Assembly: GCA_937896195.1 (NCBI GenBank)
Contig: CALBNC010000030.1
Coordinates: forward strand, 1-43,321
Reading direction: 5' to 3'
DNA from: an uncultured Gammaproteobacteria bacterium
GTDB lineage: Bacteria > Pseudomonadota > Gammaproteobacteria > PS1 > Pseudothioglobaceae
DNA: 43,321 nucleotides
Shown: piece after piece, positions 1-43,321 of the stretch
Position numbering within the stretch: position 1 is the stretch's first letter
How the letters are laid out: each line of letters opens with the position of its first letter
Program-made: the position numbers and the translations under genes
The notes under the pieces: generated by a model
The model's input: only the letters and a program-made list of their open reading frames with translations
The model's database searches: none
Told to the model about the DNA's origin: nothing

Positions 1-1
1 A

Positions 2-178
2 AAAAATTACCAGCTGGTCATTGGCGGGCTTCTCGTTACTCAAATATCATTAGGTATATTAAACGTTATTTTATCACTGCCAATGACGCTTGCAGTATTG
101 CACAATGCTGTGGCCTTGTTGTTATTACTAAGCATCATCAGTCTAATACATAAAATATTTAAATCAAACAACCAATAG
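2..178 (+). CDS. ctaA: C-terminal fragment of heme A synthase (COX15/CtaA family), truncated by window start
   Basis: Frame 2 reads KNYQLVIGGLLVTQISLGILNVILSLPMTLAVLHNAVALLLLLSIISLIHKIFKSNNQ*, resembling the CtaA C-terminal helices with the conserved LHN; ctaB lies nearby. Confidence 0.7.
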   Translation, partial: KNYQLVIGGLLVTQISLGILNVILSLPMTLAVLHNAVALLLLLSIISLIHKIFKSNNQ

Positions 179-189
179 GGAGCTTCTCC

Positions 190-957
190 ATGGCTGCCTC
201 TAATCATACTAAAACACGAAACACCTCTATCGCACTTACTCTTGGACTTGGCTTTATAGTGGTAGCCTACTTCTTATTAACGCCTAGTGCTGCTCAGTTT
301 AATGAGCTGAAAAGGCAAGTAGCGCCTACTGTTTCTCTATATTCAAACCCTAAAGCCCTAGATGTGGATCTTAAACTGCTTGATGTTCAATAGGATCACT
401 TAGAGTTCACTAGTAAGTTTAACAAAGCAAAGGAGTATGATACATGTTCAGTCAGAGATAGATGCAATTCAGGGTGCCCTGCTTTCCGTAAGGAAGGCAA
501 GGCTATTGACTGCGTCTTGAAACGATATGTATACAATAAAATATATGACACAGAAAATAGTACTACTTAAAACAATAACCTACAGGATCCTTGCGGTCCT
601 AACTACTTTTATAACTGGGTACGTGGTAACAGGGGATTTCCTAATGGCAACTGCTATTGTATCCGTTGACCAAGTAGCCAAGATGGGCCTTTACTGGGCT
701 CATGAGACAGGGTGGGCATCTTATTTAAGAGTTAAGGATGAATAAATTAAGAGAATACATAGGCGATGATGCAGTCGGAAAAACCACACAATCACTCTAT
801 GGAAGTAGTGAAGCCGGCAAACAACTACCTAATTGACCATACTGCTAGCTACTTATTGTTAAATCCTAGTCTTGAACTGATAGGACTCTTAACCAACCCA
901 CATAAAGCATCAAAAATGGCGCCCGCATTAGCTCTGATCATTAAAACTCTAGATTAA
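190..957 (+). pseudogene. Probable dismantled SCO1/SenC-like cytochrome oxidase assembly gene (N- and C-terminal remnants separated by other ORFs)
   Basis: 190-393 encodes a TM-anchored N-terminus (…LKLLDVQ then TAG); frames near 738-957 give DDAVGKTTQSLYG… and, in another frame, YLIDHTASYLLLNPSLELIGLLTNPHKASKMAPALALIIKTLD, which resembles the SCO C-terminus (YxxDHS/T…L.P…H); the CxxxC thioredoxin core is missing. Confidence 0.5.
527..745 (+). CDS. DUF2061 family small membrane protein (start may be ATG at 545)
   Basis: KTITYRILAVLTTFITGYVVTGDFLMATAIVSVDQVAKMGLYWAHETGW matches the DUF2061 pattern (KtxtyRxxa…Tf…TGd…K..lYy.HE..W). Confidence 0.75.
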   Translation: MYTIKYMTQKIVLLKTITYRILAVLTTFITGYVVTGDFLMATAIVSVDQVAKMGLYWAHETGWASYLRVKDE

Positions 958-962
958 AGCGG

Positions 963-1157
963 CTATGTAGCTATGGCGAATTTTACAACAGTCATTACAA
1001 TTACAATAAAAACAATAGTCATTATCAAACCAACAATAATATAAGGCCACGGGCCTTGTTTTTCGCTCCGCTCAAAGTCCTTGATTAAGTCTTCTTTTTT
1101 GCCAATGCCAATCATGGCTGAAGTTACTGCTTTAAATACTTGCCCCAAACCTTTCAT
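963..1157 (-). CDS. DUF2970 family small membrane protein, cytochrome oxidase-associated
   Basis: 64 aa with AmiGigkkedl.kDfe…iivGl TM pattern typical of DUF2970; next to ctaB. Confidence 0.65.
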   Translation of the reverse strand: MKGLGQVFKAVTSAMIGIGKKEDLIKDFERSEKQGPWPYIIVGLIMTIVFIVIVMTVVKFAIAT

Positions 1158-1169
1158 AGTAGTCCTTTT

Positions 1170-2069
1170 TTATAAAGTAGTAATAAGCCAATAATGATCC
1201 ACCAATAAGGCAAGGAAAATTAGCATTAGGTAGTTAATCGAATAGGTAAAGGTTTTCCAGGCAATCTGCACATCTTTTGGACGAGTAATAATATTAATCG
1301 CATACCATAAAAATATTGCTCCTAAAACTAAGGCAGAAACCAAGTAAATTAGCCCTGACATACCTGTAAGGTAAGGCAAGACCGTCACCACTACTAATAA
1401 AATGGTATAAAGCAAAATTTGTCTCTTTGTATAGGCTATGCCATGAGTCACTGGTAGCATTGGAATGTTAACCTTTTTATACTCTTTAACTCTGTGAATT
1501 GCCAACGCCCAAAAATGTGGTGGCGTCCAAATAAAGACAATCAAAAATAGCAAGAGTGCAAACTCAATATTTTGACCACCTGTAATTGCAGTCCAACCTA
1601 ATACAGGTGGCGCTGCACCAGCGGCACCGCCGATAACAATATTTTGTGGTGTAGCTCTTTTTAAATATAAAGTATAAATTACCGCGTAGCCAATTAATGA
1701 TATAAATGTCAGGATCATTGTTAAAGTGTTAACAAATAATTGCAATATTCCTAGACCAAGAACACCTAATAAAACCCCCCAAGTCAGCGCCTGGAAGCGA
1801 CTAACCTTTCCCTGTGGCAAAGGCCTCTGATCGGTTCTCGACATTTGTGTATCGATTTTTTCGTCGACCACGTGATTGAATACAGCTGCTGAAGCCGCAG
1901 CCATCCCAATACCTAATGATGCGTTTAGCACCAGCAACCAGTCTGGAAAATAAGGAGCAGGAACTGCTAAAAACATACCAACAACCGCCGTTAAAAGAAT
2001 CAATGACACTACTTTGAGTTTGCACAGATCTAGTAAATTAGAGACTAAGTTTATAAAGTTTTTAATCAT
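1170..2069 (-). CDS. ctaB: Protoheme IX farnesyltransferase
   Basis: 299 aa UbiA-type; motifs NHVVDEKIDTQMSRTDQRPLP and FIWTPPHFWALAI; start overlaps upstream stop (TAATG). Confidence 0.95.
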   Translation of the reverse strand: MIKNFINLVSNLLDLCKLKVVSLILLTAVVGMFLAVPAPYFPDWLLVLNASLGIGMAAASAAVFNHVVDEKIDTQMSRTDQRPLPQGKVSRFQALTWGVLLGVLGLGILQLFVNTLTMILTFISLIGYAVIYTLYLKRATPQNIVIGGAAGAAPPVLGWTAITGGQNIEFALLLFLIVFIWTPPHFWALAIHRVKEYKKVNIPMLPVTHGIAYTKRQILLYTILLVVVTVLPYLTGMSGLIYLVSALVLGAIFLWYAINIITRPKDVQIAWKTFTYSINYLMLIFLALLVDHYWLITTL

Positions 2070-2602
2070 TAGCCGATACGGGAGAGTTTAAAGAGGCGTT
2101 TCAAATCTTTAATTACCTGTTTGATTACTAATCCCTCAGGGTTGTAATGAAGCATAATATTACCAAGCGGGTCGATTAAAAATAAATGGTTATTAGGAAA
2201 GCTGTTTAATTTTTTCATTAAAGCGCTACTTCCGCGCGCAGACAAAGTCTTTGGGCTTATATCGCTCACTTCGCCATTAGTTAATAACAGGCTTTGAATT
2301 CGACGCATGTTTTCATTAGTCAATATACGTATGGTTTTCATATCCTCAAGTGTCTTTAGACAAGACTGTTCGCATTGATCCGTCACATAAGTCAATGTCC
2401 ATATACCTTGAAGACTTGCATCATGCGCTTCATCAAGGATGATATCCTCCTCTGTCGTACTGATAACGGGATTAACAAACTCACCGTAATTAACGGTACT
2501 TTGAGTAAAAGAAGTGGGGCTCAGATAGAAAAAAGCGGTGCCGAAAGCGATTGGCAACACAAAAGAGGCCAGCAATACCCATAGCTCTTTTTTAGAATTC
2601 AT
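2069..2602 (-). CDS. Membrane-anchored thioredoxin/SCO-like protein of the cytochrome oxidase assembly cluster
   Basis: N-terminal TM, TYVTDQCEQSCLKTLEDM (CxxxC) and NHLFLIDPLGNIMLHY; position directly upstream of ctaB. Confidence 0.65.
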   Translation of the reverse strand: MNSKKELWVLLASFVLPIAFGTAFFYLSPTSFTQSTVNYGEFVNPVISTTEEDIILDEAHDASLQGIWTLTYVTDQCEQSCLKTLEDMKTIRILTNENMRRIQSLLLTNGEVSDISPKTLSARGSSALMKKLNSFPNNHLFLIDPLGNIMLHYNPEGLVIKQVIKDLKRLFKLSRIG

Positions 2603-2671
2603 AAAAACCTTTTTTTAAAATTTGGGTAATAATACACTCAGATGCTCTCAATATAAAGATAGATTTAATTT

Positions 2672-3445
2672 TTAAAGTCGAACCTCAATGCCGTTTGCTT
2701 GCATGGCTAGCTTTGCCTGCTTTACCGTGTATTCACCAAAGTGAAAAATACTGGCCGCTAAAACAGCATCGGCACCGCCCTTTAAAACTCCCTCAGAAAG
2801 ATGCTCTAAATTACCTACGCCACCTGAGGCGATAACAGGCACACTCACTGCATCTGATACTGCCTTGGTTAATTCAAGATCAAAGCCTGTCTTGACTCCG
2901 TCACAATCCATAGAAGTTAGCAGCACTTCACCCGCACCATGCTCGCCTTCTGTCATTTTTATCGCCCACTCTACTACGTCAATCCCTGTTGGCTTTCGAC
3001 CGCCATGTGTAAAAACCTCCCACTTATTGGGTGTGCTGGATACTTTTTTAGCATCAATAGCAATCACAATACATTGGGAGCCGAACTGCTTACTAAGTTC
3101 ATTAATTAAGTTTGGATCAAAAATAGCAGCCGAATTAACAGCCACTTTGTCAGCACCAGCATTCAACATAACGCGAACATCTTGCGCCTTACGAATGCCG
3201 CCGCCCACAGTAAGTGGAATAAAAACCTGCTCAGCGATTCTTTCTACCATGTGGATTGTAGTATCACGACCCTCATGCGAAGCTGTAATATCTAAAAAAG
3301 TAATTTCATCAGCACCTTGCTCATCATAGCCTTTGGCCACCTCGACAGGATCTCCAGCATCTTTAATGTCAATAAATTGAACGCCTTTAACCACACGGCC
3401 ATCGCGAACATCTAAACAAGGAATAATTCTTTTTGCTAAACTCAT
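2672..3445 (-). CDS. hisF: Imidazole glycerol phosphate synthase subunit HisF
   Basis: [24 protein letters not shown]…LTVGGGIR…VIASGGVG; start chosen at the internal Met of the supplied ORF. Confidence 0.97.
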
Positions 3446-3516
3446 AGGTTGAATTTTACATCTCAAAGTTTGTTATGTGGCCAATTATGACTCTATAGGT
3501 ATAATTCTCATTTAAT

Positions 3517-4224
3517 ATGAACATTCCAAAACACATTGCAATCATTATGGATGGAAACGGTCGCTGGGCATCCAAGCGAAGTTTGCCCCGTATTATTGGC
3601 CATCAACAAGGCGTTAAAGCCGTACGAAAAGTGGTCAAAGCTTGTGGTGAAATGGGCGTACAAACGCTTACTTTGTTTGCCTTTAGTAGTGAAAATAAAA
3701 ATCGTTCGGCTGAAGAGGTGTCGCTACTATTTAAGTTATTTTTATCCGCACTCAATCAAGAGGTTAAAAAACTTAACAAGAATAATATTCGACTAAAAAT
3801 CATTGGAGATATGTCTTTGTTTCCAGAAGATATTCAGAAAACAGCCTCTGAAGCCCAAATGCAGTTGGCTGAAAACACAGGGCTTACGTTAGTTATCGCT
3901 GCAAATTACGGCGGGCAATGGGACATTGTACAGGCTGCAAAAAAAGCATCTGAAGCTGTTATTAAAGGCGTTATATCTTCTGAAGACATTACAATAGAGG
4001 GGTTTTCAAACTATCTCTCCTTAGCCCATGAGCCTGCCGTTGATTTGCTAATTCGCAGCAGCGGGGAGCTAAGAATTAGTAATTTCTTGTTATGGGATAT
4101 TGCCTATAGTGAGCTCTATTTTACAGATACGCTTTGGCCAGATTTCAATGAAATTGAGCTCAAAAAAGCCATTGAAAGTTTTAATTATCGTGACCGTCGT
4201 TTTGGCTCACGCAAGGAAAATTAA
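3517..4224 (+). CDS. uppS: Undecaprenyl diphosphate synthase (isoprenyl transferase)
   Basis: HIAIIMDGNGRWA…TLFAFSSENKNR…DLLIRSSGELRISNFLLWDIAYSELYF. Confidence 0.97.
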   Translation: MNIPKHIAIIMDGNGRWASKRSLPRIIGHQQGVKAVRKVVKACGEMGVQTLTLFAFSSENKNRSAEEVSLLFKLFLSALNQEVKKLNKNNIRLKIIGDMSLFPEDIQKTASEAQMQLAENTGLTLVIAANYGGQWDIVQAAKKASEAVIKGVISSEDITIEGFSNYLSLAHEPAVDLLIRSSGELRISNFLLWDIAYSELYFTDTLWPDFNEIELKKAIESFNYRDRRFGSRKEN

Positions 4225-5024
4225 TGTTAATACAAAGAACCTTAACTGCTTTAATACTGGCACCTTTGTTTATTTGGGCAGTCTTTGCGATGCCTACAGC
4301 CTACTTCTCTTACTTACTACTCTTGTTTGTTGCACTTGGTGGCTGGGAGTTTGCTCGCCTTATTAAAATTGAACAAGCGCTATACAGGTCTTTGGTAGCA
4401 GTTGGTATTGTCGGTTGCTGCATTGTAGCCTCAGAGCATGCTCAGAACCTGCAAACTGTCTTATATGTCTCTGTCGCCTGGTGGGGGTTAAACTTATACT
4501 GGGTTGTTAGCTACCCCAAGAATATTCAGTCTTGGTATGGCTCTGGTATTGTTAGAGTGATGGGCGGGGTGCTTTTATTAGTCCCTATGTGGGTTGCTCT
4601 AACTAGTCTACATTCGGTGCATGGAGGAGCATACTTCTTGCTGCTTATGCTGCTCATATGGGCCGCTGATTCAGGCGCCTACTTCGTTGGCAAAGCCTTT
4701 GGAAAAAATAAGCTAGCTCCGAAAGTAAGCCCTGGAAAATCAGTTGAAGGGGCATTAGGTGGTATTGGGTTTGCATTAATAATTATGTTAGGCTTTCTAC
4801 AGCAGCAAAATATTAGCATAGACTTATATCCAGCCTACCTATTGCTGGCTGTCGTGGTGTCCAGTGTTTCGGTCTTAGGTGATTTATACGAAAGCTTATT
4901 TAAACGTACTTCTGGCATCAAGGATAGTGGCAATATTCTACCTGGACACGGCGGCATTCTTGATCGTATCGACTCTTTAACAGCCGCAGCACCGTTTTTC
5001 TTACTGGGCCTAGGTCTAATATGA
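4224..5024 (+). CDS. cdsA: Phosphatidate cytidylyltransferase
   Basis: C-terminal signature SVLGDLYESLFKRTSGIKDSGNILPGHGGILDRIDS; overlaps neighbours. Confidence 0.95.
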   Translation: MLIQRTLTALILAPLFIWAVFAMPTAYFSYLLLLFVALGGWEFARLIKIEQALYRSLVAVGIVGCCIVASEHAQNLQTVLYVSVAWWGLNLYWVVSYPKNIQSWYGSGIVRVMGGVLLLVPMWVALTSLHSVHGGAYFLLLMLLIWAADSGAYFVGKAFGKNKLAPKVSPGKSVEGALGGIGFALIIMLGFLQQQNISIDLYPAYLLLAVVVSSVSVLGDLYESLFKRTSGIKDSGNILPGHGGILDRIDSLTAAAPFFLLGLGLI

Positions 5025-6172
5025 TCAATATTGCCCTACTAGGTGCCACCGGCTCTATTGGCCAAAGCACCTTGTCTGTTGTTGACTTGCATCCAGAAAA
5101 ATTCAATATTTTTGCATTAAGCGCTCATACAAATTGGCAAGAAATGTTGCGGCTTTGTAACGCCTATAAGCCAACCTTTGCAGTTATGACAGATGAGCGG
5201 GCTGCAGAGCAGTTGTCAAGTCAAATTCAAGGGGGTACAGTTGTTCTTTCAGGTGCAAAAGCATTAGACGAAATAGCCTCACATGAGCAAACTGACTACG
5301 TCATGGCTGCAATCGTTGGTGCCGCTGGCATGGCATCTAGTTTAGCTGCCGCCCTTTCAGGCAAGCGTATTATGCTGGCCAACAAAGAGTCTTTGGTGTT
5401 GGCGGGTGGCCTCTTTATGCAGGCAGTTAAAGACAATAATGCTGAACTTATTCCTGTTGATTCAGAACATAGTGCAATCTTCCAATGCTTACAAGGTGGA
5501 CACTCAGGCCTGAGTAAAATTCAACTAACTGCCAGTGGCGGGCCTTTTTTGCATACGCCTCTTGCAGAGCTTGAAACGATAACTCCAGAACAAGCTTGCG
5601 CCCACCCAAACTGGTCAATGGGGCGCAAAATATCCGTTGACTCGTCCACCATGATGAACAAGGGCCTAGAAGTAATTGAGGCGCATTATCTGTTTGACCT
5701 GCCCACCCGAAGCATTGATGTGGTTGTACATCCCCAAAGCATTGTTCACTCTTCAGTTTATTTTGAAGATGGGTCAACCCTTTCACAACTTGGCAATCCA
5801 GACATGCGCACTGTGATCTCATATGCAATGAGCTATCCTGATCGAATCATATCAGGCGTTCCAGCATTAGATCTGACACAAAACTCTCCCTTGGAGTTTT
5901 ACGCACCAGATTTTAATAAATTCCCTTGCTTGCGCCTAGCTTTTGAGTCCTTGGAAAAAGGTGGTAGCGCCATGGGCACGATGAATGCTGCCAATGAGAT
6001 CGCTGTATCTAGTTTTCTAGAAGGTCAGATAAAATTTTTAGACATTTCAATAGTCATTGAAAAAACGCTAGAAAAGGCAAGGCACTTTCACCCTGATACG
6101 CTCGATGACGTTATTAATAACGATCTAAATGCTCGCACTATTGCCAGTGAAGTGGTTCAAGCCTATGCGTAG
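5021..6172 (+). CDS. dxr: 1-deoxy-D-xylulose 5-phosphate reductoisomerase
   Basis: INIALLGATGSIGQSTLSVV…LANKESLVLAG…PVDSEHSAIFQ…HPNWSMGRKISVDSSTMMNKGLE. Confidence 0.97.
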   Translation: MINIALLGATGSIGQSTLSVVDLHPEKFNIFALSAHTNWQEMLRLCNAYKPTFAVMTDERAAEQLSSQIQGGTVVLSGAKALDEIASHEQTDYVMAAIVGAAGMASSLAAALSGKRIMLANKESLVLAGGLFMQAVKDNNAELIPVDSEHSAIFQCLQGGHSGLSKIQLTASGGPFLHTPLAELETITPEQACAHPNWSMGRKISVDSSTMMNKGLEVIEAHYLFDLPTRSIDVVVHPQSIVHSSVYFEDGSTLSQLGNPDMRTVISYAMSYPDRIISGVPALDLTQNSPLEFYAPDFNKFPCLRLAFESLEKGGSAMGTMNAANEIAVSSFLEGQIKFLDISIVIEKTLEKARHFHPDTLDDVINNDLNARTIASEVVQAYA

Positions 6173-7274
6173 ATTTTTAGCCGGTGCTTTGCTGTTTTTA
6201 CTGCTACTTAACTCAGGCAATGCTCTTGCCAAAGATAGTGAGTACCACTTTATAGTTAAACATGGTGACTCCTTAAGTGGGTACTTTTCTAAGTTGGGCC
6301 TATCAAACCGATTGCTGGCTAACTTACTGTCGGCCAGCCCACAAAATAAACAGCTTAATCAGCTTAATATTGGTGAAAGTGTCATTATACGACTGCATAG
6401 CAACCGCCGCTTTAAATCACTAAGTTATCGTTCACATAAGAAGGATACGATTGAAGCGCTACTGATTGGCACCCGGTTTGTTAGCTCATCCAATAAAGAT
6501 GAGAGAAATCTTAGTCCGCTTTTAGTTACTAAAATTGTCATTAACAACTCTTTTGGCTATGACGCTCAAAAGGCAGGTCTCGGGCTAAGTGTTGTTAATA
6601 CGGTGGTTGAGGCGTTGTCTTGGCATTTAAATTTTGATACTGATTTGCACAAAGGTGATCGCTTTTTTATTGTCACCAATGGCAAAAAGAAGCCTATTGG
6701 CATTATTTATAAAGGCAAGAATAAGAGCGTTGAAGCATTTTCTCATACCAATGAACGTGGAAAAACCAGCTACTACAATCGACATGGTTACACGCTTAAC
6801 GCATCTTTTTTAAGAGCGCCTCTTAAATATAAACGCATCAGTTCTAAATTTCAACTAAGTCGCTACCACCCTATTTTAAAAACCTATCGCCCTCATAGAG
6901 CTGTTGATTATGCCGCTGATCGTGGAACACCTGTTGTTTCAACTGCTGATGGGGTTGTTAAGCTCAAAGGCTGGAAGGGTGCCCTAGGAAAGGCTATTAT
7001 TATTAAGCACGGAGCCAACTACACGACGGTTTATGCGCATCTTTCTAAATATGCTCGTAACCTTCGTCAAGGTGGGTCGGTGAAAAAAGGACAGGTCATT
7101 GGCTATGTCGGCTCAACCGGAAGGTCTACGGGTGCGCACCTACATTACGAGCTTCGTTTCAAAGGCAAGCGTAAGGATCCATTAAGCTACAAACTTCCCA
7201 AGCAACAAAAGGTTGCTGGCTCAAAATTATGGGGTTTTCGTGCACAAGTTAGTGCAATTTTAGCCAGTCTATAG
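6165..7274 (+). CDS. Murein DD-endopeptidase-like M23 metallopeptidase with LysM-like N-terminal region
   Basis: signal peptide; YHFIVKHGDSLSGYF…; H.AVDYAA..GTPV…YAHLSK…G.VGSTGRSTGAHLHYELR; start chosen at internal Met overlapping dxr. Confidence 0.9.
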   Translation: MRRFLAGALLFLLLLNSGNALAKDSEYHFIVKHGDSLSGYFSKLGLSNRLLANLLSASPQNKQLNQLNIGESVIIRLHSNRRFKSLSYRSHKKDTIEALLIGTRFVSSSNKDERNLSPLLVTKIVINNSFGYDAQKAGLGLSVVNTVVEALSWHLNFDTDLHKGDRFFIVTNGKKKPIGIIYKGKNKSVEAFSHTNERGKTSYYNRHGYTLNASFLRAPLKYKRISSKFQLSRYHPILKTYRPHRAVDYAADRGTPVVSTADGVVKLKGWKGALGKAIIIKHGANYTTVYAHLSKYARNLRQGGSVKKGQVIGYVGSTGRSTGAHLHYELRFKGKRKDPLSYKLPKQQKVAGSKLWGFRAQVSAILASL

Positions 7275-7883
7275 CCCTTGTGTCTTAATCCAATCGCGCC
7301 AGCTTTCAGGTGCTAAGTCGCTCAAATAATCTTTCTCGATATACTTTGCCTGATAGGCCTTTGCACCGGCTACCTTATTTAATATAGCAAAAGTGATGAG
7401 CTCATCAATGTGGTGTATTTTTTTGGTGCCTGGTACCAAAGATTCGTTGCGGATAATAGCCGCCATCATCGCAGAATTTGGATTGCCGTGCACCTTAAAA
7501 GATTCTTCAAATAGGTTAAGCGCTAAAAACTCATTCTTAATAAAACCGTTATCGCCATCCAGCAAAAACATGGCGTATTCATAAAGCGCTGTGTCGTAAC
7601 TTCTACGAACCAGTTTTATCAAAATTTCGTTAGCTTCTCGCTCTTGAGGGGGGTAGCCCATGAGCTCGCTGCCCCGCCTAAGTTGCTTAGACGCTTCATA
7701 CATAGCGTCAAAATCATTAAGATCAAATGCGCCCTTTAACAACAAAGACTGCCCTCTGAGCACCACATCACGCGAACCAATCTCATTGCCAATTTGTATT
7801 AGACGCAGAGCACCATCTGAGAGCGGAGATGCTCCAATGTCAAGGCTCAACAATATAATAAGAAGGGGAATTTGTTTCATCAT
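7269..7883 (-). CDS. Hypothetical exported protein with Sel1/TPR-like repeat character
   Basis: 204 aa with signal peptide; ALYEYAMFLLDGDNGFIKNEFLALNLFEES resembles a Sel1-like repeat. Confidence 0.5.
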   Translation of the reverse strand: MMKQIPLLIILLSLDIGASPLSDGALRLIQIGNEIGSRDVVLRGQSLLLKGAFDLNDFDAMYEASKQLRRGSELMGYPPQEREANEILIKLVRRSYDTALYEYAMFLLDGDNGFIKNEFLALNLFEESFKVHGNPNSAMMAAIIRNESLVPGTKKIHHIDELITFAILNKVAGAKAYQAKYIEKDYLSDLAPESWRDWIKTQGL

Positions 7884-7991
7884 AGCGATTTATTATCTAT
7901 TTTACCACGGCAAAAGTTATCATAATTTTAAGTCAGACAATCGATTAAAATATGTCTAATATTTATTGCAATCATTGTCAAAGGAATCATC

Positions 7992-8867
7992 GTGGAAACT
8001 CTATTTGAAACCAATTTAAGCCTACCTCTTATCCAAAAAGGCAAGGTAAGAGATATTTATGATATTGACGATAGGCGAATGCTTATTGTTACCACTGATC
8101 GTTTAAGTGCTTTTGACGTGGTCTTTGATGATGGAATTGCTAAAAAAGGCGCTGTATTAACCTCTGTGGCTAATTTTTGGTTCGATAAAACCCAGCATAT
8201 AATTCCAAATCACCTAACGCATGAGCCTCTAAATAGCGTTCTAAACGATCAAGAGGTTGAACAAGTTGAAGGTCGTGCTATTATTGTCAAAAAATTAAAA
8301 CCCTTGGCGCTAGAAGCAATTGTTCGTGGCTATATTATCGGATCGGGGTGGAAGGATTATCAAAATACTGGGAAAATGTGTGGGATAACCCTGCCTAAGA
8401 ATCTTAAATTAGCACAAAAGTTGCCAGATGTAATGTTTACACCTTCCAGTAAAGCGGCTGTCGGTGAGCATGATGAGAATATTGACTTCGCCACCACTGT
8501 CGCTATTTTAGGCGAAGATATGGCTCAGCAAGTTAAGCAGGCTAGCCTGGCGCTTTATCGATTTGCGGCTGAATTTGCACTCGAGCGCGGCATCATCATT
8601 GCAGACACTAAATTTGAATTTGGCTTAGATGAAAACAATACGCTAACATTAATGGATGAGGTGCTAACCCCAGATTCCTCGCGTTTTTGGTCAGCTAAAG
8701 ATTACCAAGTTGGCGAAAGTCCACAAAGTTTTGATAAGCAAATTGTACGAGATTATCTAGAAACACTAGACTGGAACAAAGCACCTCCAGCGCCGAAGTT
8801 GCCACAAAATATCATAGAAAAAACTGCCAATAAATATCAGCAGGTTCAACAATTGTTGATGCAATAG
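7992..8867 (+). CDS. purC: Phosphoribosylaminoimidazole-succinocarboxamide synthase
   Basis: KGKVRDIYDIDDRRMLIVTTDRLSAFDVVF…EAIVRGYIIGSGWKDYQ…DEVLTPDSSRFW. Confidence 0.97.
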   Translation: METLFETNLSLPLIQKGKVRDIYDIDDRRMLIVTTDRLSAFDVVFDDGIAKKGAVLTSVANFWFDKTQHIIPNHLTHEPLNSVLNDQEVEQVEGRAIIVKKLKPLALEAIVRGYIIGSGWKDYQNTGKMCGITLPKNLKLAQKLPDVMFTPSSKAAVGEHDENIDFATTVAILGEDMAQQVKQASLALYRFAAEFALERGIIIADTKFEFGLDENNTLTLMDEVLTPDSSRFWSAKDYQVGESPQSFDKQIVRDYLETLDWNKAPPAPKLPQNIIEKTANKYQQVQQLLMQ

Positions 8868-8872
8868 CAATC

Positions 8873-9673
8873 ATGCAGCTAAGCGGTTTAATCCAAAAAA
8901 TGCACACCCATCTTAATAAGGGGGTTGCCCAGTACCAGCTTCCAATTGGGGATAAATTATTAAACATGAACGACCTAGTGGGTGAACAAATCACGTTAAG
9001 CTTTAACCACGTTATCCATTGCAGTCACTGCGGCAAAAAAACCAATAAAAGCTACTCTCAGGGCTATTGCTACCCCTGTTCTCAAAAACTAGCCTGCTGT
9101 GACTTATGCATCATGAAGCCTGAAACTTGTCACCACCATCTTGGTACGTGTCGAGAGCCGCAGTGGGGTCTAGATAATTGCTTTTCTCCCCATGTTGTTT
9201 ATTTGGCTAACTCGTCTGGCATTAAAGTTGGAATTACTCGCAAGGGTAATATCCCTAATCGCTGGATTGACCAAGGGGCTATTAGCGCGTTGCCTATCTT
9301 AGAAGTAGATACGCGCTTAAAATCGGGTGAGCTTGAGATGGCATTAAAGCAATATGTTAATGATAAAACCAATTGGCGAAAAATGCTGAAGAATGAGGTG
9401 AGTCCGGTTGATCTTCTAGCGACAAAAAACGAACTACTTGGGAACATTCAAAATACCATTGACACAACGAGCGCTCAAATATTGAACAATGAAGTGCTGG
9501 CAATAAACTACCCTGTGGTAGAATATCCCAGCAAAATTACTTCATTAAATTTTGATAAAACACCAGTCATAACGGGTGTTTTAAAAGGTATCAAGGCGCA
9601 GTATTTAATTCTAGATTCTGGCGTTATTAATATTAGAAAATTTGGTGCTTATGATATTGCACTAACTTATTAG
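8873..9673 (+). CDS. DUF2797 family protein
   Basis: Cys-rich N-terminal region (HCSHCGKKTNKSYSQGYCYPC…CDLC) followed by VYLANSSGIKVGITRKGNIPNRWIDQGA. Confidence 0.75.
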   Translation: MQLSGLIQKMHTHLNKGVAQYQLPIGDKLLNMNDLVGEQITLSFNHVIHCSHCGKKTNKSYSQGYCYPCSQKLACCDLCIMKPETCHHHLGTCREPQWGLDNCFSPHVVYLANSSGIKVGITRKGNIPNRWIDQGAISALPILEVDTRLKSGELEMALKQYVNDKTNWRKMLKNEVSPVDLLATKNELLGNIQNTIDTTSAQILNNEVLAINYPVVEYPSKITSLNFDKTPVITGVLKGIKAQYLILDSGVINIRKFGAYDIALTY

Positions 9674-9682
9674 GAGAGAATT

Positions 9683-10009
9683 ATGGCAGATTTAATCATT
9701 GAAGAATTAGCATTAGGTGAAGGTACGGCTTGTAAAGCGGGCGACCATGTTTCTATGCACTACACAGGCTGGCTAACTAACGGAAAAAAATTCGACTCAA
9801 GTGTTGATCGCAATGACCCTTTCAACTTTCAGTTAGGGGTGGGGCAAGTAATTCCTGGTTGGGATCAAGGTGTCGATGGTATGCAAGTAGGTGGCAAGCG
9901 CAAATTAACCATTCCGTCAAAGCTGGCTTATGGCGAAATGGGCGCGGGTGGCATTATTCCGCCAAATGCAACTCTGGTTTTTGATGTTGAGCTTTTAGGC
10001 ATTCAATAA
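9683..10009 (+). CDS. FKBP-type peptidyl-prolyl cis-trans isomerase
   Basis: [56 protein letters not shown]…[23 protein letters not shown]. Confidence 0.95.
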
Positions 10010-10016
10010 AGACATT

Positions 10017-11204
10017 ATGAACGACGACTTCCCTAGAATTAAAAGACTTCCTGCCTATGTTTTTGCCGTTACTAACGAGCTTAAATCTAAGGCGAGAGCG
10101 CGTGGGGAAGATATTATTGACTTTGGCATGGGTAACCCAGACCAGCCGACTCCCGATCACATTGTTGAAAAGTTAGTTGAGGCGGCTCGCAGAAAAGACA
10201 CGCATCGCTACTCGACATCTCGAGGAATTCCTCGTTTACGTAAAGCTATTTCAAACTGGTATAAGAGCCGTTTCGACGTTGATATAGACCCAGAAACAGA
10301 GGCAATTGTTACTATCGGGTCCAAAGAGGGCTTGGCAAACTTAGCGCAAGCAATAGTGGGGGCGGGCGATACAGTTTTGGTACCCAATCCCGCGTACCCA
10401 ATTCACCCATATGGGTTTGTCATTGCGGGTGCCGATATTCAGCATGTGCCTTGTGGCCCAGAGGATGACTTCTTGGCCGAGCTTGAAAGATCTATAAAAA
10501 ACACTTGGCCAAAGCCGAAGATGCTGGTGCTAAACTATCCATCCAATCCAACAACAGAATGTGTTGAATTAGTGTTTTTTGAGAAGGTTATTAAAATTGC
10601 CAAAGAGCATGAAATTTGGGTTGTGCAAGATTTAGCTTACGCCGATATTGTTTTTGATGGCTATGTGGCACCCAGTATTATGCAAGTCAAAGGCGCTAAA
10701 GATATTGCTGTAGAGTTTTTCTCACTCTCAAAAAGTTACAACATGCCTGGCTGGCGCGTTGGCTTTATGGTTGGTAATCCGATTTTAGTAAAAGCATTAG
10801 CAAAAATAAAATCTTACCTTGATTATGGCATGTTTACGCCAATTCAAGTAGCTGCTATTGAAGCATTAGAGGGTGATCAAACCTGCGTTCAGGAAATATC
10901 AAATATGTACCAAGATCGTCGCGATGTTTTGTGTAGTGGCTTAAATAGCATTGGTTGGGAGGTAACGCCGCCTAAAGCTACCATGTTTGTCTGGGCTAAA
11001 ATTCCTGAATTTTACCAATCCATGGGCTCGCTTGAGTTCACTAAAAAACTACTAAAAATAGCTAAAGTGGGCGTCTCTCCAGGGGTTGGATTTGGTGACT
11101 ATGGTGATCAATATGTTCGCTTTGGTTTGATCGAAAATGAGCATCGAACTCGTCAAGCTATTCGCGGTATTCGCGAAATGTTTAAAGCAGATGGGTTGCT
11201 ATAG
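10017..11204 (+). CDS. PLP-dependent class I/II aminotransferase, AlaC-like
   Basis: [19 protein letters not shown]…[15 protein letters not shown]…[14 protein letters not shown]…[21 protein letters not shown]. Confidence 0.88.
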
Positions 11205-11233
11205 ATAAAAGATTGGCGTTAAAATCAAAACAC

Positions 11234-12070
11234 ATGAAACTATCTGCTAACGAATTTATCAACTCCCAACATAAGCGTCTAACCCTGTTAGGCATGTCTG
11301 GGGTTGGAAAAACACATCTGGCCAAATTATTATCTAAAAACGATGATTATTTTCACTACTCAGGTGACTATCGTATTGGCGCTCAATATCTAAACAATGA
11401 TATTTTAGATAATATAAAGTCTTGCATTAAGCAGGACGAAAAGCTAAAAGAGCTGCTCGAAAATGACTCAATTAGCGTTCAAAATCATATCACTTTTGAC
11501 AACCTATCTGTAGTTGCGTCCTTTCTAGGGAAGGTTGGAAATCCTGAACTAGGAGGCCTGCCCATTGCTGAGTTCATGCGCCGCCAAGCTTTATTCAATC
11601 AGGCAGAGTCTAATACTATGCTGGATGTGCCTGGCTTTATCGCTAAATCTGAGCGACAAGGTGTAGCCAACTTTATCAATGATGCAGGTGGAAGCTTGTG
11701 TGAACTTGACAATGAAAATATTTATAAAACCTTAGCTGAGCACACAATAATCTTATACATTCGTGCCAGTAAAAGCAATGAAAATACTTTAATAGAGCGT
11801 GCACAAACTCACCCTAAGCCAATGTACTACCAGGCTAGGTTTTTACAAGAACAGCTGGCTATTTACTTAGCAGAAAACAAGCTTACTTATGTGGCACAAA
11901 TTAACCCAGATGCTTTTATTCGCTGGATATTTCCCCGCTTATTAGAGCATCGCAAGCCAAAATACGAGCGTATTGCCCAACAGTATGGTTACACCATTGA
12001 CAGCGAAGATTTGTATCAATGTCGCCATGCCGATGAAGTGCTTGAGCTAATTGCAGGAGCTATCTCCTAA
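11234..12070 (+). CDS. P-loop ATPase/kinase-like protein of unknown function
   Basis: RLTLLGMSGVGKTHLAKLL (Walker A), TMLDVPGF (Walker B-like); start 11213 (TTG) or 11234 (ATG). Confidence 0.7.
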   Translation: MKLSANEFINSQHKRLTLLGMSGVGKTHLAKLLSKNDDYFHYSGDYRIGAQYLNNDILDNIKSCIKQDEKLKELLENDSISVQNHITFDNLSVVASFLGKVGNPELGGLPIAEFMRRQALFNQAESNTMLDVPGFIAKSERQGVANFINDAGGSLCELDNENIYKTLAEHTIILYIRASKSNENTLIERAQTHPKPMYYQARFLQEQLAIYLAENKLTYVAQINPDAFIRWIFPRLLEHRKPKYERIAQQYGYTIDSEDLYQCRHADEVLELIAGAIS

Positions 12071-13125
12071 TGCCTTTAATTGCCCATTCAAAACTACCTT
12101 CCTTTGCACGGCTAAAATCTGAAGGGGAGATAGTATTAAGTAAAGATCGGGCCAATCACCAAGTGATTCGTGAGCTTCATATCGGCTTACTTAACTTGAT
12201 GCCAGACGCCGCTCTGGAGGCCACTGAGCGTCAATTTTTCCGTCTCATTGGTCACTCTAACCAAATTGCTCAATTTTATTTACATCCCTTTACATTGCCT
12301 TCTGTTGAGCGTGGCGAAAAGGCGACCAAGCACGTTAGTGAGCACTATCAAAGCTTTGATGAAATAAAATTACAAGGCCTAGATGCTCTTATTATTACAG
12401 GGGCTCATGTTGAGCAGGCCGACTTGAAAAAAGCACCTTTTTACGATGAGTTAAAGGCTGTCATTGACTGGTCATATGCAAACGTCACTTCTACCTTATG
12501 CTCTTGCTTAGCCACTCACGCGGTGATGGAGTTCAGATACCAGCAGAAACGCCAAGCTATTGGCAATAAGTGTTGGGGCGTCTTTAAACATAAAATTGCA
12601 AATCGAAGCCACCCTCTAATTAGTGGCGTTAACACCAACTTTAACGTGCCGCATTCTCGTTTTAATGAAATAACCAAGGAGCAATTTACAACAGCCGGCA
12701 TTAAAATTTTGGTTGATAGCGACATAGGTGCACATCTGTGTGTGAGCGAGGACCTACTGCGTATCGTCTTTTTCCAGGGGCATCCTGAGTATGACACTAT
12801 TAGCCTGCTTAAAGAATACAAGCGTGAAATCATAGCCTACCTATCTGGCTATCGAGATGCCTATCCTGTTTTTCCTACACATTACTTAGGCGAACAAAAT
12901 AAAGCCATCTTAGACGAGTACAAGGTCAAATTATTAGCAGGTGATTTTAGTATTAATGACTTCCCCGAAGATCTTATTAGTAAGACGCTAGACAACACCT
13001 GGCATGACGCCACGAGACAAATTATAAGCAACTGGATTGGTTGCGTGTATCAAACCACCCATGAAGATGTGAACAGGCCTTTCATGGACGGTATTGATCC
13101 TGAAGACCCTTTAAAACTTAGGTAA
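12070..13125 (+). CDS. Homoserine O-acyltransferase of the MetA family
   Basis: LHIGLLNLMPDAALEATERQFFRLIG…GLDALIITGAHVE…STLCSCLATHAVMEF…VPHSRF…FFQGHPEYDTISLLKEYKRE. Confidence 0.85.
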   Translation: MPLIAHSKLPSFARLKSEGEIVLSKDRANHQVIRELHIGLLNLMPDAALEATERQFFRLIGHSNQIAQFYLHPFTLPSVERGEKATKHVSEHYQSFDEIKLQGLDALIITGAHVEQADLKKAPFYDELKAVIDWSYANVTSTLCSCLATHAVMEFRYQQKRQAIGNKCWGVFKHKIANRSHPLISGVNTNFNVPHSRFNEITKEQFTTAGIKILVDSDIGAHLCVSEDLLRIVFFQGHPEYDTISLLKEYKREIIAYLSGYRDAYPVFPTHYLGEQNKAILDEYKVKLLAGDFSINDFPEDLISKTLDNTWHDATRQIISNWIGCVYQTTHEDVNRPFMDGIDPEDPLKLR

Positions 13126-13129
13126 TACA

Positions 13130-14188
13130 TTGTCACAACTTGCTGATCAGCTCCTTACCTGGTTTGATGTTCATGGGCGCACCAACCTCCCCTGGCAAAT
13201 TGGGGATAAAGATAAAGTTGACGTCTATCACATTTGGCTCAGTGAAGTTATGCTTCAACAAACCCAAGTTAGTACGGTAATTGATTATTTTAACCGCTTT
13301 CTTCACCACTTCCCTACACTTAGTAATTTAGCTAACGCACCAGAAGATGCTGTTTTGGCTCAATGGGCTGGGCTGGGTTATTACGCAAGAGCAAGAAACC
13401 TACATAAAACTGCCAAAATTATTACACATGATTATCAAGGCTGTTTTCCTCAAAAGCTCGAGCAAATCCTTGCCCTTCCTGGTATCGGAAGATCAACAGC
13501 AGGTGCGATACTAGCACTTGGATTTAACCAAAAACAGTCTATATTAGATGGCAATGTAAAACGAGTATTATCGAGAACTCATCAAGTCAAAGGTCATTAT
13601 GCCCAAAGTAGTACGCTCAAAGAGTTATGGCGTCTAGCTGAATCTCATACGCCTAACATTCGCACGGACCACTATACTCAGGCTATTATGGATCTAGGTG
13701 CGACAATCTGTACTCGCACCAATCCTAGTTGTAGCCTTTGCCCCATTAGCAATATTTGCAAATCAAGTGCTGCTCAAACACAGCTCGATTATCCTAATCC
13801 AAAACCGAAAAAAATCAAGCCTAGCCGTTCGGTTGCAATGCTAGTATTTGTTAAAAACAGTCAGGTGTATTTACAAAAAAGACCTAGTCAGGGAATCTGG
13901 GGAGGCCTATGGAGCTTAGTAGAGTCTGAAGACACGCCTGTGTCTATCACTCAGTCTATGCACGCATTTGACCCGTCAGCTACAATCATCGAACAGCTTC
14001 CGGTTTTTAAGCATACCTTCACGCACTACCATTTACACATACGCCCTGTTGTTATCAGTTGCCCCTCTAGTAGCGCTAAGTTTCATCTTATCGACCAGGT
14101 TGAGGTTGGCATGCCAAAACCTGTATCTAAAATCCTTTCCCAAATCTCAAGCTTAACGCATATTGGTTTGAACGAACAAATAGACTAA
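13130..14188 (+). CDS. mutY: A/G-specific adenine glycosylase
   Basis: NLPWQ…YHIWLSEVMLQQTQVSTVI.YF..F…LPGIGRSTAGAI…ILDGNVKRVLSR; CxxxxxxCxxCxxxxxC cluster CTRTNPSCSLCPISNIC; TTG start. Confidence 0.95.
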   Translation: MSQLADQLLTWFDVHGRTNLPWQIGDKDKVDVYHIWLSEVMLQQTQVSTVIDYFNRFLHHFPTLSNLANAPEDAVLAQWAGLGYYARARNLHKTAKIITHDYQGCFPQKLEQILALPGIGRSTAGAILALGFNQKQSILDGNVKRVLSRTHQVKGHYAQSSTLKELWRLAESHTPNIRTDHYTQAIMDLGATICTRTNPSCSLCPISNICKSSAAQTQLDYPNPKPKKIKPSRSVAMLVFVKNSQVYLQKRPSQGIWGGLWSLVESEDTPVSITQSMHAFDPSATIIEQLPVFKHTFTHYHLHIRPVVISCPSSSAKFHLIDQVEVGMPKPVSKILSQISSLTHIGLNEQID

Positions 14189-14197
14189 AATAGTTAC

Positions 14198-15121
14198 ATG
14201 AATATTATCCGCGGACTGCATAATTTAAAACAATACCCAGGAAGTGTTATTACCATTGGTAATTTTGATGGCGTTCATATTGGTCACCAGCATATTATTT
14301 CACGCTTAGTTGAAAAAGCTAAAATATTACACCTGCCCTCCGTGCTTATTTCATTCACCCCAACCCCGCAAAGTTTTTTTGGTCGCAAGAAAGCCACCCT
14401 AAGTAGCTTTAAACAAAAGCATCAGCAATTAAAACAACTGGGGCTAGACATTCACCTAATTATTACCTTTAATCAAGATTTTTCTAAACTTAGTGCTGAA
14501 GGCTTTATACAGAAAATATTGCTGGATCAGTTAGGAATGAAGTTTTGCCTTATTGGCGACGACTTTCGATTTGGATCAGGAAGAACGGGGGATTTCAAAC
14601 TACTGAAAACCCTGGGTAGAGAACAAGGATTTAAAGTTGAAAACACTCAAAGTATCCTATGCAACAATCACCGAGTCAGTAGCTCAAAGATTCGAGAGTT
14701 TTTATCACAGGGCGCTTTTGAATTGGCCTCTCAGATGTTAGGGCGAGAGTTCTCTATTTCCGGAAAAATTATCTTAGGAAAGCAGCTAGGCCGAACCATC
14801 AACTTTCCAACCATCAACATCCCCATTAAACGCAATATTAGTCCTGTTTTAGGTGTTTTCTGTGTACAAGTTCACTTACTTGGAAATACATTTAATGGTG
14901 TGTGCAATATTGGCAAGCGACCTACCGTTAACGGCGAAAATATCTTACTAGAAGTGTTTCTGTTTAGCTTTAACAAAACGGTTTATGGCGAGTTTGCCGA
15001 GGTTGTGTTTAAACAGAAAATTAGACAAGAGCAAAAATTCAACTCCTTTAATCAACTAAAAGAGCAAATTAAACTCGATGTTAGAACGGCCAAAAATTTC
15101 TTTGACCAGACACTAAACTAA
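14198..15121 (+). CDS. ribF: Bifunctional riboflavin kinase/FAD synthetase
   Basis: [18 protein letters not shown]…[15 protein letters not shown]…[11 protein letters not shown]. Confidence 0.96.
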
Positions 15122-16144
15122 CTTCCAAGATAAAACCTCTCCCGCCATAAATGGCACGATAGTCGAGCCTGCATATTCATAACTTTCTGGCACTGTCCAG
15201 TCTTCCTTGGACAAAGTGATAGTCCGCGTGTTTCTAGGCATGCCGTAAAAATCTGGGCCAAAGTGTGAGGCAAACCCTTCAAGCTTATCTAAAGCATTCC
15301 TTGATTCAAATACTTGTGCGTAGAGTTCAATTGCACAATGTGCACTTAAAATTCCCGCACAACCACAAGCCGATTCTTTTGCATCCTTTGCATGTGGCGC
15401 GGAGTCTGTTCCTAAGAAAAATTTCTTATTTCCACTGGTAGCTGCATCAAGTAAGGCTAATTGATGGGGATTCGCTCGCTTAAGAATAGGTAGACAGAAA
15501 TAATGAGGACGAATGCCGCCGACCAGCATGTCATTACGATTTGCCAGTAAATGGTGAGGGGTGATAGTTGCGGCTACGTTTTTGCCGCTCTTCAAGACAA
15601 AATCTACCGCATCTTTTGTCGTAATATGTTCAAAAACAATTTTAAGATCTGGAAAATCTTTAACAATTTGAGTTAAAACTTGGTCAATAAAGACCGCTTC
15701 ACGGTCAAAGATATCAACGTCAGAATGCGTAACCTCTCCATGAACCAGTAAAAGCATACCCGTCTTGCTCATCATCTCCAATGCTGGATAGATGTTTTTA
15801 ATGTCAGTCACTCCACTATCAGAATTAGTGGTGGCACCTGCAGGATAGAGCTTAGCGGCCTTGATAAAAAGACACTTAGATGCGCTCTCAATATCTTTTG
15901 CGCTGGTATTGTTGGTTAGATATAACACCATCAAAGGATCAAACTCTGTGTCTTTAGGAAGTGCAGCAAGGATTTCGTCTCTATAGGCTTGTGCCTGTTC
16001 AGCATTCGCTACTGGCGGGTTCAAATTTGGCATGATAATAGCCCTAGCCATTTGATTGGCGCTCATGGCTATGACTGACTTTAATGCCTCTCCAGAGCGC
16101 ACGTGTAAATGCCAATCGTCTGGTTGAGTTAATTTAAATTGCAT
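15113..16144 (-). CDS. pyrC: Dihydroorotase
   Basis: [15 protein letters not shown]…[11 protein letters not shown]…LLVHGEVT…[13 protein letters not shown]…ITPHHL…[10 protein letters not shown]. Confidence 0.96.
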
Positions 16145-17210
16145 AAATTGCTCCTAATATTCTCGTTTGTTTTGCGCCAGTCACTTCAGTTAAATTTGAG
16201 GTTTTACCCGCTAACGTGCGCTGTGCAAAAAAAGCAAAAGCAGCGGCTTCAACATAGTCTACATGGACGCCCAAATCATTGGTGCTCATAATACGACTAC
16301 TTGGGTTTAAATACGTTAGGCGCTCTACTAAAAAAGCATTATGCACACCACCCCCGCACAAATACACATCAGTATTTGGCCGAATGAAGTGGGAGATGCT
16401 CAGGGCCGTCAGCTCTAATAAAGTTCTTTGAACATTTTTTGCAGCTTCATCACCCGTCAAAAGTTTATCCAGCCAAGCGAGGTTGAAATATTCTGGACCC
16501 GTACTCTTGGGTATTTTTTTGTGAAAATAAGCATCTGCTAACATCTTATCTAACAATGCCTGGTTAACAAGACCACTTCTAGCCCATAAACCATCACGAT
16601 CATAGTCTAATGACTTGTGCCGTTCAATCCAGTTATCTAACAACGTATTGGCCGGGCCCGTATCAAAACCAATAACACTTTCGCCACGAAGCTGGGTCAA
16701 GTTGGCAATGCCGCCTAGATTTATCACCATGCCAGGCTTGCCATTTAGTAAATGCAGATGATACAGTGGCGTTAGCGGGGCGCCCTGGCCGCCAGCGGCA
16801 ACATCCTGCATGCGAAAATCTGCCACAGTTGTGATGTTGGTTTTTTGTGCAATCAATGCACCGTGTGCGATTTGCATCGAGTAGTTGCCGCCTTGATGAT
16901 AAATTGTTTGGCCATGTGAGCCAATTGCAACAATCTCATCAGGCTTAAGGCCAGCATTAGATAATAAAAGTAAGGCTGTATTAGAAAAAACATCTGCAAC
17001 TTGAATGTCTATTTCCGCTAAATTTTCTAATGAGGTTTGGCCACTCTGCGTTAACTGGCGCAAGCTGCTTTTGAGGGCCTCTGAGTAGGGTAGATAAGCT
17101 TGATCAACTATTTTTTGAGTTATGCTATTAACAATAACCCCATCAACACCATCAAGACTGGTGCCAGACATCAGCCCAATATAATATTGGGCTTTTTCTA
17201 TGTTAGCCAT
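16134..17210 (-). CDS. anmK: Anhydro-N-acetylmuramic acid kinase
   Basis: [19 protein letters not shown]…GSHGQTIYH…[18 protein letters not shown]…NLGGIANLT…[15 protein letters not shown] overlaps the secA stop (ATGGCTAA). Confidence 0.95.
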
Positions 17211-19881
17211 GACAGTTTTTGTATTTTTTGCCCGAGCCACATGGGCAAGGATCATTGCGCCCCACCTTTTCATCACCTCGTTGGTAAGCTTGCTGCTCTA
17301 ATGCTTCGACTTCATGATTATCAACACCCGTTGTTCCAAGCTCATCATGTTGCGGCTCAGTTGCTTCATTATCTTGCTGTTCAACATCAGAGGCATCTGT
17401 ATTCTCATTAATAGTTACACTAGATAGTGACTTAACTACTTCAATATCGATAGTGTCTAAAAGCTCTGTAAACATAGCAAAAGACTCTCGCTTGTATTCT
17501 TGGGTTGGGTTCTTTTGTGCGTACCCGCGCAAATTAACACTTTGTCTCAAATAATCCATAGCGGCCAAATGCTCTTTCCAATAATGATCAAGCGTTTGCA
17601 GCATAACTGCCTTCTCAAATCCACGCATAGATTCAGAGCCAGCTAATTCTTCTTTATAGTCGCAAATTGCACTCAAGCCTTCAACAATCCTACTCTCTAA
17701 TTCATCAACATCAACACCTTCGTCAAGCCACTTTTGCAAAGGAAAATCCGCCTTGTAGTCTGCCTTTAGCGCGTTATGCAAACCTTCAACATCCCAGTCT
17801 TCTTCAGCCTGTTCTGCCGTAATATAACCCCCAAACAGCGCTCCAATGACTTGTTTTCTGATACTTATAAAATGATCCTGAACATTGTCAACGTCCATTA
17901 AATCATCGCGCAATGTGTAAATAACTTTTCTCTGATCATTAGCGACATCATCGTACTCGAGCAAATTCTTTCTGGCATCGTAATTCATACCCTCAACTTT
18001 ACGCTGTGCGTTTTCAATGGCCCTATTAACCATTTTATGCTCAATAGCTTCGCCCTTTTCCATGCCTAGTCTTTGCATCATTGTTGCCATTTTTTCACTG
18101 GCAAAAATACGCATCAGGTTGTCTTCTAACGATAAATAAAATCGAGTCGACCCCACATCGCCTTGACGACCAGAACGACCACGCAGCTGGTTATCTACAC
18201 GACGAGACTCATTGCGCTCAGTACCAACAATATGAAGACCGCCTGCTGAAATCACCTTAGCATGCTCGACACTCCAATCTTGTTTTTGTTGGTCCGTTGC
18301 ATCGTCTGTCAGTTTTCCACCTAGTACGATATCAGTACCACGACCAGCCATATTAGTTGCAATGGTTACCGCACCAACTGAGCCAGCATTGGCAATAATG
18401 ATTGCCTCCCTTTCATGTTGCTTCGCATTCAACACTTCGTGCTTGATTTTTTTATTAGTTAATAGGTCTGAAACCGCTTCAGAATTTTCAATACTGCTGG
18501 TGCCTACCAAAACTGGCTGGCCTGTTTCTTGGCAATTACCTACATCGTTCGCAATAGCCTCTAGTTTTTCTTCTAATGTTAGGTAAATCTGGTCTGCCTT
18601 ATCGTCTCTCTCTGAAATTTTATTAGGCGGAATAACAACAGTTTCAAGATTATAAATATCTTGAAATTCAACCGCTTCAGTATCTGCCGTTCCAGTCATA
18701 CCAGATAGCTTAGCGTATAGTCTGAAATAGTTTTGGAAAGTGATCGAGGCTAGCGTTTGATTTTCTTTCTTAATACTCACCCCTTCTTTGGCTTCAATCG
18801 CCTGATGAAGCCCTTCACTCCAGCGACGACCTGGCATTGTTCTGCCAGTAAATTCATCAACAATCACTATCTCATCGCCATCAATAATATAGTGGTCGTC
18901 TATTTTAAATAAGATGTGGGCTCTAAGAGCCGAGCTAATATGCTGCATTAATAAAATATTACTAGCATCATAAAGACTTGCGCCCTCAGATAGTGCGCCT
19001 GCATCAATCAAAAGATTCTCTGCTTTTGAGTGACCGTCGTCCGTTAAAAATACCTGCTTATGCTTTTCATCGACTGTGTAATCTCCTGGCACTTCCACAA
19101 CAATTTCCTTACCTTCGCCACTCTCAATTTGCTTGGTAAAGTTGGGAATCATGTGATTAATGGCTCTGTATACCTCAGCATAATCTGCTGCAGGTCCAGA
19201 AATAATCAAAGGTGTTCTCGCCTCATCAATCAAAATCGAGTCTACTTCATCAACAATGGCAAAATTCAGTCCTCGTTGCACCTTTTGATCAGTAGTAAAG
19301 GCCATATTGTCGCGTAGATAATCAAAGCCCAATTCATTATTAGTGGCGTAAACCACGTCACATGCGTAAGCTACTTGCTTGTCTTCTGGCGGCTTATTGG
19401 ACGCAACAATTCCAACGCTTAAGCCTAAAAACTCAAGAACCTTACCCATCCATTCAGCATCACGCTCAGCTAGATAATCATTCACGGTAACAATATGAAC
19501 CCCTTTACCGCTTAAAGCATTAAGATAAGCTGGCAACGTGGCGACTAAAGTTTTACCTTCACCAGTCCCCATCTCTGCAATATTACCATTATGTAAAACC
19601 ATGCCGCCAATAAGCTGAACATCGTGATGCCTTAGTCCGAGCACCCGAACGCTGGCCTCACGCATCACCGCAAAAGCTTCAGTTAATAATTCATCTAAAG
19701 ACTCTTGAGACTCATAGCGGTCTTTAAATTCTTGGGTTTTGGCTCGCAACTGCTCATCGCTCAAGGCTTGAATTCCTTCCTCTAGATCATTAATATCTTT
19801 AACTGTCTTGCTTAATTCTTTAACAAGTCGCTCATTTCTAGAGCCGACAATCTTGGATAAAATTTTATTTATAATACTCAT
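17203..19881 (-). CDS. secA: Preprotein translocase ATPase SecA
   Basis: 892 aa; [32 protein letters not shown]…[20 protein letters not shown]…C-terminal zinc motif [19 protein letters not shown]. Confidence 0.99.
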
Positions 19882-19949
19882 ATAGGATAGAAAGAACTAT
19901 TTTTTACAAAAAACCTATTTTCTCACATATAAACTAGCCTTTGCATCAA

Positions 19950-20255
19950 ATGTGCCCGCATAAACCAACAACTAATATTTCAGATTTTTCTCCCAACGGA
20001 GAGCTGGGTCAATTATTTGCCCAGGCTAAAATATATAATGAAATCAATGTGCAGCTAGCGCCAAAACTACCAGCCACCCTCAAAACTTTGAAACTTTGTC
20101 TTATTAAGAGCAATACAGCAACCTTGATAGCTGACAACCCGGCTATTGCCTTTAGAGCCAAACAACAGCTTCCTGAATTAATCATACTTTTACAGTCTAT
20201 CTCTTTAGCTAGTAAAATAGATCATATCAGCATCAAAGTCTCTACCAGTCAATAA
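19950..20255 (+). CDS. DUF721/DciA-like protein
   Basis: About 100 aa; LPATLKTLKLCLIKSNTATLIADNPAIAFRAKQQLPELI; located divergently upstream of secA, as often seen in gammaproteobacteria. Confidence 0.6.
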   Translation: MCPHKPTTNISDFSPNGELGQLFAQAKIYNEINVQLAPKLPATLKTLKLCLIKSNTATLIADNPAIAFRAKQQLPELIILLQSISLASKIDHISIKVSTSQ

Positions 20256-20353
20256 CCCAAACCACGCCAATTGCTTATCATTTAATAACAATATTACAGT
20301 ATAATTATTAAATTTTTAATGTATAAACATTTAGAATAAAGGACTGTAATCTT

Positions 20354-20947
20354 ATGTCAGAACAAGAAATAGATTTAAAGAAAAGGCGCTTTTTAACCAA
20401 CGCCACTAGTGTCGTTGGTGCTGTTGGTGTTGGCTTTGTACTGGTGCCATTTCTGTCTTCTTGGATGCCCTCAGCACGCGCAAAAGCAGCTGGAGCTCCT
20501 GTAGACGTAGATATCTCAAAACTAGAGGATGGCCAGCTTGTTCGCGTTCTTTGGCGCAAAAAACCTGTTTGGATTTTCAAGCGTGACAAAGACACAGTGG
20601 CTAGATTAGATACATTAAATGATATTCTGGTGGATCCAAATAATGAAGAGCCTCAACAGCCTGATTATGCCAAAAATAAATGGCGCTCTATCAATCCTGA
20701 AATCGCTGTCATAATTGGTATTTGCACCCATTTAGGCTGTTCTCCTACCTATCGTCCTGAAGTAGGCGCAGCAGACTTAGGTGGTGACGAATGGCAGGGT
20801 GGCTTTTATTGCCCTTGTCACGGGTCTAAATTTGACTTAGCAGGGCGTGTCTATAAAAACACACCAGCACCGATCAACCTGGCTATCCCGCCTTATCACT
20901 TTGTATCAGACACGCTTATCCGCTTAGGTGTTGATCCGAAAGTCTAA
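20354..20947 (+). CDS. petA: Ubiquinol-cytochrome c reductase Rieske iron-sulfur subunit
   Basis: Tat-like/TM N-terminus; Rieske motifs CTHLGCSP and FYCPCHGSKFDLAGRV. Confidence 0.97.
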   Translation: MSEQEIDLKKRRFLTNATSVVGAVGVGFVLVPFLSSWMPSARAKAAGAPVDVDISKLEDGQLVRVLWRKKPVWIFKRDKDTVARLDTLNDILVDPNNEEPQQPDYAKNKWRSINPEIAVIIGICTHLGCSPTYRPEVGAADLGGDEWQGGFYCPCHGSKFDLAGRVYKNTPAPINLAIPPYHFVSDTLIRLGVDPKV

Positions 20948-20961
20948 CTATTGGAGAGAAA

Positions 20962-22188
20962 ATGGACAACAACAAAAACTGGATAGATCAAAGATTTCCA
21001 CTAACTAAAGTCTGGAATGAGCATTTAGCAGAATACTACACACCTAGAAACTTTAATTTCTGGTATTTTTTTGGATCTTTAGCAATACTAGTATTGGTTA
21101 TTCAGCTGTTTACTGGCATCTTTTTAACCATGCATTACAAGCCTGATGCAGCTAATGCTTTTGCATCCGTTGAGTATATTATGCGAGACGTTGATTGGGG
21201 CTGGTTAATCCGCTATATACACTCAACAGGTGCATCTGCATTCTTTGTGGTAATTTATCTACACATGTACCGAGCGCTACTTTATGGTTCGTATAAAGCG
21301 CCTCGAGAATTAATTTGGATACTTGGTATGGTGCTTTACATCGCCTTGATGGCTGAAGCTTTTATGGGCTACGTTCTGCCGTGGGGTCAAATGTCTTACT
21401 GGGGTGCCAAGGTTATTATAAATCTTTTTGGCTCATTCCCAATTGTGGGTGACATAATCTTAGAATTTATTTTAGGTGACTATGCTGTAGGCGATGCTAC
21501 ATTAAATCGATTCTTCTCATTACATGTTATCGCCATTCCATTAATCTTAGTGGTTTTAGTGTTCTTGCATATCGTTGCATTACATACAGTTGGCTCAAAC
21601 AATCCAGACGGTGTTGAAATTAAGCAAAATAAAGATGAGAACGGCATTCCAAAAGATGGCATTCCATTCCATCCGTATTACAGTGTCAAAGATATTGTGG
21701 GCGTGGTAGTCTTCTTAATGATCTTCTCCTCAATTGTATTTTTTGCTCCTGCGTTAGGTGGGTATTTTCTGGAGGGTCCGAACTTTATTGAAGCAAACCC
21801 CCTTATGACACCTGATCACATTGCGCCGCTATGGTACTTGACGCCTTTTTATTCGGTTTTAAGAGCTGTGCCACCAATGTTTGGATCGCAATTGCCGGGC
21901 GTATTAGCTATGTTTTCCGCCTTATTGATTCTTATTGCGTTACCATGGCTAGACCGCTCTAAAGTAAAATCAATTAGATACCGTTCATGGCCTTATAAGG
22001 TTGCATTAGGAATTTTCGTAGTCACTTTTGTCGTGCTAGGCTGGCTTGGTATGCAAGCAGTTACGCCTTTGTACAGTCTAATGGCTCAAATTTTCACCAC
22101 ACTTTACTTTGCATTCTTTATTCTAATGCCTTGGTTTACCTCTATTGGTAAAACTAAACCAGTGCCTGAAAGAACGACGGAGAAATAA
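20962..22188 (+). CDS. petB: Ubiquinol-cytochrome c reductase cytochrome b
   Basis: 408 aa; FWYFFGSLAILVLVIQLFTGIFLTMHYKP…GYVLPWGQMSYWGAKVI…HPYYSVKDIVG. Confidence 0.98.
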   Translation: MDNNKNWIDQRFPLTKVWNEHLAEYYTPRNFNFWYFFGSLAILVLVIQLFTGIFLTMHYKPDAANAFASVEYIMRDVDWGWLIRYIHSTGASAFFVVIYLHMYRALLYGSYKAPRELIWILGMVLYIALMAEAFMGYVLPWGQMSYWGAKVIINLFGSFPIVGDIILEFILGDYAVGDATLNRFFSLHVIAIPLILVVLVFLHIVALHTVGSNNPDGVEIKQNKDENGIPKDGIPFHPYYSVKDIVGVVVFLMIFSSIVFFAPALGGYFLEGPNFIEANPLMTPDHIAPLWYLTPFYSVLRAVPPMFGSQLPGVLAMFSALLILIALPWLDRSKVKSIRYRSWPYKVALGIFVVTFVVLGWLGMQAVTPLYSLMAQIFTTLYFAFFILMPWFTSIGKTKPVPERTTEK

Positions 22189-22189
22189 T

Positions 22190-22876
22190 ATGAAAATACT
22201 ACTTAAAACACTATCTATAGTTTCAGTATTCATAATCTCTTTCAATGCTAGCGCAGCTGGTGGGGGCGTTAACTTGGATCATGCTGATACTGATATTACT
22301 GATGAGGCTTCATTACAGCGAGGCGCCAAGTCATTCATGAACAATTGTTCAGGCTGTCACTCTATTGAACTGATGCGCTATAACCGTATTGCTAAGGACT
22401 TAAATATTAATGAAGCTGATATGGCTAAAAATCTAATGTTTAATGCTGAAAAAACAGGTAGCAAGATATTTTCATCAATGCCTGTTGATGGAGCAAATAA
22501 ATGGTTTGGCACAACCCCGCCTGACTTATCACTGACCGCTCGAGCAAAGGGCACAGACTGGATCTATACTTACCTTAGAGGCTTTTATGCAGACGATACA
22601 CGCCCTTATGGTGTGAATAACCATGTATTGAAAAATGCCTCTATGCCGGATGCCCTATGGCAATCTAAGCAGGATAAATCAGAGCTAGAATTCAATCGAG
22701 AAGTAAGAGATATTACTAACTTCTTAGACTATGTATCAGAGCCTGTAAAGCTAATTAGATATGAGATTGGTGTTAAAGTTCTAGGATTTTTATTCATCCT
22801 ATTTATTCTTTCTTACTTAATGAAAAAAGAATATTGGAAGGACGTCAAGTACGGTAAATGGCGTGCAAAAGACTAA
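22190..22876 (+). CDS. petC: Ubiquinol-cytochrome c reductase cytochrome c1
   Basis: Signal peptide; NNCSGCHSIELMRYNRI (CxxCH); PPDLSLTARAKGTDWIYTYLRGFY; C-terminal TM; start chosen at 22190. Confidence 0.97.
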   Translation: MKILLKTLSIVSVFIISFNASAAGGGVNLDHADTDITDEASLQRGAKSFMNNCSGCHSIELMRYNRIAKDLNINEADMAKNLMFNAEKTGSKIFSSMPVDGANKWFGTTPPDLSLTARAKGTDWIYTYLRGFYADDTRPYGVNNHVLKNASMPDALWQSKQDKSELEFNREVRDITNFLDYVSEPVKLIRYEIGVKVLGFLFILFILSYLMKKEYWKDVKYGKWRAKD

Positions 22877-22901
22877 CTAAACCAGTACAATTATAATATA
22901 C

Positions 22902-22936
22902 AACAGCGCTCTATTAAAATAAGGTGCTGTTTTTTT
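22902..22936 (+). terminator. Rho-independent terminator after petABC
   Basis: AACAGCGCT…GGTGCTGTT stem followed by a T tract. Confidence 0.7.
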
Positions 22937-22959
22937 GATTTTAAAAAAGGTAGAAACCC

Positions 22960-23589
22960 ATGTTAAGAAAACCTAATCCATCTTCAACTACGCTGTACTC
23001 ATCACCTCATGAAATTGAATCACATGTAGTGCGCTTTATCATGGCTGAAAAGAGCATTGAAAGAAATGTATTCAATCTTAAAGTTGACGAGATGCCCGAA
23101 GAAATTCTAGAGCTAAACCCTTGTCAATCTCTTCCTACTTTATTTGACCGCGGTATTGTTCTGTATGATCTATCTGTCATCATGGAATACCTAGATGAAA
23201 GGTTTCCATTCCCACCATTACTGCCAGTAGACCCAATTGAAAAATCTGAAAAGAGATTAATGGTTTTTAGATTTACTCGCTCTGAAGGCTGCTGGTTTGA
23301 GTTGGCTGATACCATTGAAACTGGAAGTAAAAAGCAGGCCGATGAGGCTCGAAAGATCTTAAAGAGTAATTTGATTGAATTAGTACCCTTGTTTGCTTAT
23401 AAGCCTTTCTTCAAAAGTGATGAAATGACAGTTGTGGACGCTTGTTTGGCTGCACTTTTGTGGCGCTTAAAGAGGCTAGATATTGATTTAGGCGCGCCTG
23501 GAAAAGCTGTCAACGATTATGCTAAGAGACTCTTCGCTAGAGATTCTTTCAAAGAGTGTATGACGGACTGCGAAAAAGAATACAACTAG
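22960..23589 (+). CDS. sspA: Stringent starvation protein A (GST-like)
   Basis: TTLYSSPHEIESHVVRFIMAEKSIE…NPCQSLPTLFDRGIVLYDLSVIMEYLDERFPFPPLLPVDP. Confidence 0.93.
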   Translation: MLRKPNPSSTTLYSSPHEIESHVVRFIMAEKSIERNVFNLKVDEMPEEILELNPCQSLPTLFDRGIVLYDLSVIMEYLDERFPFPPLLPVDPIEKSEKRLMVFRFTRSEGCWFELADTIETGSKKQADEARKILKSNLIELVPLFAYKPFFKSDEMTVVDACLAALLWRLKRLDIDLGAPGKAVNDYAKRLFARDSFKECMTDCEKEYN

Positions 23590-23599
23590 CCACTCAGCC

Positions 23600-23956
23600 G
23601 TGGCTTCAGTTACACCTTACTTAATTAGAGCCTACCATCAATGGATGGAAGACTCTGGATTAACGCCCCATATTTTAGTTGATTGTAGCCACTCTTCAGT
23701 TGTAGTCCCCAAGCAGTTTATCCAGCAAGATAGAATTGTCCTTAACATTGCAGGCTCTGCAACTGAATCGCTTGTATTAAGTGATAACCATATCGGCTTT
23801 AAGGCTCGATTTTCTGGTCAATCAGTTGATGTCTTTATACCAATCGACTCAGTACTTAGTATTTATGCTGGTGAAAACGGTGAAGGCATGCTGTTTGAAA
23901 TTAAAGATCCGCCCTTAGAGGTCGAAGAAAAACCCGGCCTTACTCTGCTCGATTAA
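23600..23956 (+). CDS. sspB: ClpXP protease specificity-enhancing factor SspB
   Basis: PYLIRAYHQWMEDSGLTPHILVD…IVLNIAGSATESLVL…ARFSG; GTG start; follows sspA. Confidence 0.92.
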   Translation: MASVTPYLIRAYHQWMEDSGLTPHILVDCSHSSVVVPKQFIQQDRIVLNIAGSATESLVLSDNHIGFKARFSGQSVDVFIPIDSVLSIYAGENGEGMLFEIKDPPLEVEEKPGLTLLD

Positions 23957-23958
23957 AG

Positions 23959-24600
23959 CTAGCTCAACCTTAGTATTTTTCCTAGTATTTGATTAAATTC
24001 AGCTATTAGCGAACTATTGTAGATCGCTACATTACAACCCCCGTAATGACGAATAGCACTTGCATTTTCAAGCGTATTGGGCTCAAACTGGTTTAACACA
24101 ACACAGGCAATTTCAAGCTGATATTGTCTCGCCACCTTGATAGTTAATAGCGCCTGGTTGATTGCACCCAATTCATCCTTAACCACGATAATCAGTGGCA
24201 AAGCTAGTGATTTAGCCAAATCTATATTTAGCGTGTCTTTTGCCATTGGAGATAATAATCCACCCGCGCCTTCAACCACAACAAACGAATCACTTACGCA
24301 TGCATCGATCAACTGATCAAGTGATAATTCAATATTACCTACTTTGCTCGCACTTTCAGCGCTACTACAGTGATGAAACTTATGTGGACACACTATGTCA
24401 ATATCATCATCAACGTTGCTTGCCTTTAGCAACTTAAACGCATCCTTGGTTACTAAGTCGCCATTAACAACCTGACAATCGCTCTCAACTGGCTTTCTCA
24501 CAGATACTATTTTTGATTGGGTTAACAGGTTAACAAGATGTTGCGCGATAAAAGTTTTACCAACATCTGTTCCGCTTCCACTAATAAACAAGCCTTTCAT
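23959..24600 (-). CDS. bioD: Dethiobiotin synthetase
   Basis: MKGLFISGSGTDVGKTFIAQHLV…KPVESDC…VVVEGAGGLLSPM; start chosen at internal Met. Confidence 0.93.
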   Translation of the reverse strand: MKGLFISGSGTDVGKTFIAQHLVNLLTQSKIVSVRKPVESDCQVVNGDLVTKDAFKLLKASNVDDDIDIVCPHKFHHCSSAESASKVGNIELSLDQLIDACVSDSFVVVEGAGGLLSPMAKDTLNIDLAKSLALPLIIVVKDELGAINQALLTIKVARQYQLEIACVVLNQFEPNTLENASAIRHYGGCNVAIYNSSLIAEFNQILGKILRLS

Positions 24601-24639
24601 AATCACTAATTTTAACAGCAAAAATGTATAATACCGCGT

Positions 24640-25602
24640 ATGCATAATAACTTAAAAACACAGTTCTGTGGTCTAGAGCTAGACTCTCCAATCGTTCTCC
24701 TGTCTGGTTGCGTTGGATTTGGTGAAGAATATACGAGAATTGAAGGCTTCTCCAATACAGATGTTGGCGCCATTTGTCTTAAGGGTACGACTTTAGAGCC
24801 TAGACTTGGCAACATTCCTAGTCGTGTCACCGAAACTCCAGAGGGTATGATTAACGCCATTGGGCTGCAAAACCCGGGCACTGATATCGTGATTAACGAA
24901 ATCATGCCAAAACTAGATAAAAAAGAAACGCGTTTTATTATTAATATTTCAGGCTCTTCTATTGAGGAGTATGGAGAAATTGCAAAACGTTTTGATGATT
25001 CTGACATTGATGCTATTGAAATCAATATTTCTTGTCCTAACGTAAAAGAGGGGGGCGTCGCGTTTGGTAACGATCCAGACATGTCTTATCGAGTGGTTGA
25101 AATTTGTCGAAAAAATACCACTAAGCCTTTAATCACTAAACTATCTCCCAATCAAACTAATATCGCTCTGAATGCTCAACGATGTATTGATGCAGGAACC
25201 GATGGTTTGGCCGTTATCAATACTCTGATGGGCATGTCAATTGATACAAAAACGCGACGCCCTGTTATTGGCAACAATCAAGGCGGCCTGTCTGGGGCAG
25301 CCATTAAGCCGGTCGCTCTTTTAAAGGTTCACCAGGTGTATCAGGTTAGTAAAAAATACAATGTTCCTATTATCGGTCAAGGCGGAATTATGACTGCTAA
25401 CGATGCTATTGAATTTATCATTGCAGGCGCCTCTACAGTTGGCATCGGTACCGCCTTATTTTATGATCCATTGGTATGCCCTAAGATTAACGACGGTATT
25501 AGTCAATATTTAATCGATCACCAACTAAATAGTATTGATGATTTAATCGGTACGCTTGAACTTAACTCTGCTATCTCTCAGTGTGATATCGGCAGCAAAT
25601 AA
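24640..25602 (+). CDS. pyrD: Dihydroorotate dehydrogenase, class 1B-like catalytic subunit
   Basis: [18 protein letters not shown]…[16 protein letters not shown]…[11 protein letters not shown]…[16 protein letters not shown]…[19 protein letters not shown]. Confidence 0.9.
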
Positions 25603-25610
25603 AACGCATC

Positions 25611-28067
25611 ATGAACCCAGAATATACCCCCTTAGAGATCGAATCTGAAGCCCAGCAATATTGGAAAGAACACAAGTCGTTTGAGGTTATTGAAGACACT
25701 TCAAAAGAAAAATATTACTGCTTAAGCATGTTTCCTTATCCGTCAGGGCGCCTACATATGGGCCATGTGCGAAATTATTCAATTGGCGATGTCATCTCTC
25801 GATTTCAAAAAATGCAAGGGAAAAATGTCATGCAGCCGATTGGCTGGGATGCATTTGGATTGCCTGCTGAAAATGCTGCATTAAAAAATAAAGTACCGCC
25901 GGCAAAATGGACTTACGAGAACATTGACTACATGCGAGACCAGCTAACCCAATTAGGCTTCGGCTATGATTGGTCACGTGAGATAGCCACTTGTCATCCA
26001 AAATATTACAAATGGGAACAATGGCTGTTTGTTAAGCTGTTTGAAAAAGGCCTAGTGTACAAAAAAAATGCTGTTGTTAACTGGGATCCAGTTGATCAAA
26101 CTGTGTTGGCTAATGAGCAAGTTATCAATGGTCGTGGTTGGCGCTCGGATGCTCTTATCGAGAAAAAAGAAATCTCTCAATGGTTTATGCGCATCACCGA
26201 CTATGCTGATGAACTGCTCGACTCATTAGATAAGCTTGATGGTTGGCCCGAGGCAGTTAAAACCATGCAAAGGAATTGGATTGGAAAATCAACCGGCTTA
26301 GAAATTAGCTTTAATAGACAAGGCGCTGACTCGCTAAAAATCTACACAACTCGTCCTGATACTTTGATGGGTGTCACTTATTTAGCCATTGCCAGCGAGC
26401 ACCCTTTGGCATTACAAGCAGGCAAAAGCAATTCAGAAGTTCAAAAATTTATTGAAGAATGCCGCACCATGGAAACTTCTGAAGCAGCCATGGAAACCAT
26501 GGAAAAGAAAGGTGCAAACTCCGGACTTACCTGTACTCACCCTATAACTGGGGAAGATGTGCCAATCTGGATTGCCAACTTTGTTTTAATGGGATATGGA
26601 ACCGGTGCCGTAATGAGTGTACCGGCTCATGACCAGCGAGACTTTGAATTTGCACAGAAATACGCCATCCCAATGCTTGAGGTTGTCAAGCCCAAAGAAG
26701 GTGAACATGTCACTTCTGAAAGTGCTTTTACCGATAAAGGTGTTTTATGTAATTCTGGTGAGTTTAACGGTCTTAATTTCGAACAAGCTTTTGAGGCAAT
26801 CGCTAAGAAGCTTGAATTAGAAAATTTAGGTGAAAAACAAAATAACTACCGATTACGCGATTGGGGTGTATCCCGTCAGCGCTATTGGGGCTGCCCTATT
26901 CCGATTATCAATTGCGCTAAGTGTGGCTCAGTTGCTGTGCCTGAGAAAAATTTACCTATCATCTTGCCTGAAAATGTCGCCTTTGATGGGGTTGGCTCTC
27001 CAATCAAGAAAATGCCTGAATTTTACGAAACAACCTGTCCAACTTGTGGTGGCAAGGCTGAGCGAGAGACAGATACATTTGATACGTTTTTTGAGTCATC
27101 GTGGTATTTCGCAAGATATGCGTGTGCAGATAATGATGAGGCAATGCTGGATGAGCGCGCTGATTACTGGCTTGAAGTGGATCAATATATTGGTGGCATT
27201 GAACATGCAATCTTACATCTTTTATATGCAAGATTTTTCAGCAAACTGCTGCGTGATGAAGGTTTGATTAAACATGATGAGCCTTTTAAAAATTTATTAA
27301 CTCAAGGTATGGTGCTTAAAGATGGTGCCAAAATGAGTAAATCTAAAGGTAATACAGTCGATCCTGCTGAAATGATTGAAAAATATGGCGCAGACACTGT
27401 TCGTTTGTTTATTTTATTTGCCGCACCACCTACGCAAGACCTAGAATGGAGCGATTCTGGATTGGAAGGCTCGTATAGATTTGTCAATAAAGTTTATCGA
27501 CTAGCAGAAGGCTATTTCAGTGATAGCAAATCTCATGCTACTGAGAGTTTAGATATAAATACTCTTAACAAGGAACAGAAACAAATTCGCCAAAAAACAC
27601 ATCAAACTCTAGCAAAGATAACCGATGATATTAAACGTAGACACTCTTTTAATACTGCTATTGCAGCAATGATGGAGCTAACCAATATGCTTAGTAAGTT
27701 TAAACAAACTGATGGGCAATCAATGGCATTACGCCTGGAATCGTTAGATATTATCTTACGGGCATTAAGTCCAATAACGCCTCATTTATGTCACCATCTA
27801 TGGCAACAACTTGGTCATCAAACTGCTATCATTAATGAGTCTTGGCCAGAAGTTGACAACAAGGCTTTAGAGCAAGATGAAGTACAAATAATTGTTCAAG
27901 TTAATGGTAAATTACGTGCAAAACTTATGCTGGGTGCAGATACAGACAAAGCGCAAGTAGAAGTTCAGGCGTTAACAGATGAAAATGTTGTTAAATTTAC
28001 CAGTGGCAAGACAATCGTTAAAGTAATTGTTGTGCCAAACAAATTGGTTAATATCGTCATTAAATAG
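25611..28067 (+). CDS. leuS: Leucyl-tRNA synthetase
   Basis: 818 aa; [34 protein letters not shown]; editing domain TTRPDTLMG. Confidence 0.99.
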
Positions 28068-28076
28068 CGCTAAGCA

Positions 28077-29393
28077 CTAAATTAGCGTTAGGCCTAGGCC
28101 GATAGCTGCACTTGTCATTATTACAGTCATAATGCCAATTTTAAATCGAAATAGCGCAGTAAATGCGGCGAGTGTTATCATTAAAGATATCCAATCAACT
28201 TGATGATTTTGATACAGTGTCGCCAATGCGAAAAATACTGCTAAATTAACAATTACACCAACGACTGCAGCAGTCACTGCAGATAGTGGCGCACTAAATT
28301 TCAAATCACCACGGGTTGCCTCAACACCTGGACCCCCTAAAAAGATAAACAAAAATGAGGGTAAAAAAGTAAAGAAAGTAGCAACTGATGCTCCAACAAA
28401 ACCAGATAAAAGAATAGATTCTGGGCCAAATACCTCATTAACAGTTGCACCCACAAAACCAACAAAGGCGACAACCATAATTAACGGGCCAGGCGTAGTT
28501 TCGCCCAATGCCAAGCCATCCATCATTTGAGTGGCAGTTAACCATTGATACTGATCAACGCCGCCTTGATAAATATAAGGCAGAACCGCATAAGCGCCGC
28601 CAAAGGTTAGTAGTGCTGCTTTTGTAAAAAATTCACCCATATCTTGAAGAACTTTATTATCCAACAAGCTCATTGCGGTAATACCGATAACAATACCAGT
28701 AAGTGCAAAAATAAATAAGCGTGGCCAGCTAAATTTTGCATGATCAGGCGTGGGTGTATTATCATCAATTAATGCAGGACCATAATTACTTTTACTACTG
28801 GCATGGTGGGTGGGTGCCATAAACATTGAGGGTGATACTTTGGCACCTATAAAACCAATCAAAGCAGCAATTAAAACGATATAAGGAAAGGCTATTTTGA
28901 ACTGAAAAATAGCAATAAATGCTAATACAGCTAACACCTTAAGTACTGGATTAGATAATGCTTTTGATCCAATACGGTAAGCAGCAAAAAGTACAATGGC
29001 TGTAACAGCGGGTTTAATACCATACAAAATTCCTGCTACTTCATCAAGTGTTCCATAACTTAAGTACGCCCAAGTTAGTGCGCTTAGAATAAACAAAGAG
29101 GGTAATACAAACAAAACACCGGCAGCAATACCTCCTCGAATACCAAACATCAACCATCCAATATAGGTTGCCAATTGTTGAGCTTCTGGACCTGGCAATA
29201 CCATAGTGTAATTAAGTGCATGTAAAAAACGATGCTCGGATATCCAACGATGTTTTTCAACCAAATCATAGTGCATCATCGATATTTGACCAGCTGGGCC
29301 GCCAAAACTTATAAAGCCTAGTTTTAACCAATATTGGAAAAATTGAAAAAATGTTGGGGCAGTTGGCGCTTTCATTATGTTCATACTATTCAT
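28077..29393 (-). CDS. chrA: Chromate transporter (two-domain CHR family)
   Basis: FFQYWLKLGFISFGGPAGQISMMH…LPGPEAQQLATYIGW…FTKAALLTFGGAYAVLPYIYQ…ALGETTPGPLIM. Confidence 0.92.
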   Translation of the reverse strand: MNSMNIMKAPTAPTFFQFFQYWLKLGFISFGGPAGQISMMHYDLVEKHRWISEHRFLHALNYTMVLPGPEAQQLATYIGWLMFGIRGGIAAGVLFVLPSLFILSALTWAYLSYGTLDEVAGILYGIKPAVTAIVLFAAYRIGSKALSNPVLKVLAVLAFIAIFQFKIAFPYIVLIAALIGFIGAKVSPSMFMAPTHHASSKSNYGPALIDDNTPTPDHAKFSWPRLFIFALTGIVIGITAMSLLDNKVLQDMGEFFTKAALLTFGGAYAVLPYIYQGGVDQYQWLTATQMMDGLALGETTPGPLIMVVAFVGFVGATVNEVFGPESILLSGFVGASVATFFTFLPSFLFIFLGGPGVEATRGDLKFSAPLSAVTAAVVGVIVNLAVFFALATLYQNHQVDWISLMITLAAFTALFRFKIGIMTVIMTSAAIGLGLTLI

Positions 29394-29410
29394 TTAGCCT
29401 TTTATGTATT

Positions 29411-29446
29411 AAAAAACCCTAATTACTATTCAATAATTAGGGTTTT
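29411..29446 (-). terminator. Rho-independent terminator downstream of prk
   Basis: Perfect 13-bp inverted repeat AAAACCCTAATTA/TAATTAGGGTTTT with 8-nt loop; minus-strand read continues into a TTTTTT tract. Confidence 0.8.
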
Positions 29447-29464
29447 AAGTTTAAGGGAAACGAT

Positions 29465-30352
29465 TTACTTGTCTTCGATCATCTTCTTAATAATTGGATA
29501 CAAAATAATCTCCATTGCTAAACTCATTTTTCCACCCGGCACAACAATAGTGTTACGTCTAGACATAAATGACCCACTAACCATACTACGTAAGTAAGTA
29601 AAGTCAACCGGTGTTTTCTCTAGATCGTTAAAACGAATCACCACAAAACTTTCATCAGGGGTTGGAATGTCACGAGCGATAAATGGATTAGAAGTGTCAA
29701 CTGTAGCAACGCGTTGAAAGTTAATATCTGTTTTAGAAAACTGCGGTGTAATGTAATTAATATAGTCTGGCATTCTTCGCATGATGGTATCAACCGTCTC
29801 TTCTGCTGAATAACCTCTCTCTGCATTATCTCGATGAATTTTTTGAATCCATTCAAGATTAACACTCGGCACTACGCCAATTTTTAAGTCAGCATGTTGT
29901 GCCATGTCAATATCATCAGTAACAACTGCACCATGAAGACCTTCATAGAAAAGTATATCTGTGCCTAATCCGGCCTTTTCCCACGGTGTAAATTCACCTG
30001 GATTTAAGTCAGTGTTTAGGCGTTCGTTGTGCTCACTAGCCTCTTCATCAGAATGCAAATAATAACGACGATCACATTGCCCAGTCTTACCGTAATCTTT
30101 AAATGTTTCTTCAATTTTGTCAAATAAATTAGCATCTGGACCAAAATGTGAAAAGAAATTATTTCCTAGCGCTTCTTCTTTCTTAACATTTGCTTTCATG
30201 GCAACTCGATCATATGCATGAAAACTATCACCCTCAACAATCAATGAATTTATTTTTTCACGTAAAAAAATGGACTCAAATGCACGTTTTACGAAAGTTG
30301 TTCCAGCGCCAGACGATCCGGTTACTACTACGACAGGATGTTTTTTAGACAT
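29465..30352 (-). CDS. prk: Phosphoribulokinase
   Basis: HPVVVVTGSSGAGTTFVKRAFESIF…VEGDSFHAYDR…FTPWEKAGLGTDILFYEGLHGAVV. Confidence 0.95.
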   Translation of the reverse strand: MSKKHPVVVVTGSSGAGTTFVKRAFESIFLREKINSLIVEGDSFHAYDRVAMKANVKKEEALGNNFFSHFGPDANLFDKIEETFKDYGKTGQCDRRYYLHSDEEASEHNERLNTDLNPGEFTPWEKAGLGTDILFYEGLHGAVVTDDIDMAQHADLKIGVVPSVNLEWIQKIHRDNAERGYSAEETVDTIMRRMPDYINYITPQFSKTDINFQRVATVDTSNPFIARDIPTPDESFVVIRFNDLEKTPVDFTYLRSMVSGSFMSRRNTIVVPGGKMSLAMEIILYPIIKKMIEDK

Positions 30353-30383
30353 ATTATCTCCTTATTGGTTTATTTATTTGTAT

Positions 30384-32792
<2,409 letters not shown>

Positions 32793-32808
32793 TTAAAAAA
32801 ATAAAATT

Positions 32809-32814
32809 ATTATA
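32809..32814 (-). promoter_or_regulatory. Candidate -10 box of the gyrB promoter
   Basis: Minus strand reads CGTGGTATAATAATTTTA about 25 bp upstream of the gyrB ATG. Confidence 0.35.
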
Positions 32815-32929
32815 CCACGAGCAAGGTAAATAGAGACTGTCATACTGGTTTTTTTAACAACTTACGCGTGTCTATAAAATGTTATGACTTAAGGCTTTTT
32901 CATCAATATATAAACAATGTTAGTGATTA

Positions 32930-34015
32930 CTATTGAGTTGTTATCACACCTTTATTAATTTTAAAAATAGTGGGGTTTTCGTCTTTAATAAATGATAAAT
33001 CTTTACCGATATCTGTCATAAACGTTTGAACATTTAAATGATTTAAATAATGCAAAATAGTTTTAATTTTGGTTGTGTCTAATTCTGAAGATATATCGTC
33101 AATCAAGACGATAGGATAGATATTGTTTTTTACTAACATTGACACTTGTGTTAGCCAAAATATAATTGACAAAGTTTTTTGTTCACCTCTTGATAAGAAG
33201 CACTCTTCTTTTTCATTTAAAAAAAACGTAAGGCTGGCTTTATGGGGGCCGTAGTTTAAATATTTAGCTTTTAGTAAGAATGGTTTATTTTTTAATAAAT
33301 ACTGATAAACGCTATCACTATCGAATGCATTAACTTCTTTTGGCCAGCCTGATTTAAATTCATAGTTAAAAGAATCTATAGTATCAAACAAGCCAGATAA
33401 CTCTTGAATCAATTCACTTGAATTTGTATTCTTTAATTGCTCAATGTAATTAATTCTGGATTGATTAATATTAACAGAGAGTTTTGAAATTTCTAAAAAC
33501 CAGTAATCTAGCTCTTGTTGTTTTTGTTGAGATAACAATGTATTAATATTTTTTAAAGCTTTATTGTAGTTTTTAAAGTTTAATAAAAAGTTAGGTTCCA
33601 CGTGGAACACCCCCCAATCTAAATAAGATCGTTTGTTTTTTGGCGTTCCATTTACTATAAATCCTTTATCGGGCGTGATAATTTGAATAGGTAAAATTTT
33701 AGATAATTCACTACTATTTTTTAAACGTGACTGATCAATATTAATATTAGTTTTTTGCTTTGATTTTTCTAATTTAACACGATAGTTATCAACTTGGGCA
33801 TCCAGCTGAAACTTTTGCTGATCTAGTTCTATTAACTCTTTTAAAGACTTAGTTTTAAAAGATCGGTTATGGCCCAGATAGTAGATTGCTTCTATTAAAC
33901 TGGTTTTACCTTGAGCATTATCAGCAATAAATAGGTTTAACTGTTTACCTGGTTCAATGTATTGTTGATTAAGATTACGAAACTGGGTGATAGCCAGTTT
34001 ACGAATAATTGCCAC
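32930..34015 (-). CDS. recF: DNA replication and repair protein RecF
   Basis: ITQFRNLNQQYIEPGKQLNLFIADNAQGKTSLIEAIYYLGHNRSFKT; FLSRGEQKTLSIIFWL; IVLIDDISSELD. Confidence 0.97.
   Translation of the reverse strand: MAIIRKLAITQFRNLNQQYIEPGKQLNLFIADNAQGKTSLIEAIYYLGHNRSFKTKSLKELIELDQQKFQLDAQVDNYRVKLEKSKQKTNINIDQSRLKNSSELSKILPIQIITPDKGFIVNGTPKNKRSYLDWGVFHVEPNFLLNFKNYNKALKNINTLLSQQKQQELDYWFLEISKLSVNINQSRINYIEQLKNTNSSELIQELSGLFDTIDSFNYEFKSGWPKEVNAFDSDSVYQYLLKNKPFLLKAKYLNYGPHKASLTFFLNEKEECFLSRGEQKTLSIIFWLTQVSMLVKNNIYPIVLIDDISSELDTTKIKTILHYLNHLNVQTFMTDIGKDLSFIKDENPTIFKINKGVITTQ
33594..33609. promoter_or_regulatory. parS-like ParB-binding palindrome inside recF
   Basis: GGTTCCACGTGGAACA; reverse complement TGTTCCACGTGGAACC contains the perfect palindrome GTTCCACGTGGAAC, matching the known parS pattern. 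Confidence 0.8.
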
Positions 34016-34041
34016 AGTGATTAATTATGTAATATGAATAA

Positions 34042-35145
34042 TTAAATGCGCATTGGCATAACAACATATTGATAAGTTTCATCATCAGGACTGCTCAACA
34101 TACAAGACTGGTTCTCACCACCTGGAACAACCATGTTAATTTCGTTTGTTTGTAATTTTTCTAAAATAGAAATTAAATAATGAATATTAAAAGCTATTTC
34201 AATTTCTTTATCAAAGTTTTTAGTGCTAATTTGAGTTTTAGCTTGTCCTCTTTCTGAATGCGAAAAAATATTTAATTTTGAATTTTTAAATACTAATTTA
34301 ACACCTTTTGTACGCTCTTCAACAAAGATTGAAGCCTGTTGAAGAGCGTTTAAAAATTCTAAACGATCTATTACAATAGTATTCTCAAAGTCAGTTGGTA
34401 ATACTTGAGAGTAGTTAGGGAAATTGCCGTCAATAAGGCGACTAATAATCGTTGTATCGTTGCTAACTAAATAAAAATAATTATCTGACAAGTGAATATC
34501 GACCTCACTGTGCTCACTTTTACTTAGTATCTTGGTTAATTCTAAAACAGCTTTTCTTGGTAATATGACTGTTTTCTTGTTAGTCAAGGTGTTTAATTGC
34601 TTAATTTCACCAATAGATAAACGATGGCCATCAGTTGCAACTACAACTATCTTATCTTGATCGACTTCAAAATACAAACCGTTCAAATAAGCTCTAATAT
34701 CTTGATTTCCCATCGAGAAACTTGTGTTTTCAATAAGCTCTTTTAATTGCTGACAATTAACTTTGATAATATCTGTATTTTCTATTTCTGGTAGAAAAGG
34801 GAAGTCTTGATGATTAAAAGTATTTAACTCAAAAGAGTTTTTATTAGTTTTAATATAAATCTTAGATTCTTCAATAATAAATTCAATGATTGTTGTTTCA
34901 GGAAGTTTTCTAATAATATCAATTAGATCTTTTGCATAGATAGTAAAAGAAATTTCTTCTTGGGTTTGGATAGGGTGAGAAGCTCGGATCTCAATTTCCA
35001 TATCTGTTGTGGTTAGTGTCAACTGGTTATCTTTTAGTTGGATAAGCACATGAGAAAGAATGGGTAGAGTTTGTTTTTTTTCAACAACACCGATAACTGT
35101 TTGCAAAGGTTCTAGTAGTTCTTTAACAGTTAGTTGAGTATTCAT
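34042..35145 (-). CDS. dnaN: DNA polymerase III beta subunit (sliding clamp)
   Basis: LPILSHVLIQLKDNQLTLTTTDMEIEI…VVATDGHRLS…C-terminal YVVMPMRI; located between dnaA and recF. Confidence 0.98.
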   Translation of the reverse strand: MNTQLTVKELLEPLQTVIGVVEKKQTLPILSHVLIQLKDNQLTLTTTDMEIEIRASHPIQTQEEISFTIYAKDLIDIIRKLPETTIIEFIIEESKIYIKTNKNSFELNTFNHQDFPFLPEIENTDIIKVNCQQLKELIENTSFSMGNQDIRAYLNGLYFEVDQDKIVVVATDGHRLSIGEIKQLNTLTNKKTVILPRKAVLELTKILSKSEHSEVDIHLSDNYFYLVSNDTTIISRLIDGNFPNYSQVLPTDFENTIVIDRLEFLNALQQASIFVEERTKGVKLVFKNSKLNIFSHSERGQAKTQISTKNFDKEIEIAFNIHYLISILEKLQTNEINMVVPGGENQSCMLSSPDDETYQYVVMPMRI

Positions 35146-35358
35146 CTTGAAATCCTTTTAATTAAAAGTTATTGTTATTATTAGTGAGACTTTTTTGGTT
35201 AATAAGTGACATTTTTCTTTAAAAATTAATCATTTAAGTTGTTGATAGTTTGTTAGTATTTTATGTAAAAAATTGTGTATATGGTTATAAAGTTTGTATT
35301 ATATTAAAGTTATTATTGTTATCCACTGGTATTTACAAAATAACCTTTGTGGATATGT
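35146..35358. other. Candidate chromosomal replication origin (oriC) in the dnaA-dnaN intergenic region
   Basis: Very AT-rich gap with three 8/9 matches to TTWTNCACA: TGTGTATAT (35274-35282, minus), TTATCCACT (35319-35327, plus), TGTGGATAT (35348-35356, minus). Confidence 0.6.
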
Positions 35359-36663
35359 TTATAAGTTGGCTAATTTAAGTTTAATTAAGTCGTAATCATC
35401 TTTTATATCAGGGTTTTCAAACTTTTCTTCAATTTTCTTTATTGCGTGTATAACCGTTGTATGGTCTCTATTACCAAACTGTTTACCGATCTTGCTGAGT
35501 GCTAAAGAACTAAGCTCATGACTGATATAGATTGCCATTTGTCTTGCCAGTACTAAGTGTTGCTTGCGTGATTTTGAGCTTAGGTCTGATACCGTTAGCG
35601 CGTAATGTTTAGCAACTTCTTTTTGAATATCATTTATATCTATGTTTTTCATGATCGGTTTGATTAAGTCGCCTAAGGCAGTTTCTACAACTTCTTTGGA
35701 AATAAAGGACTGATTGATTTTAGAAAAATCTACAAAGGCTTTTAATTTCAACAAGGCACCCTCTAAATCTCTGACATTAGAGGTTATATGTCCTGCCATG
35801 TAGAGAGCTAAATCTTCTGTAAGATTAATGTTGATTTTTTCATTTTGTGATTTTTTTAATAAGATGGCAGCTCTCATCTCAAGCTCAGGCGGCGTCAAGT
35901 GTAGGTTTAGTCCTTGAGAGAATCTTGTTTTTAGGCGCTCTTCTAGTGATTTAATCTTTTTAGGTGACTGATCGCATGTGAATATAATTTGTTTCTTGCC
36001 ATTGAATAAAAAATTAAAAATATGAAAAAACTCTTCTTGAGATTTTTCCTTGCCCGCTATTAGATGTATATCATCAACTAGCAATAAATCTGCTGACTGG
36101 TAAAAGGCTTTGACGCTTTCAATGGAGTTGTGCCTAAGACTGGACGTGATGTTTCTAACAAAATCCATAAGAGGCACGTACATGACCTTCAAGTTTGGAT
36201 TCTTAGCTTTTGCCAAATGACCAGCAGCTTGCATAAGGTGGGTTTTACCTAGACCAGACCCCCCATAAATAATAAAAGGATTGTAGGGTGAGCCGTGAAT
36301 ATTTTCAGCAATTTGCTTGGTAGCAGCGTAAGCCATTTGGTTGGCGCCGCCTAGTACTAAGTTATCAAAAGTGTAGTCTTCGAATAAAGGGGTTGAGTGC
36401 TTCTTATAGTTTGATTTATCAGGGTTTGTATCTGGCGCTAGGCTTATAAAAATTTTTAGATTTTTGTTATGCTGCGCAACAGCATTTTTAATTTGAGTTT
36501 TTAAATTTTTACTAAGGTAGTTTTTAACTTGAGTGTTAGGTGCTAATAATGTTAATGTGTGTTGATTCTCTATCACCTTTAAAGGGTGGATCCAAACACT
36601 ATATTCAGCTAAAGGGACGGTGTCTTTAAGTGTGTCCAAACATTGGGCCCAGGTTTTTGACAT
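35359..36663 (-). CDS. dnaA: Chromosomal replication initiator protein DnaA
   Basis: NPFIIYGGSGLGKTHLMQAAGHL…LLVDDIHLIAGKEKSQEEFFHIFN…GNRDHTTVIHAIKKIEE. Confidence 0.99.
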   Translation of the reverse strand: MSKTWAQCLDTLKDTVPLAEYSVWIHPLKVIENQHTLTLLAPNTQVKNYLSKNLKTQIKNAVAQHNKNLKIFISLAPDTNPDKSNYKKHSTPLFEDYTFDNLVLGGANQMAYAATKQIAENIHGSPYNPFIIYGGSGLGKTHLMQAAGHLAKAKNPNLKVMYVPLMDFVRNITSSLRHNSIESVKAFYQSADLLLVDDIHLIAGKEKSQEEFFHIFNFLFNGKKQIIFTCDQSPKKIKSLEERLKTRFSQGLNLHLTPPELEMRAAILLKKSQNEKININLTEDLALYMAGHITSNVRDLEGALLKLKAFVDFSKINQSFISKEVVETALGDLIKPIMKNIDINDIQKEVAKHYALTVSDLSSKSRKQHLVLARQMAIYISHELSSLALSKIGKQFGNRDHTTVIHAIKKIEEKFENPDIKDDYDLIKLKLANL

Positions 36664-36727
36664 AAGAGGTAATTAAAATTAAGTAAATGATATACTTATG
36701 CATTATATTGTTTTGAGAGAGAAGCGG

Positions 36728-37246
36728 ATGAGTGGTTTAGAAAAGTATTTTGAAAAGTTGCTATGGAGCTCTAGGCTAATGGTTTTAGCTGCGGTGGTTT
36801 CGTCTCTATTACTCTCTTTAATGTTGTTTGTTATCACCGCTATTGATGTGGGAAGTTTGATTGTTCACGCAAGCGACTATATTGGCGCCACCGCCGACGT
36901 AAAAAAAGCTTTAAAAATTGAAATAGTTTCACACACAGTTGGTTCAATTGATGGATTTTTGTTGGCCACGATTTTGTTGATTTTTGCATTAGGTTTGTAT
37001 GAGTTGTTTATCAGCGATATCGATGAAGCCAAAGGAAGCGGCCAATCATCTAAGGTGTTAGTGATTAACACTTTAGATGATCTTAAAGCTAAATTAGCGA
37101 AGGTTATTTTAATGATCTTAGTGGTTACCTTCTTTGAGGTGTCCTTATCAATGACCTTTGTTGGCGCATTAGACTTAGTGTATTTTGCACTTGGAATTTT
37201 AATGGTATCACTGGCACTTTATTTTGGTTCAAAGTCTTCACACTAA
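36728..37246 (+). CDS. YqhA/UPF0114 family membrane protein
   Basis: EKYFEKLLWSSRLMVLAAVVSSLLLSLMLF…HTVGSIDGFLLATILLIFALGLYELFIS; start chosen at internal Met. Confidence 0.85.
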   Translation: MSGLEKYFEKLLWSSRLMVLAAVVSSLLLSLMLFVITAIDVGSLIVHASDYIGATADVKKALKIEIVSHTVGSIDGFLLATILLIFALGLYELFISDIDEAKGSGQSSKVLVINTLDDLKAKLAKVILMILVVTFFEVSLSMTFVGALDLVYFALGILMVSLALYFGSKSSH

Positions 37247-37314
37247 AGCTTTAACCATTGATTTTTATCGCCAAATAGCGTAACATTCAATCCTTTTTTA
37301 TCTAGAGAGTTATT

Positions 37315-38061
37315 ATGCGTCAAGTTATTGTTGCAGGCAACTGGAAAATGAACGCTTCAAAAGAGACGGTCAATACGTTGATCATGGGCGTTCTTTCTGG
37401 CATGGCAGAGGTTGATTCAACTGTTATTGTTTGCGCACCCTTTCCGTATATGTCGCAGGTTGAGGCGTTAATTACGCACTCTCAATTACACCTTGGTGCT
37501 CAGGATCTGAATGTTAACGCGTCAGGCGCTTTTACTGGTGAGGTAAGCGCAGATATGATTAAAGATTTTGGTGCGAAGTATGTTGTTGTAGGACACTCTG
37601 AGCGCAGAAGCATGTATGGCGAAACTGATGAAGTAGTAGCGCAGAAAGTACAGGTTGCACTTGATAACCATCTAACGCCGCTTTTTTGTATCGGTGAAAC
37701 ACTAGAAGAGAGAGAGGGTAACAATATGGAAGCAGTTGTCTCTCGCCAAATTCAAGCAGTGATTGATCGTGTTGGCATCGAGGCTTTTAAAAATATCATT
37801 ATTGCTTATGAACCAGTTTGGGCAATTGGAACAGGCGTTACAGCAACACCACAACAAGCTCAAGATGCACACGCCTTTATTCGTTCAATGTTGGCACAGA
37901 ACGACACGAACGTCGCTCAAACTACTCCGATTTTATACGGTGGTAGCATGAACCCTGGTAACGCCGCCGAACTGATTGGTTGCGAAGATATTGATGGTGG
38001 ATTGATCGGCGGCGCTTCATTAAAATCAGAAGATTTCTTACAAATTTGTAAAGCGGGTTAA
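37315..38061 (+). CDS. tpiA: Triosephosphate isomerase
   Basis: VAGNWKMNAS…VGHSERR…IAYEPVWAIGTG…ILYGGSMNPGNAAEL. Confidence 0.98.
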   Translation: MRQVIVAGNWKMNASKETVNTLIMGVLSGMAEVDSTVIVCAPFPYMSQVEALITHSQLHLGAQDLNVNASGAFTGEVSADMIKDFGAKYVVVGHSERRSMYGETDEVVAQKVQVALDNHLTPLFCIGETLEEREGNNMEAVVSRQIQAVIDRVGIEAFKNIIIAYEPVWAIGTGVTATPQQAQDAHAFIRSMLAQNDTNVAQTTPILYGGSMNPGNAAELIGCEDIDGGLIGGASLKSEDFLQICKAG

Positions 38062-38063
38062 TT

Positions 38064-38414
38064 ATGTCATTTCAAATCATTTTAATTATTCATGTACTAC
38101 TAGCACTTAGTTTAATTGCGCTAGTTTTAATGCAACATGGCAAGGGCGCTGATGCAGGCGCTGCTTTTGGTGCAGGCGCATCTGGCTCAGTATTTGGCGC
38201 TAGAGGGGCAAGTTCATTTATGTACAAATTAACTGCCAGCGTTGCCATTGGTTTTTTTGTAACTAGCTTGACGCTGGCCTACCTAGCAACCAATGAAACG
38301 GGTGCTAATAGCGATCCAGCTAGTATTATGGAACAGGTAACTTCAACCATTCCTTCAGATGTGCCGATGATCGCACCAGCACCATCTGATACCAGCGACA
38401 TTCCTAGCTACTAA
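38064..38414 (+). CDS. secG: Preprotein translocase subunit SecG
   Basis: HVLLALSLIALVLMQHGKGADAGAAFGAGASGSVFGARGASSFMYK; followed by tRNA-Leu. Confidence 0.94.
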   Translation: MSFQIILIIHVLLALSLIALVLMQHGKGADAGAAFGAGASGSVFGARGASSFMYKLTASVAIGFFVTSLTLAYLATNETGANSDPASIMEQVTSTIPSDVPMIAPAPSDTSDIPSY

Positions 38415-38431
38415 GTTGCTATAATTTTTTT

Positions 38432-38517
38432 GCCGATATGGCGGAATTGGTAGACGCGCTACCTTGAGGGGGTAGTGAGCTACGCTCGTGCCAGTTCGAC
38501 TCTGGCTATCGGCACCA
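38432..38517 (+). tRNA. tRNA-Leu(GAG)
   Basis: Acceptor GCCGATA/TATCGGC, anticodon stem-loop CTACC-TTGAGGG-GGTAG, T-loop GTTCGAC, long variable arm, encoded CCA; 86 nt. Confidence 0.95.
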
Positions 38518-38519
38518 TA

Positions 38520-39842
38520 TTAATGGTTAAAAACAATTGTGGCATTAATGCCGTTGTTTTTCCTTGTTGTAAGAGATACTTCCCAGTTATGTGAATCGGC
38601 CAGTTGTTGTACAATTGCAAGGCCTAAACCGCTGCCACCCGTTTCACTGTTACGTGATTTTTCCAACCTATAAAAAGGCTGAAAAACCTTCTTCATTGAT
38701 TCTTTTGGGATTCCCAAGCCGCTATCTTTTATTTGTATCATGGTTTGTTTGTTGGTACAACTAAAAACTATTTCAACAGGCTTGTTGTTTCCATATCTAA
38801 TGGCATTGGTAATCAAATTGGTCAAGATTCTTCTAAAGGCCATTGGGTATAAAATTGGCCGACAGTCGATAACATCCAGCTGTTTAATGCTTATTTTGGA
38901 ATAGCTTGCTGCAACACCGGCAACGATATTTTCTAGCTCATCAAGTGAGTTTGTTGGCTTTTCTTTTTCTTTGGTTAGCTCTGTTCCTATATTTAAAGCT
39001 TCACTAATTAGATCGTTGATAGTTTTTAAATCTTGTTCAATACTATTAATTAGACCTTCACTCTCAGCATTATTTGGCAGCAAAGATAACGCTAAATGGA
39101 TCTGTGTTAATGGTGTGCGTAGATCATGCGCAATACCAGCCAGAAGTACGGTTCGATTGGATAGCAACCCTTGAACCTGGGTGCTCATTTTATTGAACTG
39201 CTTGGTGAGTACGATTAACTCTGTTGGACCATCTTCTTTTAATGTTTCAGGCCAATTTCCTTTTCCAATTAGGCGCGCAGCTTTATACAGGGCGTCTATC
39301 GGCTTAACCAGACGTCGGGTCAAATAAATTGATGTTAGTAAGACTAGAAGAGCGTCTACGATAATAATAATAAAAAAAGCAATCGGTGGGTTAACGCCAA
39401 TACGCGAGCGAGAGAACCCAAAGCGTATAGTTTGATTGTTTATGGGGATGTCAGCCCAAAACCAGCGTTCACCATTTTTGTCAATATTTTCTTTAATAAC
39501 GATCTCAGTATTAAGCTGTTTGTCTAGTGAGTTTCCTAGTAAAGAGATATAAGGCAGAAAGCTTGTGGTTGGCTCTAACTGTGAAGTTTCAGTGGTCAGT
39601 ATCAAATCATGCTTAACAAGCATCTCTTGCGAAAAGTGCGCGTGCTGTTCTGGATTTAGCCTGCTCCACGTTTCTGCGGCGTGGGTAATAACGCTAGATA
39701 AATCATCAGTTGCCCGCTGCCCAAGGGGGATTAGCATGTAATAAGAAAAAGCGGACAACAAGATTATTTGAAAACCAATAGAAACCAAGGTAATAATAGA
39801 TAGGGTTTTATAGAAAAAACTCTTTGGTTTAAGTAGGCTCAT
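38520..39842 (-). CDS. Sensor histidine kinase, EnvZ-type
   Basis: Two TM segments, HAMP-like region, H-box GIAHDLRTPLTQIHLAL, N-box ILTNLITNAIRYGN, G-boxes DSGLGIP and GGSGLGLAIV. Confidence 0.93.
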   Translation of the reverse strand: MSLLKPKSFFYKTLSIITLVSIGFQIILLSAFSYYMLIPLGQRATDDLSSVITHAAETWSRLNPEQHAHFSQEMLVKHDLILTTETSQLEPTTSFLPYISLLGNSLDKQLNTEIVIKENIDKNGERWFWADIPINNQTIRFGFSRSRIGVNPPIAFFIIIIVDALLVLLTSIYLTRRLVKPIDALYKAARLIGKGNWPETLKEDGPTELIVLTKQFNKMSTQVQGLLSNRTVLLAGIAHDLRTPLTQIHLALSLLPNNAESEGLINSIEQDLKTINDLISEALNIGTELTKEKEKPTNSLDELENIVAGVAASYSKISIKQLDVIDCRPILYPMAFRRILTNLITNAIRYGNNKPVEIVFSCTNKQTMIQIKDSGLGIPKESMKKVFQPFYRLEKSRNSETGGSGLGLAIVQQLADSHNWEVSLTTRKNNGINATIVFNH

Positions 39843-39854
39843 TTTAATTAATAG

Positions 39855-40571
39855 TCAATTTTCGACTGAAAATAGATAACCAGCACCCCAAATAGTTTTT
39901 AGATAAATAGGGTTTGAAGGATCGGGCTCTATTTTTTTTCTTAGGCGCCCAATACAGATATCAATGCTTCTATCGAGCGGATCACGATCATAACCCTTGC
40001 TCATTTCTAATAATTTATCTCTACTTAAAACCTGATTGGTGTTTTTCAGAAAAACACTCAACATATTGAATTCACCCACGGTTAAGGCAATAGTTTCGTT
40101 ATTTTTACTTAGCTCATGCTTGTTGGTATCTAGACAGAAATCTTCGAATCTATAGATATGTTTATCGTCATCACTGGGGGCGGTATTTATATTTTTTGTG
40201 TGCCTACGAAGTACAGATCGAATTCTGGCTAGCAATTCTCTTGGGCTAAAGGGCTTTGATAGATAATCATCTGCGCCAATCTCTAAGCCGACAATACGGT
40301 CAATTTCATCACTACGGGCAGATAGAATAATAATAGGCAGTTTGTTTTGCTGGTGAAGTCTACGCCCAATTGAAAGGCCATCTTCACCAGGCAGCATAAG
40401 ATCCAGAACAACTAAATCAACAGTGTTGCTCTGTAAATACGCATCCATTTCAACGCCGTCAGCAACAGCACCAACATCAAAGCCCTCTTTAATCAGGTAT
40501 GAGGTTAGCAAATCCCTAAGTTTTTTCTCATCGTCAACAATTAAGAGTTTTTGTTTTACAGTATCGCCCAT
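39855..40571 (-). CDS. OmpR-family response regulator
   Basis: KLLIVDDEKKLRDLLTSYL…VVLDLMLPGEDGL…ADDYLSKPFSPRELLARI; C-terminal winged helix; start chosen at MGDTVKQ. Confidence 0.94.
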   Translation of the reverse strand: MGDTVKQKLLIVDDEKKLRDLLTSYLIKEGFDVGAVADGVEMDAYLQSNTVDLVVLDLMLPGEDGLSIGRRLHQQNKLPIIILSARSDEIDRIVGLEIGADDYLSKPFSPRELLARIRSVLRRHTKNINTAPSDDDKHIYRFEDFCLDTNKHELSKNNETIALTVGEFNMLSVFLKNTNQVLSRDKLLEMSKGYDRDPLDRSIDICIGRLRKKIEPDPSNPIYLKTIWGAGYLFSVEN

Positions 40572-40750
40572 TAAATCTACACCCCAAGTGTCGTTACAGT
40601 TTTGAAACAAATTCATAACATCTTGTTACGACTTTGTTATTAAACCGAGATATCTCCTCTCTATGATGGCAACCGTGTCATGAGTTAAACCTTGTTTGAT
40701 GAAATGATAACAGAAGTAAAACCCAATAATAAAACTTAGGAGAGAAGTAA

Positions 40751-41362
40751 ATGTTAAATAAAAACAAACTAATAAAAACAGTTAAAACCTATTCACTAAC
40801 AGCAGCAATTGCCCTATCGGTTGGCGGACTAGTAACCCCTAGCGTGGTTAATGCTGATTCAGGTATGGATGATTTGAAAAAAGTATTACAAGGTCAAATT
40901 GCAATGATGAAGCCGGAACTGCAAGCAAAAGTAGGGGATTTGTCAACTGATACCAAGATGGCAGTGATGGCTATTTTAGCCATGCACAGTCGCTTGAGCG
41001 ATACAGCAACACTACGCCAAGTAATGTTAGAAGTATTGTCTGACTATCAAACAATGTCAATGGGCATTATGACTGACTCAGCAGAAATGACGGCAGACTC
41101 AGCAAGACGACTTGCAAACCATCGAATCCCTGTAGGCGGTCTATTGCCTTACTTAGGTCTTGAGAATATTAATGATGGCAAGTTAGCCGTATTGGAATCT
41201 TTTAATGATTCAGTAGAAGGCAATGCGATCAAATTAGCAGAAGCGGCAGAGCAAGGCAATATGAGCGAAGCGGCTGCACTACTGGGGAAAATCAGTACGG
41301 GTTGTGTAGGTTGTCACGCGGTATTTCGTGAATATCCAGGTACGTCGGACTTAATGAAATAA
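40751..41362 (+). CDS. Exported c-type cytochrome with C-terminal heme motif
   Basis: Signal peptide ending VNA; C-terminal ISTGCVGCHAVFREYPG (CxxCH); strong SD AGGAGA. Confidence 0.75.
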   Translation: MLNKNKLIKTVKTYSLTAAIALSVGGLVTPSVVNADSGMDDLKKVLQGQIAMMKPELQAKVGDLSTDTKMAVMAILAMHSRLSDTATLRQVMLEVLSDYQTMSMGIMTDSAEMTADSARRLANHRIPVGGLLPYLGLENINDGKLAVLESFNDSVEGNAIKLAEAAEQGNMSEAAALLGKISTGCVGCHAVFREYPGTSDLMK

Positions 41363-41385
41363 TTAAAAAATAAAGAGGGGAAAAC

Positions 41386-42522
41386 ATGAACACTAACAAT
41401 TTATTAATAGCAGCAGCGATAGCTTTAACGTTTGTTGTACCAACACAAGCTTTTGCAGAATATGGCGATGATGCTTATAAGGAGCGTGTGGCTTTATCTA
41501 AGCAAATCAAAAAAATGAAGAACATGCGCAAGCAATTGCCTTCACCACCACCATCAGGTTTGTTTGGTGTGTATGCTTTTCCTGAGAAGGGTCAGTATGT
41601 TGCTGGTGTGAATTTTCAACAGCATAAGTTTGGTGGTTTGTTACAAGGAGACAACTCCATTTCTAAAGCTGATGCGGTTAATATCGCAGGATCTAATACT
41701 ACAGGTGTTGGCGGAGATAAAGTGCTTGTGGTTCCAAATAGTATTGAAGCTGATGTGATACTTCCATTTATTAACTACACCTTAAACGATAAAGTTGCAT
41801 TGGTGGCTATGGCCCCATTAGTTGAGAAAACAATTACACTAGAAACGTTTAGCATGAATACAGGCAATTCTCTAGGTACAGCTGTAGTCAATCCAAAAGG
41901 ATTGGGAGATGTCAAATTTGGTGCTTTGTACAAGGCCTATAACTCTGAAGACAATAAGCACAATGTGATTATTGACGCGGTTTTGAGTGCCCCAACGGGT
42001 AGTATTACAGAAAGAGGAATGGCGCGCCATATAGGAACAGGAGTTCTTACAGATGGTCGCTTGGGTTACGGTATGCAGCTTGGCGGCGGTACTTGGGATG
42101 CAATGGTTGGCGCAGCCTATTGGGGTAAAGAGGATAAGTGGGGTTATGGTGCACAGTATTTAGCTACCATTCCGTTAGAAGACAAAAACTCAGAAGGCTG
42201 GCGCTATGGTGATAAGCATGAGCTAACGGCTTGGGGAACCTACTCTTGGGAGCCAACGCTGGTTTCCTCATTCAGATTGCGTAGTGAGCATCAAGACAAC
42301 ATGGTTGGGTCTGACTCTAATATAGTTGGTGCGGCACTAGGCGCACAAACCGAAAATTATGGTGGCAAGATTACCGAAGCTAGTATTGGCGTGAACTACA
42401 TGTATGCACCCGCTAAGAATATTAGTATTGAGTACATTGCCCCGATTTCTCAAGATCGTAATGGTATTCAAGCAGATAAAGAAAGTGCGATTGCTATTAG
42501 CTGGAGAAATGCATTTTTCTAG
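41386..42522 (+). CDS. Putative outer-membrane beta-barrel protein (transporter-like)
   Basis: Signal peptide TQAFA; alternating amphipathic strands, Gly-rich barrel pattern, C-terminal aromatic (…ISWRNAFF). Confidence 0.65.
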   Translation: MNTNNLLIAAAIALTFVVPTQAFAEYGDDAYKERVALSKQIKKMKNMRKQLPSPPPSGLFGVYAFPEKGQYVAGVNFQQHKFGGLLQGDNSISKADAVNIAGSNTTGVGGDKVLVVPNSIEADVILPFINYTLNDKVALVAMAPLVEKTITLETFSMNTGNSLGTAVVNPKGLGDVKFGALYKAYNSEDNKHNVIIDAVLSAPTGSITERGMARHIGTGVLTDGRLGYGMQLGGGTWDAMVGAAYWGKEDKWGYGAQYLATIPLEDKNSEGWRYGDKHELTAWGTYSWEPTLVSSFRLRSEHQDNMVGSDSNIVGAALGAQTENYGGKITEASIGVNYMYAPAKNISIEYIAPISQDRNGIQADKESAIAISWRNAFF

Positions 42523-42593
42523 AGGGTAAGTAGTAATAATTTTAAAGGTCTTGGTGATCAAGGTCTTTTTGTAATCAAAAAAAGGAGTAAGAG

Positions 42594-42797
42594 ATGACAG
42601 TAGATAGAATGGTCAGATTAATGGCTGGAATGATGATATTGGTCAGTATTGCACTGACTCAATATGTAGATCCAAATTGGATGTGGCTAACGGTGTTTGT
42701 TGGTTTTAATTTGATGCAAAGTGGATTGACTAATATTTGCCCATTGGCAAAAATTTTGAAGAAAATGGGTGTGGCTGAAGGCGCAACCTGTAGTTAG
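42594..42797 (+). CDS. DUF2892 family inner-membrane protein
   Basis: DRMVRLMAGMMILVSIAL…WMWLTVFVGFNLMQSGLTNICPLAKILKKMG matches the DUF2892 pattern (NR..R…G…n..qs..T..CP). Confidence 0.8.
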   Translation: MTVDRMVRLMAGMMILVSIALTQYVDPNWMWLTVFVGFNLMQSGLTNICPLAKILKKMGVAEGATCS

Positions 42798-42871
42798 ACC
42801 CCTATCGTGCTTTTGATTATGACTCTGTTTCTCTCCAATAAAAGTGATTGAGCTATAATCAGTACGGGATT

Positions 42872-42888
42872 GCTCGCCCTAAGCGAGC
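42872..42888 (+). other. GC-rich hairpin upstream of terminal cytochrome gene
   Basis: GCTCGC-CCTAA-GCGAGC perfect 6-bp stem, 5-nt loop; TATAAT at 42854-42859 just upstream. Confidence 0.5.
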
Positions 42889-42915
42889 CCTAATTTTATA
42901 CAAACAAAAAAAACG

Positions 42916-43321
42916 ATGAAAAAAATAATAACCAGTCTATTGATTTGCCTATTGGCTTTATCAACAAAAAGCTTTGCCGAGGACGCTGACAAGCGTCAGG
43001 CTATTTATCTGGATCAAGAAGATCGCGCTACTGTATTAGAAGAAATGCGCACTTTTTTACAAACCACTCAGCAGATTATTCAAGGTGTATCAACCAACGA
43101 TATGGGCTTAGCAGCAAACGCGGCCAAAACTATGGGCCAAGGCGCCTCAAACGGCGTGTCTTTTTCGTTAATACTTAAACTGCCATTAAGCTTCAAGCTG
43201 TTAGCGGCTGACACGCATAGTAAGTTTGATCAAATTGCGGTGGACGCCGAGTCGTTTTCAGGTCGCGACCATACCTTAGAGCAAGTATCGGAGTTGATGA
43301 AAAACTGTGTGGCTTGTCATT
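42916..43321 (+). CDS. Exported c-type cytochrome (cytochrome c'-like), truncated by window end
   Basis: MKKIITSLLICLLALSTKSFAEDADKRQAIYLDQEDRATVLEEMRTFLQ…VSELMKNCVACH (CxxCH at the edge). Confidence 0.7.
   Translation, partial: MKKIITSLLICLLALSTKSFAEDADKRQAIYLDQEDRATVLEEMRTFLQTTQQIIQGVSTNDMGLAANAAKTMGQGASNGVSFSLILKLPLSFKLLAADTHSKFDQIAVDAESFSGRDHTLEQVSELMKNCVACH

Follow-up and report, generated by a model that had tools for sequence, protein, structure and literature searches.

A 14-bp palindrome within the coding sequence of recF is almost certainly the sole high-quality predicted parS of a small Thioglobus-like marine bacterium. We put at roughly 95% the probability that it serves this Candidatus Thioglobus-like organism as its chromosomal parS, with ParB binding predicted from sequence. 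The 43,321-nt stretch of DNA analysed here (the window) carries on its minus strand, at 33594-33609, the 16-bp sequence TGTTCCACGTGGAACC, and positions 33595-33608 within it form the perfect 14-bp palindrome GTTCCACGTGGAAC, exactly as the original prediction had described. The 16-mer fits the parS consensus and is identical to parS1 and parS4 of P. aeruginosa, both of which are bound by ParB in vivo as verified by ChIP (PMC5098823). Two features single out the 14-bp core: it is unique in the genome, and 122 of 154 recF genes have a site at these same codons. According to the proposed mechanism, ParB encoded elsewhere in the genome would load at the palindrome and spread across the oriC-proximal DNA, and ParA would then separate the newly copied origins; binding, spreading and segregation in the window's species are predictions.

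The candidate site, its surroundings and the parAB pair

The host gene recF (32930-34015, minus strand, 361 aa, GTG start; TIGR00611, E=2e-82) leads, among named relatives, to Candidatus Thioglobus MAGs, with 75-85% RecF identity. It belongs to the gene order dnaA-dnaN-recF-gyrB, which is the same in relatives and is represented here by dnaA (35359-36663; TIGR00362), dnaN (34042-35145; TIGR00663) and the downstream neighbour gyrB (30384-32786, named from its place and length), all on the minus strand. The AT-rich 213-bp gap between dnaA and dnaN (35146-35358) is the nearest candidate oriC; it holds two DnaA boxes with one mismatch each, at 35319 and 35348, and the turning point of the cumulative GC skew falls in the 31.5-35 kb bins. 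The whole window contains 16 one-mismatch DnaA boxes versus 13 expected, and the oriC assignment is therefore that of a candidate. The palindrome lies about 1.5-1.7 kb from this putative origin, in agreement with the ~1.7 kb proposed earlier. It runs from the third base of RecF codon 136 to the first base of codon 141, read as G TTC CAC GTG GAA C, and the surrounding protein sequence is WGVFHVEP.

In the genome of 1,421,506 bases (127 contigs) there is one exact copy of GTTCCACGTGGAAC, the one in recF, so the sites are not randomly scattered, and the many randomly placed copies that would have spoken against the original prediction were not found. When two mismatches are allowed, the genome yields four places versus two for the reversed-pattern control, and hence only the exact copy stands out. 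The window itself, searched with up to three mismatches, gave no further match to the palindrome, at a laxity where shuffled sequences give 0.95 matches.

The genome also encodes the expected partners, against the other outcome named as fatal to the prediction, a lack of parABS genes. parA (L141:10043-10813) and parB (L141:9189-10037), the latter directly after the former, are located on a contig other than that of the window and oriC. ParB scores 184 bits against a profile cut-off of 58, aligns to solved ParB and Spo0J chains, and by sequence is of the parS-binding type, having R173, N178 and G201 when aligned to Caulobacter ParB. ParA matches related models only, each below its cut-off, and owes its name to the KGGVGKTT motif and to its place beside parB. 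The parAB operon is usually described near oriC (PMC3909081). In the single-contig genomes G002, G012, G014, G031 and G043 parB is far from recF, for example at 1,349,275 versus 747,944 in G002 (1.51 Mb) and at 738,331 versus 2,698 in G031 (1.47 Mb); the operon thus seems to have moved away while parS stayed put.

Conservation of the site and its codons across Gammaproteobacteria

We searched 95 genomes with the consensus GTTYCACGTGRAAC, using the reversed pattern as a control, and aligned the recF genes extracted from 154 genomes, 45 belonging to the window's family and 109 to other families. The consensus occurs 0-3 times per genome and the reversed control not once in any of the 95 genomes. 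Of the 154 recF genes, 122 have a central GTTYCACGTGRAAC site at matching codons and in the same reading frame (32/45 in the window's family and 90/109 in the others). A chance palindrome is therefore extremely improbable; a single genomic copy is also what chance could leave behind, so that uniqueness alone would not exclude it, but the shared position and frame and the empty control argue strongly against it. Most of the other families have a second site ~207 codons downstream of the central one, near the 3' end of recF: 80 of the 109 genes carry both sites, 10 the central one only, 7 the 3' one only and 12 neither. The 3' site is absent from all 45 genes of the window's family, and in the window the corresponding place (32951-32968, minus strand) encodes FKINKG with no site, where other families have FHVExG. 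This distribution suggests that the 3' site was lost in the lineage of the window's family. Two genomes of family f51, G109 and G219, have ParB and no parS in recF (WGCFFHYA and WGCFYQFP at the central position), and therefore any parS of theirs would have to be elsewhere.

Codon choice at each alignment column was compared with the background of the same genes; kinship is ignored in this comparison, and the ranking against other columns serves as its control. A first codon-usage statistic was dropped, as it included the column in its own background and favoured odd codons over uniformity. When genus g3 is left out, the window's family has Val139, Val136 and His138 at ranks 1, 2 and 5 of 262 codon columns, and Val139 is encoded by GTG in 33 of 33 cases (background 25%). 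In the other families the central Val139, Val136 and His138 rank 1, 3 and 4 of 127 columns, and at the 3' site Val353 and His352 rank 2 and 5 of 127. The site codons are thus the most restricted in recF or nearly so, and the freely evolving synonymous positions that would have refuted the prediction are not what is seen. Under the parS reading, selection at the DNA level would fix the synonymous bases in recF codons 136-141, together with residues such as V139 and E/K140.

DNA-level versus protein-level constraint, and other explanations

The codon restriction bears on the alternative that RecF needs the motif VFHVEP for its function and that the palindrome simply results from encoding it, the DNA pattern having no role of its own. 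Some of the motif is indeed explained at the protein level, since W134, G135, F137 and mostly H138 are conserved even when a recF gene lacks the site. That V139 is present in all site-bearing genes is true by construction, and hence the informative part is the freedom of residue 139 where the site is missing: valine occurs there in just 6 of 32 genes, with 11 other residues found. Eight genomes of genus g3 that keep recF and lack both parA and parB (two of them single-contig) have all lost the site, with E, N, V, A, D, D, D and G at position 139; G205 of another family (1.0 Mb, single-contig, without parA and parB) has FHAEP and no site, and parB and the site are both present in G086, a member of the same genus as G205. 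Val139 is thereby replaced in 8 of 9 confidently ParAB-less genomes. The ParB-less G030 keeps the protein sequence VKP, but with codons drifted to GTT TTT CAT GTT AAG. At V136, H138 and V139 the choice among synonymous codons is extremely restricted, and no free synonymous variation is seen in ParB-bearing relatives. In E. coli, whose lineage is described in the literature as lacking par genes, RecF of MG1655 has WGCFHNEP centrally and FTVEKG at the 3' position. Because Val139 and its neighbours drift without ParB or with an alternative parS, the DNA site appears to impose these residues and so to dictate part of the RecF protein sequence, and we regard the by-product explanation as very unlikely. 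Of the proposed dual coding, what stands is that the same bases encode VFH-VEP; the drift of Val139 indicates that this motif is probably not a wholly independent requirement of the protein. Codon restriction and decay in ParAB-less genomes both point to selection on the DNA sequence.

The palindrome could instead belong to another regulator with a similar recognition sequence, such as a Noc-type occlusion protein or a transcription factor of the dnaA-dnaN-recF-gyrB operon, an explanation to which we likewise give very little weight. A regulatory side effect is conceivable, as excess ParB in P. aeruginosa reduces expression around parS1-4, this operon included, and the Noc model TIGR04285 matches the ParB described here at 218 bits. 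This match is nevertheless below the model's cut-off of 315 bits, and the protein has R173 and G201, which Jalal et al. (PMC7383237) describe as absolutely conserved in ParB, with Q and R in Noc; moreover, decay of the site accompanies the loss of parAB.

The ParAB-less contrast amounts to few independent losses, as the eight g3 species form one clade: an independent-pairs test on a first tree gave three pairs and was not significant, and G205 is one further loss. For the same reason a presence/absence table of ParB versus the site (Fisher p=0.00016) was rejected as proof, its losses being mostly of one clade. Two further g3 genomes, G038 and G058, keep parAB with an eroded recF site (GTG TTT CAT ATA AAR CCC), and no consensus parS was found anywhere in either genome, each having five one-mismatch places. 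These imperfect sites were not accepted as selected, since the three orthologous pairs among them are ~87% identical, as expected without selection. Many of the genomes are drafts, and single absences of ParB can therefore be assembly gaps (G022, G166); in G022, which has the central site, only a short piece of ParB was found, probably because of such a gap. G032 (93% complete) also has the central site, and neither parA nor parB was found in it.

Known systems, turnover and apparent relocation

The closest likeness is to P. aeruginosa, in which parS1 and parS2 are contained in recF near oriC (PMC5521831, PMC3909081) and the 16-mer shared with the window has been characterized (PMC5098823). 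P. aeruginosa differs in having four strong sites close to oriC, any single one of which suffices for segregation (PMC4368675) and two of which are in recF, whereas a single site is present here. The chromosomal parS of Bacillus, Caulobacter and Myxococcus similarly is a palindrome of the TGTTYCACGTGRAACA form that is bound by ParB near oriC; the present site differs from these in being single-copy, inside a repair gene and fixed in position across much of one class. A parS in recF was thus already known from one model species, and what is added here is the class-wide dual coding, the single site in one family and an apparent relocation in a subclade. A search of open-licence papers found no report of the recF parS as a class-wide dual-coded element, or of a centromere dictating residues of a repair protein, although the parS survey of Livny et al. 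2007 may say more on both.

On balance we favour a scenario in which the recF pair of parS sites is ancestral to much of Gammaproteobacteria and has set V139, E/K140 and the C-terminal FHVE for reasons unrelated to RecF function. Since the reduced Thioglobus family retains just one of these sites, its centromere would share the fate of recF. If so, loss of recF would remove parS and parAB would then decay, unless the site is kept in a remnant or has moved. The system offers a natural test of DNA-level versus protein-level selection, provides a small-genome case of ParABS with one site and apparent instances of that site relocating, and cautions that conservation of RecF V139 and E140 should not be taken as protein function.

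Two genomes of genus g2, G012 and G053, carry recF as a pseudogene (L110 about 2623-3485; L111 about 2695-3130), and recF and an intact parB are both missing from most of the other small single-contig genomes of this genus. The 13 of 14 site bases in the G012 pseudogene were set aside as evidence, as its overall identity of 84% predicts about as many. G021 keeps parAB and has lost recF, and its 595-bp dnaN-gyrB remnant contains TGTTTCACATGAAACC, with 13 of 14 core bases matching versus ~70% in the flanks in most comparisons (p~0.05, simple binomial). This modest difference is only suggestive of the site having been retained in the remnant.

Within the window's own genus, parS has apparently been relocated near the origin in a subclade. 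G010 has the recF site and a second consensus site ~4.5 kb upstream of recF, 184 bp past secG; the site past secG is the sole one in G011, and G005 has one-mismatch sites both there and in recF. The consensus or one-mismatch sites just downstream of secG in this subclade lie at L093:2290, L092:8346 and L090:15491. In the window, the corresponding place lacks a parS and is occupied by a tRNA-like sequence. The recF site has been lost in G006, where a one-mismatch match falls at the beginning of the histidine-kinase gene. One-mismatch sites are weaker evidence, because the controls reach three per genome; a near-consensus form, GTTTCACATGAAAC, is found near the origin in G005, G006 and G021.
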